Below, piece after piece: positions 1 to 64,000 of a DNA stretch of 64,000 nucleotides; position 1 is the stretch's first letter, and each line of letters begins with the position of its first letter. The notes below the pieces were generated by a model. That model worked only from the letters and a program-made list of their open reading frames with translations, ran no database searches and was not told the DNA's origin. The position numbers and the translations under genes were made by a program. Source of the stretch: Haloferax sulfurifontis ATCC BAA-897 (GTDB lineage Archaea > Halobacteriota > Halobacteria > Halobacteriales > Haloferacaceae); NCBI RefSeq assembly GCF_000337835.1, contig NZ_AOLM01000018.1, forward strand, positions 124,001 through 188,000, written 5' to 3'.

Positions 1-595
1 TGGCGAGCCCCACGCCGAGCACGCCGAGCGCCGGCAGACCGGCGAGGCCGAAGCCGAGGCCGACCGACAGTCCGATGTTGACGACGTTGGCGAGGACGTT
101 GACCAGCATCGGAGTCCGGGTGTCGCCGACGCCCTGCAACAACCGCGAGCCGACGAGCGAGACCAGCCGCGCGGGCGAGGTGGCGAAGATGACCGCGAGA
201 TACGTCGTTCCCAGTTCGACGGCTCGGTCGCTCGCGGGGAACGCGCCGATGGCCGCGTCGCCCAGCGTGAAGCCGAAAATCAGAAACGGGATTCCCGCGA
301 GGAACGCGAGGACGAGCGCCGTCGAGATGGCCTCGCTCCGGTTGGCGTCCGCGCCGCTCCCCGTGTCCTGACTGGAGAGCGCGATTGCGCCGCCGCCGAG
401 GCCGAGGCCGATGCGGAGCGGAAACCGGGCGTAGAGATCGGCGAGGCCGATAGCGACGACGGCGGCCGGGGAGAGCGCCGCGGTGACGGCCACGTCGACG
501 GTCCGCATCGCCGTCTGAGCGGTCTGCTCGGCCATCACCGGCCACGCGAGCGAGAAGATACGCTTCCAGACCCGCCGGAGGCGACCGAGGTTCAT
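1..595 (-). CDS. MATE family efflux transporter, N-terminal part (cut by window edge)
   Basis: About 198 residues of the N-terminal half are present and the 3' end lies outside the window. The reverse-strand product begins MNLGRLRRVWKRIFSLAWPV. It then shows typical MATE features: an amphipathic start, the AEQTAQTAMRTVDVAV segment of helix 1, and alternating hydrophobic helices with 'LLQGVGDTRTPM' near residue 155. MATE proteins are Na+ or H+ antiporters that export organic cations and drugs. The ATG at 595 is chosen because an in-frame stop lies about 30 bases upstream. The exact substrate cannot be read from the sequence. Confidence 0.85.
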   Translation of the reverse strand, partial: MNLGRLRRVWKRIFSLAWPVMAEQTAQTAMRTVDVAVTAALSPAAVVAIGLADLYARFPLRIGLGLGGGAIALSSQDTGSGADANRSEAISTALVLAFLAGIPFLIFGFTLGDAAIGAFPASDRAVELGTTYLAVIFATSPARLVSLVGSRLLQGVGDTRTPMLVNVLANVVNIGLSVGLGFGLAGLPALGVLGVGLA

Positions 596-951
596 GCCGA
601 GGCCACGGACCTCGCGCAGTTGACGCTACCGGAAGCGGCGGTCCCGTCGGTCGTGTTCGATACGACGCGCGAATGACGAACGTCAGACGCGAGCGCTTGG
701 TCGCCGCAGTCGTTCGATTTCACTTTCACTCCGGGTGGGGGACGTTTATATGCACGGGGACCAGAAAGACAGTTGCACGTCACACGCGTGCATTCCCCCT
801 TTCCCCTTTCACCGACCGGCGAGCGACGGCGACGGCGCGCGTTGCCGGGGGCGAGACCGAGTTCTCAACCGACGACCGTGAGGGTTGACATCACGCCCCT
901 GATGCGGACTGGTCCCGAACGATTAAACACAGACACGGGCGATTTCCGACC
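596..951. other. Intergenic region with TATA-like box and small hairpin
   Basis: This is a non-coding gap between the divergent MATE gene and ilvA. It holds a strong TATA-like box, GTTTATATG, at about 742-750, far upstream of ilvA. A 6-bp hairpin follows (TGCACG at 774-779, CGTGCA at 787-792), near where a transcript from that box would start. A second A/T-rich box at 921-928 sits at leaderless distance from ilvA. Short ORFs here look like noise. Confidence 0.5.
921..928 (+). promoter_or_regulatory. TATA box of ilvA
   Basis: GATTAAAC lies 24-31 nt before the ilvA ATG at 952, the spacing expected for a leaderless haloarchaeal transcript. Confidence 0.5.
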
Positions 952-2163
952 ATGCTCACGCTTGCCGACGTACGCGCCGCCCGCGAGCGCGTCGAAGCGG
1001 TCGCCCGGCGGACACCGCTGGAGTACTCTCACACGTTCTCGGAGATGACGGGTGCCGAGGTGTACCTGAAGCTCGAAAACACCCAGCGCACGGGGTCGTT
1101 CAAGATTCGCGGCGCGACGAACCGCATCGTGACGCTCTCCGACGAGGAGCAGGACGCGGGCGTCGTGACCGCGAGCGCCGGCAACCACGCGCAGGGCGTC
1201 GCGCTCGCGGCGTCGCGGGCGGGCGTGAACTCGAAAATCGTCATGCCGGAGTACGCGCCGATTTCGAAGGTGAAAGCGACCGAGCGCTACGGCGGCGACG
1301 TGGTGCTCTACGGCAACGACTACGACGAGGCGCAGGCGAAGGCCCACGAAATCGAGGCGGCGGAGGGCCGGACCTACGTCCACGCGTTCGACGACGAGTA
1401 CGTCATGGCCGGGCAGGGAACCATCGGCCTCGAAATCGCGGAGGACTGCCCCGACCTCGACACCGTGGTCGTCCCCATCGGCGGCGGCGGCCTCATCTCC
1501 GGCATCTCGACGGCCATCAAAGAGCAGTTCCCCGACGCCCGCGTCATCGGCGTGCAGGCGGAACAGGCCTCCAGCGCCGCCGATTCGCTGAACAAGGGGT
1601 CGATTCAGACCATCGACGAAGTGGACACTATCGCCGACGGCATCGCCGTCCGCAGAATCGGCGACAAGCCGTTCGAGGTCATCCGCGAGCGCGTGGACGA
1701 GGTGGTCACCGTCTCCGACGAGGAAATCGCCGTGGCGCTTACCTACCTGCTCGAACGCGCGAAGACGCTCGTCGAGGGCGCGGGGGCCGTCGCGCTCGCG
1801 GCGCTCCTCTTCCAGAAGTTCGACTACGAGGAGGGCGAGGTCGTCGTCCCCGCGCTGTGCGGCGGCAACATCGACATGAACACGCTGACGACCGTGGTGA
1901 TGCGCGGCCTCGTCGAGACGGGCCGGTACCTCAAGATTCGGACCGAACTGAAAGACCGCCCCGGCTCGCTCGAACAGCTCATCGGAATTATCGCCGCGGA
2001 GAAGGCGAACATCTACGCCGTCAGGCACGACCGCACCTCGCGGAAAATCGCGCTGAACGCGACCGAGGTCGAAATCGACCTCGAAATGCGCGGGCCCGAC
2101 CACGTCGAGTCGCTCCTCGGCGAACTCCGCGAGGCGGGCTACGACGTGGAAGTCCTCGACTGA
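952..2163 (+). CDS. ilvA: Threonine ammonia-lyase (threonine deaminase)
   Basis: This 403-residue PLP enzyme converts threonine to 2-oxobutanoate and ammonia, the first committed step of isoleucine synthesis. The PLP lysine lies in 'TGSFKIRGA' (about residues 47-55). 'SAGNHAQG' is the cofactor-contact loop and 'GGGGLISG' the phosphate-binding glycine loop (about residue 177). An ACT domain fills the last 80 residues or so ('RTELKDRPGSLEQLIGI'), suggesting amino-acid feedback control. The length matches catabolic-size or single-ACT archaeal homologues. It appears to be a single-gene unit. Confidence 0.95.
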   Translation: MLTLADVRAARERVEAVARRTPLEYSHTFSEMTGAEVYLKLENTQRTGSFKIRGATNRIVTLSDEEQDAGVVTASAGNHAQGVALAASRAGVNSKIVMPEYAPISKVKATERYGGDVVLYGNDYDEAQAKAHEIEAAEGRTYVHAFDDEYVMAGQGTIGLEIAEDCPDLDTVVVPIGGGGLISGISTAIKEQFPDARVIGVQAEQASSAADSLNKGSIQTIDEVDTIADGIAVRRIGDKPFEVIRERVDEVVTVSDEEIAVALTYLLERAKTLVEGAGAVALAALLFQKFDYEEGEVVVPALCGGNIDMNTLTTVVMRGLVETGRYLKIRTELKDRPGSLEQLIGIIAAEKANIYAVRHDRTSRKIALNATEVEIDLEMRGPDHVESLLGELREAGYDVEVLD

Positions 2164-2211
2164 CCGCGTCGCCGGCGCGGTCGGCCGGAACCCTCGTTCG
2201 AAGCCGACCGC

Positions 2212-2418
2212 TCAGGCGAGCCGCGTGAGGCCCATGAACACGAGGAGCGCGCCGATGCCCCGGTAGAGCCAGACGGGCGGGGCGGACTTCTCGGAGCCGT
2301 CCGGGGACGGGCGGCGGAGGAACTCGAACCCGAACGCGTGGATTCGCGCCGGGAACGCGAGGTACGCGACGCCGAGCGCCACGACCCCGACGGAGCCGAC
2401 CTGCCACAGGAGGTTCAT
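2212..2418 (-). CDS. Small two-helix membrane protein, haloarchaeal hypothetical
   Basis: The product is 68 residues. A hydrophobic helix spans about residues 3-25, a short charged middle (RRPSPDGSEKSAPP) follows, and a second helix ends at 'IGALLVFMGLTRLA'. There is no signal peptidase site and no recognised domain. The gene faces away from cydA and ends about 50 bases from the ilvA stop, so the two are convergent. The function is unknown. The reading frame is supported by clean helix-loop-helix topology. Confidence 0.65.
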   Translation of the reverse strand: MNLLWQVGSVGVVALGVAYLAFPARIHAFGFEFLRRPSPDGSEKSAPPVWLYRGIGALLVFMGLTRLA

Positions 2419-2652
2419 GTGCTAAATCCGAACTGTTCCGGCGTATGCTTGTCGGTCGGGACGGTCGGGCAGTCGAGGCGGTCGGTCGACGCGTCGGCGA
2501 CCGGAGTCCGCCAGAGACGGGCGCGTTTCGGGCGTGTGAGCGCGTGCCCGGCCCCCGACGAACGCCCCCATTTTACCCGGTCGATTATGTCGAATTCGGG
2601 CGGGAGACCCCGGCTACGATGATTTTCAGTTCGTGGGAAGCATGCGGGGATT

Positions 2653-2689
2653 GACTCTCCCCCAATACGAAGGTCTTTAAGAGGGAGTC
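2653..2689 (+). promoter_or_regulatory. cyd promoter: TATA box inside an imperfect inverted repeat
   Basis: CTTTAAGA at 2675-2682 is the only good TATA-like box before cydA and implies a leader of about 45 nt. It is flanked by GACTC (2653-2657) and GAGTC (2685-2689), with C-rich and G-rich inner sequence that can pair imperfectly. The arrangement could be a regulator site for the oxidase operon. The role is inferred. Confidence 0.4.
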
Positions 2690-2750
2690 TCCGGTCCACC
2701 GCCCCCGGCCCCCCGGTTCGCCTCGTCGTCAGCGACCCCGCACCCCAACC

Positions 2751-4175
2751 ATGCTCGACCCAGTCATCGCCAGCCGGTTGCAGTTCGCGCTCACGACTAT
2801 CGTCCACATCATCTTCCCCGTGATGAGCATGGGCCTCGCGCCCTTCCTCATCTACTTCACGTGGAAGGACATCCGCACCGACGACCCGGTGTACGAACAG
2901 CTCAGGCGGTTCTGGACGAAGATTTTCGCCGTCTCGTTCGTCGTCGGCACGGTGACCGGCATCGTCCTCGAATTCGAGTTCGGGACGAACTTCGCGGCGT
3001 TCTCGACGGCGGCCGGCGAGCTGTTCGGCGGCCCGCTGGCGACCGAGGGGATGATGGCGTTCATGCTCGAAGCGACGTTCCTCGGGGTGTTCGTCTTCGG
3101 CCGCGAGAAGGTCTCCGACGCACTCTATATGGTGTCGGCCGTCGCGGTCGGCCTCGGCACGTGGCTCTCGGCGGTGTGGATTCTCGTCGCCAACTCGTGG
3201 ATGCAGACGCCGCGGGGGTACGAACTCGCGCGCGAGAGCGGCCAGCTCGTCGTCTCGCTCGTCGACCCCATCGCGGCGTACGCCAACCCGCGGTTCCCGT
3301 GGATGTTCGTCCACATGCAGAACGCCGCGGTGCTGTCGGTCGCGCTGTTCATGGCCGGCGTCGCGGCGTACCACGTCTGGCAACGCGGCATCAGCGCCGA
3401 CGACGACCGCGAGGGCGCGCGCTTCTGGCGAAAGACGCTCAAGGTCGCGCTCGTCGTCCTGCTCGTGACCGCGCCGTTTCAGGCGATTCACGGCGACGCC
3501 TACGGCCGCCACGTCTACGAGACCCAGCCGCAGAAGTTCGCCGCCATGGAGGCCGTCTGGGAGACCGACAGCTACGTCCCCGAGTACATCTTCGCCATCC
3601 CGACGAGCCTCGACGGCATCACCGACCCGCGCGCGAAAGAGCTGTTCGGCATCGGCATCCCCGGCGGGGCGTCGTGGTTAGCAAGCGGGGGTGACCCCCA
3701 AGCCGAAATCACCGGCCTCAACGAGTTCGACACGGAGGCCCCGCCGGTCGCCGTCGTCTTCTGGTCGTTCCGGCTCATGGTCGCCGCAGGGTTCTGGTTC
3801 ATCCTGTTGGCGTTCTGGGCGGCCTATCGCTGGTGGACCGACGAGCTGTACGACGACGACCTGTTGCACAAGGCGTTCGTCGGGTCGTCGCTCCTCGGCA
3901 TCTTCGCCGTCGAGGTCGGCTGGATCGTCACCGAGGTGGGCCGACAGCCGTGGGTCATCCAAGGCGTCCTCAGGACGAGCGAGGGGGTGTCGCCGGGACT
4001 CACCGGCTTCGAGGCGACGCTCACGCTCGCCGGCTTCGCCGTCGTGTACACCGGCCTGCTCGCGCTCTACACCTACGTGATTCGCCGCATCATCCGCGAG
4101 GGACCGCCGAGCGTCGACGAGACGGCGGGGGGTTCGGAGGCCGCCTCGCCCTCGGGGGTGACCGGCGATGACTGA
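2751..4175 (+). CDS. cydA: Cytochrome bd-type terminal oxidase subunit I
   Basis: This 474-residue membrane protein carries the haem sites of a bd-family quinol oxidase, which reduces O2 to water. 'SRLQFALTTIVHI' places the haem-ligand His at residue 19-20. 'EFEFGTNF' and 'FMLEATFLGVF' carry the conserved acidic residues. A second His lies in 'MFVHMQNAAVLS', and the 'GRQPWVIQGVLRT' block is typical. The quinol loop looks short, as in cyanide-insensitive-oxidase-like archaeal forms. It is the first gene of an operon and overlaps cydB by 8 bases. Confidence 0.95.
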   Translation: MLDPVIASRLQFALTTIVHIIFPVMSMGLAPFLIYFTWKDIRTDDPVYEQLRRFWTKIFAVSFVVGTVTGIVLEFEFGTNFAAFSTAAGELFGGPLATEGMMAFMLEATFLGVFVFGREKVSDALYMVSAVAVGLGTWLSAVWILVANSWMQTPRGYELARESGQLVVSLVDPIAAYANPRFPWMFVHMQNAAVLSVALFMAGVAAYHVWQRGISADDDREGARFWRKTLKVALVVLLVTAPFQAIHGDAYGRHVYETQPQKFAAMEAVWETDSYVPEYIFAIPTSLDGITDPRAKELFGIGIPGGASWLASGGDPQAEITGLNEFDTEAPPVAVVFWSFRLMVAAGFWFILLAFWAAYRWWTDELYDDDLLHKAFVGSSLLGIFAVEVGWIVTEVGRQPWVIQGVLRTSEGVSPGLTGFEATLTLAGFAVVYTGLLALYTYVIRRIIREGPPSVDETAGGSEAASPSGVTGDD

Positions 4176-5166
4176 CTACGGCGCGTTCGCCACCGACCCG
4201 CTTTTCGGCCTCCCACTGCAGGAGCTGTGGTTCGGGCTCGTCTTCTTCATCCTCGGGATGTTCCTGTTCCTCGACGGCTTCGACTTCGGCGTCGGGGCGC
4301 TGTTTGCGACCCGCGACGACGACGAGGAACGCGAGACGCTTCTGGCCGCAATCGGCCCCTTCTGGGACGGCAACGAGGTGTGGCTCGTCGTCTTCGGCGG
4401 CGCGCTGTTCGCCGCGTTCCCGGCGGTGTACGCGAACCTCTTTAGCCGCCACTACCTGCTCATGTTCGCCATCCTCGGGGCGCTCATCCTCCGCGGGCTC
4501 GCCCCCGAGATGTACGAACAGCGCCACGACGAGGCGTGGCAGACGTGGTGGGGGCGGGCGTTCGTCGTCGGGAGCGTGAGCGCGCCCTTCTTCCTCGGCG
4601 TGTTCGCCGCCCACTGGCTCCTCGGCGTCGAGTCGCTCCTGTCGCTCCCCGGCGTCGTCGTCGGCCTCGCCGTCGTCGCGCTCACCGTCGTCGCCGGCGT
4701 CGGCTTCCTCGCGATGAAGACCCGCGGGAGCCTCCAGCGCGACGTGGCCGACTACGGCCCCCGGGCGATGGCGGCCTACCTCGCGCTCGTCGTCGTCACG
4801 CTCGGCTACCTCGTCGCCGTCCGCCCCGACCTCGGCGTCCTCGCACCGGTGCCGCTGGCGCTCGTCGCCGTCAGCCTCGCCGCCGCCGCGGGCTACCTGC
4901 TCGCGCTCCGCGAGGGGCGCTACACGCTCGCGTTCGGGACCGTCCCGGTCCTCGTGTTCGCGTTCGTCGCGCTCGTGGCGACGCTCATGTTCCCCGTGGC
5001 CGACCCCGCGACCGGGCTGACCGTCGCGGACGCCATCGTGTCGGTGCTCCCGCTGAACATCATGAGCGTCGCGTCGGCGCTTCTGTTGCCGCTCGTGTTC
5101 ACCTACTTCGGCATCCTCTACTCGACGTTCAGCGGCCCCGTCGAGACCGGCGAATCGTACTCCTGA
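4168..5166 (+). CDS. cydB: Cytochrome bd-type terminal oxidase subunit II
   Basis: This 332-residue polytopic partner of CydA has about eight or nine predicted helices. Family marks include 'FLDGFDFGVGALF' near residue 40, the 'FWDGNEVWLVVFGGALF' stretch, and 'SRHYLLMFAILGALILRG'. CydB binds no haem but is needed to assemble the quinol oxidase. Its start lies inside the end of cydA, implying translational coupling. A tiny membrane gene follows 36 bases later. Confidence 0.95.
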   Translation: MTDYGAFATDPLFGLPLQELWFGLVFFILGMFLFLDGFDFGVGALFATRDDDEERETLLAAIGPFWDGNEVWLVVFGGALFAAFPAVYANLFSRHYLLMFAILGALILRGLAPEMYEQRHDEAWQTWWGRAFVVGSVSAPFFLGVFAAHWLLGVESLLSLPGVVVGLAVVALTVVAGVGFLAMKTRGSLQRDVADYGPRAMAAYLALVVVTLGYLVAVRPDLGVLAPVPLALVAVSLAAAAGYLLALREGRYTLAFGTVPVLVFAFVALVATLMFPVADPATGLTVADAIVSVLPLNIMSVASALLLPLVFTYFGILYSTFSGPVETGESYS

Positions 5167-5202
5167 CCGACCGCACCCGACACCCACACCAACCATCTAA
5201 TC

Positions 5203-5409
5203 ATGGCTACGCTCCCCAACACCGAACCCACCGTCGAATCGCTCACCAAACCGCTGACCCTCCTCGGCCTCGGGCTGGTCGTCGTCAGCGTCGCCGTCGC
5301 GGGGGTCGCCCTCCGAGACGGCGACGTGGTCACCGCGCTCGGGATGGGGCTGTTGTTCGCCTCGGGCGTCCTCACGACCGGTATCAGCCTCTCCGGGAAA
5401 TCGGTGTAA
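5203..5409 (+). CDS. Tiny two-helix membrane protein in the cyd operon
   Basis: The 68-residue product has two helices: roughly residues 18-38 ('LTLLGLGLVVVSVAVAGVAL') and 46-64 ('VTALGMGLLFASGVLTTGIS'). It lies 36 bases after cydB on the same strand with no evident promoter of its own. The family looks haloarchaea-specific and I cannot name its function. By position and size it could be a small accessory subunit of the bd oxidase, analogous to bacterial CydX/CydY. No sequence similarity to CydX is apparent and this role is inference. Confidence 0.75.
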   Translation: MATLPNTEPTVESLTKPLTLLGLGLVVVSVAVAGVALRDGDVVTALGMGLLFASGVLTTGISLSGKSV

Positions 5410-5460
5410 CCCGGCTGACTGCGGCGGGGACGCTCCGCCGCGGACCCGGTCGTTCCACCC

Positions 5461-5468
5461 TATTTTAT
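5461..5468 (+). promoter_or_regulatory. TATA box that fixes the RidA start
   Basis: TATTTTAT lies 26-33 nt before the ATG at 5494. An in-frame ATG at 5467 falls inside this box, so that longer start is almost certainly not used. Confidence 0.65.
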
Positions 5469-5493
5469 GCCGTCGTGGCGAAATCCACCGCGT

Positions 5494-5880
5494 ATGAAGC
5501 GCGTCATCGAGACCGACGAAGCGCCGGCCGCGGTCGGTGCGTACAGTCAGGCGACGACCAACGGCTCGCTCCTCTACACGGCGGGACAGATTCCGCTGAC
5601 GCCGGACGGCGACCTCCTCGACGACGAGGACATCGCGACGCAGACGACGCAATCGCTCGACAACGTGATGGCCATCCTCGCGGAGGCCGGCGCTGACGCG
5701 AGCGACGTGCTGAAGACGACCGTGTTCCTCGCCGACATCGACGACTTCGAGGAGATGAACGAGACGTACGCGACCTACTTCGACGAGGAGCCGCCGGCCC
5801 GCTCGGCGGTCGAGGTCGGCAACCTGCCGAAGGGCGTCGGCGTCGAAATCGAGGCCGTCGCCGTCGTCGACGAGGCGTAA
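5494..5880 (+). CDS. ridA: RidA family enamine/imine deaminase
   Basis: This 128-residue protein of the YjgF/YER057c/UK114 family hydrolyses reactive enamine and imine intermediates such as those released by threonine dehydratase, so an ilvA gene 3.5 kb upstream is a fitting neighbour. The typical N-terminus 'ETDEAPAAVGAYSQA' and the substrate-binding Arg in 'PARSAVEVGNLPKG' (about residue 105) are present. The start at 5494 is set by the TATA box just upstream. A small membrane gene follows one base after the stop. Confidence 0.92.
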   Translation: MKRVIETDEAPAAVGAYSQATTNGSLLYTAGQIPLTPDGDLLDDEDIATQTTQSLDNVMAILAEAGADASDVLKTTVFLADIDDFEEMNETYATYFDEEPPARSAVEVGNLPKGVGVEIEAVAVVDEA

Positions 5881-5881
5881 C

Positions 5882-6088
5882 GTGGCCCGCCGCGTCCGGT
5901 CCGCGCTCGCGTGGGGCACGGCGAGCCTCCTGCTCGTGGGCGTCCTCGCGCAGGGCGCGGTTCTCCTCGGACTCGGTATCGACGCGTCGTTCGGGGCGGT
6001 CGCCGCGGTGGCGGTCGTCGCCGGCGTCGCGGTCGCGTCCGTGACATACGCCATCGAACCGCGACTCGAACGGAAAGGAAGGGCTTAA
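5882..6088 (+). CDS. Small two-helix membrane protein, GTG start
   Basis: The 68-residue product starts at a GTG one base after the ridA stop, so the two are probably co-transcribed. It has two hydrophobic helices (about residues 8-28 and 36-56) and a basic tail 'RLERKGRA'. No known domain is recognised. The stop codon lies 29 bases before tRNA-Ser, and the tRNA promoter overlaps the end of the gene. Confidence 0.6.
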   Translation: MARRVRSALAWGTASLLLVGVLAQGAVLLGLGIDASFGAVAAVAVVAGVAVASVTYAIEPRLERKGRA

Positions 6089-6117
6089 ATTATCCAGGCG
6101 GGAACGTTGCGTTGTAA

Positions 6118-6198
6118 GCCAGGATGGCCGAGCGGTAAGGCGCACGCCTGGAAAGCGTGTTCCCTCTGGGATCGGGGGTTCAAATCCCTCTCCTGGCG
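6118..6198 (+). tRNA. tRNA-Ser (anticodon GGA)
   Basis: The cloverleaf reads directly. The acceptor stem is GCCAGGA at 6118-6124 with TCCTGGC at 6191-6197, followed by discriminator G 6198. The D arm contains AGCGGTAAGGC. The anticodon stem CACGC/GCGTG encloses loop CTGGAAA. A long class II variable arm (TCCC-TCT-GGGA) and the T loop TTCAAAT are present. The anticodon GGA reads UCC/UCU serine codons. No intron and no encoded CCA are seen. TTAAATTA at 6085-6092 is the likely TATA box. Confidence 0.96.
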
Positions 6199-6646
6199 CT
6201 TCTCTGAAAACTACACCTCCGAGCGACGCGTCTCGGCGCGTCGCGGACGGCTGTTTTCGTGAAGCGTTTCTGAGAGGGATTTGAACCAGGGAGCGAAGCG
6301 AACAGAGTGAGCGGAGCGACCGAGGTTCAAATCCCGCTCCCGACACGTCTCCGAAAACCCATATCTGTGACCCAGACCCGCACCGAGTACACCGACTCGA
6401 ACCCCGCCTCTCGCGCCCGAGGCACATAGCCTCTCGCTTAATCGCCGGACGGCGGGAACCGTCGGCGGAGTCTATCGCACCACCCGCCAAGGACTACTTA
6501 CGTCGTGACTGGCAGGGCACCCCCAGTTCGACGCGACCCGAGGCACTACCACCACACACCCAATCGAAGGCACAACCAGAGACCCGACCGTACGAACTGT
6601 TCGGACAAAACATTCATCCCCATGGGACGCGATACCACGATTGACA
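6199..6646. other. Intergenic region downstream of tRNA-Ser
   Basis: The region contains a degenerate direct copy of the tRNA 3' end and flank at 6324-6357, and an inverted copy of its T arm at 6276-6287 (described separately). The remainder, about 6360-6640, shows no convincing gene. An ORF on the reverse strand here lacks any protein-like character. Confidence 0.55.
6276..6357. repeat. Inverted plus direct copies of the tRNA-Ser 3' end
   Basis: GGGATTTGAACC (6276-6287) and GGTTCAAATCCC (6324-6335) form a perfect 12-bp inverted repeat. The latter matches the T arm of the upstream tRNA-Ser. Identity continues imperfectly for about 36 nt into the flank: CTCC, then TCTCCGAAAAC against TCTCTGAAAAC after the tRNA. 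The spacer holds the motif GAGCGAAGCGAACAGAGTGA. It resembles a decayed att-site duplication or tRNA relic. That reading is inference. Confidence 0.6.
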
Positions 6647-6829
6647 ATGCCTGACACCAAGACCGGCCGCGAGAAGAAGGGCCTCAACAAGCGGACCCAA
6701 CTCACCGAGCGGCTGTACGAACGCGAGTTATCGGTGTTAGACGGAGACGACGACGAGCCCCCGCTCGAGGCCGCGAACGACGACGCCGAAGGCGAGTTCC
6801 TCGCGGACGAACTCCCCGAGGACGACTGA
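6647..6829 (+). CDS. Small acidic hypothetical protein
   Basis: The 60-residue soluble protein has a basic N-terminus (PDTKTGREKKGLNKRTQLTE) and a strongly acidic tail (DGDDDEPPLEA... ELPEDD). It has no cysteines, no membrane segment and no recognised domain. The ATG at 6647 is preferred over an in-frame TTG at 6641. The split charge suggests nucleic-acid or ribosome contact, but this is only a guess. The gene stands alone. Confidence 0.6.
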   Translation: MPDTKTGREKKGLNKRTQLTERLYERELSVLDGDDDEPPLEAANDDAEGEFLADELPEDD

Positions 6830-6892
6830 CGGCGCGGCCGACTCAGCCTCCGACCACGCGAATTTTTATCCGGCGCACCAGAACGTGAGAGC

Positions 6893-7285
6893 GTGCACCA
6901 CCGCGCGAACTACGCGACCGTGTTCATCGGGTCGCATCTCCACCCCGACGGCGAGACGCTTGACCTCGACTGGGCGGACGACGCCGGCAACGAGACGGCG
7001 ACGTTCGAGTTCGACGTCCCGACCGACGACCCCAGAGAGCCGTACCTCGGCATCCAGGCGTTCGACGTGGGCGAGTACGGCCACGAGATTCGAATCAACG
7101 GCGACCCGCTTTCGGGGTTCGACATCCCGCCGGGCGACGGCTGGCAGTACTGGGTCGACACCGTGACCGGGGCGCACCTCGTCGAAGGGACGAACACCAT
7201 CCAAGTCGTCCGCGACGACGAGGGGGACGACGCGTTCGCCGTCGGGACGGTGACGGTCCACTGGAAAGAGCCGGTCGAGGAGTAG
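6893..7285 (+). CDS. Haloarchaeal hypothetical protein, beta-rich, GTG start
   Basis: The 130-residue acidic soluble protein has repeated strand-like stretches ('YATVFIGSHLHPDG', 'ATFEFDVPTD', 'AVGTVTVHWKEPVEE'), suggesting a small beta sandwich. There is no signal peptide and no catalytic motif. The GTG at 6893 is chosen because ATTTTTAT (6862-6869) lies 24-31 nt upstream at leaderless distance. The gene precedes the thermosome gene but has its own promoter. The function is unknown. Confidence 0.7.
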   Translation: MHHRANYATVFIGSHLHPDGETLDLDWADDAGNETATFEFDVPTDDPREPYLGIQAFDVGEYGHEIRINGDPLSGFDIPPGDGWQYWVDTVTGAHLVEGTNTIQVVRDDEGDDAFAVGTVTVHWKEPVEE

Positions 7286-7429
7286 CGTATAAAGCGGTTC
7301 GGCCGGGGGCGAATTGTGGTGTGAAATGACGTACCATGCGTTTCCCCCGAACACCTCGAAGGGGACCTCAGTCGCGCGGTTACCGGGAGTACGCGCCGGA
7401 CGCTCGGATTCCGGCCTCCGATTCGTCGG

Positions 7430-7444
7430 CGAAGCTTTTTTATA
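7430..7444 (+). promoter_or_regulatory. Heat-shock-type thermosome promoter
   Basis: CGAA at 7430-7433 is followed by a T-rich TATA element (TTTTTTATAG, to 7444) about 27 nt before the thermosome ATG at 7471. A CGAA element joined to TTTATA is the arrangement reported for the heat-inducible Haloferax cct1 promoter. Heat induction here is inferred from that likeness. Confidence 0.6.
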
Positions 7445-7470
7445 GAATCACAAACAATCAAGGCCTGTCT

Positions 7471-9141
7471 ATGAGCCAGCGAATGCAGCAGGGTCAGCCG
7501 ATGATCATCATGGGCGAGGATGCACAGCGCGTCAAGGACCGCGACGCGCAGGCGTACAACATCCGCGCCGCACGAGCAGTCGCCGAGGCGGTACGTTCCA
7601 CACTCGGCCCGAAGGGGATGGACAAGATGCTCGTCGACTCGATGGGCGACGTCACCATCACGAACGACGGCGTCACCATCCTCAAGGAGATGGACATCGA
7701 CAACCCGACGGCCGAGATGATCGTCGAGGTCGCCGAGACGCAGGAGGACGAAGCCGGCGACGGAACGACGACGGCGGTCGCCATCGCGGGTGAACTCCTC
7801 AAGAACGCCGAGGACCTCCTCGAACAGGACATCCACCCGACGGCCATCATCCGCGGCTTCAACCTCGCCTCCGAGAAGGCGCGCGAGGAGATCGACGACA
7901 TCGCAGAGCGCGTCGACCCCGACGACGAGGAACTCCTGAAGAAGGTCGCCGAGACCTCCATGACGGGCAAGAGCTCCGAGCTCAACAAGGAGCTTCTCGC
8001 GGACCTCATCGTCCGCGCCGTCCGGCAGGTCACCGTCGAGGCCCACGACGGCTCCCACGTCGTCGACCTCGAAAACATCTCCATCGAGACCCAGACCGGC
8101 CGCTCCGCCTCGGAGTCCGAGCTCCTCACCGGCGCCGTCATCGACAAGGACCCCGTCCACGACGACATGCCGGTCGAGTTCGACGAGGCCGACGTACTGC
8201 TTCTCAACGAGCCCGTCGAGGTCGAGGAGACCGACATCGACACGAACGTCTCCATCGAGAGCCCCGACCAGCTCCAGAAGTTCCTCGACCAGGAGGAGGC
8301 CCAGCTGAAGGCGAAGGTCGACCAGATCGTCGACTCCGGCGCTGACGTGGTCTTCTGCCAGAAGGGCATCGACGACCTCGCCCAGCACTACCTCGCAAAG
8401 CAGGGCATCCTCGCGGTCCGCCGGACGAAGAAGTCCGACATCCGCTTCCTCAAGAACATCACCGGTGCGGCCGTCGTCTCCGACCTCGACTCCATCGAGG
8501 CCGCCGACCTCGGTCGCGCCTCCGTCCGCCGCGACGAGGCCGACGAGCTGTTCTACGTCGAGGGCATCGGCGACGACGTCCACGGCGTCACGCTCCTGCT
8601 CCGCGGCTCCACCGACCACGTCGTCGACGAGCTCGAACGCGGCGTTCAGGACGCTCTCGACGTCGTCGCCTCGACGGTCGCCGACGGCCGCGTGCTCGCC
8701 GGCGGCGGTGCCATCGAGGTCGAACTCGCCTCGCGCCTCCGCAACTACGCCGACTCCGTCTCCGGACGCGAACAGCTCGCCGTCGAGGCGTTCGCCGACG
8801 CGCTCGAACTCGTCCCGCGCGTGCTCGCCGAGAACGCCGGTCTCGACTCCATCGACACGCTCGTCGACCTCCGCGCGGCCCACGAAGACGGGCAGGTCCG
8901 CGCCGGACTGAACGTCTTCACCGGCGAGGTCGAAGACGCGTTCGAGGCTGGCGTCGTCGAGACGGCCCACGCGAAAGAGCAGGCCATCGCCTCCGCCTCC
9001 GAAGCCGCGAACCTCGTCCTCAAGATTGACGACATCATCGCGGCCGGTGACCTCTCCACCGGCGGCGACGACGACGAAGGCGGCGCACCCGGCGGCATGG
9101 GTGGCATGGGCGGCATGGGCGGCATGGGCGGCGCGATGTGA
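7471..9141 (+). CDS. thsB: Thermosome (group II chaperonin, CCT) subunit
   Basis: This 556-residue ATP-driven double-ring chaperonin subunit folds cytosolic proteins. It shows 'STLGPKGMDKMLVD' near residue 40, the nucleotide motif 'GDGTTTAVAIAGELL' near residue 93, the apical domain in the middle, and a flexible C-terminus of GGM repeats (GMGGMGGMGGMGGAM). The ATG at 7471 is chosen from the promoter spacing; the frame stays open further upstream but has no family similarity. Haloferax has several paralogues. The thsB label is a best guess. Confidence 0.95.
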   Translation: MSQRMQQGQPMIIMGEDAQRVKDRDAQAYNIRAARAVAEAVRSTLGPKGMDKMLVDSMGDVTITNDGVTILKEMDIDNPTAEMIVEVAETQEDEAGDGTTTAVAIAGELLKNAEDLLEQDIHPTAIIRGFNLASEKAREEIDDIAERVDPDDEELLKKVAETSMTGKSSELNKELLADLIVRAVRQVTVEAHDGSHVVDLENISIETQTGRSASESELLTGAVIDKDPVHDDMPVEFDEADVLLLNEPVEVEETDIDTNVSIESPDQLQKFLDQEEAQLKAKVDQIVDSGADVVFCQKGIDDLAQHYLAKQGILAVRRTKKSDIRFLKNITGAAVVSDLDSIEAADLGRASVRRDEADELFYVEGIGDDVHGVTLLLRGSTDHVVDELERGVQDALDVVASTVADGRVLAGGGAIEVELASRLRNYADSVSGREQLAVEAFADALELVPRVLAENAGLDSIDTLVDLRAAHEDGQVRAGLNVFTGEVEDAFEAGVVETAHAKEQAIASASEAANLVLKIDDIIAAGDLSTGGDDDEGGAPGGMGGMGGMGGMGGAM

Positions 9142-9171
9142 AAATCGGGAAAACTGATTTCCACATGAGCC

Positions 9172-9188
9172 GCCGGGCGGAGCCCGGC
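9172..9188 (+). terminator. GC hairpin after the thermosome gene
   Basis: GCCGGGC (9172-9178) and GCCCGGC (9182-9188) form a perfect 7-bp stem with loop GGA, 30 nt after the stop codon. There is no strong T run behind it, so its role as terminator or 3' protecting hairpin is uncertain. Confidence 0.4.
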
Positions 9189-9326
9189 AACGCGATGTGA
9201 AGATAGGCTAACGCCTTCACTCACCCATCCCCCGACGCCTGCACCGCGCGACAGACCACGTTATTTTATCGAGAACGACCCCCACAGCGCCGGAGAGCCG
9301 CGGCTTCGCGACGCCGTCGACAGCAC

Positions 9327-9409
9327 GCGGCGGTTCCGTACCCCGACTCGCGTCGGCTCCGGCTTCCCGACAGTCGGACGGGAGCCGACCGTTCCGAGTC
9401 ACCGGCCGC
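9327..9409 (+). ncRNA. Structured-RNA candidate (long stem-loop)
   Basis: Three nested helices line up. GCGGCGGT (9327-9334) pairs with ACCG-CCGC (9401-9409, one bulged G). GACTCG (9345-9350) pairs with CGAGTC (9395-9400). GTCGGCTCC (9352-9360) pairs with GGAGCCGAC (9381-9389). A 4-bp CCGA/TCGG mini-stem lies in the 20-nt loop. TTATTTTATC at about 9261-9270 could be its promoter. It may be a small RNA, a leader or a terminator. The strand is assumed from that promoter. Confidence 0.4.
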
Positions 9410-9504
9410 TTAGAAGTTGGATAATTCTCTCACTTTCTCAGACACACTTGCAGTTGTGTTCAGAAATAGAACGAACTAAGTAGCAGGTACGGCAACGTGT
9501 CCCC

Positions 9505-10500
9505 ATGCGCAAGACGCTGCTGTTGAACAAGGACGACGTTCACGAGAACGTCCAGATGCCGGAGCTCATCTCGGCCATCGAGGACGCGTTCGCCGCCTAC
9601 GAGTCCGGCGACGCCCAGATGCCGCCGAAGTCCTACATCGACCTGCCGCAGTACAACGGCGACTTCCGGTCGATGCCCGCCTACCTCGACGCGGGCGACT
9701 GGGACGCCGCGGGCATCAAGTGGGTCAACGTCCATCCCGACAACGGCGACAAGTACGACCTGCCCACCGTCATGGGCACGATGATTTACTCCGACCCCGA
9801 GAACGCCTTCCCGCTGGCGCTCCTCGACGGGACGGAGCTCACGATGCTCCGCACCGGCGCGGCCGCGGCCGTCGCCACCGACCATCTCGCCGTCGAGGAC
9901 GCCTCCTCGATGGGCATCATCGGTGCCGGCGTCCAGTCGTACACGCAACTCCGTGCCATCAGCGAGGTCCGCGACATCGAGGAAGTCGTCATCTCCGACC
10001 TCGACGAAGAACGCGTCGCCGACTTCATCGACGCCTTCGAAGACGAGTTCGACATCCGCCCCGGCTCCATCGAGGAGGCCGCCGGCTGTGACGTGCTGTC
10101 GACGGTGACGCCCGTCGAGTCGCCCATCGTCCCGCGCGAGGCGGTCGGCGACCACACCCACATCAACGCGATGGGTGCCGACGCCGAGGGGAAACACGAA
10201 CTCGCCGACGAGGTGCTCCTCGACGCCAAGCTCGTCATCGACGACCACGCCCAGACCACCCACTCCGGCGAAATCAACGTCCCGTACCACGAGGGAGTCC
10301 TCACCGACGACGACATCTACGGCGCAATCGGCGACATCGTCCTCGGCAACCTCGACGGCCGCACCGACGCCGACGGTATCAGCGTCTTCGACTCGACCGG
10401 ACTGGCGATTCAGGACGTCGCGGCGGCCCACGTCGCCTACGAACACGCGTTCGAAAACGACAACGGCTACGCGTTCGACCTCCTCGGTCTCGCCGAGTGA
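9505..10500 (+). CDS. Ornithine cyclodeaminase / alanine dehydrogenase / mu-crystallin family
   Basis: This 331-residue NAD(P)-dependent enzyme belongs to a family whose archaeal members are either alanine dehydrogenases (pyruvate plus ammonia to alanine) or ornithine cyclodeaminases. Conserved blocks are 'MPPKSYIDLPQYNGDFR' at the substrate site, 'DGTELTMLRTGAAAAVATD' and the Rossmann glycine motif 'GIIGAGVQSYTQL' near residue 137. Which substrate it uses cannot be settled by eye. A box around AACTAAGT (about 9474-9481) lies at leaderless distance. Confidence 0.9.
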   Translation: MRKTLLLNKDDVHENVQMPELISAIEDAFAAYESGDAQMPPKSYIDLPQYNGDFRSMPAYLDAGDWDAAGIKWVNVHPDNGDKYDLPTVMGTMIYSDPENAFPLALLDGTELTMLRTGAAAAVATDHLAVEDASSMGIIGAGVQSYTQLRAISEVRDIEEVVISDLDEERVADFIDAFEDEFDIRPGSIEEAAGCDVLSTVTPVESPIVPREAVGDHTHINAMGADAEGKHELADEVLLDAKLVIDDHAQTTHSGEINVPYHEGVLTDDDIYGAIGDIVLGNLDGRTDADGISVFDSTGLAIQDVAAAHVAYEHAFENDNGYAFDLLGLAE

Positions 10501-10533
10501 GGTCGCCCGACGCGACGCCGCTGGCATTCACCG

Positions 10534-10542
10534 TTTTCTTTT
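10534..10542 (+). terminator. T-rich terminator of the dehydrogenase gene
   Basis: TTTTCTTTT follows the stop codon at 10500 by about 35 nt, in the gap before a convergent gene. It fits the oligo-T terminators of haloarchaea. Confidence 0.4.
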
Positions 10543-10560
10543 GCGGTCCGATTCTGCGAG

Positions 10561-10779
10561 CTACGGGCTCGGTCCGCGCTGTGCGTTGAGGTAGCCGAAC
10601 GCCTTCGAGAGGACGTAGACGATGGCGATGAAGGGCAGAAACGGGACCAACAGGACGACGAGGATGAGAAACATCGTCCACCCGATGGAGTCCATCTCGC
10701 TGTCGGGGCGCATGTGCGACCCCGGCGTGACGGTGTGGTAGGCCTTCCGTGCGAGGCTCGGCGAGTCGTCTTCGCTCAT
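10561..10779 (-). CDS. Small single-helix membrane protein
   Basis: The 72-residue product has an acidic/serine N-terminus, a soluble stretch (ARKAYHTVTPGSHMRPDSEM), one long hydrophobic helix or tight hairpin at about residues 32-58 ('FLILVVLLVPFLPFIAIVYV'), and a short tail. It looks like a haloarchaeal family of unknown function. It is convergent with the dehydrogenase gene and lies downstream of leuS on the same strand, about 135 bases away. Confidence 0.65.
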   Translation of the reverse strand: MSEDDSPSLARKAYHTVTPGSHMRPDSEMDSIGWTMFLILVVLLVPFLPFIAIVYVLSKAFGYLNAQRGPSP

Positions 10780-10913
10780 GCGATACTGTTAGTTCGGCGA
10801 GAGGATAAATCGAGCGCCGGAGGGGGCAGTCCGCGCCGGGAGTCGTGCCGGCGTCGCGCCGCGTTCGGGCGAGACGCGGCGTTTCGGTCGCGGAGCGGGT
10901 TCGTCGCCCCCGG

Positions 10914-13790
10914 CTATTCGAGGTGGACCGCGGGGCGGAACGGAATCGCCTTCGAGGCGCGGTCGGCGGGGTCGACGATGTCGGGGTCGTCCTCGGCGAA
11001 CACCTCGACCTCGGCGTCGAACTCGCGGCCGAGGAAGTCGGCGGCGCGCTCGTAGGTGTCGGCCTCGTCCAGTTCGAGTTGGGCGCGGAGCGTCGATTCG
11101 TCGCGGCCGCGGGTCTGGTCGACGAGGTCCTGCACGAGGTCGTTGACGTCGTTGCCCCGCTCGCGCAGGTCGGGGTCCTGCATGACCTGCCCCATGATTG
11201 CGCCGACGTTGTCGCCGTTGTCGACGACCGTCTCGAACACGTCGCGCTTCCAGTCGGCGGCGACGTAGACGCGGATGGTGTCGGGGTCCGAATCGGTCAC
11301 GCCGATGATGTCGCGCACGTCCTCGGTCAGCCGCTCGACCTGTCGCTCTTCGAGTTCGACCGACTCGTCCTCGAAGGCCGCGTCCGGCTCGGGCCACGGC
11401 GCGTCCTCGGCGGGCGTGCCGGTCAACTGCTCGTGCAGTTCGTTCGTCATGAACGGGATGAAGGGCGCGAGCAGGCGCAGACGGGTTTCGAGGACCGTCC
11501 GGAGCGTCCACTTCGCCGCGGGGCGGTCGAGGTCGGTCCGGCGGCGGTACCACCGAAGCGACTCCTCGAAGTTGTAGAACGCCGCCTGACTGGCCGACCG
11601 CGTCTCGGACTCGTCCATCGCGGTCGTCACGTCGCGGACGGTGTCCTGCAGTTTCGACAGGAGCCAGCGGTCGACCGTCTCCAAGTCGGGCTGGTCGTCC
11701 GGACCGGGGTCGGCGATAATCTCCTGTGCGCGGTTCCAGAAGCGTTCCAGTTGGTCGTGGACCGAGCCGACGAGGTCGTCGCGCCAGTCGTAGTCCTGCC
11801 ACGGCTCGGCGGAGTTGAGCAGGAAAAAGCGGACGGTGTCCGCGCCGTACTCGCCGATGGCCTCGCCGGGGAGGACGACGTGGCCCTTCGACGACGACAT
11901 CTTCTGGCCTTCCAGCAGGCCCATGCCCATGATGACGATACCCTGGGGCCACTGCGGCTCGTCGAACAGTTCGCCGTGGTGGAACTGGTAGAACGTCAGG
12001 TGGTTCGTGATGAGGTCGTTGCCGGAGAACCGGTAGTCGACGGGGTACCAGTAGTCCCACTCCTCGCGCAGTTCGAGCGCCTTCTCCGGCGCGTCGTCGA
12101 CGGCCTCGGGGCCGTAGAACAGCGCGTCGAAGAACTCCTGGGTGAGTTCCTCGGTCGGAATCTCCTGCAGGCGGTGGGCGATGGTGTAGTACGCCATGTA
12201 GATAGTCGAGTCCGAGAGGGGCTCGATGACGAACTGGTCGTCCCACGGCAGGCGAGTGCCGAGGCCGTAGTTGCGGATACACGGCCACCCGTTGAGCCAG
12301 TCGATGGTGTGGTGGTACTCGTCGCGGGTGTTCTCGGGGATGGCGTCCAGCCCGTCGGCCACGTCGTGGGCGAGTTCCTTCCAGTCCTCGTCGTCGTACG
12401 AGAGGAACCACGTGTCCTGTTCGGCGACGACGACATCGCCGCCACAGCGGCAGACGACCTCCTCGGAGAACTCCTGCATCACGTCGAACTGGCCGGCCTC
12501 GATGCCGTCGGCCTTGAAGTCGTCGCGGACCTCCTCGACGAGGCCGCCGGCGTAGTCGCCGTAGAACTCCTTGAGCCGACCCGCGTGGAACTCCTTGTTG
12601 TAGAGGTCCTTCGTCGCCTTTTCGAGGGCGGGGTCGTCGGAGGACTCGATGCCGCGGTTCTCGACGGCCGACTTCGCGGGAATCTCGCCGTACGCGTCGT
12701 CGTCGGAGTCGATGTCGAGAATCGGAATCGGCTCGATGGCGGCCACGTCGGCGGGGTCGATGCCGAACGATTCGAGGTAGTCGGCGTCAGCCTTGGCCTC
12801 CTGCAGGGCGACGTAGTCGTCGGGGCTGTGGGCCGGGACCGACATGACGACGCCCGTCGCGTTGTCGGCGTCGACGAAGTCGGCCGGCAGAACGAGCACG
12901 TCGTCGCCGGTGACGGGGTTTTCGACCGTCTGGCCGACGAGTTCGGCCCCTTCGACGGTTTCGAGAATCTCCACGTCGCGGGCCTGATACTCCAGTTTGT
13001 CGGCCGCGTAGTCGGAGACGAACCACGTCTCGCCGTCGACTTCGGCGACGACGTAGGTCGCCTCGGGGTCGATGTAGGCGTTCGTCACGCCGTGGACCGT
13101 CTCGGGGCGCAGGGTCGCCATCGGGACGACCACGTCGCCGCCGTTTCGCTCCCAGCCGAAGCGGACCAGCGTGTACTCCTGGAACTCAGCGTTCTCGCCT
13201 TCCAGCAGGTCGTGGGTCGTGACCGGCTGTTCCTCGTTCGTACAGAACTTGACGGGGTGGAGGCCCTTCTCCAGTCGGCCGCGCTCGCGGAGCGTCCGGT
13301 ACTGCCACTCGACGAACTTCGAGTAGCGCTCGTTGTTCGTGGTGAACTCGCGCCGCCAGTCCACCGACAGGCCGAGCGACTGCATCCCCTTCTTGTAGTG
13401 CTCCTCGATGAAGTACCGCGCCCAGCCCATGGGCGATTCGAGGTCCGAAAGCGTGTCCTCGGGGACGTTGTAGGTGTCGGTCAGCACCGAGAGCTGTTTC
13501 TCCTCGCGGTTTTTCAGGCGCTCGACCGCGCCGATGATGGGCGTGCCGGTGACGTGCCACGCGATGGGGAACAACACGTTGTCGCCCTGCTGTCGTCGGT
13601 AGCGGGCGTACACGTCGGGAACGGTGTACGTCCGCGCGTGCCCGATGTGCATCCCGCCGCTGGGGTACGGATAGGGCACCGTCACGAACGTCGCGTCGTC
13701 GGCGTCTGCGTCCGGGTCGGCCTCGTATCGGCCGGACTCGGACCAGCGCTCCCGCCAACGCGCTTCGAGTTCCTGCGGGTCGTAGTCCAT
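10914..13790 (-). CDS. leuS: Leucyl-tRNA synthetase
   Basis: This 958-residue class I synthetase charges tRNA-Leu. The HIGH signature appears as 'GGMHIGHARTY' near residue 48 and the KMSKS loop as 'GQKMSSSKGHVV'. The CP1 editing domain lies between them ('HSPDDYVALQEAK' region), with the anticodon-binding domain and a C-terminal extension beyond. The ATG at 13790 is chosen because TTATTTTA on the reverse strand lies about 25-32 nt upstream. The open frame beyond it has no family similarity. Confidence 0.96.
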   Translation of the reverse strand: MDYDPQELEARWRERWSESGRYEADPDADADDATFVTVPYPYPSGGMHIGHARTYTVPDVYARYRRQQGDNVLFPIAWHVTGTPIIGAVERLKNREEKQLSVLTDTYNVPEDTLSDLESPMGWARYFIEEHYKKGMQSLGLSVDWRREFTTNNERYSKFVEWQYRTLRERGRLEKGLHPVKFCTNEEQPVTTHDLLEGENAEFQEYTLVRFGWERNGGDVVVPMATLRPETVHGVTNAYIDPEATYVVAEVDGETWFVSDYAADKLEYQARDVEILETVEGAELVGQTVENPVTGDDVLVLPADFVDADNATGVVMSVPAHSPDDYVALQEAKADADYLESFGIDPADVAAIEPIPILDIDSDDDAYGEIPAKSAVENRGIESSDDPALEKATKDLYNKEFHAGRLKEFYGDYAGGLVEEVRDDFKADGIEAGQFDVMQEFSEEVVCRCGGDVVVAEQDTWFLSYDDEDWKELAHDVADGLDAIPENTRDEYHHTIDWLNGWPCIRNYGLGTRLPWDDQFVIEPLSDSTIYMAYYTIAHRLQEIPTEELTQEFFDALFYGPEAVDDAPEKALELREEWDYWYPVDYRFSGNDLITNHLTFYQFHHGELFDEPQWPQGIVIMGMGLLEGQKMSSSKGHVVLPGEAIGEYGADTVRFFLLNSAEPWQDYDWRDDLVGSVHDQLERFWNRAQEIIADPGPDDQPDLETVDRWLLSKLQDTVRDVTTAMDESETRSASQAAFYNFEESLRWYRRRTDLDRPAAKWTLRTVLETRLRLLAPFIPFMTNELHEQLTGTPAEDAPWPEPDAAFEDESVELEERQVERLTEDVRDIIGVTDSDPDTIRVYVAADWKRDVFETVVDNGDNVGAIMGQVMQDPDLRERGNDVNDLVQDLVDQTRGRDESTLRAQLELDEADTYERAADFLGREFDAEVEVFAEDDPDIVDPADRASKAIPFRPAVHLE

Positions 13791-13814
13791 ATCCGTGGTA
13801 GTGGTACCCCGGCC

Positions 13815-13821
13815 TAAAATA
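13815..13821 (-). promoter_or_regulatory. TATA box of leuS
   Basis: TATTTTA, read on the reverse strand, lies 25-31 nt before the leuS start, consistent with a leaderless transcript. Confidence 0.5.
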
Positions 13822-14003
13822 ACTCCTATACTCGACTTGCGCGGCTGTCTGATTGCGGCAGAAATTGCCACTCAATGGCACGGGACAAACGGGGACGTCG
13901 GGACGAAAAGCGGAGACGGAGAACCGAACAGAGTAGCTTTCCCACCACCGGGGGGACCACCGCGGGCGACGTGTCAGAGACGCGTGCGAGCGACGGCGGC
14001 CGC

Positions 14004-14447
14004 TCAGTCGATGTCGATGCGGCGGGAGTCGTCGGGTTCGGCGTCGCGCTTAGGGAGGGTGACCGTCAGGACGCCGTTGTGGTAGCTGGCTGACGCGCCG
14101 TCCTCGTCGACCGTCTCGGGGAGGCGAATCGTGCGGCGGGCGGACTCGTGGCGGCGCTCGCGGCGGAGATACTCGCCCTCGGCGCGTTCCTCGTCGAGTT
14201 CGCGCGTCGCCTCGACGGTCAGCGTGCGGTTGGCGACCGAGAGAGCGATGTCCTCCTTCTCGTAGCCCGGGAGGTCGACGGTGACGACGATTTCGCCGTC
14301 GTGGTCGGTGACGTCGATTGCCATCTCGTGGCGGACCTGCGCCATCATGCCCGAGCGGTCGAACTGTCGTCCCATCTCGTCGAACTGGCGGGACATTCGC
14401 TCGAACAGTTCCTCGAAGTCGTCGAAGGGGTTGGTACGTCTCATCAT
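14004..14447 (-). CDS. hsp20: Hsp20/alpha-crystallin small heat-shock protein (copy 1)
   Basis: The product is 147 residues. An N-terminal arm (PFDDFEELFERMSRQFDEMG) leads into the alpha-crystallin domain ('VDLPGYEKEDIALSV' to 'GVLTVTLPKRD') and a short tail ending RRIDID. The terminal I-D-I is the IXI motif used for oligomer contacts. It acts as an ATP-independent holdase. Two in-frame ATGs (14447 and 14444) are adjacent and either may be used. A paralogue follows immediately upstream in transcription order. Confidence 0.92.
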   Translation of the reverse strand: MMRRTNPFDDFEELFERMSRQFDEMGRQFDRSGMMAQVRHEMAIDVTDHDGEIVVTVDLPGYEKEDIALSVANRTLTVEATRELDEERAEGEYLRRERRHESARRTIRLPETVDEDGASASYHNGVLTVTLPKRDAEPDDSRRIDID

Positions 14448-14562
14448 GTGTTTTTCACCGAGGCATACGGACGCCGGCTGAGGAGATAATCGTTGCCGGA
14501 ACGTGGATAGCAATTCGCACGGAGCGGAAGCCAGAGCGCCGGTATTCAAAAGATGAGCCGCG

Positions 14563-14973
14563 TCACTCGATGTCTATCTGCGTCGAGTCGTCGCCCGCGG
14601 GTTCGGCCTTCGGGAGCGTCACGGTCAGAACGCCGTTTTTGTACGATGCGGACACCTCGTCGCGCGCGACTTCGGTGGGGAGCGTAATCGTCCGAGAGAC
14701 GGAGCGCTGGCTCCGCTCGCGGCGGACGTACTGGTCGTCGTCGACCTCGGTCGACTCCTCGCGGTCGGCCGCGATGGTGAGTCGCCGTCCGCTGACGCTC
14801 ACGTCGAGGTCGTCCTTCTCGAAGCCGGGGAGGTCGGCGACGACCTCGATGGTCTCCTCGTCGTCGACGACGTCGAGAGAGACGTCTTGGAAGCGGGCGA
14901 TACCGGACTCCTCGAACGACCGGCCCATCCGGTCGAACAGGTCTTCTATCTCGTCGAATGGATTTCTCTGCAT
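14563..14973 (-). CDS. hsp20: Hsp20/alpha-crystallin small heat-shock protein (copy 2)
   Basis: This 136-residue tandem paralogue of the neighbouring gene lies 115 bases away on the same strand. The N-terminal 'NPFDEIEDLFDRMGRSFEES', the core 'VADLPGFEKDDLDVSVSG', 'NGVLTVTLPKAEP' and the terminal 'TQIDIE' (IXI) match copy 1 block by block. The open frame runs on past the ATG at 14973 but has no Hsp20 similarity there. The pair may form mixed oligomers. Confidence 0.92.
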   Translation of the reverse strand: MQRNPFDEIEDLFDRMGRSFEESGIARFQDVSLDVVDDEETIEVVADLPGFEKDDLDVSVSGRRLTIAADREESTEVDDDQYVRRERSQRSVSRTITLPTEVARDEVSASYKNGVLTVTLPKAEPAGDDSTQIDIE

Positions 14974-15097
14974 ACGCGTCTGAATACGTCGCCGACGACA
15001 AAGAAAGATGTGCCCGTACTCACATTTTGAGAGCGACCGGACGGGGCGCGTTCGGGTGCATCCGGACGCATCCGAGCGCGTCGCGGCCGACTCGGCG

Positions 15098-15904
15098 TCA
15101 GTACAGGACGTGTCGCGTGTCGTACGACCCGAGGACGCGAACCCAGCCGTTTTTGGCGATTGCCTCGACCGCTTCGAGCGCCCCTTGCATCCGCTCTTCG
15201 TAGAGACCGGCGTCGGCGTCGATGTGGAACAGGTAGTCGCCGAGGCGGTTGCCGCTCGGTCGCGACTCGATGCGCGAGAGGTTGATGTCGCGTTCGGCGA
15301 ACGCTTCGAGCAGTTCCAAGAGGAGGCCGGGGTAGTTCGCGTTGGGGTAGACGACGAGCGAGCTCTTGCCGCCGGCGTCCGAGCGCGCGGACTCGGGACC
15401 GATGACGAGGAACCGAGTGGCGTTCGACGACTGGTCTTGGATGTCCTCGGCGATGATTTCGAGGTCGTCACCCGCGTTGTCCGGATGGCCGATACCCGCG
15501 ACCGACGGGTCGGCGCGGGCGCGCTCGACGCCGCGGGCCGTGCTGGCGACGGCTTCGAGCTTCGCGTCGGGGTAGTTCTCTTCGAGGTACGACCGACACT
15601 GCGCGAGCGCCTGCGAGTGGCTGGCGACGACGTCGAAGTTCGCGCTCTGGGCCAACAGCGCGTGGCGGATGGGCGTGACGATTTCCTGGACGACGCTCAC
15701 CTCCGAGTTCGCCACGGCGTCGAGGCTCTCGGTGACGCTCCCTTCGATGCTGTTCTCGATGGGGACGACGCCGCGCTCGAACGTCCCGTCGGCGACCGCT
15801 TGGACGATAGAGGTGACCGATTCTCGGAAGGCGACGTCGTCGGCGACCGCGCGGGCGGCGCGATGGGAGTACGTGCCCGCCGGACCGAGCGTGACTGCCT
15901 GCAT
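15098..15904 (-). CDS. pheA: Prephenate dehydratase
   Basis: This 268-residue enzyme converts prephenate to phenylpyruvate in phenylalanine synthesis. It starts with the family's 'TLGPAGTYSHRAA' and has 'PIENSIEGSVTESLD' (catalytic Thr/Ser region, about residue 60). A C-terminal ACT domain carries 'LSRIESRPSGNRLGDYLFHID', the phenylalanine-sensing ESRP motif. No chorismate mutase domain is fused. The ATG at 15904 is preferred; an in-frame codon nine residues upstream is possible. GTCTTTTGTC about 27 nt upstream may be the TATA element. Confidence 0.95.
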   Translation of the reverse strand: MQAVTLGPAGTYSHRAARAVADDVAFRESVTSIVQAVADGTFERGVVPIENSIEGSVTESLDAVANSEVSVVQEIVTPIRHALLAQSANFDVVASHSQALAQCRSYLEENYPDAKLEAVASTARGVERARADPSVAGIGHPDNAGDDLEIIAEDIQDQSSNATRFLVIGPESARSDAGGKSSLVVYPNANYPGLLLELLEAFAERDINLSRIESRPSGNRLGDYLFHIDADAGLYEERMQGALEAVEAIAKNGWVRVLGSYDTRHVLY

Positions 15905-15958
15905 GGACACCCCTTCACGAAGCGGCGACAAAAGACCGTCGGGGAAGGCAGATTCGGC

Positions 15959-16618
15959 CTATCGCTCCGCGCAGAACTCGACGAAGTTGCGGAGGATGGT
16001 CAGCCCGGTCTCGCCGGACTTCTCGGGATGGAACTGCGTGCCGAAGACGGTGCCCGCCTCGTTGGCGACGACCGCGGGGAACTCCACGCCGTAGTCGGTC
16101 GAGGCGACGACCGCGTGCTCGTCGTCGGGGTCGGCGTAGTACGAGTGGACGAAGTAGGCGTACTCGCCGTCGACGCCCTCGACGAGCGGGTGGTCGCGCC
16201 GGACGTTGAGTTCGTTCCAGCCCATGTGCGGGACCTTCTGGCCCTCGTCGAACCGGACGTTGCGGCCGGGGATGAAGTCGAGTCCCTCGACCTCGCCCTC
16301 GCCGGCGTGGTCGGCCTCCTCCGAGGAGGTGAGTAACATCTGCATCCCGAGGCAGATGCCGAAGACGGGCGTCCCGTCGGCGGCGGCCTCGGCGAGCGGT
16401 TCGCGGAACGGGCCGGCGTTTTCCATCCCCTCGGAGAACGCGCCGACGCCCGGGAGGACGATGCCGTCGGCGCCGTCGAAGTCGGCGGGGTCGTCCGAGA
16501 TGACGACGTTCGCCCCCGCGCGTTCGAGCCCGCGCATGGCGCTCCGGAGGTTTCCGAGCCCGTAGTCGACCATCACCACGTCGGCGAGGGTCTCCTCGGG
16601 CGGCTGTGTCGTGCTCAT
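15959..16618 (-). CDS. hisH: Imidazole glycerol phosphate synthase, glutaminase subunit
   Basis: This 219-residue class I glutamine amidotransferase supplies ammonia to HisF in histidine synthesis. 'VVMVDYGLGNLRSAMRGLE' is the typical start. 'PVFGICLGMQML' holds the nucleophile Cys (about residue 96) and 'GTQFHPEKSGE' holds the catalytic His-Glu pair. It lies 54 bases from pheA on the same strand. Other his genes here (hisE near 25.6 kb) are not linked. Confidence 0.95.
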   Translation of the reverse strand: MSTTQPPEETLADVVMVDYGLGNLRSAMRGLERAGANVVISDDPADFDGADGIVLPGVGAFSEGMENAGPFREPLAEAAADGTPVFGICLGMQMLLTSSEEADHAGEGEVEGLDFIPGRNVRFDEGQKVPHMGWNELNVRRDHPLVEGVDGEYAYFVHSYYADPDDEHAVVASTDYGVEFPAVVANEAGTVFGTQFHPEKSGETGLTILRNFVEFCAER

Positions 16619-16810
16619 ACCGAATGGTCCGCAGAGGGGAGCAAAGTGATTTTCCCTCGGGGTGAGTTCTCCGTTGGACGGTCGCGCGACTCGGCCGCAC
16701 GGTTCTGCCCCTCGCTCTCGACCCGTCCCGTGAGAAGAGCCCGAAGTCCGACCCCGAAGATTCCGCGGACGCTCGCGGGGGCGAGAGAGCCGTCGTGCGG
16801 GGTGAACAAC

Positions 16811-16825
16811 TTGTATTCAATACAA
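16811..16825. promoter_or_regulatory. Perfect palindrome upstream of the phn operon
   Basis: TTGTATTCAATACAA is a 15-bp inverted repeat with 7-bp arms and one central base. It lies 50-64 nt before the phnD start, next to an A/T-rich box (TAGTAAATC, about 16840-16848). It is the only clean palindrome in this gap and is placed for an operator or activator site. The binding protein is unknown. Confidence 0.5.
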
Positions 16826-16874
16826 ATATAGAGAAAAAATAGTAAATCTTAACAACAAGTGTCGGAATCATAAA

Positions 16875-17924
16875 ATGAGTTCAATGGCGAGTAGACGAGA
16901 ATTCATCAGAACGGCAGGAATCACTGGCGTCGCGGGGCTGACGGCGCTCAGTGGATGTACGGGTGGCGGTGACGACTCGGAGGCGGCGACGACCACATCG
17001 GAGTCGGGGGAGTCCTCGGAGACCGAGGCGACGTCGACCACGACCGAGTCGTCACCGGAGTCCATCATGTTCGCGCTGACGCCCGCGGAGTCTGACGTGG
17101 ACGTGGAAGCGCAGTATCAACCGCTTTTCAACTACATCGAGTCCGAGGTCGGCGTCACGGTCGAATCCACCGTGGCGGCCGACTACGCGGCGGTGCTCCA
17201 GGCGCTCGACAGCGGACAGGCGGACATCGCCGACGCCGCGCCCGCAATCGCCATTCAGGGCGGTAACGAGGACATCACCGAGGTCATCGGTATCCGCATC
17301 GCCTACGGGGCCTCGCGGTACTTCTCTCTCATCACGACGACGCCCGACAGCGGCATCGAAGAGCTGACCGACCTCGAAGGCGAGACGGTCGCGTTCGCCG
17401 ACCGCCTCTCGACGAGCGGGTCGCTGTTCCCGCTGTACATGATGAGCAAGGCCGGACTCGACACGGGCGGCGCTCCCGACGGCAACCCCGCTGACTTCGA
17501 GGCGCAGTTCTCCGACCACTCGACGGCCCGCGAGACGCTCGTCAACCGCGACGACGTCGTCGCCGCCGGCACGGGCGCGTTCTCGACGGCCCCGCACGTC
17601 CCGGAAGACCAGTTCCCCGAGCAGTTCCTGGAGATGTCCGCCGAAAACGACGGCGACCTCGGAACTGAGTCGCCCGAGCTACAGTTGCTGGCGTGTTCCG
17701 ACCCCATCCCGCGCGCGCCGATTCTCGGCCGCACCGACATGGACCAGGACCTGTACGCCGACATCGAGGAGGCGCTTCTCAACGTGACCGAGGAGGACCT
17801 CATCAACGAGGACCTCGAAGACGACCAACAGCTCTGGTTCACCGGGGTTGACGAGGGGTCCGTCGACGACTACGAACCCGTGCAGGAAGTCCTCGACGAA
17901 CTCGGCGTCACGCTCGGTCAGTAA
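16875..17924 (+). CDS. phnD: Phosphate/phosphonate ABC transporter substrate-binding lipoprotein
   Basis: The 349-residue product has a twin-arginine signal (SRREFIRTAGITGV) followed by a lipobox-like 'TALSGC' at about residues 28-33, so it is probably Tat-exported and lipid-anchored. A Ser/Thr/Glu-rich linker follows. The PhnD-like periplasmic domain runs from 'IMFALTPAESDVDVEAQYQPL' to the end. The family binds phosphonates, phosphite or phosphate, and the ligand cannot be read here. It is first in a phnD-phnC-phnE cluster. Confidence 0.92.
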   Translation: MSSMASRREFIRTAGITGVAGLTALSGCTGGGDDSEAATTTSESGESSETEATSTTTESSPESIMFALTPAESDVDVEAQYQPLFNYIESEVGVTVESTVAADYAAVLQALDSGQADIADAAPAIAIQGGNEDITEVIGIRIAYGASRYFSLITTTPDSGIEELTDLEGETVAFADRLSTSGSLFPLYMMSKAGLDTGGAPDGNPADFEAQFSDHSTARETLVNRDDVVAAGTGAFSTAPHVPEDQFPEQFLEMSAENDGDLGTESPELQLLACSDPIPRAPILGRTDMDQDLYADIEEALLNVTEEDLINEDLEDDQQLWFTGVDEGSVDDYEPVQEVLDELGVTLGQ

Positions 17925-17940
17925 GAGCGAGACCCCGCGG

Positions 17941-17990
17941 TTTTGTTTCCCTACCGTGCGGTCGATACCCGACGAACGGTTCGACCGCAC
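17941..17990 (+). terminator. T run and perfect 10-bp hairpin between phnD and phnC
   Basis: TTTTGTTT (17941-17948) is followed by GTGCGGTCGA (17956-17965) and its exact complement TCGACCGCAC (17981-17990), with a 15-nt loop. It could end part of the transcripts or protect the phnD 3' end, giving more binding protein than ATPase. The role is inferred. Confidence 0.45.
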
Positions 17991-18019
17991 GCGAACTACG
18001 CGACGCGACAGACACGATA

Positions 18020-18823
18020 ATGAGTACGATCGAAGTAACGAACCTCAGCAAATCCTACGGAGATGTCACGGCCCTCGACGACGTCTCGTTCACCATCCCG
18101 GACGGCGAGTTCGTCGTCGTCCTCGGGCAATCGGGGGCGGGGAAGTCGACCCTCCTCCGCTGTCTCAACGGAATCACTCGCCCGACGAGCGGGTCGATAA
18201 CCATCGACGACGCGAACGTGGTGGGGCCTCGAAACGACGTGGCAATGATATTTCAACAACACTACATACTCGGACAGATGAGCGCGTACAGCAACGCGCT
18301 CACCGGCGCGCTCGGCCGGACCTCGTTTCTCGGCAGTCTGCTCGGCCTGTACGACGGCGACGACAAGAAGGAGGCGCTCCGCGCGCTCGAAACCGTCGGG
18401 TTACTCGACGAGGCCAACCAGCGCGCCGGGAAGATGAGCGGCGGCCAGCAACAGCGCGTCGGCATCGCCCGCGCGCTGGTCCAGAACCCGAACCTCCTGC
18501 TCGCCGACGAACCCGTGGCGAGTCTGGACCCCGCGAGCGCGGAGACGGTGATGCGATACATCCGCGACGCGGCCGACGAGCGCGACCTGACGACCATCGC
18601 GAGCCTCCATCAAGTCAACATCGCCCGCGAGTTCGGCGAGCGGTTCCTCGGGATGAAAGACGGACAGGTCGTCTTCGACGGCTACCGCGAGGACTTCAAC
18701 GTCGACGTCATCGACCGCATCTACGGCGACATCGAGACGGAGGCCATCCGCGAAGAACGGGCCGACGGCCCGCCCGCGAACGACGCGGTCGCCACGAGCG
18801 GAGCGAGGTCACATGAGTACTGA
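18020..18823 (+). CDS. phnC: Phosphonate/phosphate ABC transporter ATP-binding protein
   Basis: This 267-residue ABC ATPase energises the PhnD/PhnE importer. The Walker A is 'GQSGAGKSTLL' near residue 38, the Q-loop 'MIFQQHYIL', the signature 'MSGGQQQRVGIARAL', the Walker B 'LLLADEPVASLDP', and the switch His lies in 'ASLHQV'. These match the PhnC subfamily. It overlaps phnE by 11 bases. The start follows a hairpin-bearing gap of 95 bases after phnD. Confidence 0.94.
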   Translation: MSTIEVTNLSKSYGDVTALDDVSFTIPDGEFVVVLGQSGAGKSTLLRCLNGITRPTSGSITIDDANVVGPRNDVAMIFQQHYILGQMSAYSNALTGALGRTSFLGSLLGLYDGDDKKEALRALETVGLLDEANQRAGKMSGGQQQRVGIARALVQNPNLLLADEPVASLDPASAETVMRYIRDAADERDLTTIASLHQVNIAREFGERFLGMKDGQVVFDGYREDFNVDVIDRIYGDIETEAIREERADGPPANDAVATSGARSHEY

Positions 18824-19778
18824 TACCGACCGAATCGAAGAGGCGCTACGGAACATCCAGATAGCAAAGCGAGTCAGACTGCTGTTTTCGGTCGTCGTTC
18901 TCGTCCTCTTCGCGTGGTTCTTCACGAACGCGCTGAGCGAGGTGGGCTTTTCCGTCGGCGAAATCGTCGAGTACTGGCCGGAGTTCACCGACGCGCTGGG
19001 CGACTTCTTCCCGCCGGGGACGCTGTTCGGCGTCGTCCCCTTCGTCGACGTCAGCCAGTACTGGGCGTTCATCCAAGAGCGGAATCTCCTCCTCCAGTTC
19101 CAAGACGGCAACCCCGTCCTCGGCGCGGTGTTCGTCACGTTCGCGATGGGGTTCGCCGGGACCGTCCTCGGCATCCCCGGCGCGCTCATCCTCGGCGTCC
19201 TCGGCTCCGAGCGCGTGACGCCGTACCCGTTTAACTTCATCTTCCGCGGGACGATGAGCGTCATCCGCGCCATCCCGGCGCTGGTGTGGGCGCTCATCTA
19301 CATCCCCCTCGGCGGCGTCTCGCCGTTCACGGCGACGCTCGCCATCGGGACCGACACGATGGGGAACCTCGGTCGCCTGTTCACGGACGCCCTCGAAGAA
19401 GTCGAGGACGGACCGATAGAGGCCATCGAGTCGACCGGCGCGAACAGCCCCCAGAAGGTCGTCTTCGGGATGCTCTCGCAGGTCTTTACGCCCTTCATCG
19501 CGTGGACGATGTACATCCTCGAGATCAACGTCCGCATCGGCGTCACGATGGGGCTCATCGGCGGCGGCGGGCTCGGACAGGTGCTCCAGACCCAACGCGG
19601 CCTGTTCCGGTACACGAACATGATGGCGACGATTCTCGTCATCTTCATGCTCGTCGTCTCCGTCGAGTTCGTGAGCCAGCGGGTCCGGTCGTACATCCGC
19701 GGCAACGAGGAGGGGACGAGCGTCCTCAAGCTCATCGTCGAGTTCCCACAGCGGATGGCCCGCTCCATCTGGGAGTAA
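18813..19778 (+). CDS. phnE: Phosphonate/phosphate ABC transporter permease
   Basis: This 321-residue membrane subunit has the binding-protein-dependent permease fold: an N-terminal helix at about residues 25-45, then a block of helices from about residue 100. The cytosolic coupling loop 'EEVEDGPIEAIESTGANSPQ' corresponds to the EAA motif. Only one permease gene is present, so a homodimer is likely. Its start lies within the end of phnC, indicating translational coupling. Confidence 0.93.
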   Translation: MSTDTDRIEEALRNIQIAKRVRLLFSVVVLVLFAWFFTNALSEVGFSVGEIVEYWPEFTDALGDFFPPGTLFGVVPFVDVSQYWAFIQERNLLLQFQDGNPVLGAVFVTFAMGFAGTVLGIPGALILGVLGSERVTPYPFNFIFRGTMSVIRAIPALVWALIYIPLGGVSPFTATLAIGTDTMGNLGRLFTDALEEVEDGPIEAIESTGANSPQKVVFGMLSQVFTPFIAWTMYILEINVRIGVTMGLIGGGGLGQVLQTQRGLFRYTNMMATILVIFMLVVSVEFVSQRVRSYIRGNEEGTSVLKLIVEFPQRMARSIWE

Positions 19779-19827
19779 GCGTCCGAAACCGTCGTTTCAG
19801 TCGCAAACCGGTCATGAAGCACACAAC

Positions 19828-19838
19828 CATATATTTTT
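19828..19838 (+). promoter_or_regulatory. TATA box of the HTH gene
   Basis: CATATATTTTT lies 26-36 nt before the ATG at 19864, the strongest A/T-rich box in the area. Confidence 0.6.
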
Positions 19839-19863
19839 CACACACACTACACAATACGTAGTT

Positions 19864-20406
19864 ATGGATCTCTCAAAAGAGATAGGGCAAATCAAGGAGG
19901 AAACTAGTCTCTCTAAGCGGGAAGCTGAGGTACTGGTTTTAAAGCAAGCAGGTACTGCTTCGCATGCAGAGATTGCCGGTGAACTGGATATCAAGAAATC
20001 CACAGTAGACGAGTACGCAAAGAGAATCAGAAACAAACGAGAGCAGTCTGAGAACACGGTGAGAGCAGTAAGCGACTTCTCGTCATCTAATCACAGCCTC
20101 AGAGAGTTAATAGAGCGTCTTCAGGTTGATGATCAAGTCTTGTTCACATCAACGGGTCGTAAATCAATGAAACGGCCATTTACAGTCGTGGATGTCAAAC
20201 AGACATCAACCGCCAGCGGAACAGAAACATGTGTCGAGGTGGATGGACCCCAAGGTGGCGAGATGAGACTAGTAGCGGACCCGGACCAAGGCAAGCTGTG
20301 GCAAGTCTACGCCGACGGGAATCACAAAGATAAGCCAGTCCGATGGGAATTAACTAGTCTCTCAATCGTTGCCGGGGAGTGTTCTATTGAACTACAAGAA
20401 AAGTAG
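19864..20406 (+). CDS. HTH protein of atypical base composition
   Basis: The product is 180 residues. Residues about 15-60 form a LuxR/sigma-4-like helix-turn-helix ('SLSKREAEVLVLKQAGTA', 'AEIAGELDIKKSTVDEYAKR'). A second, beta-rich domain from about residue 75 has no known match by eye. Codon use and base composition are clearly more A/T-rich than in neighbours, and the protein is less acidic, suggesting recent acquisition. It has its own promoter. The DNA target and function of the C-terminal domain are unknown. Confidence 0.8.
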   Translation: MDLSKEIGQIKEETSLSKREAEVLVLKQAGTASHAEIAGELDIKKSTVDEYAKRIRNKREQSENTVRAVSDFSSSNHSLRELIERLQVDDQVLFTSTGRKSMKRPFTVVDVKQTSTASGTETCVEVDGPQGGEMRLVADPDQGKLWQVYADGNHKDKPVRWELTSLSIVAGECSIELQEK

Positions 20407-20561
20407 TGCGATAGAAATCCAAAGGAAATGCTTGTTTCGCATTGCGGTAGTACTCCTGAAGACTAGATAACTCAGACGAGAGTCCTAACTGGAACGACCG
20501 CGCCCTGGACTACTCCCGCGGTACGGTTTTTATCGCTCCCCCGCGTCTCACAGCGTAGCCC

Positions 20562-21347
20562 ATGTCGTCGCCGCGCTCCGCCTCGTCGCCGCCGTCCGCC
20601 GCCTCGGGGTCGCGTCGCGCCACCTCGCCCGTCGCCCTCGCCGCGCTCGTGGTCGCAAACCTCGTGCCGCTCGTCGGCGTCGTCTGGTTCGACTGGAGCC
20701 TGAAGGCGCTTCTCGTCGCCTACTGGCTCGAAAGCGGCGTCGTCGGCCTCCTGAACGTCCCCAAGATTCTCGCCGCCAGCGGCCGCGGCGACGGCGGGTC
20801 GAGCATCAACGCCACCGTCAACGGCCGACAGGTGGACCTCTCGCCGCCCGACGACCCCCGCGACGGCTTTCACCTCTACCCCTCGAACGTCCCCATCGCG
20901 GGGTTTTTCGCCATGCACTACGGGATTTTCTGGGTCGTCCACGGCGTGTTCGTCTGGTCGTTCGACGCCTTCGCGGTCGGCGGCGTCGGCGGCGTCCCGC
21001 TGGGAGCGGTGTTCCTCGCGGCGGGCGCGACGGTCCTCAGCCACGGCGGGTCGTTCGCCGTCAACTTCGTCGGCCGCGAGGAGTACCGGAGCGTCTCGCC
21101 CGGCAAACAGATGTCCGAACCGTACCGCCGGGTCATCGTCCTCCACCTGACTATCGTCCTCGGCGCGTTCCTCGTCGCCGCCTCGGGCGCGCCCGCCGCG
21201 GCGCTCGTCGTCATGGTCGTCGTCAAGACCGCGCTCGACGCGGGCGCGCACCTCAGGGAACACGTCCGCGCCGAAAAACGGGCCGACCGCGACCGCGACG
21301 GCGGGTCGGCCGGCGAGCGAATCGAGGTCAGCGACGCGTCGGCCTGA
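20562..21347 (+). CDS. DUF6498-like polytopic membrane protein
   Basis: The 261-residue product has about six helices. 'ALLVAYWLESGVVGLLNVPK' near residue 50 and 'FFAMHYGIFWVVHGVFVWSF' near residue 115 are the conserved family blocks, with helix-embedded Tyr, Glu and His. Serine-rich N-terminal and charged C-terminal tails are cytosolic or disordered. GGTTTTTATC (about 20525-20534) is the likely TATA box. The biochemical function of the family is unknown. Confidence 0.8.
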   Translation: MSSPRSASSPPSAASGSRRATSPVALAALVVANLVPLVGVVWFDWSLKALLVAYWLESGVVGLLNVPKILAASGRGDGGSSINATVNGRQVDLSPPDDPRDGFHLYPSNVPIAGFFAMHYGIFWVVHGVFVWSFDAFAVGGVGGVPLGAVFLAAGATVLSHGGSFAVNFVGREEYRSVSPGKQMSEPYRRVIVLHLTIVLGAFLVAASGAPAAALVVMVVVKTALDAGAHLREHVRAEKRADRDRDGGSAGERIEVSDASA

Positions 21348-21374
21348 AGTCGGGAGAACGCTCCCGCGCCGCGC

Positions 21375-21971
21375 TCAGAAGTCGCCGAGGCTGGCCTGTC
21401 CGTCCGAGGCGTCGGCGAGCCCCGAGAGGTCGGCGGCGCGCGCGATAGTGTCGAAAAAGCCCTCGCGCTGGCTCCGGTCGTACAGCGTCGCCGCGGGGTG
21501 CACGGAGAGGAGCACGCGATAGGAGGCGTCGCCGACGCGGGCGTCGACGACCGACCCCGATTCGTTCGTGATGGCGACGCCGCGGTCGAGGAGGTGTTGC
21601 GAGGGGACCTTCCCGAGCGTGACGATTAGCTCCGGGTCGACGAGTTCGAGTTCGCGGGCGAGGTAGCCCCGGCAGTTCGACAGTTCGTCGCTCGTCGGGT
21701 CGCGGTTGTCCGGCGGGCGGCACCGCACGCAGTTGGTGATGCGGACGTCGGCGCGGGCGAGGCCGGCCTCGCGGAGCGCGTCGTCCAGCACGGAGCCGGA
21801 GCGACCCACGAACGGCTCGCCGCCCTCGTCTTCCTTCGCGCCCGGCGCTTCGCCGAGGAAGAGCAGGTCGGCGTCGTCGGGACCGACCCCGTTGACGATG
21901 CGACTCCGCGAATCGACGAGTTCGGGGCATCGCTCACAGCCCGTCACGCAGAGGCCCTCCATGTGTTCCAT
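21375..21971 (-). CDS. udg: Uracil-DNA glycosylase, iron-sulfur family 4 type
   Basis: This 198-residue enzyme removes uracil from DNA, starting base-excision repair. Motif 1 is 'LGEAPGAKEDEGGEPFVGRSG' in part (GEAPG...EDEGG, about residues 41-55). 'TNCVRCRPPDNR' is the family-4 block, and the C-terminal 'LLSVHPAA' holds the catalytic-loop His. Cysteines near residues 12, 15, 84 and 100 can bind the 4Fe-4S cluster. GGATTAAG about 24-31 nt upstream supports the ATG at 21971. Confidence 0.93.
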   Translation of the reverse strand: MEHMEGLCVTGCERCPELVDSRSRIVNGVGPDDADLLFLGEAPGAKEDEGGEPFVGRSGSVLDDALREAGLARADVRITNCVRCRPPDNRDPTSDELSNCRGYLARELELVDPELIVTLGKVPSQHLLDRGVAITNESGSVVDARVGDASYRVLLSVHPAATLYDRSQREGFFDTIARAADLSGLADASDGQASLGDF

Positions 21972-21995
21972 ACGCAGTTCGAGGGCGGGGACGGC

Positions 21996-22607
21996 TTAAT
22001 CCCCGGCGAAGCGCCGCGCGGCGCGGGCCGCCAACCGGGCCACGCGAATCGGCTCGGGCCGGCCGCCGGATGGCGTGAACCCGCGGACGACCCGCGCGGC
22101 CTCGTCGTCGTCACAGCCGGCGGCCCGGACGAACACCGTCTCGCCGTTCACTTCGACGGGTCGGCGGGGCGGAGCCGCGCGGTAGATAGCGAGCCGCCGG
22201 TCGAACGCCGCACCCGAGAACTGCTCGGAGAGGGCGGGTTCGAGCCCCTCGCTCTCCTCGAAGGAGACCGACAACACCGGGCGGTCGAGGGTCGCGGCGA
22301 GGCGGTCGATATCGACGAGGTTGAACCACGCCGGGGCGATGCCGGAGACGAGCAGGTAGCGCACGTCCTCGCGGCCGAGGGAGGCGGAAAGCGAGGCGAT
22401 GGCGTCGGTCGCGTCGTCGCCGCCGACGGCGCACGTCTCGAAGGCGAGGCCGTCGACGACCCGGTCGGCGCGGACGACCGCGCCGCAGAGGACGCTCTCC
22501 GGAGACGGGTCTGTGGAAGAATAAGCGTCGTCAGCGTCGTCTGTGGGTGCGCGCGCCGCCCCGGAGTAGGATTCCGCGACCCCGAGGGCGCGAGACCCCG
22601 GCTTCAC
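21996..22607 (-). CDS. DUF99 family protein (endonuclease V-like fold), GTG start
   Basis: This 203-residue archaeal DUF99/UPF0215 protein has 'GAVVRADRVVDGLAFETC' and 'DVRYLLVSGIAPAWFNLVD', the family core related in fold to endonuclease V, ending in a basic helix. The gene starts at a GTG overlapping the stop of the upstream small gene in a GTGA arrangement, so translation is probably coupled. Repair or RNA processing has been suggested for the family. The activity is unproven. Confidence 0.85.
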   Translation of the reverse strand: MKPGSRALGVAESYSGAARAPTDDADDAYSSTDPSPESVLCGAVVRADRVVDGLAFETCAVGGDDATDAIASLSASLGREDVRYLLVSGIAPAWFNLVDIDRLAATLDRPVLSVSFEESEGLEPALSEQFSGAAFDRRLAIYRAAPPRRPVEVNGETVFVRAAGCDDDEAARVVRGFTPSGGRPEPIRVARLAARAARRFAGD

Positions 22608-22774
22608 TCGTCTTTGATCTCCTGGAGCCGGTCGAGGAGTTCGTCGTTGGACGCGCCGATTTCGAAATCGACCTCGCCCTCGTGTTTCTCCTCACTCGTC
22701 GTGACGCCGTCTTCCTCGTCGAAGTCGACGTTCTGGTCTCCTTGTTCGGACTCGTCGTAGCTCCCAAATCCCAT
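22604..22774 (-). CDS. Small acidic haloarchaeal protein (DUF5786-like)
   Basis: The 56-residue acidic protein begins MGFGSYDESEQGDQNVD and ends in an amphipathic helix 'SNDELLDRLQEIKDE'. It has no cysteine or membrane segment. The GTGA overlap with the DUF99 gene makes a two-gene operon. CCTTTTTGG on the reverse strand about 30 nt upstream is the probable promoter. I recall the MGFGSYDES start as a conserved haloarchaeal small-protein family. The function is unknown. Confidence 0.75.
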   Translation of the reverse strand: MGFGSYDESEQGDQNVDFDEEDGVTTSEEKHEGEVDFEIGASNDELLDRLQEIKDE

Positions 22775-22903
22775 ACAGTCATACGTACACGACCGAGCCC
22801 CAAAAAGGATTTGTCGCGCGAGTTCGAGGTTCGAGGGCGATTCGCGCGACGGGAGAACGCCTCGTCCGCCCGACTTTTTCCGGTCGGGCGCGTACGGGCA
22901 GGT

Positions 22904-23530
22904 ATGGAAGTCATCCCAGTCACCGCCGACGCCGAGACGTTCACCTGCAACGCCTACCTCGTCCTCGGCGAGCGAACCGTCCTCGTCGACGCCGGGACGA
23001 TGCCGGGCGTCGAGGCGGTCGTCGCCGAGCATACCGACGACCTCGACGCCGTGGTCGTCACCCATCAGCACTCCGACCACGTCGGCGAGCTCGACGCCGT
23101 CGTCGAGCGGTTCGACCCCGACGTGTACGCCTACGCCGACCACCCGCTTCGGACCCACGAACTCGGAGACGGCGACCGCGTCGAGATGGGCGACGAGTCG
23201 TTCGAGGTCGTCTACACGCCCGGCCACGCCGACGACCACGTCTCGCTCGTGAGCGGGCGGTCGCTGTTCTCGGGCGACGTGTTCGTCTACAACGACGGCG
23301 CGTTCGACGACGGCAGTTTCGGCCGCACCGACATGCCGGGGCAGTCCCGCGAGCGCCTCATCAGTAGCCTGCACACGCTCCTCGACCGCCTGCCCTCGAC
23401 GGTCGAGGCGCTGTACGCCGGCCACGGCGACCCCTTCGAGAACGAGGCCGGCGGCGACACCGTCCGCGACGCGCTCGAACGCGCCATCGAACGCGCGGAA
23501 CGCCGCGAGCCGAAGTACCCGGAGGACTGA
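22904..23530 (+). CDS. Metallo-beta-lactamase fold hydrolase
   Basis: The 208-residue product has the metal-binding 'THQHSDHVGELD' (HxHxDH, about residues 55-60), 'YTPGHADDHVSL' with the third His, 'FSGDVFVYNDG' with the bridging Asp, and 'YAGHGDPFE' with the last His. This is a complete dinuclear zinc site of the glyoxalase II-like type. The substrate is unknown; thioester or lactone hydrolysis is typical. A membrane gene starts one base after the stop, so the two are co-transcribed. Confidence 0.92.
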   Translation: MEVIPVTADAETFTCNAYLVLGERTVLVDAGTMPGVEAVVAEHTDDLDAVVVTHQHSDHVGELDAVVERFDPDVYAYADHPLRTHELGDGDRVEMGDESFEVVYTPGHADDHVSLVSGRSLFSGDVFVYNDGAFDDGSFGRTDMPGQSRERLISSLHTLLDRLPSTVEALYAGHGDPFENEAGGDTVRDALERAIERAERREPKYPED

Positions 23531-23531
23531 G

Positions 23532-23912
23532 ATGGCGACCGACGCGGCCGGGGACGCGGGCGGCGACCTGACGCGACTGCACTACGTCGGCGTCGGCCTC
23601 GCGGCCGTGACCGGCGTGATTCACCTCGTCTTCGGCGCGGGCGCGCTGGCCGCGGACCTCGCCGACCCGCTCGGAATCGCCTTTATCGGGGCCGCCGCGG
23701 GGTTCGCCGCGGGCATCGTCGGCGTCCTCCGCGGCGACGAGCGCCTCCGCTCGTGGGTGGTGTTGCTCGGCATCCCCTTCACCGCCGGACAGGTCGTCCT
23801 CTACGTCGCGCTCAACTGGCCGGCTATCTTCGGCATCGGCGGCGTCGCGGACAAACTCGTCCAGCTCGCACTGCTCGCGGTCCTGTTCGAGCTGTATCGG
23901 CGAGAAGCCTGA
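23532..23912 (+). CDS. Four-helix membrane protein, haloarchaeal hypothetical
   Basis: The 126-residue product has four hydrophobic helices (about residues 20-40, 46-66, 73-93 and 100-120) and short loops. 'LHYVGVGLAAVTGVIHLVFG' with an intramembrane His is the most distinctive block. It lies one base downstream of the MBL hydrolase gene. The function is unknown. The stop lies 15 bases before the convergent L40e stop. Confidence 0.75.
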   Translation: MATDAAGDAGGDLTRLHYVGVGLAAVTGVIHLVFGAGALAADLADPLGIAFIGAAAGFAAGIVGVLRGDERLRSWVVLLGIPFTAGQVVLYVALNWPAIFGIGGVADKLVQLALLAVLFELYRREA

Positions 23913-23927
23913 GAGAAGCGTGCGGGC

Positions 23928-24074
23928 TTACGCGGCGCGGCGTTCCTTCGACTTGGGTCGAAGGTGCTTGTAGCCGCACTTGCGGCACTGCTTGGCCTTC
24001 TGGGGGTTCCGCGCGTTGCACCGCATGCAGATCTGCTTCTCGAGCGTCCGCTTCGTCGCAGCGTCACTAGCCAT
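23928..24074 (-). CDS. rpl40e: Ribosomal protein L40e
   Basis: This 48-residue zinc-ribbon protein of the large subunit has two CxxC pairs, '[10 protein letters not shown]' and 'CRKCGYKHL', to bind zinc, and a basic RNA-contacting tail '[10 protein letters not shown]'. The length equals other archaeal L40e proteins. The ATG at 24074 gives the canonical start [15 protein letters not shown] longer frame upstream is spurious. Confidence 0.96.
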
Positions 24075-24187
24075 GCATACGAGTCCCGCCGCCGGTCGTA
24101 TAACGCTTGCGAGACACACCGCCGGCGCTCGCGGGCCGCTCGGCGGTCGTCCGGATGGGTCGGAAAACGCGGCGGTTCGCGGCGGGC

Positions 24188-24454
24188 TTACGCGCCGGCC
24201 TGGCTCAGCGCCGATTCGATGTCGTCGCGCTGGGTGACACCGACGAATCGGTCGACGATGCCGTCGTCGTTCTCGACGATGAGCGTCGGGAGCGAGCGAA
24301 CCTGATACTGGTTGGCCACGTCCTGTTCCTCGTCGACGTCGACCTTGACGAACTCGACGCTCTCGTAGTCGCCTTCGAGTTCGTCGAGAATCGGGTCCTG
24401 CGTCTTACAAGGGCCGCACCAGTCCGCGTAGAAGTCCAAGAGTCGAACAGTCAT
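24188..24454 (-). CDS. Thioredoxin family protein
   Basis: The 88-residue single thioredoxin fold has the active site '[15 protein letters not shown]' (WCGPC, about residues 12-16) and the cis-proline loop 'VRSLPTLIV'. It is a cytosolic dithiol-disulfide oxidoreductase. An ATG five codons further upstream exists; the shorter start at 24454 better suits the A/T-rich CCTTATG box about 35 nt upstream. It is a single-gene unit. Confidence 0.93.
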
Positions 24455-24694
24455 CGTATCCCGACGCATCTTGCCCGCCCCCGCGCATAAGGATTACTCA
24501 TGGGCCCGCGTCTCTCCGGTTGTGCGCCGCGGCCGTTGCGGGCGAGTTCGGCGTCGTTGAGCGCCGAGACGCCCGCGAACCGGGGCGAGAGCGGAACGCG
24601 GTCGTCGGCGACTCGGACGGGCGTCCCGACTGCGCGCCACGCGGCTCCGAAGCGAGCCGAAACGTTTAGGCGGCGGACGCACGGACGGTGGAAC

Positions 24695-24859
24695 ATGAGC
24701 AAGGGCCAGAACAGCGGCGGTCTGATGTCGAGCGCGGGCCTCGTCCGCTACTTCGACGCGGAGGACCGTAACGCGATTCGAATCGACCCCAAAACCGTCT
24801 TCGCCGCGGGAGCGCTGTTCGGCATCGGTGTGCTGGTGCTGAACTCGCTCGCGTTCTGA
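24695..24859 (+). CDS. secG: Preprotein translocase Sec61-beta subunit
   Basis: This 54-residue tail-anchored subunit of the SecYEG/Sec61 channel has the archaeal Sec61-beta start '[20 protein letters not shown]', then '[21 protein letters not shown]', one C-terminal helix. ACGTTTAGG about 26-34 nt upstream fits a leaderless promoter. It is short enough to be missed by length-filtered gene calling. Confidence 0.95.
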
Positions 24860-24918
24860 CTGCCGACCACCGACCGTCGAACGGACGCTTTTTGTCTGCG
24901 GCTTCCCGAGACCCGTCC

Positions 24919-25527
24919 ATGACTACGCTACGCGCCGGCGTCGTCGCCGTGCAGGGCGACGTGACCGAACACGCCGACGCCGTCGAGCGGGCCGCCGACG
25001 CCCACGGCGTCGACGCCGACATCGTCGAAATCCGAAGCGACGGCCTCGTCCCCGACTGCGACGTGTTGCTCATGCCGGGCGGGGAGTCCACGACCATCTC
25101 CCGGCTCCTCGAACGCGAGGGCATCGCCGACGAGATTCGCGCCCACGTCGACGCCGGAAAGCCCGTCCTCGCCACTTGCGCCGGCCTCATCGTCGCCTCC
25201 CGCGACGCCAAGGACGACCGCGTGACCACGCTCGACCTCCTCGACGTGACGGTGGACCGCAACGCCTTCGGCCGGCAGGTCGACAGCTTCGAGGCCCCGC
25301 TGGACGTGGCCGGCCTCGACTCGCCGTTCCCCGCGGTGTTCATCCGCGCGCCCCTCATCGACGAGGTCGGCGAGGGCGTGGAGGTGCTCGCCGAGTGGGA
25401 CGGCAACCCCGTGGCCGTCCGCGACGGCCCCGTCGTCGGCACCTCCTTTCACCCCGAACTGACGCCCGACAGCCGCATCCACGACCTCGCGTTCTTCGAC
25501 GAACTCGCGGTCGAAGCCGACGCCTGA
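24919..25527 (+). CDS. pdxT: Pyridoxal 5'-phosphate synthase glutaminase subunit
   Basis: This 202-residue class I amidotransferase feeds ammonia to PdxS in PLP synthesis. 'AGVVAVQGDVTEHADAVE' is the family start. 'LMPGGESTTISRL' is the oxyanion loop, 'LATCAGLIVAS' holds the nucleophile Cys, and 'GTSFHPELTPD' holds the His-Glu pair. The ATG at 24919 is chosen from family alignment and the T-rich box about 30 nt upstream. PdxS is not in this window. Confidence 0.95.
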   Translation: MTTLRAGVVAVQGDVTEHADAVERAADAHGVDADIVEIRSDGLVPDCDVLLMPGGESTTISRLLEREGIADEIRAHVDAGKPVLATCAGLIVASRDAKDDRVTTLDLLDVTVDRNAFGRQVDSFEAPLDVAGLDSPFPAVFIRAPLIDEVGEGVEVLAEWDGNPVAVRDGPVVGTSFHPELTPDSRIHDLAFFDELAVEADA

Positions 25528-25605
25528 GCGGCCGGCTAACTGACGGAGTGACGGCCGCCCGCCGGAACCAGAGGGTCTTTTTCCGCGCCCGCCCGTCGTG
25601 CGACC

Positions 25606-25908
25606 ATGGACGCCGACACCCCGACCGACGAGGTCTTAGACGAGCTCTTTGCGACCATCGAGTCGCGCAAGGCGGACCTCCCGGAAGACTCCTACACGAC
25701 GACGCTTTTCACCCACGAGAAAGGCGAGAACTACGTCCTCGAAAAGCTCGGCGAGGAGACCACAGAGACCATCCTCGCGGCCAAGGACGACGACCGCGAG
25801 GAACTGCTCTACGAGAGCGCCGACCTCGTCTACCACCTGCTCGTCGTGCTGTCGATGAACGACGCCTCGCTCGACGACCTGCGCGACGAGCTGAAAACGC
25901 GGTTCTGA
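25606..25908 (+). CDS. hisE: Phosphoribosyl-ATP pyrophosphatase
   Basis: This 100-residue all-alpha MazG-like enzyme performs the second step of histidine synthesis, PR-ATP to PR-AMP. It has 'DEVLDELFATIESRKADLPEDS', 'EKLGEETTETILAAKDDD' with the metal-binding EExxE, and 'ESADLVYHLLVVL'. It is a standalone HisE, not fused to HisI. GTCTTTTT about 30 nt upstream is the promoter candidate. Confidence 0.95.
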   Translation: MDADTPTDEVLDELFATIESRKADLPEDSYTTTLFTHEKGENYVLEKLGEETTETILAAKDDDREELLYESADLVYHLLVVLSMNDASLDDLRDELKTRF

Positions 25909-26074
25909 GCCGCCCGCAGTTCCCGGACGAGACGGCCCGATTGCAAAACACCAAGAGCGTGCGTTTACGATAGCGCACTCTCTCGATGCACGCCCCCCGA
26001 ACCCGCGACCGCCAGTCCGTTCCCGCACACCCCACGCTCCACCGCGCCGCGCTCCCCTCCCGAGGGTCGGCCGC

Positions 26075-27328
26075 GTGAGCCGGCTGTTCGGCGGCGACGA
26101 GCCGTCGGTCGAGTTCGTCGCCGGGAGCCTCATCGCCGGCGTCTTCTTCGGCGGCGTCGGCGCGGGCGTCGCCTTCCCGACCCTGCCGACGCTCGGCCCC
26201 ATCATCGGCATCACGCCGTTCGTGGTCGGCCTCATCCTCTCGGCGAACCGGTTCACCCGACTGGTCGTGAACACGCCCGCCGGGCAGATACTCGACCGGA
26301 TGGGGACGCGCCGGCCGATGATAGCCGGCTTCGTCGTGCAGGGGCTGTCGCCGTTCGGCTACGTCCTCGGGCTGAATCCGGGTCCGATTCCGCTCGACAG
26401 CGCGACCGTCTTCCTCCTGTCGCGGGCCTGCTGGGGCGTCGGCTCGGCGTTCGTCTTCGTCGGCGCGTTCAGCACCATCACCCACGTCACCTCGGGCGAA
26501 AACCGCGGGAAGTGGGTCGGCTACATGCGCGGCGGGCAGAGCCTCGGTTTCCCCGCGGGTCTCGTCGTCGGCGGCCTCGTCACCGACGCGTTCGGCTACG
26601 CCACCGCGTTCGCCGTCGCGGGGTGCGCGGGCCTGTTCGCCGCCCTCGTCGCCATCTCCGTCCTCCCGGACGTGAAAACCGACGTGACGGCGGCGAGTTC
26701 GCTCCGCGACGTGCCGCGGCTGGTCAGCGCCGACATCCGCATCTTCACCGTCGGCACCGTCAACTTCGCCGTCCGATTCCTGTTTTCGGGCGTCCTCCTC
26801 TCGACGGCCGTGCTGTACGCGACGGCGAACGACATCTCGCTCGGCGGGCTGTCGGGGGCCGGCGTCAGCGGCGTCGTGATGGCCGTCGGCGTCGTCGCCT
26901 CCAGCGTCACGACGCTCGCCGTCGGGCGGTACTCCGACCGCCTGTCGAACCGCGCGGCGCTGACGCTCCCCGCGCTGGGCGTGCTCGCGGCCGGGTTCGC
27001 CCTGCTGGCGCTCGTGCCGACACTCGTCTCGACGCTCGCGGGCGTGGCGCTCATCGGCGTCGGCGTCGGCGGGTCGAACCCGCCGCTGTTAGCCTATCTC
27101 GGCGACCTCAGCCCGGCCGACGACGTGGGCAAACTCGGCGGCGTCTACAACGTCTTCGGCGACTCAGGGTCGACGCTCGGCCCGCTCGTGGCCGTCCCGC
27201 TGGCCGAGGTGGTCGGCTTCCGCGTCGAGTACCTCGCCTGCGTCGCGCTCGTCGTCGTCGTCGGACTGCTCGTCGCGCGGACGCTCTACGGAGAGGCGGC
27301 GACGGTGCCGCGGTCGGAACTGTCGTGA
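26075..27328 (+). CDS. Major facilitator superfamily transporter
   Basis: The 417-residue product has about twelve helices in two halves. The loop 2-3 motif is 'GQILDRMGTRRPMIAGF' (about residues 69-85), and the second-half counterpart is 'VGRYSDRLSNRAAL'. The substrate cannot be inferred; drug or sugar exporter-like families share this pattern. The GTG at 26075 gives a sensible short cytosolic N-terminus, but no TATA box sits at leaderless distance, so the start is uncertain. A possible promoter (GTTTACGATAG) lies about 100 nt upstream. Confidence 0.88.
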   Translation: MSRLFGGDEPSVEFVAGSLIAGVFFGGVGAGVAFPTLPTLGPIIGITPFVVGLILSANRFTRLVVNTPAGQILDRMGTRRPMIAGFVVQGLSPFGYVLGLNPGPIPLDSATVFLLSRACWGVGSAFVFVGAFSTITHVTSGENRGKWVGYMRGGQSLGFPAGLVVGGLVTDAFGYATAFAVAGCAGLFAALVAISVLPDVKTDVTAASSLRDVPRLVSADIRIFTVGTVNFAVRFLFSGVLLSTAVLYATANDISLGGLSGAGVSGVVMAVGVVASSVTTLAVGRYSDRLSNRAALTLPALGVLAAGFALLALVPTLVSTLAGVALIGVGVGGSNPPLLAYLGDLSPADDVGKLGGVYNVFGDSGSTLGPLVAVPLAEVVGFRVEYLACVALVVVVGLLVARTLYGEAATVPRSELS

Positions 27329-27358
27329 AAACGGGGTTCGGGCGCGGGTCGGACGGCG

Positions 27359-28027
27359 CTACTTGAACTGGATGCCGAGGTCGTTCAGGCCGTCGTTGTT
27401 CCGCGCGACGTTGATGAGAAGCGGGGTGATGCCCTCGATTTCGGGGGCGTTGGCGAGGCCGCCGCCGTCGAGCGCGCGGAGGCCGTCGATGCCCTCGGCG
27501 AGCAGGCGCACCGTCTCCTTGGCGTCCTCGTCGTCGGCGACGAGGAGCGTGTCGATGCCGAGGTCGGCGTCGAGGTCGGCCAGTCGCCCGGCCGCGAGGT
27601 TGTGGAACGCGCCGACGACCGGCACGTCGTCGGGGGCCGCGTCGGCGACGAGCGCCGTCACGCTCCCCGCCTTCGGCGGGTGGTAGTGGAAGCCGTCGTC
27701 GTCGCGCTTCATGCCCGCCGCGGGCGTGACGAGCACGTCGCCCTCGGAGAGCGAATCGGAAACGGCCTCGACGGTGTCGGAGACGTGGTACGGCGGCACG
27801 GCGAGGACGACCACGGAGGCGCGGTCGGCGGCCATCTCGTTCGCGAAGCCGTTTACCTTCACGTCGCGGCCGCGACTGGAGAGTTCGGTCTCGTACTCGT
27901 CGGCCTTCTCGCGGGCCTTGTCGGGGTCGCGCGACCCGACGATGACCTCGTGGTCGGTGTGGTAGGCCCAGCGGAGGGCGAGGCCCTCGCCGATGTCGCC
28001 GGTCCCACCGAGGAGTGCGATTCGCAT
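27359..28027 (-). CDS. npdG: F420H2:NADP oxidoreductase
   Basis: This 222-residue enzyme transfers hydride between coenzyme F420 and NADP. The N-terminal NADP motif is 'IALLGGTGDIGEGLALRWA', followed by 'VIVGSRDPDKARE' (2'-phosphate contact), 'VVLAVPPYHVSDTV' and 'GAFHNLAAGRL'. It closely follows archaeal Fno/NpdG. CCCTTTAGG lies 27-31 nt upstream of the ATG at 28027, supporting that start over a GTG two codons earlier. Confidence 0.93.
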   Translation of the reverse strand: MRIALLGGTGDIGEGLALRWAYHTDHEVIVGSRDPDKAREKADEYETELSSRGRDVKVNGFANEMAADRASVVVLAVPPYHVSDTVEAVSDSLSEGDVLVTPAAGMKRDDDGFHYHPPKAGSVTALVADAAPDDVPVVGAFHNLAAGRLADLDADLGIDTLLVADDEDAKETVRLLAEGIDGLRALDGGGLANAPEIEGITPLLINVARNNDGLNDLGIQFK

Positions 28028-28102
28028 ACTCACACCTCCGGACCGAACCGACCTAAAGGGTTGTGCGACCGGTCGGTTCTGCCTGTGTTCGCGGGCGGGG
28101 CG

Positions 28103-28318
28103 TCACCGACCGTCGCCGTCGGACTCGACGAGCGCCTGCACCCGCTCGAAGCCGTCGCGGTAGACGAGCCACCACGCGACCACCGGGGCGAAAAGGAGGG
28201 GCGGCCCGACGAGGAACAACTGCGTGACGGGGTCCGGCGGGAGGAGGTACGTCCCGGCGACGACCACGACCGCGTCGAGCGCGAGTAGCGTGACGACGAA
28301 GGCGCGAAGGTGTCCCAT
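28103..28318 (-). CDS. Small two-helix membrane protein
   Basis: The 71-residue product has two hydrophobic helices (about residues 5-26 and 31-52) separated by 'PPDPVTQ', then a soluble amphipathic tail 'DGFERVQALVESDGDGR'. It lies 49 bases downstream of the HAD hydrolase gene on the same strand and may be co-transcribed with it. I do not recognise the family and no function can be assigned. Confidence 0.6.
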   Translation of the reverse strand: MGHLRAFVVTLLALDAVVVVAGTYLLPPDPVTQLFLVGPPLLFAPVVAWWLVYRDGFERVQALVESDGDGR

Positions 28319-28367
28319 CAGCGGCCCTCCGGCGGCGAAACGGGAGTCGGAGTCAGCGTCTGAGTCA

Positions 28368-29222
28368 TCAGTCGAGCAGGTCCGGGACCTCGTTCACGTC
28401 CTCGACGACGGCGGCCGCGCCGATTTCGGAGAACTTCTGTCGGCCGTCGTCGCCGGTCAGCCCGCCCGAGAGGACGCCGACGCCGTAGTAGACGCGGTCG
28501 GGGTCGGCGGCGTCGGCGTTCAGCGCCGTCTTCACGTCGTCGAGGGTGTCGCCGACGAAGACGACCGAGTCGGCTCCGAGGCGCTCCGCGACGGTCACGA
28601 GCGCGGCCGGGTGGGGCTTGCCCTCCTCCCAGTCGTCCATCGTGAACCGGTGGTCGTCGGCCACGTCGAGGCCGACGCGGTCGAGCGCGATGTCGGCCTC
28701 GGCGCTGGGGCGACCGGTGACGACGCCGAGTTCGCGGTCGCCGAGGGCGTCGAGCGTCTCCGGGCGGAGGAGCACGGGCTCGTCGTGGATGTAGCCGGGG
28801 GCGTCGAACGGCGGCTCGCCGCCTTCGAGGTCGCGGTAGCGGTCGCTCCCGAGGTAGAGCGCCTGAAACGTCTCGCGGAGCGCCTCGGGGTCCCACTCGT
28901 CGAAGACGGCGCCCGGGTCGGAAAACAGGGCTTCGACGGTCGCCTCGGCGGCGTCGAGGCCGCCGCCGCGGGCCTCGATTTCGTCGGTGAACTCGGCGAC
29001 CGACAGGTCGGTCTCGCGGGCGGCGAGGACGTACAGCGCCGCCGCGTAGGTGAGTTCCCAGTCGTTGTTGAAGCCGCCGGCGTCCTTGAACAGTTGGACC
29101 TCGTCGCGGGAGATGGTCGTGCCGTAGTGTCGGTCCACGGATTCGACGATGGCGCGCCGGTAGGAGTCGGCGACGTCGACGAGCACTCCGTCGATATCGA
29201 GGACGACAGCGTCCGCGTGCAT
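28368..29222 (-). CDS. HAD superfamily hydrolase (TIGR01548-like)
   Basis: The 284-residue product has motif I '[19 protein letters not shown]' with both Asp residues at the N-terminus, motif II 'VVTGRPS', motif III Lys in 'WEEGKPHP' and motif IV '[14 protein letters not shown]'. A helical cap lies between motifs I and II. The subfamily has sometimes been annotated near histidine synthesis, but the substrate is not established. The domain set is complete, so it is probably an active phosphatase. Confidence 0.9.
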
Positions 29223-29253
29223 ACCGGAACCGCGCGACGAGCGGGCAAGTGCC

Positions 29254-29706
29254 TTACCCTTGGGACCGACCGTGGGAGTCCCGCCGGGTGCGCTGGTCCC
29301 GACGCCCCCGTTGGGCGGCGTACAGGGTGTCGCCCGGAAGCGACTCGCGGGCGACCGGAATCGACGGCTCGTCGTAGCCGAGCGTGGTGAACAGGAAGTC
29401 GGCGTCGGCGCGGCGGGCGACCTCCGCGGCGGGTCGGTGGAGTTCGACCGGGACGTTCAGCGCGTAGACGACGTCGGCGTCGGCGTAGGGGCCGAGGTCG
29501 GAGGCGTCGGCGCGGGCGAACACGTCGTCGCGGACGAACGAGACGCCCTCGGGGACGGGAAAGTCGTGAACGTCGACGGCGACCACGTCGACCCCGCGGG
29601 CGGCGAGGGCGGCCGCCACCGAGGGCTCCCGACCGACCCCGACTTCGACCGCGCGGTCGTAGCCCGACAACCGTGCAACGAGCGCGTCGCGAAGCGATTT
29701 TTTCAC
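29254..29706 (-). CDS. UPF0146 family protein, GTG start
   Basis: The 150-residue product starts at a GTG; the first residues are [20 protein letters not shown]. '[20 protein letters not shown]' is a Rossmann-like glycine motif resembling SAM-dependent methyltransferases, and '[20 protein letters not shown]' is the second core block. The tail ([18 protein letters not shown]) is basic and probably disordered. The family is archaeal and uncharacterised. It is divergent from the archaemetzincin gene with only 39 bases between starts. Confidence 0.85.
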
Positions 29707-29745
29707 GTCGGGATATTTATGAAGCGTCCCCGCTTAATCCCTCGC

Positions 29746-30267
29746 ATGCTCGTCGATATCGTGCCTATCGGGGATATTTCTGCGGCCGTCAAGCGGGAGG
29801 CATCCGCCGGACTTCGCTCCGTCTACGACTGCGACGTGACCGTGCAATCGAATCAGGCGATACCCGAGGGCGCGTTCGACCGGAGCCGAAACCAGTACCG
29901 CGCCGAGCAGTTCATCGAGCTGGCGAGCCGCATCGGTCGCGGCGAGAAGAACATCGGCATCACCGAAAAGGACCTCTACTACCGCCGCCGAAACTACGTC
30001 TTCGGCCTCGCGTACCTCAACGGCAACGGCTCCGTCATCTCCACGTACCGCCTCCAGACCTCCACCGACGGCGGCATCACGAACAAGCCCGCCGACGAGG
30101 TGCTGTCCGACCGCGTGCGCAAGGAGGTCGTCCACGAGATCGGCCACACCCTCGGTCTCGAACACTGCGACAACAACAAGTGCGTCATGTCATTCTCGCC
30201 GACGGTCCGCGAGGTCGACGTGAAAGAAGAGAACCTCTGCGGCACGTGCAGTCGGCTCGTCCACTAG
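29746..30267 (+). CDS. amzA: Archaemetzincin family zinc metalloprotease
   Basis: The 173-residue product has the archaemetzincin zinc site 'HEIGHTLGLEHCDNNKCVMS' (HExxHxxGxxHCx4CxM, about residues 129-148) followed by a second Cys pair 'NLCGTCSRL'. The Cys residues bind a structural zinc. The family is a compact metzincin whose physiological substrate is unknown. TATTTAT at 29713-29719 lies 27-33 nt before the ATG, inside the short divergent gap. Confidence 0.94.
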   Translation: MLVDIVPIGDISAAVKREASAGLRSVYDCDVTVQSNQAIPEGAFDRSRNQYRAEQFIELASRIGRGEKNIGITEKDLYYRRRNYVFGLAYLNGNGSVISTYRLQTSTDGGITNKPADEVLSDRVRKEVVHEIGHTLGLEHCDNNKCVMSFSPTVREVDVKEENLCGTCSRLVH

Positions 30268-30325
30268 TTCTCAGGGCACGAACACCGTCTCACCCTTTTT
30301 CTCGTCTCGGCACCTGTATACGGGT

Positions 30326-30775
30326 ATGAACTTCGTCGTTGCAGTAGACGGGTCTGCGGCCGCCGACAGAGCGCTCGACCACGCGCTCACGATGCTCGAA
30401 CCGCTGGGTGCGACGGTCACGGTCGTCCACGCGGTCGAACCGCAGGTCCTCGTCGAAGGCGGCGAGGAACCGGTCGCGGGCGTCGCCAGAACCGGCGACC
30501 GAATCGTCGCCGAGAGCCTCGAAGACGCGGAATCGCGCGCCGAGCGCGTCCTGCAGGCGGCCGCCGAACGCGCCGCCGACGCGGGCGTCGAAGCGACCGC
30601 GGAACTCCTCTACGGCGACCCCGTCGAGGCGATTCCGGCCTACGCCGACGAGGCGGACGCCGACGGTATCTTCGTCGGCCACCGCGGCCTCTCGAAGCGC
30701 TACGAGGGGCTGGTCGGGAGCGTCGCCAAGGAACTCGTCGAGCGGGCGTCCTGCCCCGTCACCGTCGTCCGCTGA
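30326..30775 (+). CDS. Universal stress protein (UspA family)
   Basis: The 149-residue single Usp domain begins 'FVVAVDGSAAADRALDHAL' and ends with the ATP-binding signature 'GHRGLSKRYEGLVGSVAKEL' (G-x2-G...GS). It is therefore probably an ATP-binding member. The stop codon abuts the GTG of rtcA with no gap, so the two genes are almost certainly co-transcribed and perhaps coupled. The role in stress is inferred from the family. Confidence 0.92.
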   Translation: MNFVVAVDGSAAADRALDHALTMLEPLGATVTVVHAVEPQVLVEGGEEPVAGVARTGDRIVAESLEDAESRAERVLQAAAERAADAGVEATAELLYGDPVEAIPAYADEADADGIFVGHRGLSKRYEGLVGSVAKELVERASCPVTVVR

Positions 30776-31816
30776 GTGCGCCGACTCGACGGCCGCGACG
30801 GCGGCGGCCAACCCCTGCGAACCGCGCTCGCGCTCTCGCTCGTCACCGGCGAGCCGTTCGAGATGACGAACGTCCGCGGGAACCGCTCGACGCCCGGGCT
30901 GAAGGCCCAGCACGTCGCCTGCGTCTCGGTCGCGGCGGCCGTCTCGAACGCCGACGTCGACGGCGGCGAGGTCGGCTCCTCAACACTCCGCTTTTCGCCC
31001 GGCGACGTGCGAGCCGACCCGGTCGAGGCGGCCGTCGGCACCGCCGGGAGCGCGACGCTCGTCTGCGAGACGCTTCTTCCCGCGGCCGTCGCCCTCGACG
31101 ACCCGCTTTCGCTTTCGGTCACCGGCGGCACCGACGTTCGGTGGTCGCCGCCGGCGGACTACCTCCGGTACGTAAAACGCCCGCTGTGTTCGGCGTTCGG
31201 CGTCGACTTCGGCGTCTCGGTGCCTCGCCGCGGCTTCTACCCGGCCGGGGGCGGCACGCTCTCGCTCCGAATCGAACCGGCCGAGCCGACGCCGCTGGCG
31301 CTGGACCGTCGCGCGGACCCCGACGAACTCCGGGTCTACTCGGTCGAAAGCGACTCGCTCGCGGACGCCGCGGTGGCCGACCGGCAGGTCGAGGGCGTCC
31401 GCGACACGCTCGCCGAGGCGGGCGTCGACCTCCCGGTTCACGCCGCGGTCTCGTCGGTCGAAAGCGACTCGCCCGGCTCGGTCGTGGTCGTCGTCGCGCG
31501 GGGTGGAGACGGGGGCGAATCGGTCGTCGCCGGCTTCGACGCCTACGGCGAACGCGGCACGCCCGCCGAGACGGTCGGGGCGCGGGCGGGCGCGTCGTTC
31601 CTCGACTGGCTCCGCGGCGACGCGCCCGTGGACCGCCACATGGCCGACCAACTGCTCGTCTGGGTCGCGCTCGCCGGGGGTCGCCTGCGGATTCCCGCCG
31701 TCACGGACCACGTGCGTACGAACCTCGACGTGATTCGGGCCTTCGGCTACGACGTGACGCTTCGGGCGGCCGGAGACGGCGCAGGTGCGGTCGTCGAGTC
31801 CGACGGCGGCCGCTGA
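30776..31816 (+). CDS. rtcA: RNA 3'-terminal phosphate cyclase, GTG start
   Basis: This 346-residue enzyme turns RNA 3'-phosphates into 2',3'-cyclic phosphates using ATP. The N-terminal 'RLDGRDGGGQPLRTALALS' matches the family's DGSxGEGGGQxLR with some change (GEGG reads RDGG). 'RSTPGLKAQHVA', 'RRGFYPAGGGTL' and the C-terminal 'DRHMADQLLVWVALAGG' with the His nucleophile are intact. It starts directly after the uspA stop with no spacer. Confidence 0.92.
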   Translation: MRRLDGRDGGGQPLRTALALSLVTGEPFEMTNVRGNRSTPGLKAQHVACVSVAAAVSNADVDGGEVGSSTLRFSPGDVRADPVEAAVGTAGSATLVCETLLPAAVALDDPLSLSVTGGTDVRWSPPADYLRYVKRPLCSAFGVDFGVSVPRRGFYPAGGGTLSLRIEPAEPTPLALDRRADPDELRVYSVESDSLADAAVADRQVEGVRDTLAEAGVDLPVHAAVSSVESDSPGSVVVVVARGGDGGESVVAGFDAYGERGTPAETVGARAGASFLDWLRGDAPVDRHMADQLLVWVALAGGRLRIPAVTDHVRTNLDVIRAFGYDVTLRAAGDGAGAVVESDGGR

Positions 31817-31840
31817 CCGGGAGACCCGTTTTCGGCCGAT

Positions 31841-32323
31841 TCAGGGCGCGTAGGTTCCGTTCAACTGCGTCTCGGCGATGACGTGTCCCGCGATGGCGCG
31901 CTTCAGGTCGGCCTTCGTCGCGCCCGCGTCGAGGTCGAGGGGTGCGTCGAGCGCGTACAGGAGGAACCGGTAGGCGTGCTCGCCGTCCGGTGGGTTCGGG
32001 CCGCCGTAGCCCCGCTCGCCGTAGCTGTTGGTTCCCTCGACCGCGCCCGGCGGCGTCTCGCCCGCCTCGATGGCGTCGGTCTCGGGGTCGACGTTCCAGA
32101 CGAGCCAGTGGTCCCACACCTCGCCCGCGGGCTTCACCGCGTCGGGGTCGTCCATCACGAGGGCGAGCGAGACGGTTCCGGGTGGCACGCCGCCGATGCG
32201 GAGCGGCGGACTCTCGTTTTCGGTCGCGTAGCCGTGGGTGCGGGGTATCGGGCTTCCGTCGTCGAACGCCGGGCTTTGGAGGGTGAGCCCGCGACGGCGC
32301 TCGCTCGAATCGCTCGATATCAT
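31841..32323 (-). CDS. YbhB/YbcL (PEBP) family protein
   Basis: The 160-residue phosphatidylethanolamine-binding-protein fold, often called Raf-kinase-inhibitor-like in prokaryotes, has 'LTLQSPAFDDGSPIPRTHG', 'LALVMDDPDAV' and 'WDHWLVWNVDP' lining the anion pocket, then 'YGGPNPPDGEHAYRFLLYAL'. It is cytosolic. The ATG at 32323 is preferred over one nine codons upstream because CGTTTTGTC lies about 29 nt before it. The cellular role is unknown. Confidence 0.92.
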   Translation of the reverse strand: MISSDSSERRRGLTLQSPAFDDGSPIPRTHGYATENESPPLRIGGVPPGTVSLALVMDDPDAVKPAGEVWDHWLVWNVDPETDAIEAGETPPGAVEGTNSYGERGYGGPNPPDGEHAYRFLLYALDAPLDLDAGATKADLKRAIAGHVIAETQLNGTYAP

Positions 32324-32377
32324 ACCGTCTCGTTGGGCGACCAGCGACAAAACGATTCGTTCGGGAAAACCGACGCG

Positions 32378-33316
32378 TCAGCGGCTGTAGACGACTCGAA
32401 CGCCGATTCCGTCGGGGTCGGAGACGACGAACGAATCGGTCGTGGGGGCGTCGGCCGCATCGTCGTCGCCGGACCCGACCTCGTCGAACCCGTCCTCGTC
32501 GACCGCGTCGAACTCGTGGCCGCCGTCAGTCAGCGACTCGCGGACTGCGTCGAGCGTCGCGGTGTCGGGGACGACGACTTCGAACCACTCGATTCCGCGG
32601 CCCTCGCCGACCGGAGCGCTCCGGGTGTTCCAACTGTTCAGGCCGACGTGGTGGTGGTACTCGCCGGCGGCGACGAACGCCGCGCCGGGGTAGCCCTCGT
32701 CGCGGACGCGCATGCCGAGCGCGTCGACGTAGAAGTCCCGCGACCGAGGGACGTCGGTGACTTCGAGGTGGACGTGTCCGAGGTCGGTGCCGGCGGGCGC
32801 GCGGTCCGCGCCGGCGGCGTCGTCGGCGAGCGACCCGAGGTCCAGCGGGAGCGTGTCCATCGATACCCGGCGGTCGTCGGTCCACGGCCACCTCTCGCGG
32901 GGGCGGTCGCGGTAGACCTCGACGCCGTTGCCCTCCGGGTCGCGGAAGTACAGCGCCTCGCTGACGAGGTGGTCGGACGCGCCGGACAGGGTCGCGTCGG
33001 CGTCGCTGGCGCGGGTTCGGGCGCGGGAGAGCACGTCGCCGAGCGCGCCCCGGTCGGGCACGCGGACCGCGAGGTGGAACAGCCCGGCCTCCCGGCGACC
33101 GCGCTCGGGGGCGTCGGGGTCCTCGTCGAGGACGACGACGGGGGTCTCGCCCGCCGAGAGAACCGCCCGCGACCCGTCGCGGTCGCGCTCGACCGCGAGG
33201 CCGACCACGTCGCGGTAGAACGGGACGACGCGGTCGAGCGAGCCGACGCGGAGCGCGACCCGGCCGAGGTGGGCGTCGTCCGTGAGCGAGCCGTCGGATG
33301 GGAAATCGTTCGTCAT
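32378..33316 (-). CDS. Double VOC (glyoxalase/extradiol dioxygenase-like) protein
   Basis: The 312-residue product has two vicinal-oxygen-chelate units: residues about 15-145 ('LGRVALRVGSLDRVVPFYRD', 'LFHLAVRVPD', 'YFRDPEGNGVEVYRD') and about 178-312 ('LGHVHLEVTDVPRSRDFYVD', 'YHHHVGLNSW'). The second half carries His and Glu residues suited to a metal site. It resembles ring-cleaving dioxygenases in layout, but the substrate is unknown. Confidence 0.88.
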   Translation of the reverse strand: MTNDFPSDGSLTDDAHLGRVALRVGSLDRVVPFYRDVVGLAVERDRDGSRAVLSAGETPVVVLDEDPDAPERGRREAGLFHLAVRVPDRGALGDVLSRARTRASDADATLSGASDHLVSEALYFRDPEGNGVEVYRDRPRERWPWTDDRRVSMDTLPLDLGSLADDAAGADRAPAGTDLGHVHLEVTDVPRSRDFYVDALGMRVRDEGYPGAAFVAAGEYHHHVGLNSWNTRSAPVGEGRGIEWFEVVVPDTATLDAVRESLTDGGHEFDAVDEDGFDEVGSGDDDAADAPTTDSFVVSDPDGIGVRVVYSR

Positions 33317-33410
33317 GCCCACGTCTTCGAGCGTGGCCGTGAAAACGTCCGTAGTAACATCGGAGTCACTCGCGGCGCGGCGTGTAACCGGGTCGCTGTC
33401 GGCGGGAAAC

Positions 33411-33486
33411 GCCCGGTTGAGACGGAACGAAAAACGAGAGCGAGAGCGGAAACGAAGCGGACGGAAACGCGAACGCGAACGGGCGA
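33411..33486 (-). terminator. Pyrimidine-rich tract after the ABCE1 gene
   Basis: On the coding strand of ABCE1 the first 75 bases or so after the stop are almost pure CT blocks separated by CG (CGTTTCCG, CGTTTTTCG, CTCTCGCTCTCG). Such U-rich 3' ends are usual haloarchaeal terminators, but this one is unusually long and regular. Confidence 0.45.
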
Positions 33487-33494
33487 CCGGGTCG

Positions 33495-35309
33495 CTACTC
33501 GGCGTAGTAGTACTCGCCGGCGCGCTTCTGCTCGCGGTCGAGTTGCGAGTCGGGCTTGTTGATGCGCGGGCGCTGGGTGCGCTCGTCGCGGCGGAACGTG
33601 ATGTCGAGGTCCGACAGGAAGTCGTTCATGCCGTCGCGCATCTCCTGTGGCTTCGAGGCGTGGCCCTCGATGGACGGCTCGCCGTCGAACACCATCAGGC
33701 GGTCCGCGAGCAGGTCCATCATGTAGATGTCGTGGTCGATGACCATGACCGTCGCGTCGTGGTTCTCGGCGTAGCGGCGGATGGCCGAGGTGGCCTGCAC
33801 GCGCTGTTCGACGTCGAGGTGGGCCGACGGCTCGTCGAGCAGGTAGAGGTCGGCGTCCTGCGAGAGACACGCCGCGATGGCGACGCGCTGGCGCTCGCCG
33901 CCCGAGAGGTCGGTGAGGTTGCGCTCCATGATGCGGTTGAGCTGGAGCGGGTTCGCGATTTCCGTGTTCCAGTACGACGAGCCGAACTGGTCGGTGATAG
34001 ACGAGAGGAACGCGTCGACTCGCATCGGCTGGTCGATTTCGATGTACTGCGGCTTGTACGAGATGTCGAGCGCGAAGTCGAGGTCGCCCATATCGGGCGT
34101 CAGGTCGCCCGTAAACAGCTGGGCGAGCGTCGACTTCCCGATACCGTTGGGGCCGACGACGCCGAGCACTTCGCCGTTGTAGATGGTGCCGGACTCCACG
34201 TCGAGCGAGAACTCGCCGTCGCCGTAGGACTTGGCGAGGTCGGGGTACTCGACGAGGGGTTCGGCCTTCGTCGTCTCCCGGGGCGCGTGTTCCTCGAAGG
34301 TGATGGCCTCCGGGCGGATGCGCATGTTCTCGTTCGAGAGATACCCCTTCAGGTACTCGTTGATGCCGTTTCTGACCGACTTGGGGTCGGTGATGACACC
34401 GTACGCGCCGGGCTCACCGTAGGCGACGTGGAGCGTGTCGGCGAGCAGGTCGAGGATGGCGAGGTCGTGTTCCACCACGAGCACCGCGCGGTCTTCGTCC
34501 TCCGCGAGTTCGCGGATGAGCCGCGCGGCGGTGACGCGCTGGCCGATGTCGAGGTACGGCGAAATCTCGTCGAGGAAGTAGAAGTCGCGGTCGCGGGCGA
34601 GCGTCGCCGCGAGGGCGACCCGCTGGAGCTCGCCGCCCGACAGCGTCTCGATGTCGTTGTCGACGACGGGCCCGATGTCGAGGCGGTCGATGTAGGAGTC
34701 GAGCGCGCCGCGCTCGTCGGTCGCCTCCAAGAGGTCGCGGGCCGTCCCGTCGAACTGCTTGGGGATCTGGTCGACGTACTGCGGCTTGCGCGCGATGGAG
34801 ACCTCGCCGTCGCGGACCCGCTCGACGTAGTTCTGGAGCTCGGTGCCGCGGAAGCGGTCGAGGACGGCCTCCCACGTCGGGTCGTCGTCGTAGTTGCCGA
34901 GGTTGGGGACCATCTCGCCCGCGAGGGCGCGGACGGCGGTCGTCTTCCCGATACCGTTCGGGCCGAGGATGCCCGTCACCGCGCCGGATTCGGGGACCGG
35001 AAGCCCGTACAGCGAGAAGGCGTTTTCGCCGTAGCGGTGGGTCGGCTCCTCGTCGAGCTCCGAGGGGAGGTTGATGATTTCGATTGCGTCGAAGGGGCAC
35101 TTCTCGACGCAGATGCCGCAGGTCTCGCCGAGGCAGATTTCCTCGGAGATGCGCACCTGGTCGGGACCGCCCTGCTCGGCGTCCTCGCCGCGGAGCGTGA
35201 TGCACTCTTTGCCCGTCCGGTTCGGCGGACAGAAGTTCGAGCACTCGTAGCTACAGCGGTCGGGAGAACACCGGTCTAAGTCGACGACGGCGATACTATC
35301 GTCGGCCAT
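33495..35309 (-). CDS. abce1: Ribosome recycling ATPase ABCE1 (RNase L inhibitor homologue)
   Basis: This 604-residue protein splits ribosomes after termination. Two N-terminal 4Fe-4S motifs are present ('CSPDRCSYECSNFC' and 'CLGETCGICVEKCPF'), followed by twin ABC domains. Walker A1 is 'GPNGIGKTTAVR' and A2 'GPNGIGKSTLAQ'; the signatures are 'LSGGELQRVA' and 'LSGGERQRVA'. The start at 35309 (MADDSIAVVD) matches the family; the frame is open far upstream by GC bias only. The EMC6-like gene lies two bases upstream. Confidence 0.97.
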   Translation of the reverse strand: MADDSIAVVDLDRCSPDRCSYECSNFCPPNRTGKECITLRGEDAEQGGPDQVRISEEICLGETCGICVEKCPFDAIEIINLPSELDEEPTHRYGENAFSLYGLPVPESGAVTGILGPNGIGKTTAVRALAGEMVPNLGNYDDDPTWEAVLDRFRGTELQNYVERVRDGEVSIARKPQYVDQIPKQFDGTARDLLEATDERGALDSYIDRLDIGPVVDNDIETLSGGELQRVALAATLARDRDFYFLDEISPYLDIGQRVTAARLIRELAEDEDRAVLVVEHDLAILDLLADTLHVAYGEPGAYGVITDPKSVRNGINEYLKGYLSNENMRIRPEAITFEEHAPRETTKAEPLVEYPDLAKSYGDGEFSLDVESGTIYNGEVLGVVGPNGIGKSTLAQLFTGDLTPDMGDLDFALDISYKPQYIEIDQPMRVDAFLSSITDQFGSSYWNTEIANPLQLNRIMERNLTDLSGGERQRVAIAACLSQDADLYLLDEPSAHLDVEQRVQATSAIRRYAENHDATVMVIDHDIYMMDLLADRLMVFDGEPSIEGHASKPQEMRDGMNDFLSDLDITFRRDERTQRPRINKPDSQLDREQKRAGEYYYAE

Positions 35310-35311
35310 CG

Positions 35312-35626
35312 TTAGAGCTGAACACCCGAAGTCAGCAGGATGGCGAACGTGATGAACCAGAGCGCGAAGGTCATGAACACCACGTAGAGGTAGTCCTTCG
35401 CGCCGAACCCGGTGACGTCGACGCCGACGACGCGGAGCACGGGGAACTGGATAAGGACGAGCGCCCCGAGGATACCCACGGCCAACTGATTGGTCGCGGC
35501 CTCGGGACTCGTCCCCACCACAGCACCCGAGACCACCGCGGCGGCGATGCCGGCGAGGCAGGCGAGTGTCGTGACCGTCACTCCGCGAATGTGACTGGAG
35601 AGTCCGGTCTGCGTTTCCGTGGCCAT
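35312..35626 (-). CDS. EMC6-like three-helix membrane protein
   Basis: The 104-residue product has about three helices (residues 18-38, 47-67 and 78-100). 'RVVGVDVTGFGAKDYLYVVF' before the last helix resembles the archaeal EMC6-like family related to a subunit of the eukaryotic ER membrane insertase. The start at 35626 fits a CCTTTTGAC box about 27 nt upstream. It ends two bases before abce1, so the two are co-transcribed. Family assignment is from memory of the pattern and moderately sure. Confidence 0.7.
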   Translation of the reverse strand: MATETQTGLSSHIRGVTVTTLACLAGIAAAVVSGAVVGTSPEAATNQLAVGILGALVLIQFPVLRVVGVDVTGFGAKDYLYVVFMTFALWFITFAILLTSGVQL

Positions 35627-35750
35627 GTGTTCCCGTGCGATATCCGGCGTCAAAAGGCGTTCGTTCCTCCCGCCACCCCGCGGGTAAAGCGTTGTCGGCC
35701 GGTCGCAGGCCAACAAGGTTTATGCTGGTAGCGCGTTTCGATTCGTAACG

Positions 35751-36044
35751 ATGGCTGGAACAGAAGAGGAGAGTCTCGACGACCTCCCACCGAGTGCGAA
35801 GCTTGTTTTCAAAGTGCTCGAATACAACGGTCCGCTCACCCAGAAAGGCATCGTCGAAGAGTCGATGCTCTCGGCGCGAACCGTTCGCTACGCGCTCGAA
35901 CGACTGGAGGGAATCGGTATCGTCGACGAGGACGTCTACTTCGCCGACGCCCGACAGAACCTCTATCAGTTGACCGATCTCGCGCCGCAAAAGGCGCAGG
36001 CCAAAGCCGACGGCGGCAAAGAAAAGGCCTGTTGCGCCGAGTAG
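35751..36044 (+). CDS. Winged-helix transcriptional regulator
   Basis: The 97-residue MarR-like winged helix begins 'LPPSAKLVFKVLEYNGPLTQ' with recognition helix 'MLSARTVRYALERLEGIGIV' and a wing 'YFADARQNLYQLTD'. The tail KEKACCAE bears a vicinal cysteine pair that could sense redox or bind metal (inference). AGGTTTATG about 30 nt upstream is the TATA box. It is divergent from the EMC6/abce1 pair and may regulate it or itself. Confidence 0.85.
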   Translation: MAGTEEESLDDLPPSAKLVFKVLEYNGPLTQKGIVEESMLSARTVRYALERLEGIGIVDEDVYFADARQNLYQLTDLAPQKAQAKADGGKEKACCAE

Positions 36045-36115
36045 TGAGAACCGCCGCGGAACCACCGCACGCTTCGCAGTCGGTGTCGTAAGAGACCAGT
36101 TGCGACGTGTCGACC

Positions 36116-36132
36116 CGGTCGAACCCCGACCG
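36116..36132. terminator. Hairpin between convergent genes
   Basis: CGGTCG (36116-36121) and CGACCG (36127-36132) form a 6-bp stem with a 5-nt loop, followed by an A-rich stretch, in the gap between two converging genes. It is a plausible bidirectional terminator. Confidence 0.35.
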
Positions 36133-36158
36133 ACGAAAACGACGATTCGGCCGTTCTG

Positions 36159-38048
36159 TTAGGCCGGAACGACCGTAATCTGCTGTTTTCTATCGATTGC
36201 GTTCTCCAGTTCCTCGGCGATGGCGCTCCCGCGAGAGACCTGAATGTCGCCGCCGCGGCCGACCGTCGCCGTGAACAGGTACTCGCCGTCGGCGCGGACC
36301 TCGACCGTCTCGCCGACGTGGCCGTCCATCCGGACGACGACGTGCCGCGAGGTGACCTCGGGCGTCACGACGACGCCCTCGTCGGCCCCGCCGGCCCCGC
36401 CGCCGGAACCGGACGCGCCGGACTGACCCCCGGCGTTCGCGCCCGCGTGCTGTCCCGACGACGACGGCTTTTCGTCGTGGGTCCGCACGTCGATGTCGAT
36501 GCCGAGGCGGTCTTCCACGTCGGAGATGCGGCCGCCGCCCTTCCCGATGACGTAGGAGATGTCGTCGTCCTCGACGTAGACGACCGCGCGGTTCTGCCCT
36601 TGCAGGTCCACGTCGACGTGCCCGCGGGCGATGGAGCGAATCTCGCGTTCGATTTCCTGTTTCGCAAGCCGGGAGACGCCGCTTTCCTTCTCCTCGCCGT
36701 CCTCGCCGAGCGGGACGGTGACGACCTGCCGGTTGAACGTGTAAATCTCGTACTTCGGCGTGCCGGTCTCGAAGTCCCGAATCTGGATGACCGGGCGGGC
36801 GAGGTCCTCCGCGAAGAGGCCCTCGGGCACCTTCACCTCGGTGCGCACGTCGTACACCGTGTGGACCTCGCCGTCCTCGATGTAGACGACGGTGTCGACG
36901 ACCTGCGGAATCATGCCGAGTTCGACCCGGCCGACGAGGCGCTGGAGCGCGTCGATGGCGCGGGTGGCGTGGACGACGCCGACCATGCCGACGCCCGCCA
37001 GTCGCATGTCCGAGAACACCGAGAAGTCCTCGGTCTTTCTGACCTCGTCGTAGATGGTGTAGTCCGGGCGCACGAGGAGCAGGGAGTCGGCCGTCTTCGC
37101 CATGTCGCCGCCGAGGGCGGTGTACTGGGTGATGTCGGGGCCGACCTGCAGGTCGCGGGGCTTCTCCATCGTCTTGACCGCGTAGTCGCTGTCGTTGAGG
37201 AACTCGGCGACCGCCTGCGCGAACGTGGACTTCCCGGCACCGGGCGACCCGGCGATGAGGACGCCGCGCTGGCGCTCGGCGAGTCGGTCGCGGAGTTCGT
37301 CGGCGAACTCGTAGTCGTCGAGTTCGGTCTTGACGATGGGACGGACGGCGGTGATTTCGATGCCGTCGGCGAACGGCGGGCGGGCGACCGCGATGCGGTA
37401 GTCGCGGAACTGGACGATGTCCATGCCCGGCTCGGAGAGTTCGACGAAGCCGTCGGTGGCGGCGCGGGCGGAGTTGACGATGTCGTCGGCCCACTCCTTC
37501 ATCGTCGCCTCGTCGGTCGGCTCGTCGGCGATGGGCTGGTAGTGCATCTCGCCGACCGCGCCGCGTTTGGCCTTCGGGCGGGTGTCGGTCTTGAGGTGGA
37601 CCGACATCGTCTGGTCGTCGAAGAAGCGCTCGATGATGAGCCCGCCGGAGCCGCGGACCGCGGCCTCGACGTACTCGACCGAGACGCCCTTCGCTCTCGC
37701 CACTTCGGCCTGCACCACGTCGCTCGTCAGGAGCGTCGCCGACCGCTCCGTGGCGATGTCGCGGATGAGCGCGTCGATGTCGCCCTCGCCCGCGCCCTTC
37801 GTCTCGCCCGAACTCGGGCGACGACCGACGTACTTGAGGTCGATGACGCCGTCGTCGGCGAACTCGGCGAGGCGCTGGAGTTCGGAGAGGCCCTCCCAAC
37901 CCGTGTCACGGCCGTCGTTGGCCTGCGATTCGAGTTCGCTGACGACCGCCTCGGGGACGAGGACGTCGGCGCCCTCGTAGGTGCCGTCGTCGACTCGCTC
38001 GGACACGCGACCGTCGATGACCGCGCTCGTGTCCGGCACTATTTTCAT
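36159..38048 (-). CDS. PIN domain - PilT-like ATPase - KH domain protein
   Basis: The 629-residue archaeal PINc/ATPase has, in order, a PIN nuclease domain ('VPDTSAVIDGRVSERV', about residues 4-130), a PilT/VirB11-like ATPase (Walker A 'AGSPGAGKSTFAQ', 'LLLVRPDYTIYDEVRKTEDF', 'GVVHATRAIDAL'), a KH RNA-binding domain ('VIGKGGGRISDVEDRLGI', about residue 505), a Gly/Ser/Ala linker and a C-terminal beta domain. RNA processing or decay is likely. CCTTATCC about 27 nt upstream supports the start. Confidence 0.93.
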   Translation of the reverse strand: MKIVPDTSAVIDGRVSERVDDGTYEGADVLVPEAVVSELESQANDGRDTGWEGLSELQRLAEFADDGVIDLKYVGRRPSSGETKGAGEGDIDALIRDIATERSATLLTSDVVQAEVARAKGVSVEYVEAAVRGSGGLIIERFFDDQTMSVHLKTDTRPKAKRGAVGEMHYQPIADEPTDEATMKEWADDIVNSARAATDGFVELSEPGMDIVQFRDYRIAVARPPFADGIEITAVRPIVKTELDDYEFADELRDRLAERQRGVLIAGSPGAGKSTFAQAVAEFLNDSDYAVKTMEKPRDLQVGPDITQYTALGGDMAKTADSLLLVRPDYTIYDEVRKTEDFSVFSDMRLAGVGMVGVVHATRAIDALQRLVGRVELGMIPQVVDTVVYIEDGEVHTVYDVRTEVKVPEGLFAEDLARPVIQIRDFETGTPKYEIYTFNRQVVTVPLGEDGEEKESGVSRLAKQEIEREIRSIARGHVDVDLQGQNRAVVYVEDDDISYVIGKGGGRISDVEDRLGIDIDVRTHDEKPSSSGQHAGANAGGQSGASGSGGGAGGADEGVVVTPEVTSRHVVVRMDGHVGETVEVRADGEYLFTATVGRGGDIQVSRGSAIAEELENAIDRKQQITVVPA

Positions 38049-38157
38049 GCGCGTGAGTTTGGGCGGGTGACGGATAAGGTTGTAGATAAAAGCGGTGACA
38101 CCGTCGGCGGGGCGTCGGGTGGTCCCGCGTCCCGCGTTCCGCGCCCTCGACCTCGAC

Positions 38158-39789
38158 TCAGTCGTCTCCGGGCGCGGCCACCCGCTCCCCATCGAGTACG
38201 TCGAACGACTCGACGAGGCCGTCGAGGTCGGCCGCCCGCGACGACAGCACCTCGGTCTGGTCCGCGAGGTCGCCGATGGACTCGGACTGCTCTCGGGCCG
38301 TCGCGACGACGGTCCGCGACTGGCCGGCGGTCTCCTCGGAAATGTTCGCCACGTCGTCGACGCGGGCGGCGATGTCCGCCGCCGACTGGGCCTGCTGGTC
38401 GGTCGCGGCGCTCACCTCGGCCACGCTGGCGTCGATGTCCGTCACCATGTCCACGATGGTCTCGAACTCGCCGATGGCCTCGGTGACCGTCTCCAGACTG
38501 TCGGCGACCTGCCGGTTCATCTCCCGCACGTCGGCGAGCGTCTCCTCGGAGTGTTCGGTGATGTCGGCGATGAGCCCGGACACCTCGTCGGCGGAGTCGC
38601 GGGTCTCCTCGGCGAGCGACTTGACCTCCTGTGCGACGACGCCGAAGCCGTCGCCGGCCTCGCCCGCGTGGGCGGCCTCGATGGCCGCGTTGATGGCGAG
38701 CAGGTCGGTCTGCGAGCCCACGTGCTCGATGAACGCCGCTATTTCGTCTATCTCCTCGATGCTCTCGGTGAGTTCGGCGACGGCGTCGGCGGTGCGGTCG
38801 ATGCGGGCCTCCACCGTGTCTAACTCCTCCATCGCCTCGGTCGCCGCGTCGCGACCGACCTCGCCGCGCTCGGACGCGGTTTCGGCAGTGGTCGCGACCT
38901 CGTCGGCGGAGGCGGCTATCTCCTCGACGGTCGCAGACAGCGTGTTGAGTTCGTCGGAGACGGTCTGGAGGTGGTCGGTTTGTGCCCCCGCGCCGTCGGA
39001 GATTTCGGTGACCGAGGCGGCGACTTCCTCGCTGGCGGCGTCGGCCCGGCGGACGTGCTCGCGGGCGGTCGAACTCATCCGCGACACCTCCTGTGCGAAC
39101 GACTGCACCTCGCCGATGGTCGACGAGAGGGTGCGGACGAGGTCGTTGTAGGTCGCCGCGACCTCGGCGTATCGCTCGTCGTCGACGCCCCAGTCGTCGG
39201 TGTCGATGGTGGCGGTGAGGTCGCCGGCCTGCGCCCGCGATGTCGCCTCGGCGAACGCCTCCACGAGATGCTGGAGGTTACGCGTGTAGTCGGCGAGGTC
39301 GCGTTGCATCCGGTCGAGCGCCGCGCCGAACTCGCCCGGCAGATCCTCGTCGAGCGCCGGGTCGTCGAACCGCTGGTCGGCGAGCGCGCCCGCCTGCGAG
39401 GCGACGATACAGAGGTGGTCGTGCATCGCGCCGAAGTCGTCGGCGAGGCGGGCCACCTCGTCGCGCCCGGTCACGTCCGGGGGGCGGGTCGACAGGTCGC
39501 CCGCCGCGACGCCCGCGGCCGCCGCCGAGATGGACTCGATTGGCGAGACGATGTCTTTCCGCGTGATGATAATCGTGTTGACGAACGCGAGGCCGGCACC
39601 GAACAGGAGGAGCGCCGAGAGTTCGAGTCGGAGCGCGCCGGTCGCGACCCACGGGAGCGCGGCCTGCGCGAGCGAGACCGCGAACTGGATTGCAACGGCG
39701 GCGACGACCTTTCTCTCGACCGAATCCGAGATACCGAGCGCGTCCATGCTTCCCCAGAGCAACCGTTCGTACGTCGAGACGAGTCCCAT
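38158..39789 (-). CDS. htr: Methyl-accepting chemotaxis transducer without extracellular domain
   Basis: The 543-residue product has two N-terminal membrane helices (about residues 26-50 and 56-72) joined by only a few residues, so there is no outside sensor domain. HAMP-like segments follow ('SPIESISAAAAGVAAGDLS'), then a long signalling coiled coil with the hairpin tip 'SQTDLLAINAAIEAAHAGEA' and flanking methylation helices. It probably works with a separate membrane or cytosolic sensor. GCTTATTGT upstream is the promoter. Confidence 0.92.
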   Translation of the reverse strand: MGLVSTYERLLWGSMDALGISDSVERKVVAAVAIQFAVSLAQAALPWVATGALRLELSALLLFGAGLAFVNTIIITRKDIVSPIESISAAAAGVAAGDLSTRPPDVTGRDEVARLADDFGAMHDHLCIVASQAGALADQRFDDPALDEDLPGEFGAALDRMQRDLADYTRNLQHLVEAFAEATSRAQAGDLTATIDTDDWGVDDERYAEVAATYNDLVRTLSSTIGEVQSFAQEVSRMSSTAREHVRRADAASEEVAASVTEISDGAGAQTDHLQTVSDELNTLSATVEEIAASADEVATTAETASERGEVGRDAATEAMEELDTVEARIDRTADAVAELTESIEEIDEIAAFIEHVGSQTDLLAINAAIEAAHAGEAGDGFGVVAQEVKSLAEETRDSADEVSGLIADITEHSEETLADVREMNRQVADSLETVTEAIGEFETIVDMVTDIDASVAEVSAATDQQAQSAADIAARVDDVANISEETAGQSRTVVATAREQSESIGDLADQTEVLSSRAADLDGLVESFDVLDGERVAAPGDD

Positions 39790-39952
39790 ACTCGGACGTG
39801 CGGGGAACGCACAATAAGCCGGGCCGCGCATTCTCGAAATCTGATAACGGGGTCCGACCGCGAGAGGGGGACCGACCGCAGTCGCGGCGGGCCCGGCGCG
39901 CGCGGACTGCCGGACGCCACACGCTTTTGGGGCGACCCGCCGACGGGCCGGC

Positions 39953-41047
39953 ATGGACGAACTCCGCGACCTCACGGCGACCCTCGTGTCGGTGCCGAGC
40001 CACGAGGACGAGACCGCCGCCGGCGACCGCATCGAATCGTGGCTCCGCGGGGAGACCGACGCCGACGTGACCAGAGACGGCGCGGGGAACGTCGTCGCCC
40101 GCGTCAATCCCGGCGTCGGCGAATCGCTCGCGCTCGTCGGCCACCACGACGTGGTCCCGCCGGCCGACCGCCAGACCACAGACGGCGGCGACTACGTGGT
40201 CGAGACCCGCGACGGCCGCCTCTACGGCCGCGGGGCGGCGGACATGAAAGGGGCCGTCGCCGCGTCGATGCTCGCCTTCCGCGACGCGGCCGCCGAGGCC
40301 GACTCGGAGGTCGTCCTCGCCTCGTTCGTCGGCGAGGAAATCGGCGGGGAGGGCGTCCGCGCGGCGCTCGACGACGGCCTCGAACTCGACTACGCCGTCG
40401 TCGCCGAGGGGTCGACGAACTACTCGGGACCGAACCGGACCGACGTGGCCGTCGCCCACCGCGGCCGCCGGGCGAGCACCCTCGTCGCGTCCGGGACCGC
40501 CTGCCACGCCAGCGAACCCGAGCGCGGCGAGAACGCCGTCTACCGCGCGACCGACGCCGTGGACGTGGTCCGCGGCCTCTCGGTGCCGGACGCCGAGGTC
40601 CTCGGCCACCCCGTCTCCGGGAGCATCGCCGTCACCGAAATCGACGGCGGGAGCGCGTGGAACGTCATCCCCGACCGCTGTGCGGTGACCATCGACGAGC
40701 GGACCGTCCCCGGCGGCTTCGCCGACCTCGCGCGGACAGAGGCAATCGAGGGGGTCGAGTGGGTCGTCGAACAGGACCTCCCCCCGATGGCGTGCGACGA
40801 CGCCGACTTCGCCGAGCGCGTCCTCGACGCCGCGCGGTCGGTCCACGAGGCCCGCGGCGACGCGGAGCCGGAACAGACGACGAAGCCCCACGCGACCGAC
40901 GCCGGGTGGTTGGCGCAGGCGGGCACGACCTGCGTCGTCTACGGCCCCTCGGAGCCCGGCGAGGCGCACACGAAAGACGAGAGCGTGTCGCTCGACGTGC
41001 TGGCGCGGTGTTACGAGACGTATCGTGCGCTCGTTGAAGGCTGGTGA
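39953..41047 (+). CDS. dapE: M20 family metallopeptidase/deacylase (ArgE/DapE-like)
   Basis: The 364-residue product has a zinc site 'LVGHHDVVPPAD', 'GRGAADMKGAVAASML' with the bridging Asp, and the catalytic Glu pair in 'FVGEEIGGEG'. A dimerisation lid lies in the middle ('RRASTLVASGTACHASEP') and the final zinc His in 'GEAHTKDESV'. The family covers succinyl-diaminopimelate desuccinylase, acetylornithine deacetylase and LysW-amino-acid hydrolases. The gene name is a tentative subfamily guess. Confidence 0.88.
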   Translation: MDELRDLTATLVSVPSHEDETAAGDRIESWLRGETDADVTRDGAGNVVARVNPGVGESLALVGHHDVVPPADRQTTDGGDYVVETRDGRLYGRGAADMKGAVAASMLAFRDAAAEADSEVVLASFVGEEIGGEGVRAALDDGLELDYAVVAEGSTNYSGPNRTDVAVAHRGRRASTLVASGTACHASEPERGENAVYRATDAVDVVRGLSVPDAEVLGHPVSGSIAVTEIDGGSAWNVIPDRCAVTIDERTVPGGFADLARTEAIEGVEWVVEQDLPPMACDDADFAERVLDAARSVHEARGDAEPEQTTKPHATDAGWLAQAGTTCVVYGPSEPGEAHTKDESVSLDVLARCYETYRALVEGW

Positions 41048-41380
41048 AAGCCGCCAACCCCGCCCGCGACGACGCCTGAACACCCACACGCGACGACGCC
41101 CGAACAGCCACCGGGCGGGACTGAAAGGGGCCGCGAGCGAGGGCGAACCCCGGCGGCGTGAGCACCGCAGGCCGGAGGCCGAGGAGCGCGCGTCGCCGCG
41201 GGAGCCGTCGCTCGCGGGGGCTTTCGCGGTGTCGTCGGTCGCGGCTGTCCCGTCGTCGATTGCGGCGTCGGCGGCATCGGCTGTCGCGTCGGAGTCGGGA
41301 GCGACCAAGTGAGTAGCAAAACCCCACCACGAATACCCGCCTCCTGCGATTTAATACGCCTCCGAGACCACCGTCGTACC
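41048..41380. other. Intergenic region with short repeats and a dispersed-type element
   Basis: This 333-bp gap opens with two near-copies of CGCGACGACGCC-TGAACA (41066-41107) and continues with GGGACTGAAAGGGGCCGCGA and a GC-rich tail to about 41230. The remainder is GTCG-rich and unremarkable until the TATA box TTTAATA at 41351-41357. ORFs on both strands here look spurious. Confidence 0.45.
41350..41357 (+). promoter_or_regulatory. TATA box of the M32 peptidase gene
   Basis: TTTAATA lies about 24-31 nt before the ATG at 41381. It rejects a longer in-frame start 72 bases upstream. Confidence 0.55.
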
Positions 41381-42895
41381 ATGGCACAGTCCTCCGCGGA
41401 ATCCGACTCGGAATCGGCGTACGACCGACTCCTCACGAAGTACAAGCGAATCGCCAACGTCGAGAACGCCGGCGGCATCCTCTCGTGGGACCAGCAGGTC
41501 ATGATGCCCGACGAGGGGACGCCCGCGCGCTCCCAGCAGATGTCCGCGCTCTCCGCCTTGAGCCACGAACTCCTGACCGACGACGAGTTCGGCGACCTCC
41601 TCGACGCGGCCGGGGCCGACGACCCGACCGACGAGCAGGCCGACGTCCTGCGCGAACTCCGCCGCGACTACGAGCGGGCGGCCCGCGTGCCGAACGACCT
41701 CGTCGAGAAGATTTCCGCGGCGTCGTCGGAGGCCATCCCGGCGTGGAAGCAGGCGAAGGCCGAAGACGACTTCGAGACGTTCGCGCCGCATCTGGAGAAG
41801 CACGTCGAACTGAAGCGGGAGTACGCCGAGCACATCGACCCCGACCGCGACCCCTACGAGGTGCTGTTCGAGGACTACGAGCCGTGTCTGCCCCTCGAAC
41901 AGGCCGAGGAGATTCTCGCCGAGGTGCGCGAGGTGCTCGTCCCGATGATAGAGGACATCCGCGAGTCCGACGCGGACCTCGCGGTTGACGCCTTCGAGGG
42001 CGAGTTCCCCGAAGACGAACAGGAGGAACTCGTCCGCGACGCGCTCACGACGCTCGGCTACCCGTGGGAGCGCGGCCGCCTCGACACCGCGCCGCACCCG
42101 TTTTCGTCGGGGACGCAGTTCGACGCCCGCGTGACGACCCGCTACGACGACTCCGACGTGCTCGGGTCGCTGTTCTCGACCGTCCACGAGTTCGGCCACG
42201 CGCTGTACACCCTCGGCCTGCCCGACGAGCACTACGCGACGCCGCTCGGCGAGAACCGCAACCTCTCGGTCCACGAGTCGCAGTCGCGGCTCTGGGAGAA
42301 CCACGTCGGGCGCTCGCGGGCCTTCTGGCGGCACTTCCTGCCCACGCTCGAAGAGCGGTTCCCCGAGGTCGACGCGACGGTTGAGGAGGCCTACGAGGCG
42401 GCTAATCAGGTGTACGACGACAACCTCATCCGCGTCGAGGCGGACGAACTGACCTACCACCTGCACATCGTCATCCGGTTCGAACTCGAACGCGACCTCA
42501 TCGCCGGCGACCTCGCCGTCGAGGACGTGCCGGAGGCGTGGAACGACAAGTACGAGGAGTACCTCGGCATCCGGCCGGACACCGACTCCGAGGGCTGTCT
42601 GCAGGACATCCACTGGGCGTACGGGAACTTCGGCTACTTCCCGACGTACTCGCTCGGCTCCGTCATGGCCGCCCAGTTGTTTGCGGCCGCCGAGGCGGAC
42701 ATCGACGACCTCGACGGGAAGCTGGCCGACGGCGAGTTCGGCGACCTCCGCGAGTGGCTCCGCGAGAACATCCACCGCCACGGCCGGCGCTACGAGACTA
42801 ACGACCTCGTAAAGCGGGCGACCGGCGAGGACTTCGCCGCCGACGACTTCCTCGACTACGTCGAGTCGAAGTACGGGTCGCTGTACGACCTGTAG
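41381..42895 (+). CDS. M32 family carboxypeptidase (Taq type)
   Basis: The 504-residue mostly helical metallocarboxypeptidase has the zinc motif 'TVHEFGHALYTLGLPDEHYA' (HEFGH, about residue 268) with a downstream Glu in 'LSVHESQSRLWENHVGRS'. 'GNFGYFPTYSLGSVMAAQL' is the conserved C-terminal block. The length equals Thermus/Pyrococcus homologues. It is cytosolic and probably trims peptides. The start is set by the TATA box. Confidence 0.95.
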   Translation: MAQSSAESDSESAYDRLLTKYKRIANVENAGGILSWDQQVMMPDEGTPARSQQMSALSALSHELLTDDEFGDLLDAAGADDPTDEQADVLRELRRDYERAARVPNDLVEKISAASSEAIPAWKQAKAEDDFETFAPHLEKHVELKREYAEHIDPDRDPYEVLFEDYEPCLPLEQAEEILAEVREVLVPMIEDIRESDADLAVDAFEGEFPEDEQEELVRDALTTLGYPWERGRLDTAPHPFSSGTQFDARVTTRYDDSDVLGSLFSTVHEFGHALYTLGLPDEHYATPLGENRNLSVHESQSRLWENHVGRSRAFWRHFLPTLEERFPEVDATVEEAYEAANQVYDDNLIRVEADELTYHLHIVIRFELERDLIAGDLAVEDVPEAWNDKYEEYLGIRPDTDSEGCLQDIHWAYGNFGYFPTYSLGSVMAAQLFAAAEADIDDLDGKLADGEFGDLREWLRENIHRHGRRYETNDLVKRATGEDFAADDFLDYVESKYGSLYDL

Positions 42896-42986
42896 GCGAG
42901 ACAGACAGTCCGCCGCAGTCCCCCGATTTCCGACGGCTCGGAGTCGGCGCAGGAACTAAATAGGGGTATGCCATATCATACCACGT

Positions 42987-43163
42987 ATGGCCTCAGCACC
43001 CAGTGACGACTTGTTCGACCAGTTCTTGGCCGACCGCGGTCACGAGACAGAACCGGTACGCTGGGACCGATCCTATAACAAACTGCAGTGCCCCGATTGC
43101 GGGGCCCTGCACGACATGGGCGCGGCGACCTGCTCCGTCTGCGGGTGGGTGCCGGAGGCCTGA
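42987..43163 (+). CDS. Zinc-ribbon microprotein
   Basis: The 58-residue product begins MASAPSDDLFDQFLADRG and carries 'LQCPDCGALHDMGAATCSVC', two CxxC pairs spaced for one zinc, then GWVPEA. The helical N-terminus holds Trp and Arg. ACTAAATA at 42955-42962 lies 25-32 nt upstream, so the ATG is well supported. It matches the style of the haloarchaeal small zinc-finger families (I recall one named after HVO_0416). The function is unknown; it may bind nucleic acid or protein. Confidence 0.8.
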   Translation: MASAPSDDLFDQFLADRGHETEPVRWDRSYNKLQCPDCGALHDMGAATCSVCGWVPEA

Positions 43164-43288
43164 CGCGTCCGAACTGACCAAGCCACGAGCACCTGTTCTC
43201 GACGGTTTTCACCCGCTCGGTGAGCCGTTCGCGAACGCCCGGCGAGTACGCAACTCCGGGCGCGTTCGCCCTCGTCCGAAGCACGTCG

Positions 43289-43303
43289 CTTATCACCGAT
43301 AAG
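43289..43303 (+). promoter_or_regulatory. Palindrome over the helicase TATA region
   Basis: CTTATC-ACC-GATAAG is a perfect 6-bp inverted repeat centred about 24 nt before the helicase ATG at 43320. Its left arm is in TATA-box position. A protein bound here would block TBP or act as an operator. Confidence 0.45.
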
Positions 43304-43319
43304 GCCGTGAACGTGCACA

Positions 43320-45170
43320 ATGAGCGAATCCGACGTGACCGTCACCCGGCTGTTCGGCGGCCCGGGAAGCGGGAAGACCACGGCCTTGCTCGACAAGGTC
43401 GAGGAGATTCTCGAACAAGACGGCGTCACCATCCGCGACATTCTCGTTGTCTCTTACACCCGAGCCGCGGCGGCCGAGGTCCGCGACCGGCTCGCGGAGC
43501 GACTCGACATCAACCCGCGGTCGCTGAAGGGGAACGTCTCGACGATGCACGCGAAGGCGTACGAACTCTTGAGCCTCTCGCGGAACGACGTGGTCGGCGA
43601 GAGCGACAAACAGGAGTTCTGCGAGGACTACGGCATCGAGTTCGAAGACGAGTACGGCGGCGCGGGCCGCCGGACCGCCCGCTCGACCACCATCGGGAAC
43701 AAGGTCATCGCCACGAGCCAGTGGCTCCAGCGCACCCGCCGCGACGTCTCCGACTGGTACGACGTGCCGTTCCAGTGGAACGTCGAGGAGGTCCGCCTCC
43801 CGCCGGAGGTCGACCCGAACGCCCAGGAGGGCAACAAGTACACGCCGACGTGGCCCTCCGACGACGACCGCATCGACATCCCCGAGGCCATCCGCGCGTG
43901 GCGCGCCTACAAGGGCGAACACGGGCTGGTCGGCTTCGCCGACATGCTCGAACGCGTCAAACAGCGCGCGCTCGTCCCCAACGTCGACTACCTCGTCATC
44001 GACGAGTTCCAGGACATCACGACCCTCCAGTACGACGTGTACGAGGAGTGGAAGCCCCACATGCGGGGCGTCCTCATCGCCGGCGACGACGACCAGGTCG
44101 TCTACGCGTGGCAGGGAGCGGACCCGAACCTGCTTCTCGACGCCGAACGCGACAACGACGAGATTCTCCCGAACTCCTACCGGCTCCCGTCGAACGTCCT
44201 CAACGTCGTCAACCGGGAGATTCGCCACATCGACAAGCGACAGGAGAAGGACCTCAAACCCCGCAAGGAAGGCGGTGCGGTCGAGGCCGTCGAGAGCCCG
44301 TCGATGCTCGAACTCGCCCGGAACGTCCGCTACACCGTCGAGAAAGACGAGGGCACCGTGATGGTGCTGTTCCGCGCGCGCTACCAGATGTTCCAGTTCA
44401 TCGACGAGTTCCTCCCGTCGGGCATCCCCTTCTCGACGCTGACCGACCAGCGCATGTGGACCGACCGACTCACGCAGTACGTCCGCGCGGTCGAGGCGCT
44501 CGACGCCGAGGAACCCGTCGACGGCTTGCAGGCGCGCCGCCTCGCCGACATGCTCCAGGACTCCGCGTTCGGCACGAACGACCGCGACGACCTCTTCGAC
44601 GCCATCGACGACAGACAGGAAGAGGCCGGCGTCGACGACATCACGAACATCGAGTTCACGCCGAAGGAAATCAAGAACTTCGCGCCCTTCGCCCCGGACA
44701 GTTCGTCCGCCAGCGACATGGTCCGCAAGGTGACGAGCTTCCAGCGCAAGTCCGTCAACGCGTACTTCGGCGGCGGCTACGAGGGGATGGACCCCAGTCG
44801 CGTCCGCGTCGGCACCATCCACTCGGCGAAGGGTCGCGAGGCCGACCACGTGTTCATGGCGACCGACCTGACCGAGAAGGTCGTCGAGCAGATGGCCGCC
44901 TCCGTCTCCGACGAGGAGCTCGAAGCCCGCGGCATCGAGGAGTTCACCGCGACGACGAGCCCCGTCCCGCTCATCACCGACAACGAGCGCCGCGTCTTCT
45001 ACGTCGGGATGTCCCGCGCCCGTGAGCGCCTCATCGTCCTCGAGAACCTCGTCACCGGCGCGCCGACGCTTCCCATCAGCGTCCTGCTCCACAACGAGAT
45101 TCGCGAGGCTCCCGCGCAGGAACTCGTCGACGACGCGCAGGAACCGCCCGCGCCCGAACCCGAGGCGTAA
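43320..45170 (+). CDS. UvrD/Rep superfamily 1 DNA helicase
   Basis: The 616-residue product has the Walker A 'LFGGPGSGKTTALLDKVE', motif Ia 'VVSYTRAAAAEVRDRLAE', motif II 'VDYLVIDEFQDITTLQYD', motif III 'AGDDDQVVYAWQGADP', motif IV-V 'VGTIHSAKGREADHVFMAT' and motif VI 'VFYVGMSRARERLIVL', all intact. It is a 3'-5' SF1A helicase fold with shortened 1B/2B domains. A role in repair or recombination is likely. Confidence 0.94.
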   Translation: MSESDVTVTRLFGGPGSGKTTALLDKVEEILEQDGVTIRDILVVSYTRAAAAEVRDRLAERLDINPRSLKGNVSTMHAKAYELLSLSRNDVVGESDKQEFCEDYGIEFEDEYGGAGRRTARSTTIGNKVIATSQWLQRTRRDVSDWYDVPFQWNVEEVRLPPEVDPNAQEGNKYTPTWPSDDDRIDIPEAIRAWRAYKGEHGLVGFADMLERVKQRALVPNVDYLVIDEFQDITTLQYDVYEEWKPHMRGVLIAGDDDQVVYAWQGADPNLLLDAERDNDEILPNSYRLPSNVLNVVNREIRHIDKRQEKDLKPRKEGGAVEAVESPSMLELARNVRYTVEKDEGTVMVLFRARYQMFQFIDEFLPSGIPFSTLTDQRMWTDRLTQYVRAVEALDAEEPVDGLQARRLADMLQDSAFGTNDRDDLFDAIDDRQEEAGVDDITNIEFTPKEIKNFAPFAPDSSSASDMVRKVTSFQRKSVNAYFGGGYEGMDPSRVRVGTIHSAKGREADHVFMATDLTEKVVEQMAASVSDEELEARGIEEFTATTSPVPLITDNERRVFYVGMSRARERLIVLENLVTGAPTLPISVLLHNEIREAPAQELVDDAQEPPAPEPEA

Positions 45171-45176
45171 CGTCCC

Positions 45177-46355
45177 GTGCGGAGCGGTCCGCGCGGCGGC
45201 GACGCCATCGACGCCGCCGTTTCCGAGCGAGACGCCGTCGGCTTCGTCGCCGTCTCCGGCGGCTCCGACCCCACGAGTCGCTACCTCACCGGCCGCGAGT
45301 TCGACTGCGACCTCGCCTTCGTCCGCGTCGACGGCGAGACGCATCTCCGGGTCCCCTCGACCGTCGAACCGCCGGCGCTGTCGGTCGCCTCGGTCCGCGT
45401 CGACGACAGGCCGCCGGGGAAGGCCGCCGCGGCCGTCCTCGCGGAACACGGCGCTCCCGAAGGGACCGTCCTCGCGCCGCGGACGATTCCGCACGACGCC
45501 GCGCTCCACCTCGAATCGGCGGGCTACGACCTCGCGTCGACCGCGGCGGTGGAAGCCGCCCGCGCGGTGAAAGACGACGCCGAGCGCGACGCCATCGAGG
45601 CCGCCCAGCGCGCGGCGACTCGCGGCGTCGGTCGCGCGGCCGCGATACTGTCGGCGGCGACGGTCGAGGACGCCGACGACGGCGACAGCGGCGACGGCGA
45701 CAGCGGCCGTGAGGGCGACGGCGGCGACGGTGACGACGGACGGCCCGCCCTCCACTGGGACGGCGCGCCGCTTTCGACCGAGCGACTCCGCCGGCAGGTG
45801 AACGCGACGCTCGCGGCCGAGGGCGTCGACTCCGCGGGCGCGACGACGGTTCTCGCGGGAACCCGCGGCGACGGGGGCGAGCCGGTCGAACTCCCGCCGG
45901 GCGAACCCATCGTCGTCTCGGTCGGCCCGCGCGGCCCGGCGGGCTACCGCGGCGCGCTGGCCCGCACCTTCGTCGTCGACCCAGACGGCGGGTGGGAGCG
46001 CCGGGCGCACGTCGCCTGCGACGCCGCCAGAAAGGTCAGTCTGGTCGAGGCGGACCCCGGCGACGACGCCGGCTTCCTCGGGAGCGAACTCCGCGCGGAG
46101 ACCGCCGCGTTCGGCTTCTCGATGGCCGACGAGGTGACGAGAGACGTGGGCGGCGGCATCGGCCTCGCGGCCCGCGAGGACCCGCCGCTCGACGGCGACC
46201 GCGAACTCGTCGCCGGCAACGTCCTCCGGGTCCGCTCCGCGGTCACGCACCCGGACCACGGCCGGGTCGAACTGACCGACGTGCTGGTCGTCGGCGAAGA
46301 CGGCCCGCGACTGCTGGGCGACGCGCCGACCGGCCTCGGCCCGAGTCGCTGGTAG
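45177..46355 (+). CDS. M24 'pita-bread' fold protein lacking metal ligands
   Basis: The 392-residue product starts at a GTG six bases after the helicase stop. The N-terminal domain and C-terminal creatinase-like domain follow the Xaa-Pro aminopeptidase layout ('VKDDAERDAIEAAQRAATRG', 'GYRGALARTFVVDP', 'DVGGGIGLAAREDPPL', 'NVLRVRSAV'). The usual Asp, Asp, His, Glu, Glu ligands are replaced (for example G-G-G-I-G where HGxGH is expected). It is probably a non-catalytic relative. A Gly/Asp-rich insert lies near residue 165. Confidence 0.85.
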   Translation: MRSGPRGGDAIDAAVSERDAVGFVAVSGGSDPTSRYLTGREFDCDLAFVRVDGETHLRVPSTVEPPALSVASVRVDDRPPGKAAAAVLAEHGAPEGTVLAPRTIPHDAALHLESAGYDLASTAAVEAARAVKDDAERDAIEAAQRAATRGVGRAAAILSAATVEDADDGDSGDGDSGREGDGGDGDDGRPALHWDGAPLSTERLRRQVNATLAAEGVDSAGATTVLAGTRGDGGEPVELPPGEPIVVSVGPRGPAGYRGALARTFVVDPDGGWERRAHVACDAARKVSLVEADPGDDAGFLGSELRAETAAFGFSMADEVTRDVGGGIGLAAREDPPLDGDRELVAGNVLRVRSAVTHPDHGRVELTDVLVVGEDGPRLLGDAPTGLGPSRW

Positions 46356-46598
46356 TTACTCGTCGTCGTCCGGCTCTTTCGCGACGCCGCCGATGACTTT
46401 CTCGGCCGCGAGCGAGGGGACGTCCTGCGGCATGGTGAGGAACTTCGGGAGCGCGACCATGAGCACCGCGAGAAGGAGCATCGCGCCGCCGAAGACGGTC
46501 CGCCCGTCGGCGAGGAGTGTGAGGCCGAAGCCGCCGACGGGGATGGCGAAGATGAGGGTCGCCGCGAGACCGACCATCTCCAGGATTCCGAGTCGCAT
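46356..46598 (-). CDS. Small two-helix membrane protein
   Basis: The 80-residue product has two helices (about residues 7-29 and 35-54, 'FGGAMLLLAVLMVALPKFLT') and an acidic cytosolic tail ending EPDDDE. The stop codon directly abuts the opposite-strand stop of the M24-like gene with no gap. It looks like a haloarchaeal-only family of unknown function. Confidence 0.7.
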   Translation of the reverse strand: MRLGILEMVGLAATLIFAIPVGGFGLTLLADGRTVFGGAMLLLAVLMVALPKFLTMPQDVPSLAAEKVIGGVAKEPDDDE

Positions 46599-46746
46599 CG
46601 CCCGAGGCTACACCACGGGCGAGTAAAAGCGTCGCGACCGGCGGGCGGGCGAGCGCGTCGTTCGGGCGGTGGGAGCGGGGCGACCCGTCGCCGCGGCCGA
46701 CGGTCACGCGGGGTAGCATTAAGCCGCCTCCGAATCGACTGCCAGC

Positions 46747-48573
46747 ATGGTCGCCGTCACCTCCGGGATGCTCGTCGTCTTCGCGCTCGTCGTCGTCACG
46801 ATGGCGCTTTTCGTGACGGAGGCGGCCCCGCCGGACGTGACGGCCATCGGCGTCATCGTCGCGCTCGTCGTCCTCGAACCGTGGACGCGGGTGGACCTCC
46901 AGACGGGGCTGTCGGGGTTTTCGAGCGCCGCGACCATCACCGTCCTCTCGATGTACGCCCTCAGCGAGGGGGTGCGACAGACCGGCGCGATTCGCGTCCT
47001 CGGCGACGCGGTCGCCTCGTTTACGAACGGGAGCGAGTCCCGACTGCTCGCCGCGGTCGTCGGCCTCACCGGCCCCGTCGCGGGCGTCGTCAACAACACG
47101 CCGGTCGTGGCGGTGTTCGTGCCGATGGTCTCGGACCTCGCCGACCAGGCGAACGTCTCGCCGTCGAAGCTCCTCATTCCCCTCTCGTACGCCTCGATGC
47201 TCGGCGGCACGCTCACGCTCGTCGGGACGGCGACGAACCTCGTCGCCAGCGAGGCCTACGCCGCGGCGACCGGGTTGCCGCCGTTTTCGATGTTCACGTT
47301 CACGCCCCTCGGTGCGGTGGTGTTCGTCGTCGGCGCGGGCTACCTCCTGACGGTCGCGCCGCGGCTCCTTCCCGAGCGAATCGAGCCCGGAAACCGAACC
47401 GGGAACTACGGCGTCGAGCCGTTTCTCGCCCGCGTGCTCGTCCCCGCGCGGTCGCCGCTCGTCGGCATCCCGGCGGGCGAGGTCTCCGACGACACCTACC
47501 GCGACCTCAACGTGGACATCCTCGACGTGCTCCGCGGCGGTGAGCACTTCATCGCGGCCGACTCCGACCGCGAGGTCGAGTCGCGGGACATCCTGACCAT
47601 CCGGGGCGACCCGGCGACGATTCGGCGCTTCTGCGACCTCGCGGACCTGCGGTTCCTCCCGCGCGCGTCGGTCACCGACGCCGAACTCGACCGCCCCGAG
47701 CGCGTGGCGCTCGTCGAACTCGTCGTCCCCCGCGAGTCCGGCCTCGTCGGCGAGACCATCGGCGGCGCGCGACTCCGCGAGCGCTACGACGCGACGGTGC
47801 TCGCGGTCCGTCGGCGCGGCGGCGACCTCATCCGCGAGCACTTCAGAGACGTGGAACTCCAAGTCGGCGACTCACTGCTCCTCCAGACGACGAACGAGAC
47901 GGCGCGATACCTCCGCGACAGCGGCGACTTCGTCGTGACCAGCGAGGTCGCAGACGAGTTCATCGAGGACAACGGCGGACTGTCACCGACGTCGTTCCGC
48001 GCGTTCGCCGTCATCGCGGCGGTCATCGGACTGGCCGCGCTCGGCGTCGTGCCCATCGCCATCGCCGCGCTCGGCGGCGTCGCCGCGATGGTCACGCTCG
48101 GCTGTCTCTCGGCGAGCGACGCCTACGGCGCGGTGAGCTGGAACGTCATCTTCCTCCTCGCGGGCGTCATTCCGCTCGGGCAGGCGCTCCAGCTGACCGG
48201 CGGCGTCGCGCTCCTCTCGGAGTTCGTCGGCGTCGCCGCGACCTACCTGCCCGTCGTCGTCGTGCTCGCCGCGTTCTACCTGCTCACGGGGCTGTTGGCG
48301 AACGTCATCACGCCGGTCGCGAGCGTCGTCCTCATGCTCCCGGTCGCCATCGACACCGCGTTCGGCCTCGGTGCCGACCCCTTCGGCTTCGCCCTCGCGG
48401 TCACCTTCGGCGGGAGCACGGCGTTCATGACGCCCATCGGCTACCAGACGAACCTGATGGTGTACGGGCCGGGCGGCTACCGCTTCACCGACTATCTCCG
48501 CGTGGGCGCGCCGCTCCAGCTTCTTCTCACGGTCGTCACGACGGCCGGTATCGTCCTCTTGTGGGGGGTCTAG
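46747..48573 (+). CDS. SLC13-type anion permease with two RCK-C domains
   Basis: The 608-residue product has N- and C-terminal membrane halves, each with an SLC13/ArsB-like hairpin and Asn-Thr-rich re-entrant segment ('GPVAGVVNNTPVVAVFVPMV' and 'LLANVITPVASVVLMLPVAI'). They flank a cytosolic region with two TrkA-C/RCK-C domains (about residues 215-395). The family imports sulfate, dicarboxylates or similar anions. The RCK-C pair suggests ligand gating. GCATTAAGC about 27 nt upstream is the TATA box. Confidence 0.9.
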   Translation: MVAVTSGMLVVFALVVVTMALFVTEAAPPDVTAIGVIVALVVLEPWTRVDLQTGLSGFSSAATITVLSMYALSEGVRQTGAIRVLGDAVASFTNGSESRLLAAVVGLTGPVAGVVNNTPVVAVFVPMVSDLADQANVSPSKLLIPLSYASMLGGTLTLVGTATNLVASEAYAAATGLPPFSMFTFTPLGAVVFVVGAGYLLTVAPRLLPERIEPGNRTGNYGVEPFLARVLVPARSPLVGIPAGEVSDDTYRDLNVDILDVLRGGEHFIAADSDREVESRDILTIRGDPATIRRFCDLADLRFLPRASVTDAELDRPERVALVELVVPRESGLVGETIGGARLRERYDATVLAVRRRGGDLIREHFRDVELQVGDSLLLQTTNETARYLRDSGDFVVTSEVADEFIEDNGGLSPTSFRAFAVIAAVIGLAALGVVPIAIAALGGVAAMVTLGCLSASDAYGAVSWNVIFLLAGVIPLGQALQLTGGVALLSEFVGVAATYLPVVVVLAAFYLLTGLLANVITPVASVVLMLPVAIDTAFGLGADPFGFALAVTFGGSTAFMTPIGYQTNLMVYGPGGYRFTDYLRVGAPLQLLLTVVTTAGIVLLWGV

Positions 48574-48574
48574 G

Positions 48575-49309
48575 TCACTCGGCTCGGCTCTCGCCCGCGT
48601 TGCGACGCTGGTCAGTCTCCGCCCGGACGCCGTCCTCGCCGTTCGAGGGGTCGTAGCCCGCCGGCCCCGACGGGAGCGTCTCCGGGTCGTCGACGCTCAG
48701 GCCCGTGGTGACGAGAAGCCGGAGGCCGCGTCGGACCGGCATGTCGAGTTCGCGAATCTCGTCGGGCGAGACCATGATGAGCGCGCCGGCGGTCGGGTTC
48801 GGGCTGTGCGGGACGAACACGGTAAACAGGTCGTCGTCGGAGACCTCGGAGACCGACGGCGGGGCCTCGTTGGTGACGAAGCCGATGGAGAACAGCCCCT
48901 CGCGCGGGTATTCGACCAGCACCACGCGGTCGTAGCCGGCGGTCGGTTCGGTGAGCGACTCCGACACCTGCCGGACGCCGAAGTAGATGGTGCGGACGAG
49001 CGGCAGGAGCCGAACGCCGCGCTCGAAGCTCCCGAAGAGCCGCTGGCCGAGGCTCATCGACGCGAGGTAGCCGAGAAGCGAGACGGCCACGGCGATGATG
49101 AGCGCCGACAGCACCTGCGAGATGAGGACGATGTCGCCGGAGTAGTTGAGCGCGTCGGCGAGGAAGGGCGTCACCTGACGGACGACCGGGCGGAGCGCGG
49201 CGGTGATGCGGTTGAACGCGAACTGGAGGACGAACACGGTCACGGCCAGCGGAGTGACGAGAATGAGACCGGTGACGAAACTGCTCCGCAGTCGGGCCAG
49301 AACGTCCAT
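48575..49309 (-). CDS. DUF502 family membrane protein
   Basis: The 244-residue product has two N-terminal helices ('FVTGLILVTPLAVTVFVLQF' and about residues 60-85) followed by a soluble beta domain with 'IYFGVRQVSESLT', 'VLVEYPREGLFSIGFVTNE' and 'VFVPHSPNPTAGALIMV', the DUF502 signature blocks. The tail is acidic. CAATTTTACC on the reverse strand about 30 nt upstream sets the ATG at 49309. The function of DUF502 is unknown. The stop lies one base from the convergent permease stop. Confidence 0.9.
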   Translation of the reverse strand: MDVLARLRSSFVTGLILVTPLAVTVFVLQFAFNRITAALRPVVRQVTPFLADALNYSGDIVLISQVLSALIIAVAVSLLGYLASMSLGQRLFGSFERGVRLLPLVRTIYFGVRQVSESLTEPTAGYDRVVLVEYPREGLFSIGFVTNEAPPSVSEVSDDDLFTVFVPHSPNPTAGALIMVSPDEIRELDMPVRRGLRLLVTTGLSVDDPETLPSGPAGYDPSNGEDGVRAETDQRRNAGESRAE

Positions 49310-49458
49310 ACCGACTCTCCGGCCGACGACGGTAAAATTGTATGGTATCAATGAGCACACGGTGGCTGTCGAAACGACAGAGCGCCCGCGAGGAGTCGAG
49401 TCGGTATCGTGCTACCGCACACCATAGTTTCAATACCGCGTCTCGGCATTAATTCGAC

Positions 49459-49833
49459 ATGAACCAAGGACCACCGGAAGACCCACACGGCGGGCGGACA
49501 CCGCTCGAAGCACCAGTTATGGACAAGGTCGGGGGGTACGAGTACGTCGAAGAACTCGAAGCGGATGCGATGGCCGGTACCGCGGAGTTATCCTCGTACA
49601 CCGATGTCGAGTTGGAGACGCTCCGAAACGAACTCCTCGGGAGCCCCGCAGTCGACGCCGTGCGGCGCGAGTTGCGGAATCGTCGCACCAACGATGACCC
49701 GTCGTCCGGTTCGATGCCTAGTTCCGGCGGCAGTGACAGTTCCGGACGGAAGCCGTCGAGCGGGGACGAGGAGTACGTCGATGGCTACGAGGGAGGCGTC
49801 GTCGACGACTACGTCGACGGCTACGAGGAGTAG
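49459..49833 (+). CDS. Low-complexity acidic protein with YVDGYE repeats
   Basis: The 124-residue product has a mixed N-terminal half with two short helices ('EYVEELEADAMAG', 'DVELETLRNELLGSPAVDAV'), then a Ser/Gly-rich linker and two copies of YVDGYE near the C-terminus. There are no cysteines and no membrane segment. Codon choice is less GC-biased than in neighbours. A zinc-finger gene begins 31 bases downstream. I do not recognise the family. Confidence 0.65.
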   Translation: MNQGPPEDPHGGRTPLEAPVMDKVGGYEYVEELEADAMAGTAELSSYTDVELETLRNELLGSPAVDAVRRELRNRRTNDDPSSGSMPSSGGSDSSGRKPSSGDEEYVDGYEGGVVDDYVDGYEE

Positions 49834-49864
49834 ACACCGGTCACTAATCACGAGGATACCACGG

Positions 49865-50029
49865 ATGCCAGTCACGAAAGTCGCCTGTCCGAACTGCGGA
49901 GAAATCGCGAATATCACGGTCAATTCGAAAAGCGACGACATAATGCGCATCGGCACCAACAGTCTCGGTCGGAACAACCAGTCGGCGTGTAAGAACTGCG
50001 GAAAGAAGATTTACTACAATTTGGGGTAG
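49865..50029 (+). CDS. Zinc-finger microprotein
   Basis: The 54-residue product has two cysteine pairs, 'VACPNCGEIANITVN' and 'SACKNCGKKIYYNLG', making a single treble-clef or ribbon zinc site with a 30-residue spacer. It is basic, unusual for this genome, so nucleic-acid binding is plausible. It lies 31 bases after the acidic low-complexity gene and probably shares its transcript. The family is not recognised. Confidence 0.75.
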   Translation: MPVTKVACPNCGEIANITVNSKSDDIMRIGTNSLGRNNQSACKNCGKKIYYNLG

Positions 50030-50161
50030 CCCGTCGCGCTCTCTCGTCGAACGCGGCTCGGAGGAAGCGCCGACCGTCCCGGCGGGCAGTCCGGCAGTCA
50101 CGAAACCGTGATGAGAAACGGAAACGGTAGGCATTAAGTTCAGCCGACCGAAGCCGCGGGT

Positions 50162-50773
50162 ATGTTCACGGGAATCGTGGAGGGGCCGGGCGAAATCGTC
50201 GACGTGACCGACGCCGACGGCGGTCGCCGCCTCCGCATCCGCACCGACCTCACGTTCGACGACCTCCACCACGGCCAGTCGATAGCGGTCTCGGGCGTCT
50301 GTCTGACCGTCGAGGCGTTCGGCGACGACTGGTTCGAGGTGTTCCTCGCGGCCGAGACCGTCGAGAAGACCTACCTCGGCGACGTCGTCGAGGGCGACCG
50401 CGTCAACCTCGAACGCGCCCTCGCGGCCGACGACCGCTTCGACGGCCACATCGTCCAGGGCCACGTCGACGGCACGACGACGGTCGCGAACGTCGAGCGC
50501 GTCGGCGACGACTGGTTCTTCGAGTTCGACCTCCCCGAGTCGCTGGCGCGGTACGTCGTCCAGAAGGGCTCGGTCTGTCTCGACGGCATCAGCCTCACCG
50601 TGGCCGACCGCCACGGGGACTCCTTCGCCGTGGCCATCATCCCGACGACCTACGACCTGACGACGCTCTCAGAAAAGGCGGTCGGCGACCCGGTTCACGT
50701 CGAGGTCGACGTGGTGGCGAAGTACGTCGAATCGATGCTCGACGGCTACGCCGAGCGGTTGGTCGCCGAGTAG
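50162..50773 (+). CDS. ribE: Riboflavin synthase, bacterial alpha-subunit type
   Basis: The 203-residue product has two lumazine-binding repeats: 'MFTGIVEGPGEIVDV' with 'SIAVSGVCLTVEAF', and 'HIVQGHVDGTTTVANV' with 'SVCLDGISLTVADR'. It joins two lumazine molecules to make riboflavin. This is the bacterial RibE type, not the unrelated archaeal RibC. GGCATTAAG about 30 nt upstream is the TATA box. Confidence 0.95.
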   Translation: MFTGIVEGPGEIVDVTDADGGRRLRIRTDLTFDDLHHGQSIAVSGVCLTVEAFGDDWFEVFLAAETVEKTYLGDVVEGDRVNLERALAADDRFDGHIVQGHVDGTTTVANVERVGDDWFFEFDLPESLARYVVQKGSVCLDGISLTVADRHGDSFAVAIIPTTYDLTTLSEKAVGDPVHVEVDVVAKYVESMLDGYAERLVAE

Positions 50774-50826
50774 GGAAAGGGGACGCCGCGGTTCGTCTCG
50801 GGTCGTGTTCTGCCGTCGTCGCCGCC

Positions 50827-51864
50827 TCAGTCCTCGAACTCCGTCCGTTCGGAGCTGAACGACGCCGCGCTCGGGCCGGGCGCGTGGGCGCGGTGGTACG
50901 CCTGACTGTAGCGGCGGAGCTTCCCGATGAGGTAGAGCCCGAAGACGCCGTCGTAGATGATGACGTAGACGAGGAAGGCCGCGAGACCGCCGAGTCCGGT
51001 TATCCCCGCGATGACGGTCGAGCCGAGGCCGACCGTCGTGTTGTACGTCGCGTGGACCAGCGCCGCGAGGACGAGGCCCTTGATGACGATGGGACCGGCG
51101 TTCTCCTTGTTGAACTTGGCGAGGCCGAGGTAGTAGCCCGCGATGGCCGAGTAGATGACGTGGCCCGGTCCGGCGAGCGCCCGGACCGCGGTAATCGTCC
51201 CGCCGGCGGCGATGATGCCGACGCCGCCGGAGCCGACGTCGAGCCCCGAAGACGTGAGGTTGCGGGTGATGTACAGGGCGTTTTCGATAGTGGCGAAGCC
51301 GAGGCCGGCCATCGCGCCGTAGACGGCCCCGTCGATGACAGCGTTGAAGCTGTCGTGGGAGTAGGCGTACAGCCTGACCGCGAGGAGCTTGACGGTCTCT
51401 TCGACCGGGCCGACGACGAGGTAGTAGAACACGGCGCTTCCGAGGAAGCCGAGCGCCAACTGGAACTCGGCCGCGATGGTCTGGCCGACGTTGCTCAGAA
51501 TCGAGTTGAGAATCGCGGCGAACGTGGCGGTGAGGACGCCGAGGAGGAACGTCACCACGAGCATCGACAGCGGCTCGTTTTGGGTCACGTCGGAGTAGTA
51601 GACGTAGCCCGCGAGCGCGAGCGCCGGGAGCGCCGAAAGCATGGTGAGCGCGCCGACCTGCGGGTCGGTGAGCGCCGACAGGCCGCCGATACCGACGAGG
51701 ATGAGGAGCGCGGCGAGAACGACCAGCGCGCGGGTCGACGCGAGCAACACCCGGTAGAGCGCGACCGCGAGCCCGTCAACCGAGGTTCGTTCCTCCCACG
51801 TCGCGATGTCGTAGAGGTCGTCCGAGCCGTCGGACGCCTGCTCGACTGGGTCCTGCTGGTCCAT
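50827..51864 (-). CDS. PrsW-family intramembrane metalloprotease
   Basis: The 345-residue product has about eight helices. The motifs of the PrsW/RCE1-like CPBP clan are visible: 'GPVEETVKLLAVRLYAYS' (EExxK), 'AMAGLGFATIENALYI' with the second Glu, 'ALAGPGHVIYSAIAGYYLG' and 'LVLAALVHATYNTTVG' with the third metal ligand. It may cleave membrane anti-sigma-like or signal proteins. The ATG at 51864 is chosen because CTATTA lies 30-35 nt upstream, too close for the ATG at 51888. Confidence 0.92.
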   Translation of the reverse strand: MDQQDPVEQASDGSDDLYDIATWEERTSVDGLAVALYRVLLASTRALVVLAALLILVGIGGLSALTDPQVGALTMLSALPALALAGYVYYSDVTQNEPLSMLVVTFLLGVLTATFAAILNSILSNVGQTIAAEFQLALGFLGSAVFYYLVVGPVEETVKLLAVRLYAYSHDSFNAVIDGAVYGAMAGLGFATIENALYITRNLTSSGLDVGSGGVGIIAAGGTITAVRALAGPGHVIYSAIAGYYLGLAKFNKENAGPIVIKGLVLAALVHATYNTTVGLGSTVIAGITGLGGLAAFLVYVIIYDGVFGLYLIGKLRRYSQAYHRAHAPGPSAASFSSERTEFED

Positions 51865-51952
51865 CACGTAGCACAAAGGGTATTGCATCTGGTAATAGCT
51901 TCGGCCACGGCATCCCGCGACCGGCCGAAGGGCTGACAGTCGGATGGCCGGC

Positions 51953-51994
51953 GAGCGACTGACTGGCGACCGACTAACCGACTGACTGACGACC
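51953..51994. repeat. Imperfect GACTGAC-type short tandem repeat
   Basis: The stretch between prsW and the next gene reads as degenerate repeats of GACTGAC/GACCGACTAAC (about 42 bases). It is non-coding and may be slippage-derived. No function is evident. Confidence 0.4.
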
Positions 51995-52060
51995 AGCCGC
52001 CCGGCCCAGCGGCCGACGACCGACCGTACGACGTTAATGCCTCCGCTCCGAAGGGCGGGT

Positions 52061-52435
52061 ATGCACTTCGACCCCCGCGAACAGGCGGCGCTCCGCGAGG
52101 TCGGCCTCGACACCGACGACCTCCGGGCCGCGTCGGACCTCGTGAGCGACGCAGTCGAATCGGACGCAGACGCCATCGCCGCGTTCTTCGGCGACGGCGG
52201 GACGGTTTACTCGGACATGGAGATGGCCCACAGCGCCACCGACGTGCAGGAACACGCGGTCGACCACGTCGACCTCTACACCCACGGCGCGGACCTCCGC
52301 GGCTACCTCAAGTTCGACTCGTGGGGCGTCCCCATCGAGGGCGGCCGCGTCCTCTCGGAGGAGAAAGTCGAACTCACGCTCGGGCCGACGGTCGACGCCC
52401 GCGTCACCTTCGCCCGCGACGCCGACAAGCTATGA
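52061..52435 (+). CDS. Haloarchaeal hypothetical protein (DUF7532-like)
   Basis: The 124-residue acidic soluble protein begins MHFDPREQAALREVGLDTDD. A helical first half is followed by a strand-rich second half ('HVDLYTHGADLRGYLKFDSW', 'KVELTLGPTVDARVTF'). GTTAATG at 52032-52038 lies 23-29 nt upstream and overlaps a longer in-frame ATG, so the start at 52061 is favoured. Its stop overlaps the next ATG (ATGA), so it is translated with the FAU-1-like gene and may act with it. The function is unknown. Confidence 0.75.
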   Translation: MHFDPREQAALREVGLDTDDLRAASDLVSDAVESDADAIAAFFGDGGTVYSDMEMAHSATDVQEHAVDHVDLYTHGADLRGYLKFDSWGVPIEGGRVLSEEKVELTLGPTVDARVTFARDADKL

Positions 52436-53838
52436 GGGTCCGCGTCCGCGGCATCTACGCCACCGCGCTCACGGGCGTCTTCCTCGACGCCGGCCACGAC
52501 GTGGTGCAGGCGTCCGGCCCGATTCGCGAGCGCTTCGACGCCGAGTTCGACTCGTCGGACCACGACGTGTCGGTCGAGACGACCCGGAACCGACAGGGCG
52601 TCGGCGCGACCGGCGCGCCCGAGGCGGTCGAAACGGCCACCGAGCGACTCACCGACCTCGGCATCGACACCTTCGCGTGGGACGACCCCGCGCCGACCGG
52701 CGCGGTGTTCGACGCCCGCGTGACCGACACCCTCGGCGGCGGCGCGGTCTGCGACCTCGGCGAGACCGAGGGCTACCTCTCGTACGGCGACGTCGACGGC
52801 CGCGTGGAGGTCGGCGACGAGGTCCGCGTGCAGGTCGCCGAGTCGGCCCCCCCGTGGGCCTCCCACCGCGCCGACCTGACCGGCGACGTCCGCGCCGTCG
52901 CGGGGCTGGCGACGCTCGACCCCGACTCGGAGGGCGTCCGCGTCGACACCCGCGACGAGGCCGCCGCCCGCGAACTGGCCGGCATGACGGACCTCCTCGG
53001 CGGCGACCCGCCCGATGGCTGGGGCATCCGCTGGCACCGCGACGCCGTCGACGCCGACATGAGCGCCCTGAACGACGCGCTCGACCGGGCCGCCGAGGTG
53101 GCCGCGGAACTCGACGACGCGCTCTCTGAACCCGTCGACGCCCCGCGGGCGGTCGCCGCGCCCACCGCGACGACGTGGGTCTGGTTCGGCCGCGAGACCC
53201 GCTTCGAACTCGACGCCCAGCGCCGGGCCGTCGAGACGACGATGCCCGGCCACCACCGGACGAAGGCCGCCTCGCCGAAGGCCTCCGCCGGCGTCGACCT
53301 CGCGGAGGCGCTCTGCGAGTCGGTCGCCGACGGCGAGTTCCCCTTCGACGTGGTGACCGCGCAGTTCGGCCCGCTCGAAGGCGACGACGTGGAAATCGGC
53401 CACGGGAAACCTGACGGTCGGCTCATCACGCTCGGCTCCGGCGAGGTGACGGAACGCGACTCCGAGGGAACCGTCGAACTCCGGCGGAGCATGACCGGCG
53501 GCGGCACCTACGACGCCCTCGGCGTCGACCGCGAGTCAGGCGACGTGGCGGTCACGAAGTTCCGGGAAGGCCGGTGGTGGTACCCGACGGTGTACCGCGA
53601 TGCCGACGGCGGCGTCAAGGGAACCTACGTCAACATCTGCACGCCCGTCGAATGCTTCCCCGACGAGATTCGATATATCGACCTCCACGTGGACGTGGTG
53701 AAACACGCCGACGGGACGGTCGAGCGGGTCGACGACGACGAACTCGACGCGGCCGTCGAGGCCGGCCACATCTCGGAAGAACTGGCCGAGAAGGCGCGGT
53801 CGGTGGCGTCGAGTCTGGAGTCGGCGCTGTCGGGGTAA
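52432..53838 (+). CDS. FAU-1-like RNA-binding protein/ribonuclease (S1 plus DUF402)
   Basis: The 468-residue product has the N-terminal 'VRVRGIYATALTGVFLDAGH', then an S1-like segment ('VFDARVTDTLGGGAVCDLG', 'YLSYGDVDGRVEVGDEVRVQ'). A C-terminal DUF402 domain follows ('DGRLITLGSGEVTERDSEGT', 'WWYPTVYRDADGGVKGTYVN', 'IDLHVDVVKHADGT'). This order and length match archaeal FAU-1, reported as an AU-rich RNA binder and RNase. It overlaps the upstream gene by four bases. Confidence 0.92.
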   Translation: MRVRVRGIYATALTGVFLDAGHDVVQASGPIRERFDAEFDSSDHDVSVETTRNRQGVGATGAPEAVETATERLTDLGIDTFAWDDPAPTGAVFDARVTDTLGGGAVCDLGETEGYLSYGDVDGRVEVGDEVRVQVAESAPPWASHRADLTGDVRAVAGLATLDPDSEGVRVDTRDEAAARELAGMTDLLGGDPPDGWGIRWHRDAVDADMSALNDALDRAAEVAAELDDALSEPVDAPRAVAAPTATTWVWFGRETRFELDAQRRAVETTMPGHHRTKAASPKASAGVDLAEALCESVADGEFPFDVVTAQFGPLEGDDVEIGHGKPDGRLITLGSGEVTERDSEGTVELRRSMTGGGTYDALGVDRESGDVAVTKFREGRWWYPTVYRDADGGVKGTYVNICTPVECFPDEIRYIDLHVDVVKHADGTVERVDDDELDAAVEAGHISEELAEKARSVASSLESALSG

Positions 53839-53863
53839 TCAGGAGCACTCAGAGAGATGGTAG

Positions 53864-54886
53864 TTACTGTTGAGAGTTGGTTTCGACTTGCGACTCCAGC
53901 CGTTTGAACATACCAAATGAGTTGAGTGCCGGTGCAGGTGCACCTGAGACGGTCCGCGAGCCGGCGGTTACAAGTTCGTGCACATTGATAGCCGTGGTTT
54001 CGGTGTCGACGTCTGCTTTGCTGAACACCCCGGCGAGGGCACCTGCGACGACAGGTGCCGCGTAACTGCTACCTTCGTACAGTTCAACGTCGCTGATATC
54101 AGCCGTATCGCGAGGGCTAGGCATGTGTGCGGGCGCAAGAATATCGGGCTTTCCATCAAGCGGCCGTGTGTTATCTGGCCACTCGCGCAGTGTCTTACTC
54201 CGTACGCACGAGGGCGAATCATCACAACCGTGATGGCCGCAAAAACTCCGCTCCCTCGCGTCGCCCTCGAAACAGTACGGTCCTTCGTCCATCGTATTAT
54301 CAACCGGTGACGGGACGACTGGACACAGCGCCTCAAAACCACCGACTGCGACCGCTTCCTCAGCAAGGGCGGGGCTAAACACGTACTGTTTCGGGCCCTC
54401 ATCGACCTCTCGATTTCCCGCAGCAGTAACGACGATTACGTCGTTTTCGACGGCGTACTTGACCGGGGGATGCTGTGGAGAGCATTCCACCGGAATCTCG
54501 TTTGGTGCACCCCACGAGAGGTTGAGAATATCGACACCATCGTCAACGGCCTGATGGATTGCCCGGGTGAACGAATCCGTCGGGAGGCGCTTGTCGGAGT
54601 CCATCGCCTGATAGAAGCTGAAGGTTGCCTGTGGCGCAACGGCACTCAGCAGTTCAAAGATGGCGACACCGTGGATGTGAGTGACGTCGTCGTCCACCTC
54701 TAAGAAATTTCTTCGATGTTCGATGTAAGCCGACCGAGCGAATGCGGCTGGAGGAGATTTGCACGAATCGACGATTCCGATGTGAACACCGTCTCCAGAG
54801 CAATCGACCGGGCTGTGGTCGACACTCTCACAGACGGCGTGAAAGATGCGTTCTCGAAATGCCCGAACATTATCGTACCCCGACAC
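53864..54886 (-). CDS. Cytoplasmic subtilisin-like serine protease (S8), GTG start
   Basis: The 340-residue product has no signal peptide and no N-terminal prodomain. The catalytic triad reads Asp40 in 'VHIGIVDSCKS', His72 in 'HGVAIFELLSAVAP' and Ser274 in 'EGSSYAAPVVAGALAG', with oxyanion Asn158 in 'VVTAAGNRE'. All three motifs deviate from the textbook forms. An insert at about residues 188-227 carries five cysteines and two adjacent His. Base composition is lower in GC than in neighbours. The upstream gene, two bases away, looks like a separate propeptide. Confidence 0.88.
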   Translation of the reverse strand: MSGYDNVRAFRERIFHAVCESVDHSPVDCSGDGVHIGIVDSCKSPPAAFARSAYIEHRRNFLEVDDDVTHIHGVAIFELLSAVAPQATFSFYQAMDSDKRLPTDSFTRAIHQAVDDGVDILNLSWGAPNEIPVECSPQHPPVKYAVENDVIVVTAAGNREVDEGPKQYVFSPALAEEAVAVGGFEALCPVVPSPVDNTMDEGPYCFEGDARERSFCGHHGCDDSPSCVRSKTLREWPDNTRPLDGKPDILAPAHMPSPRDTADISDVELYEGSSYAAPVVAGALAGVFSKADVDTETTAINVHELVTAGSRTVSGAPAPALNSFGMFKRLESQVETNSQQ

Positions 54887-54888
54887 AG

Positions 54889-55152
54889 TTAGGCGAGGGC
54901 ACGTGCTTCCCGGTCGGGAGAGACCGACAGGATATAGTCGGGACGAACGAGCGCAGGGAGGTTCTCAACTGTAACCGTAGCCACGACGACGTCACCGGGG
55001 AGTTCAGAAGAGACCTCGTCGCCGAGTTCTTCAATAGCTCTGGAGACATCTTCGGCCCGATTGTCCTCGCAAACGAAGACCAGATCCACGGTCTTCGAAC
55101 TGTCGAAGCCCTCAATCATCGCTTCGACTTTCGGATGAATCTGTTGGGCCAT
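54889..55152 (-). CDS. Inhibitor-I9/prodomain-like small protein paired with the subtilase
   Basis: The 87-residue product has the predicted order strand ('TVDLVFVCEDN'), helix ('AEDVSRAIEELG'), strands ('GDVVVATVTVENL'), helix, then strand 'YILSVSPDREARALA'. This is the ferredoxin-like order of subtilisin propeptides (inhibitor I9). In a normal pro-subtilase this domain is fused ahead of the protease; here it is a separate gene in the same order. It is likely a folding partner and inhibitor (inference). Its TATA box is at 55178-55185. Confidence 0.7.
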   Translation of the reverse strand: MAQQIHPKVEAMIEGFDSSKTVDLVFVCEDNRAEDVSRAIEELGDEVSSELPGDVVVATVTVENLPALVRPDYILSVSPDREARALA

Positions 55153-55177
55153 TGCTCAGCCGTGAATAGGCGCATGC

Positions 55178-55185
55178 AATATATC
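55178..55185 (-). promoter_or_regulatory. TATA box of the I9-subtilase operon
   Basis: GATATATT, read on the reverse strand, lies 26-33 nt before the I9-like ATG. The subtilase has no separate box, so both genes are transcribed together. Confidence 0.6.
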
Positions 55186-55256
55186 AATCCACCGGAAAAA
55201 TGAGTTTCGGGCGGTTCTGATTTGAACGAAGTGTACTAGCCAGACCACCCGACAGA

Positions 55257-55268
55257 GACCGAACGGTC
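55257..55268 (-). terminator. Small hairpin after the NifU-like gene
   Basis: GACCG (55257-55261) and CGGTC (55264-55268) form a tight 5-bp stem just beyond the NifU-like stop. It is a weak terminator candidate. Confidence 0.3.
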
Positions 55269-55269
55269 G

Positions 55270-55719
<450 letters not shown>

Positions 55720-57195
55720 TCAGTCGCGCCGCCCGCGACGGCGGGCCAGCCAGCCGGCGACGCCGAGCGCCGCCGCGCCGACGCCGAGCCCGAAGCCCGG
55801 CGCGTCGGTCGCAGAAGTCGAAGGGCTGTTGTCGGACGCGGACGGAGTCGCGCCGTCCCCGGTCGGCGTCGTCGGCGGCGTGTTGACGAGAGATTCGGTG
55901 GTCGTCTCCGGACCGAGCGTCGGCGGGTCGCGCTGGTCGCCGGCGTGGTCGGGGAACGTGTAGAGCGCGGGCGACGCGTCGTCGACGCCGCGGCTCGACG
56001 CGACGAAGACGCCCTCGTCGGCGAAGGGGTAGGCGTACTGCGCGGTCCAGAAACTCGCGCGCTCGGGGTCGCGCCACCACGCGAGTTCGACGGGGTCGGT
56101 CGGGTCCGACACGTCGTGGCGCTTGACGCCGCCGCGGTACCACGAGGTGTAGAGCCTGTCGTCGCGGAAGTCGAAGTTGTGCGCCGTGGTCCAGACGCCG
56201 CCGAGCGTCGGGTCCGGGCCGGCCGGCGGCTCGATGGTCGAGAGCCGCACCGGATTCGCGGGGTTCGACACGTCCCAGAGTTCGACGCCGCTCGGCCCGC
56301 CGACGAGTTCGGTCGTCCCGTCGTCGCGGTCGACCTCGACGGCCCACGACTCGACGCCGACGCCGAGGAGGTCGCCGGCGTCGTCGGTTGCGACGTAGTG
56401 GTGGTTCCCGGGCGGCGTCCGTCGCTCGCGGTGGCGGTCGCGAGGGGTCAGCGCGGCGAGTTCCTCGGGGTCACCGGGCGAGACCGCGCCGAGGACCGAC
56501 GGCGAGGCGGGGTCAGAAAGGTCGACGAACCACGTGCCGGCGTCCCAGAGCGCGACGTGCGCGACGCGGTCGCGGACCCACACGTCGTGGACGGACCGCA
56601 TCGAGGGCGGCACGTCGGCCCACCGGTCGTCGGTAGAGACGACCGACCAGCGGCCGAGTTCGTCGCCGGAGTCGACGTCGAGGACGACGAGCGGGTTCCG
56701 GTCGCCGTCGTTGGCGGTCAGATACGCCCGGCCGTCGGCGGCGAAGCAGTTGTGGATGGGAAAGCCCGTCTCGTGGAACGCGATTTCTTCGGGGGTCGCG
56801 GGGTCGGACACGTCGACGACGAGGACGCCCGCCGGCGCGCCCGGAATCGGGTTGGCCGGGCCGACGACCAGAAGCGTGTCCCCGTCGAGTTTCACGTCGT
56901 AGAGGCCGCGGAAGGGACCGTCCTCGCGGTCGGAACGCAGGTCGCGGCGCTCGGCGAGGAGTTCGGGACGGTCGGGCGCGGAGACGTCGACGACGGCGTA
57001 GCCATCGGTCGCGGCGACGAAGACGGTCTCGCCGTCGGCCGAGACGACGGCCTCTTTCGCGCCGTCGATTTCGATGCGGCCCAGCGGCTCGAACGGGCCG
57101 GGATGGGCGGTGGCGAGCGGGGAGCCGACGACGACGGCGGTCGAGGCGGCGAGCGCGCTCGCACTGACGGTGCGGAGGAACTGGCGGCGGTCCAC
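55720..57195 (-). CDS. Exported LVIVD-repeat protein with Tat signal and PGF-CTERM tail
   Basis: The 491-residue product starts at a GTG; the Tat signal is '[20 protein letters not shown]'. The body contains repeated beta-propeller blades with LVIVD-type strands ('[20 protein letters not shown]', '[18 protein letters not shown]', '[18 protein letters not shown]'). A Thr/Ser/Pro stalk leads to '[20 protein letters not shown]' plus an Arg-rich end, a PGF-CTERM archaeosortase sorting signal. It is thus probably lipid-anchored on the surface. GATTTTTCT about 27 nt upstream sets the start. Confidence 0.9.
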
Positions 57196-57506
57196 GGTGA
57201 GTCTGCGGGTGCCGAGGAGAAAAATCGGACGGAGGACCGGAACCGGGCTGAGCGGGGACCGCTCAGTCTGCACTGGGTTGCGTGAGAACTGAAGCGACGC
57301 CGGCGGGGATGGGTGGGTGGGTGTGGGATATCCCCGCCGGCGTCGGTCGGTCGACGATGGTGGTGGGGGGTGTCGACCGGTCCCGTTCTAGGCTTCCGGT
57401 GGAACGCCCGTGCACCGCGCGGTTCGACGAGAACGGGAACGCGCCGACCGGTGCGCCGAATGACTCGGCGTCGTCGGGTGCACGTCATCGCGTTTCTCGA
57501 CCGGGG
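57196..57506. other. Intergenic region with two G-loop hairpins
   Basis: This 311-bp gap lies between the LVIVD promoter and the end of the glk operon. It holds two hairpins at 57296-57344 and 57348-57379, both with G-rich loops on the forward strand (separate entry). Sequence from about 57380 to 57506 shows no gene. Confidence 0.5.
57296..57379 (+). other. Tandem hairpins with G-quadruplex-type loops
   Basis: Hairpin 1 is GACGCCGGCGGGGA (57296-57309) with its exact complement at 57331-57344; the loop contains GGGTGGGTGGGTGTGGG (57311-57327), four G3 runs. Hairpin 2 is CGGTCGAC (57348-57355) with GTCGACCG (57372-57379); its loop is GATGGTGGTGGGGGGT. On the other strand the loops are C-rich and would lie in the glk transcript's 3' end. 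The role is unknown. Confidence 0.65.
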
Positions 57507-57629
57507 TTATAAGACTGCGCCACCGAGTATCAATCGGGATAATTCGCTGACGGAGGCGCGAACTGCCGTCTTGTAATCGCGGGCGGTCGCCAGTTCCGCC
57601 TGCGCTACCACCGGCGAGTCGTCTCTCAC
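57507..57629 (-). CDS. 40-residue micro-ORF overlapping the glucokinase stop
   Basis: The ORF starts at a GTG that overlaps the glucokinase stop in a GTGA arrangement and ends in TAA. The product contains 'AQAELATARDYKTAVRASVS' and ends LGGAVL. It has good haloarchaeal codon use, an amphipathic helical pattern and no cysteines. The coupled start argues for a real gene. A chance frame cannot be excluded because it is short. No family is recognised. Confidence 0.5.
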   Translation of the reverse strand: MRDDSPVVAQAELATARDYKTAVRASVSELSRLILGGAVL

Positions 57630-58594
57630 AGCCGAGACCGGTCACCGGTGCCACCGGTCATCGCGCTCGCCAACGCCCCCTCGACCACGACCTCGTCGCC
57701 GAGCGTCGTCAGTTGAATCTCGGGGATGTTCGACATGACCATCTCGCTCATCTGTTCGCGGATGGGGTCTAACACGAGGTCCGGGTTGTTGAGCGCGACC
57801 GCGCCGCCGACGTAGATGATGAGCGGCGCGTACGCGTGGACGATGTTCGCGACGCCCATCGCGTTCCAGTGGCCCAGCTGGCTGATGATGTGGTCGGCGA
57901 ACTCGTCCTCGCCGGCGTGTTCGAACACGTCGACCGCGGAGAAGTCGGGGTCGGAGACGGGAAGCGCGGTGTCGACCGGGTCCTCCTCGTGGAGTTCGCG
58001 GGCGTACTTCGGGATGTTGTTCCCCGAGCAGTAGCCCTCCCAGTGACCGTTGTGGCCGCACCCGCACGTCATGAAGCCGTGCGGGTCGAGCGTCAGGTGG
58101 CCGACCTCACCGGCGTTGCCGTCCCAGCCGGCGAGGACGTGCCCGTCGACGCAGACGCCCGCGCCGATACCCGACGAGATGGTGAGATACACCATGTCGT
58201 CGGGGTTGCGGTCGGAGTGGAACCGCTCGCCGATGACGCCGGCGTTCGTGTCGTTGTGCAAATACACCTCGTCCGTCTCCAAGAGCACCGAGAGGGGGCC
58301 GGTCAGCGGGATGCGGTCGATGGTGTCCGGCAGGTTCGCCGGGTTCTCGACCGCGCCCTCGGCCAGGTCGAGCGGGCCGATAGCGCCGATGCCGGCCGCG
58401 ACCGCGTCGCTCGGGTCGATGCCCGCCTCGGCACACGCCTCGCGGACGACGCCGAGGACCGCCTCGGTGACCGCGATTCCGGTCGGACCGCGCGGAGTGC
58501 TGTCACGGGCCTCTCCGAGGATCGTTCCATCGTCGTCGCCCACCACGGAACGGACGTTCGTCGCCCCCAGGTCGACGCCCACGTAGTACGCCAT
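57626..58594 (-). CDS. glkA: ROK-family glucokinase
   Basis: The 322-residue sugar kinase has the ATP phosphate motif 'YYVGVDLGATNVRSVVGDD', 'LHNDTNAGVIGERF' with the catalytic Asp, and 'YLTISSGIGAGVCVDGHVL'. The ROK zinc site is 'EVGHLTLDPHG' with 'CGCGHNGHWEGYCSG'. It phosphorylates glucose with ATP. The ATG at 58594 suits the TATA-like TTAGTTAAG about 30 nt upstream better than the ATG three codons earlier. It is followed by a coupled 40-residue ORF. Confidence 0.93.
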   Translation of the reverse strand: MAYYVGVDLGATNVRSVVGDDDGTILGEARDSTPRGPTGIAVTEAVLGVVREACAEAGIDPSDAVAAGIGAIGPLDLAEGAVENPANLPDTIDRIPLTGPLSVLLETDEVYLHNDTNAGVIGERFHSDRNPDDMVYLTISSGIGAGVCVDGHVLAGWDGNAGEVGHLTLDPHGFMTCGCGHNGHWEGYCSGNNIPKYARELHEEDPVDTALPVSDPDFSAVDVFEHAGEDEFADHIISQLGHWNAMGVANIVHAYAPLIIYVGGAVALNNPDLVLDPIREQMSEMVMSNIPEIQLTTLGDEVVVEGALASAMTGGTGDRSRL

Positions 58595-58678
58595 CGTTCC
58601 CATAGCGATGCGCCCGCCACTTAACTAAGCGGGATTTTCGGCAGATTTACTCGCGGCACTGTAAGTCCCGGTTCGAGG

Positions 58679-59356
58679 TCACGCGGAGTTGTTGGTCGGG
58701 AGTTTGGGGATGAGCCACGAGAGGAACGAGTCCATGCTACGCGACTGCGTCCAGACGGTCCCCGGTCCGGTGAAGGTACAGACGAGTCCCTCGCCGCTGA
58801 ACAGGGTGGACTTCAGGCCGCCGACGCGCTCGACGGAGAAGTCCGTCGTCTCGTCGAAGGCGACGATGTGGCCGGTGTCGACCGTGTAGCGCTCGCCGTC
58901 GTCGAGTTCGACCTCGTGGATGGCCCCGTAGCTCGACAGGAAGCTGTCGCCGGTACCGGTCAGTTTGAGCAGGAACAGCCCCTCGCTTCCGAAGAACGTC
59001 TTCGCCCCGCCGAAGGAGGTATCGAGGTCGAGCGCGGGGTCCGAAGCGAGGTACGACCCGGACTGGACGTACAGCGTCTCGTCGGCGAGACCGTGGTGGA
59101 CGATGTCGCCCGGAAGCGGGGGCGCTAACGAAATCTCGCCCGCCTGTCGCGCGCTGAACGTGTTCTGGAAGAACGACTCGCCGCCGAGGACGCTCCGCTT
59201 GAGCGACCCGAAGAGGCCGCCTTTCGCGTTCGTCTCGATGTCGATGCCGTCGGAGTAGCTGACCATCGCGCCGGCCTCCGACCGGAGCGACTCGCCCTCG
59301 TCGAGCGAGACGGTGAGGAGAGCGAACGACGGGCGGTAGTCGATGGAGTGGTCCAT
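58679..59356 (-). CDS. AIM24 / TIGR00266 family protein
   Basis: The 225-residue beta-rich protein has 'FALLTVSLDEGESLRSEAGA', 'SLKRSVLGGESFFQNTFSA', 'LYVQSGSYLASDPALDLDT' and 'TVDTGHIVAFDETTDFSVER', the repeated trimeric-barrel blocks of the AIM24 family. It is related to a mitochondrial biogenesis protein; the prokaryotic role is unknown. It has no signal peptide. The gene stands alone between glkA and a UspA gene. Confidence 0.92.
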   Translation of the reverse strand: MDHSIDYRPSFALLTVSLDEGESLRSEAGAMVSYSDGIDIETNAKGGLFGSLKRSVLGGESFFQNTFSARQAGEISLAPPLPGDIVHHGLADETLYVQSGSYLASDPALDLDTSFGGAKTFFGSEGLFLLKLTGTGDSFLSSYGAIHEVELDDGERYTVDTGHIVAFDETTDFSVERVGGLKSTLFSGEGLVCTFTGPGTVWTQSRSMDSFLSWLIPKLPTNNSA

Positions 59357-59435
59357 GCGGAAGTTGACGGCGCGCTAAGATATGTAGTTGCCTCCGAAAA
59401 TCGCGGATACCGGGGGTCGAGCCGCCCGCAGACCG

Positions 59436-59894
59436 TCACTTGGTGTCCGCGCGGACGAACGTCACGGGGCACGGCGCTTCGAGCATGACCTCCTGTGCGA
59501 CGCTCCCGAAGACGGCCTTGCCGGCCGGCGAGCGCTTCCGACCGCCGACGACGAGCCGGTCGGCGTCGACCTCGCCCGCGAGTTCGACGAGTTTCTCGCC
59601 GTGGTGGCCGACCCGGCCGTGGACGACGTAGTCGAGGTCGGCGTCGTCGAAGCGGCGCGTGAGTTCGCGGACGGTGGCGTGTCGTCGGGCCACGTCGTCC
59701 GCCGAAACCTCCTCGGCCGTGATGTCGAAATCGAGGTTGTCGAGCGCGTCGTCGTACTCGTCTCTCGTGAAGACGTGCCCGATGACGACCGTCGCGCCGG
59801 TCGGTCCGGCCACGTCGATGGTCTCTTCGGCGAGTCTGTCGATTCGGTCGGCGTCGCCCGCGCCGATCGCGAGCAGGATAGTCTCGATGGCCAT
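59436..59894 (-). CDS. Universal stress protein (UspA family)
   Basis: The 152-residue single Usp domain begins 'ETILLAIGAGDADRIDRLAE' and ends 'VVGGRKRSPAGKAVFGSVAQ' with the G-x2-G...GS nucleotide signature and 'APCPVTFVRADTK'. It is divergent in sequence from the UspA at 30.3 kb. GGTTAAGTG about 27 nt upstream is the promoter. It is expected to be a cytosolic stress-response ATP binder. Confidence 0.92.
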   Translation of the reverse strand: MAIETILLAIGAGDADRIDRLAEETIDVAGPTGATVVIGHVFTRDEYDDALDNLDFDITAEEVSADDVARRHATVRELTRRFDDADLDYVVHGRVGHHGEKLVELAGEVDADRLVVGGRKRSPAGKAVFGSVAQEVMLEAPCPVTFVRADTK

Positions 59895-60086
59895 ATGGTC
59901 AGTTCACCCCGTCGGCACTTAACCGTGCCGGGGGTTTTTACTCACAACCGAAATAAAAATTCGTGTTCGGGCGTGTCGCGGTCGCAGACGGGTAGAGTGT
60001 CACGCGGTAACACTATGTACGTTTCGCCGGTGGCGCGGCCGCTCGGCGGACGAGGTGTGCAAGAAAACCAAACTGCGACGGACGGC

Positions 60087-60467
60087 TCAGACGTCGGGCG
60101 CGTCGTCTTCGACCGCGCGCTTCATCGAGTCGCGGCGGGACTTCGCGTCGCGGCCCGTCGCCTCCAGCAGGAAGTCGTTTTTCGCGCTGACGGCCTCGCC
60201 CGCGGCTTCGAGGTCTTCGGGAGCGAGGTCGGCCGGGTCGGCCTCCTCGAAGTTGACCGCGAGCTTGTCCTTCTTGCCGCTGTACTTGACCGCGCCGGCG
60301 ACGATGCGGGTGAACACGGGATTGTCGGGTTCGCCGACGACGTAGAGGTCGCTTCCCTTGAACTCCTCGGTGTCCGTGATGGGGCCGAAGTAGTCTTCGA
60401 CCGTCGCTTTCATGTCCGGAATTCGCTCTTCGAGCGTCTCCCCACGACGCATCTTGTACTCCTTCAT
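60087..60467 (-). CDS. DUF5611 family protein
   Basis: The 126-residue soluble protein begins MKEYKMRRGETLEERIPDMK. Its core 'VEDYFGPITDTEEFKGSDLY' and 'KYSGKKDKLAVNFEEADPAD' suggests an alpha/beta fold. It is conserved in haloarchaea and some other euryarchaea as I recall. AGGTAAACC about 28 nt upstream is the promoter candidate. There is no catalytic motif and the function is unknown. Confidence 0.82.
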   Translation of the reverse strand: MKEYKMRRGETLEERIPDMKATVEDYFGPITDTEEFKGSDLYVVGEPDNPVFTRIVAGAVKYSGKKDKLAVNFEEADPADLAPEDLEAAGEAVSAKNDFLLEATGRDAKSRRDSMKRAVEDDAPDV

Positions 60468-60537
60468 GGACGCCTTTTCGACAGGGGATGGTTTACCTGT
60501 TTCGCGACTCTGCGACGCCTGCGAGGGCGTGCCGCGG

Positions 60538-61593
60538 TCAGGATTCCCGCTCGGCGATGTAGCCCTTTTTACACTCGGGGCAGATGTCGCCGGCCCGCAT
60601 CGACGACGAGGACGCGCCGCGGGCGTGCCCGCAGTTCGGGCAGTAGTACTCGACGGCGTCGTCGGGGGCCTCGTTTCCGACGTTCGAATCGTCGGCGCGG
60701 ACGAACTCGTCTTCGTCTTCCGCCTCGACGTACTGGCCGTTGGACCGCTGGCTCTGCGGTGCGCTCTCCTCCGGCGTCAGCCCGCCGCCGAACGAGACCG
60801 AGACGGGCTCGCCGTCGTCCGGCTGGGCGTTCCAGCCCTCGTCGTCGCCCGGCGCGTCGGGCCACGCCCCGCGTTCGCGGGTCTGGCCCTGTTCGGCCTC
60901 CGCCTCGGCGTCGGCCTCGACGCCCGCCTCGGCGTCCGCGTCGATGAACTCCGCGTCGTCGCCGTCGGCCGGCGGCGTCGGGTCGTCGGTCTCCACCTCG
61001 TCGACCTCGTCGGGCCACTGCGTCCGGTCGCGGGGTTCCGACTGCGACTCGTCGTCGCCGAGGATGATGCCGTCGTCGGTCACCGGCGGGGCGTCGGCGC
61101 GTTCGGCGCTCCCGGTGTCAGCGCCACCGGCGTCGGCGCTCGCGTCCGGCTGGTCGGCCGGCCGGGCGTCGGGCGCGTCCGCAGTCTCGGCCTCGCTCGG
61201 CTGTTGCGCCGCGGGGTCAGCGTCCGCGCCCGCACCCGTCTCAGCGTCGCTGGCGGCGGCGTTGGCCTCGGCGTTGGCGGCGTCGGCCCGCGTCTCCGCG
61301 TCCGGTGCCGTCTCGATGGCGGCGTCTTCGGCCTCGGAGACGCCGGGTTGCGGCTTCGCCGGTTCGAAGCCCGCGGCCGCGGTCTCGACTTCGCCCTCCG
61401 TCATCCCGACCTCTTCGGGCGTTCGGATGGCCGTGACCTCCTTGTTCTCGCTGATTACCTGTTCGTTTCCGCACCGCGAACAGACCTGTATCTCCCGAAT
61501 CGAGACGACCACCTCGTCGCCGCGTTCCTCGCGCTCCCGTTCCGTCTCGGGGTCTCCGTAGGAGTGCCCGAGAAGACGGCAAGTAAGTCCCAT
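60538..61593 (-). CDS. Zinc-ribbon protein with long acidic linker (DUF7093-like)
   Basis: The 351-residue product has an N-terminal zinc site ('TCRLLGHSYGDPE' with 'QVCSRCGNEQV') and a C-terminal zinc ribbon ('EYYCPNCGHARGA' with 'AGDICPECKKGYIAE'). A roughly 230-residue Ala/Asp/Glu/Pro-rich disordered linker joins them. Such bipartite zinc proteins may bridge two nucleic-acid or protein partners; that is inference. CCTTTTTGT about 30 nt upstream supports the ATG at 61593. Confidence 0.85.
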   Translation of the reverse strand: MGLTCRLLGHSYGDPETEREREERGDEVVVSIREIQVCSRCGNEQVISENKEVTAIRTPEEVGMTEGEVETAAAGFEPAKPQPGVSEAEDAAIETAPDAETRADAANAEANAAASDAETGAGADADPAAQQPSEAETADAPDARPADQPDASADAGGADTGSAERADAPPVTDDGIILGDDESQSEPRDRTQWPDEVDEVETDDPTPPADGDDAEFIDADAEAGVEADAEAEAEQGQTRERGAWPDAPGDDEGWNAQPDDGEPVSVSFGGGLTPEESAPQSQRSNGQYVEAEDEDEFVRADDSNVGNEAPDDAVEYYCPNCGHARGASSSSMRAGDICPECKKGYIAERES

Positions 61594-61697
61594 TACGCGA
61601 GGATTCCGGGGTTCGGAAACAAAAAGGTACCCCCTGCCCGTCCGACGCCCGTCAGACGGGCGGTACAAGTAAACAGGAGGCCAACGATGTACCCGCT

Positions 61698-61997
61698 ATG
61701 AGAGCGAGGCGGGAGTTTCGGAACCGCCGCGACATCGAGGTCGCGGTGCTCGACGCGCTCGTCGACCGCCACGACGAGGGGATGACGGTGTTCGAACTCC
61801 GTGCCGCCGTGGACGCCGACATCGACACCATCGAAGAGGCGCTGTCAGCGCTCAAAGACGAGAGTCTCATCGTGATCGAAGAGGCCGACACGCGGGTACT
61901 CATCCACGCCGACGAGCGCGTCGTTCCGGACCCGAGCGAAGCCGTCGAAGAAGACGCGTCGCTGTTCGAGAGACTCCGCGAGCGGTTCGGACTCTGA
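61698..61997 (+). CDS. Winged-helix-like small protein (DUF6432-like)
   Basis: The 99-residue product has 'RRDIEVAVLDALVDRHDEGM', 'TVFELRAAVDADIDTIEEAL' and 'LKDESLIVIEEADTRVLIHA', which together form a helix-turn-helix plus wing. It is therefore a likely DNA-binding protein. The C-terminal helix 'LFERLRERFGL' could dimerise. AGTAAAC about 27 nt upstream is the TATA candidate. It is divergent from the zinc-ribbon gene with about 100 bases between starts. Confidence 0.82.
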   Translation: MRARREFRNRRDIEVAVLDALVDRHDEGMTVFELRAAVDADIDTIEEALSALKDESLIVIEEADTRVLIHADERVVPDPSEAVEEDASLFERLRERFGL

Positions 61998-62159
61998 GCG
62001 CGGCGACGCGGACCACAGACTCGTTTTGACTACCCCGTCAGCCGGGTCGTGAGACGCCGGGCCGGTCCCGCGCCGAAGACCGAACGGTTCCGTACCAAAA
62101 GCCGGGCGAGTCGTCCGGGAGTGGGAGGGTTTTACGCGCTGAAACCGAAACGGGGGGCA

Positions 62160-63257
62160 ATGACACTCGTCGCCGACATCCACGAGGCACACGGTGCGAC
62201 GTTCGAGACGCGCGGCGGAATCGAGGTCGTGAGCCACTACGGCCGCCCCGAACGGACTCACCGCGCCGTCAGAAACGGCGTCGGCGTCATCGAACACGGC
62301 TACGGCGTGGTCGTCGTCGAGGGCGAAGACAGAGTCGACTACGTCGACAACGCGGTGACCAACACCGTCCCCGACGAGGACGGCGAGGGCGTCTACGCCC
62401 TGCTTTTAGACCCCGACGGCCGCATCGAGACGGAGATGTACGTCTACAACGCGGGCGAGCGACTGCTGATTTTCACCCCGCGGGACCGCGCCGAACCGCT
62501 CGTCGAGGAGTGGCGCTCGAAGACGTTCCTCCAGCGCGTCAAGATACGCGACGCCTCCGACGAGTTCGGCGTCTTCGGCGTCCACGGCCCGCAGTCGACC
62601 GAGAAAGTGGCGAGCGTCCTCTCGGGAGCGGGCGCGCCGGAACCGGAACTCTCGTTCGTCCGCGGCTCCATCGGCGGCGAACTCGGCGTCACGGTCGTCG
62701 CCTCCGACAACCCGACCGGCGAGGAGGGCTACGACGTCATCTGCCGCGCGAAGGACGCCGAAGACGTGCTCGACGCGCTCCTGTTCTACGGCAACCCCTC
62801 GGTTCCCGTCGGCTATCAGACGTGGGACAGCCTCACCGCCGAGGCCGGTACGCCGCTTTTCGAGTCGGAACTCCGCGGCAACGTCCCGAACGTCGTCGGC
62901 GTCCGCAACGCGCTGGACTTCGACAAGGGCTGTTTCGTCGGTCAGGAACTCGTCTCGAAGATAGAAAACCGCGGGCGGCCCTCGCGCCGACTCGTCGGCT
63001 TCCGCGCCGACGCCCTCCCCGACTCCGGTGCCGAGGTCTCCGCTGACGGCGGGTCGGTCGGCACCGTCACCCGCGCCGTAGAGAGCCCGGTGCTCGACGC
63101 GCCCATCGGCTTCGCGCTCGTCGACTACGGCCTCGATACCGACGCCCTCGAAGTCGCGGTCGACGGCGACCGCGTCGGCGCGACCCGCGAGTCCCTCCCG
63201 TTCGTCGAGGGGAGCGCGGTTTCGGCGCGGATTCCGACGTATCCGGGCGCGGAATAG
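62160..63257 (+). CDS. YgfZ/GcvT-like tetrahydrofolate-binding protein
   Basis: The 365-residue product has the aminomethyltransferase fold: 'IHEAHGATFETRGGIEVVSH', 'YVDNAVTNTVPDEDGEGVYA' and a C-terminal barrel. 'DFDKGCFVGQELVSKIENRG' is the K-G-C-F-x-G-Q-E motif that marks YgfZ/IBA57 proteins, which use folate to help Fe-S cluster assembly, rather than true glycine-cleavage T protein. GTTTTACG about 27 nt upstream sets the start. No gcv genes are adjacent. Confidence 0.92.
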   Translation: MTLVADIHEAHGATFETRGGIEVVSHYGRPERTHRAVRNGVGVIEHGYGVVVVEGEDRVDYVDNAVTNTVPDEDGEGVYALLLDPDGRIETEMYVYNAGERLLIFTPRDRAEPLVEEWRSKTFLQRVKIRDASDEFGVFGVHGPQSTEKVASVLSGAGAPEPELSFVRGSIGGELGVTVVASDNPTGEEGYDVICRAKDAEDVLDALLFYGNPSVPVGYQTWDSLTAEAGTPLFESELRGNVPNVVGVRNALDFDKGCFVGQELVSKIENRGRPSRRLVGFRADALPDSGAEVSADGGSVGTVTRAVESPVLDAPIGFALVDYGLDTDALEVAVDGDRVGATRESLPFVEGSAVSARIPTYPGAE

Positions 63258-63293
63258 GAACGAGAGCGGAGAGTTGGGCGGCTCCCGACCGTC

Positions 63294-64000
63294 TCAGAGC
63301 AGTTTCTTCAGGTGCTCGCGCGAGAAAAACGAGCTCGGCTTGTCCATGTGGACGCCGATTTCGCCCGACAGCGACCGGAGGCCGACCCGCTGGAGCCACT
63401 CGGGAAAGGAGTAACACCGGCGCACGAGGTGGCCCAACCGAATCTCCCGGGAGAGCTCGTCGCGCCACGCCGACTCGTAGGCCGACAAGGTCTCGGGGTC
63501 GTCGGGGTCGATGGTCTCGGCGGCGATGTCGGCCGCGGTCATCCCGTAGAGGATGCCCCCGCCGGTGAACGGCTTGGTCTGCGCGGCCGCGTCGCCGACG
63601 AGGAACGCCCGCCGGGTCGTCGTCCGGTCCGGCGGGCCGATGGGGATGGCTCCCGAACAGAAGTGCTCTGTCTCCACGTCGTAGGTGTTCGTGAGCGCGT
63701 CGAACAGCTCGGTGACCTCCGCGCCCGGCGGGGCCGCGAGGCCGTACTCGACGCCGGCGTCGCCGCGGGGGATGCGCCACGCGAAAAAACGCGGGACCGT
63801 GAGGTGCACGTCCACGAAGTCGCCGTCGTCCGGCTCGGGGTCGAACGCGAGGACGCCGTGGAGCGTCTCCGACGGTTCGGGGAGGGAAAGCGCCCGGCGA
63901 ACCCGCGAGGTCGGGCCGTCACAGCCGGCGACCATCTTCGCCTCGAACTGGACGGTGCCGGCCTCGCCGGCGACGCTCACGGTCAGTCGGACCCGGTCGT
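63294..64000 (-). CDS. Geranylgeranyl reductase-family FAD oxidoreductase, C-terminal part
   Basis: The last 235 residues or so are present and the 5' end lies outside the window. Visible blocks are 'MVAGCDGPTSRVRRALSLPE' (the second FAD contact of the PHBH fold), 'FFAWRIPRGDAGVEYGLA' and 'AFLVGDAAAQTKPFTGGGIL' (GD motif binding the FAD ribityl chain). The C-terminus 'SSFFSREHLKKLL' suggests a membrane-associated end. Members saturate the isoprenoid chains of archaeal lipids or carotenoid-like substrates; the exact substrate is unclear. Confidence 0.9.
   Translation of the reverse strand, partial: DRVRLTVSVAGEAGTVQFEAKMVAGCDGPTSRVRRALSLPEPSETLHGVLAFDPEPDDGDFVDVHLTVPRFFAWRIPRGDAGVEYGLAAPPGAEVTELFDALTNTYDVETEHFCSGAIPIGPPDRTTTRRAFLVGDAAAQTKPFTGGGILYGMTAADIAAETIDPDDPETLSAYESAWRDELSREIRLGHLVRRCYSFPEWLQRVGLRSLSGEIGVHMDKPSSFFSREHLKKLL

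Follow-up and report, generated by a model that had tools for sequence, protein, structure and literature searches.

An 87-residue gene of Haloferax sulfurifontis ATCC BAA-897 lies immediately ahead of a subtilase gene whose product begins close to its catalytic domain. The locus raises the question whether the small gene encodes the prodomain of the protease, and how prodomain and protease come to be read as separate genes. The locus was examined within the window (the whole stretch of 64,000 nucleotides analysed here) and alongside homologous loci of other haloarchaea. The window pair is quite probably a two-gene pro-subtilase, a derived form of a family that is joined by -1 frameshifting at G_GGA_AAC. 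The initial annotation described a split pro-subtilase; it did not include the frameshift site that appears to join the two open reading frames in most of the family, with one start codon for both.

The gene pair and its predicted products

Table 1. Features of the module and its site, by position in the window
Feature	Position	Strand	Description and basis
I9-like small gene, 87 aa, ATG start	54889..55152	minus	Predicted stand-alone subtilase prodomain/inhibitor; AF2 model, Foldseek, homologue upstream of protease in 23/23 loci
S8 subtilase, 340 aa, GTG start	53864..54886	minus	PF00082, E 2.4e-22; alignment of 17 relatives; residue positions
Junction ..GCC TAA ct GTG..	54884..54894	minus	Protease GTG 2 nt past inhibitor stop; slippery heptamer absent
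TATA-like element ATTGATATATT (attgatatatt)	55177..55187	minus	About 30 nt upstream of ATG of small gene; by eye
Variable intergenic site	53839..55269	unstranded	Between DUF402 gene (ends 53838) and NifU-domain gene (ends 55270); holds the module

The order on the minus strand is the 87-aa open reading frame, two bases between TAA and GTG, and the 340-aa open reading frame, as initially described. A single promoter common to the pair is plausible because only 2 nt separate the genes. The GC content of both genes is 0.57 (0.571 overall). Their GC3 is 0.59–0.62, compared with 0.83–0.90 in the flanking NifU-domain and DUF402 genes, and the lower GC noted earlier is thus confirmed.

The 340-aa sequence belongs to Peptidase_S8, with 80 bits against a curated cut-off of 21.8. 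Alignment of 17 relatives places the triad at Asp40/His72/Ser274 and the oxyanion Asn at position 158; the oxyanion Asn is replaced by His in the protease of locus L010. No signal peptide is seen by eye. Only about 35 residues precede the catalytic Asp region, therefore the protease has no prodomain, and both absences agree with the initial annotation. Intracellular subtilisins (ISP) carry a short N-terminal LIPY/F pro-segment in place of I9, and no such motif is found by eye at the N-terminus of the window protease. The nearest PDB sequence relatives include intracellular subtilisins as well as a CylA-type processing protease. Four Cys residues (188, 216, 221 and 227 in window numbering; C196, C221, C226 and C232 in L013) are invariant in 17/17 aligned proteases and perhaps form a metal site that classical subtilisins lack. 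The proteases of the frameshift group carry a second CxxxC pair. The AlphaFold model of the window protease has a pLDDT of 36 and was set aside.

The small protein displays an I9-type prodomain fold in its predicted structure. An AlphaFold model built with a six-row alignment (pLDDT 80) shows a single predicted domain with strands at 21–28, 46–51, 55–61 and 74–79 and helices at 33–42 and 62–69, in the order beta-alpha-beta-beta-alpha-beta. In a Foldseek comparison of this model with 350,542 PDB chains, subtilase prodomains rank top. The leaders are 3afg (ProN-Tk-SP, TMq 0.77), 4i0w (CspB), 1spb_P (subtilisin BPN' prosegment), 1r6v (fervidolysin) and 8c4x (PAM protease), with pro-subtilisin E, EpiP and PCSK9 further down. 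The best E-value is modest, 1.6e-3; the I9 call therefore rests on the agreement among matches and on gene context. The I9-type fold proposed from the sequence is in this way borne out by the model, as is a prodomain encoded apart from its protease, and a model-based check for absence of an I9-like fold gave the I9-like fold instead.

Sequence searches do not detect this relationship. No I9 match is given by Pfam and NCBIfam searches with the window protein, and 0/21 members of the small family match Pfam Inhibitor_I9 at E 1. The small-family profile yields chance matches only against PDB sequences. Because there is no Inhibitor_I9 sequence match, the small protein is filed as I9-like and not as a Pfam member.

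The last 12 residues, SVSPDREARALA, are identical in the small proteins of the window and L007, which are 53% identical overall. Such identity would be expected if the tail were inserted into the active site of the protease, a hint only that the C-terminal tail could act as a product-like inhibitor of the cognate protease.

Distribution, genomic context and possible roles

The small gene is present in 5 of the 391 genomes of the class, the window's own included, and is always directly upstream of a homologous protease. The more conserved protease is found in 19 of the 391 (about 5% of sampled haloarchaea). Further family and plasmid searches, added to the class-wide search, gave 23 haloarchaeal loci, and in all 23 an I9-like open reading frame is situated directly upstream of the protease, so that a failure of the two genes to co-occur, which would have told against the initial annotation, was not seen. 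The two proteins diverge together: distances among the small proteins and among the proteases show a strong correlation across 17 loci (Mantel r 0.83; 0/5000 permutations as high). For pairs outside the window clade where dS could be estimated, dN/dS is 0.12–0.27 for both proteins (0.12–0.18 for the protease), which at the level of sequence establishes purifying selection on both proteins in the relatives. Compared with G113, the closest relative, the small gene of the window gives a dN/dS of 0.42 (YN00), at sites too diverged for a firm figure, and the comparison yields no estimate for the protease.

The module is rare and patchy even within genera. It is missing from another genome of the window's own species, and some copies are on plasmids. 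Eight congeners (L088–L095, one of the same species) have 96–943 bp at the DUF402–NifU spot instead of the module, and this segment contains nothing, a HAD-type hydrolase or an alpha/beta hydrolase (classes assigned by eye). The patchiness, variable site, low GC and plasmid copies support the accessory, horizontally distributed character proposed for the pair. However, the description of the module as mobile is not supported as stated, since no mobility genes or terminal repeats were seen around it; some genomes have it at a variable site and others do not. No relatives were found in IMG/VR, and a phage collection gave no close relatives, only distant Lactococcus phage proteases.

The protease is disrupted in 5 of the 23 copies, and the small open reading frame is intact every time. 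Loci L020 and L025 have frameshifts, G137 and G247 are interrupted by about 1.4 and 7.6 kb, and L100 has an internal deletion. That all five disruptions fall in the protease is unremarkable because of target size alone.

Two roles compete. Ordinary regulated intracellular proteolysis, for stress or for processing of a specific regulator and with no toxin or defence role, is a serious contender, short of an even chance. The purifying selection fits such a role, as do the intracellular subtilisins and the CylA-type processing protease among the closest PDB sequence relatives. However, housekeeping proteolysis would not be expected to be this rare and patchy within genera, and no neighbour is conserved across the family that could be a candidate dedicated substrate.

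A protease toxin-antitoxin or abortive defence system, in which a labile I9 antitoxin is lost or displaced, for instance on viral shut-off of host translation, and the freed protease kills or arrests the cell, is possible and somewhat unlikely. Features of a type II toxin-antitoxin layout are present, namely a small partner gene in first position, a short-spaced bicistron and a patchy distribution (19/391 genomes, with absence from a genome of the same species). A toxin-like or other accessory function, in stress or defence, would be consistent with the module's rarity, its low GC, its plasmid copies and the repeated inactivation of the protease next to an intact small open reading frame. In Halomicrobium katesii (L055:5500-14100), a frameshift-type module within a type I restriction locus is flanked by the R gene on one side and the S and M genes on the other, and in G259 the module is beside a type IIG/DrmMI-like gene. 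On the other hand, a survey of 92 neighbours in 18 neighbourhoods traced restriction genes in only these 2/18, the rest being mostly ordinary genes, as are the window's own neighbours. Pfam recognised no HTH or RHH DNA-binding family among the small-protein members, so that the DNA-binding domain of a type II antitoxin was not found, and the disruptions count for little given the size of the protease target. The toxin-antitoxin-like or defensive role assigned in the initial annotation is thus unsupported as stated, and a defence-island context is not general.

Two other arrangements were observed. In the subgroup L018, L020 and L025, a third conserved gene of 105–110 aa is found directly downstream of the protease (L051:9789-10106, L057:1901-2233, L059:9251-9583). 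The family has no Pfam match and is possibly a third component. In G455 (L063:2548-3743), from another family of the same phylum, a signal-less subtilase and an apparent N-terminal prodomain share one open reading frame, followed by an overlapping small open reading frame of about 63 aa with a weak DUF2129 match. The small-family profile gives no significant match to the N-terminal region of the G455 subtilase. This locus may be a separate protease-inhibitor arrangement.

The junction between the two reading frames

The protease and I9 open reading frames overlap in 15 of the 23 loci, with the protease in the -1 frame relative to I9, and G_GGA_AAC is present in every one of these overlaps. In all 15, the heptamer has the phase ..NNG GGA AAC.. 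in the 0 frame and ..GGG AAA C.. in the -1 frame. In 11 of these loci, the open -1 frame showed no ATG, GTG or TTG upstream of the catalytic Asp; the remaining four (L013, L019, L020, L042) show only a late or isolated start codon, and L020 is a broken copy. Automatic detection of the Asp stopped early in L025, which is counted among the 11, and its frame was read by eye; the first NTG in the -1 frame is a GTG just before the catalytic Asp.

Stop codons bound the site on both sides. Locus L024 has a -1-frame stop 3 nt before the heptamer, and L018, L019, L020 and L025, which include the subgroup with the third gene, have a 0-frame stop immediately past it. The shift is therefore pinned to the heptamer. 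Codon variation across nine ungapped relatives changes frame at this point as well: variation peaks at the third codon position of the 0 frame upstream of the heptamer (mean pairwise difference 0.51–0.65) and at that of the -1 frame downstream (0.50–0.61). All seven heptamer bases are invariant in these nine relatives. From the codon frequencies of these genes, a Gly-Asn pair is expected as GGA AAC with a preceding G about 4% of the time. The distance from the heptamer to the catalytic Asp is 44 residues in nearly all frameshift loci.

Two loci have other junctions. The divergent locus L023 displays C_CCA_AAT, and L022 has no heptamer and an ATG 20 nt after the stop. Transcriptional slippage at GGGAAAC was considered and is unlikely, as the sequence has no long homopolymer run. 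Downstream of the heptamer no conserved RNA stimulator structure was found (RNAalifold -6.6 versus -3.1 +/- 2.0 for shuffled sequences, with 6.5% of shuffles as good). Some individual frameshift loci fold well downstream (z down to -3.2), and an SD-like GGAGG is found in some only.

Strong comparative evidence, all of it from sequence, points to a conserved programmed -1 frameshift in the relatives that would produce free I9 protein and a little fused I9-protease. Most ribosomes would terminate and release free inhibitor, and a minority would go on to make the fusion.

The predicted join also bears on the identity of the small protein. Another regulator of ferredoxin-like fold could merely precede the protease without being a prodomain, and it would account for the lack of an I9 match by HMM, ferredoxin-like folds being common. 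This is improbable, since subtilase prodomains outrank nearly all other ferredoxin-like PDB chains in the Foldseek comparison and the small protein is invariably adjacent to the protease and, in most relatives, predicted to be joined to its N-terminus.

Public gene tables treat these loci differently. The table for pHTUR02 lists only the small open reading frame and leaves the protease out, and the Halomontanus table places the protease start 90 nt after the heptamer. Such tables are known to omit pseudogenes. It is very unlikely that the protease of the relatives starts internally at a non-canonical codon, or that the open reading frames are pseudogenes or assembly errors, as the omitted or late-starting table entries and the five copies truly broken downstream might suggest, because the same heptamer and the same -1 relation recur in 15 loci of many genera, -1-frame conservation begins at the heptamer at a nearly constant distance from the catalytic Asp, and the protease dN/dS is low.

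None of the frameshift features is present at the window junction, which has no slippery heptamer and a separate GTG start. Six loci are split in this way (window, L007, L008, L010, L011 and L099); all lack the heptamer, and the protease GTG is at +2, +4, +5, +4, -4 and -4 nt, respectively, from the inhibitor stop. A possible relic of the heptamer in this clade, GGGAAG, was rejected because it sits in a different codon phase. The six loci form one clade with a support of 100/100, and the frameshift form is found on other branches of the tree. In the simplest reading, the split form is the derived state and arose by one change from frameshift to split. This reading rests on parsimony because the root of the tree is uncertain, the outgroup being long.

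Spacings of this order permit termination-reinitiation in Haloferax, whereas a gap of about 20 nt does not, and pairs of genes so closely spaced show an 8.1-fold enrichment for subunits of heteromeric complexes (PMC10666635). The window protease is probably translated by termination-reinitiation. One short mRNA would give the free I9-type prodomain of 87 aa and the intracellular S8 protease, with the protease made chiefly by ribosomes coming directly from the inhibitor gene. With the GTG only 2 nt past the inhibitor stop, such coupling would hold the inhibitor to a ratio of at least 1:1. Most likely, the nascent protease is bound in trans by the I9 protein, which aids its folding and would then sit in the active site pending degradation or displacement of the I9 protein. 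The pair thus most likely functions as an intracellular protease accompanied by an equimolar or greater amount of I9 protein, which folds and inhibits it. In both the split and the frameshift forms, no ribosome would make the protease without first translating the inhibitor, and the window clade appears to be an alternative evolutionary route to the same inhibitor:protease stoichiometry.

Comparison with known systems

The I9-subtilase is itself already known, and the pair is new as a variant of it. Fused Inhibitor_I9 subtilase precursors (ProN-Tk-SP, 3afg; BPN' prosegment, 1spb_P; pro-subtilisin E, 3whi) share the predicted prodomain fold, its N-terminal position and the S8 domain. Unlike these precursors, the prodomain here is separate (window) or frameshift-joined (relatives), there is no signal peptide, and four family-specific Cys residues are invariant. 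Stand-alone I9 inhibitors also exist, namely the yeast proteinase B inhibitor and Pleurotus POIA1. As with these, a free I9-type protein is proposed here to inhibit an intracellular subtilase in trans. To our knowledge, however, the yeast and Pleurotus inhibitors are not encoded in adjacent overlapping or coupled genes with their proteases and are not made by failure to frameshift.

The window protease gives weak PADLOC matches (subtilase 4.2e-6, IetS 0.026). IetAS and other subtilase-bearing defence systems in PADLOC also contain an intracellular subtilase, but the partner here is an I9-like protein, and no IetA AAA ATPase is found beside the subtilase in the window.

Among the papers searched, none relevant to frameshifted subtilases was found. 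In haloarchaeal viruses, the same type of heptamer is used in tail-chaperone genes: the shift site of halovirus HCTV-1 is G_GGA_AAC (PMC5009743), that proposed for Hardycor1 is G_GGA_AAT, and G_GGA_AAT/AAG have been proposed in other haloarchaeal viral genes (PMC7911831). Those are viral structural genes, whereas the gene here is a cellular protease. Among cellular genes, fucA1 of Saccharolobus solfataricus is read by -1 frameshifting at A_AAA_AAT, and a 2021 review of archaeal recoding lists it as the one reported -1 case in a cellular gene and asks whether others exist (PMC8211752). The magnesium chelatase of methanogens is a further suggested archaeal -1 case.

The present family would, with high confidence, be an archaeal cellular family with a -1 frameshift at G_GGA_AAC that is translated either into an inhibitor or into the protease fused to that inhibitor, the ribosome setting the ratio, and from which the window clade has moved to a termination-reinitiation pair; it may serve as a protease guard that is released when host translation is disturbed. 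In such a gene every initiation yields inhibitor and only a slip yields protease. Joining by frameshift is rare in archaea; here it would supply surplus inhibitor as a matter of course and thereby curb a dangerous enzyme. As the protease is omitted or shortened in the plasmid gene tables examined, dual-output genes of this kind may be commoner than thought.

The family thus resembles fucA1 as a cellular archaeal gene read by -1 frameshifting, and differs from it in gene and heptamer. The fucA1 frame is interrupted only in some Sulfolobales strains, whereas the heptamer here is conserved in many genera of haloarchaea and unshifted reading gives a protein that is probably functional in its own right. 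If the strong comparative evidence for the family holds, this would be a second case of -1 frameshifting in archaeal cellular genes after fucA1.
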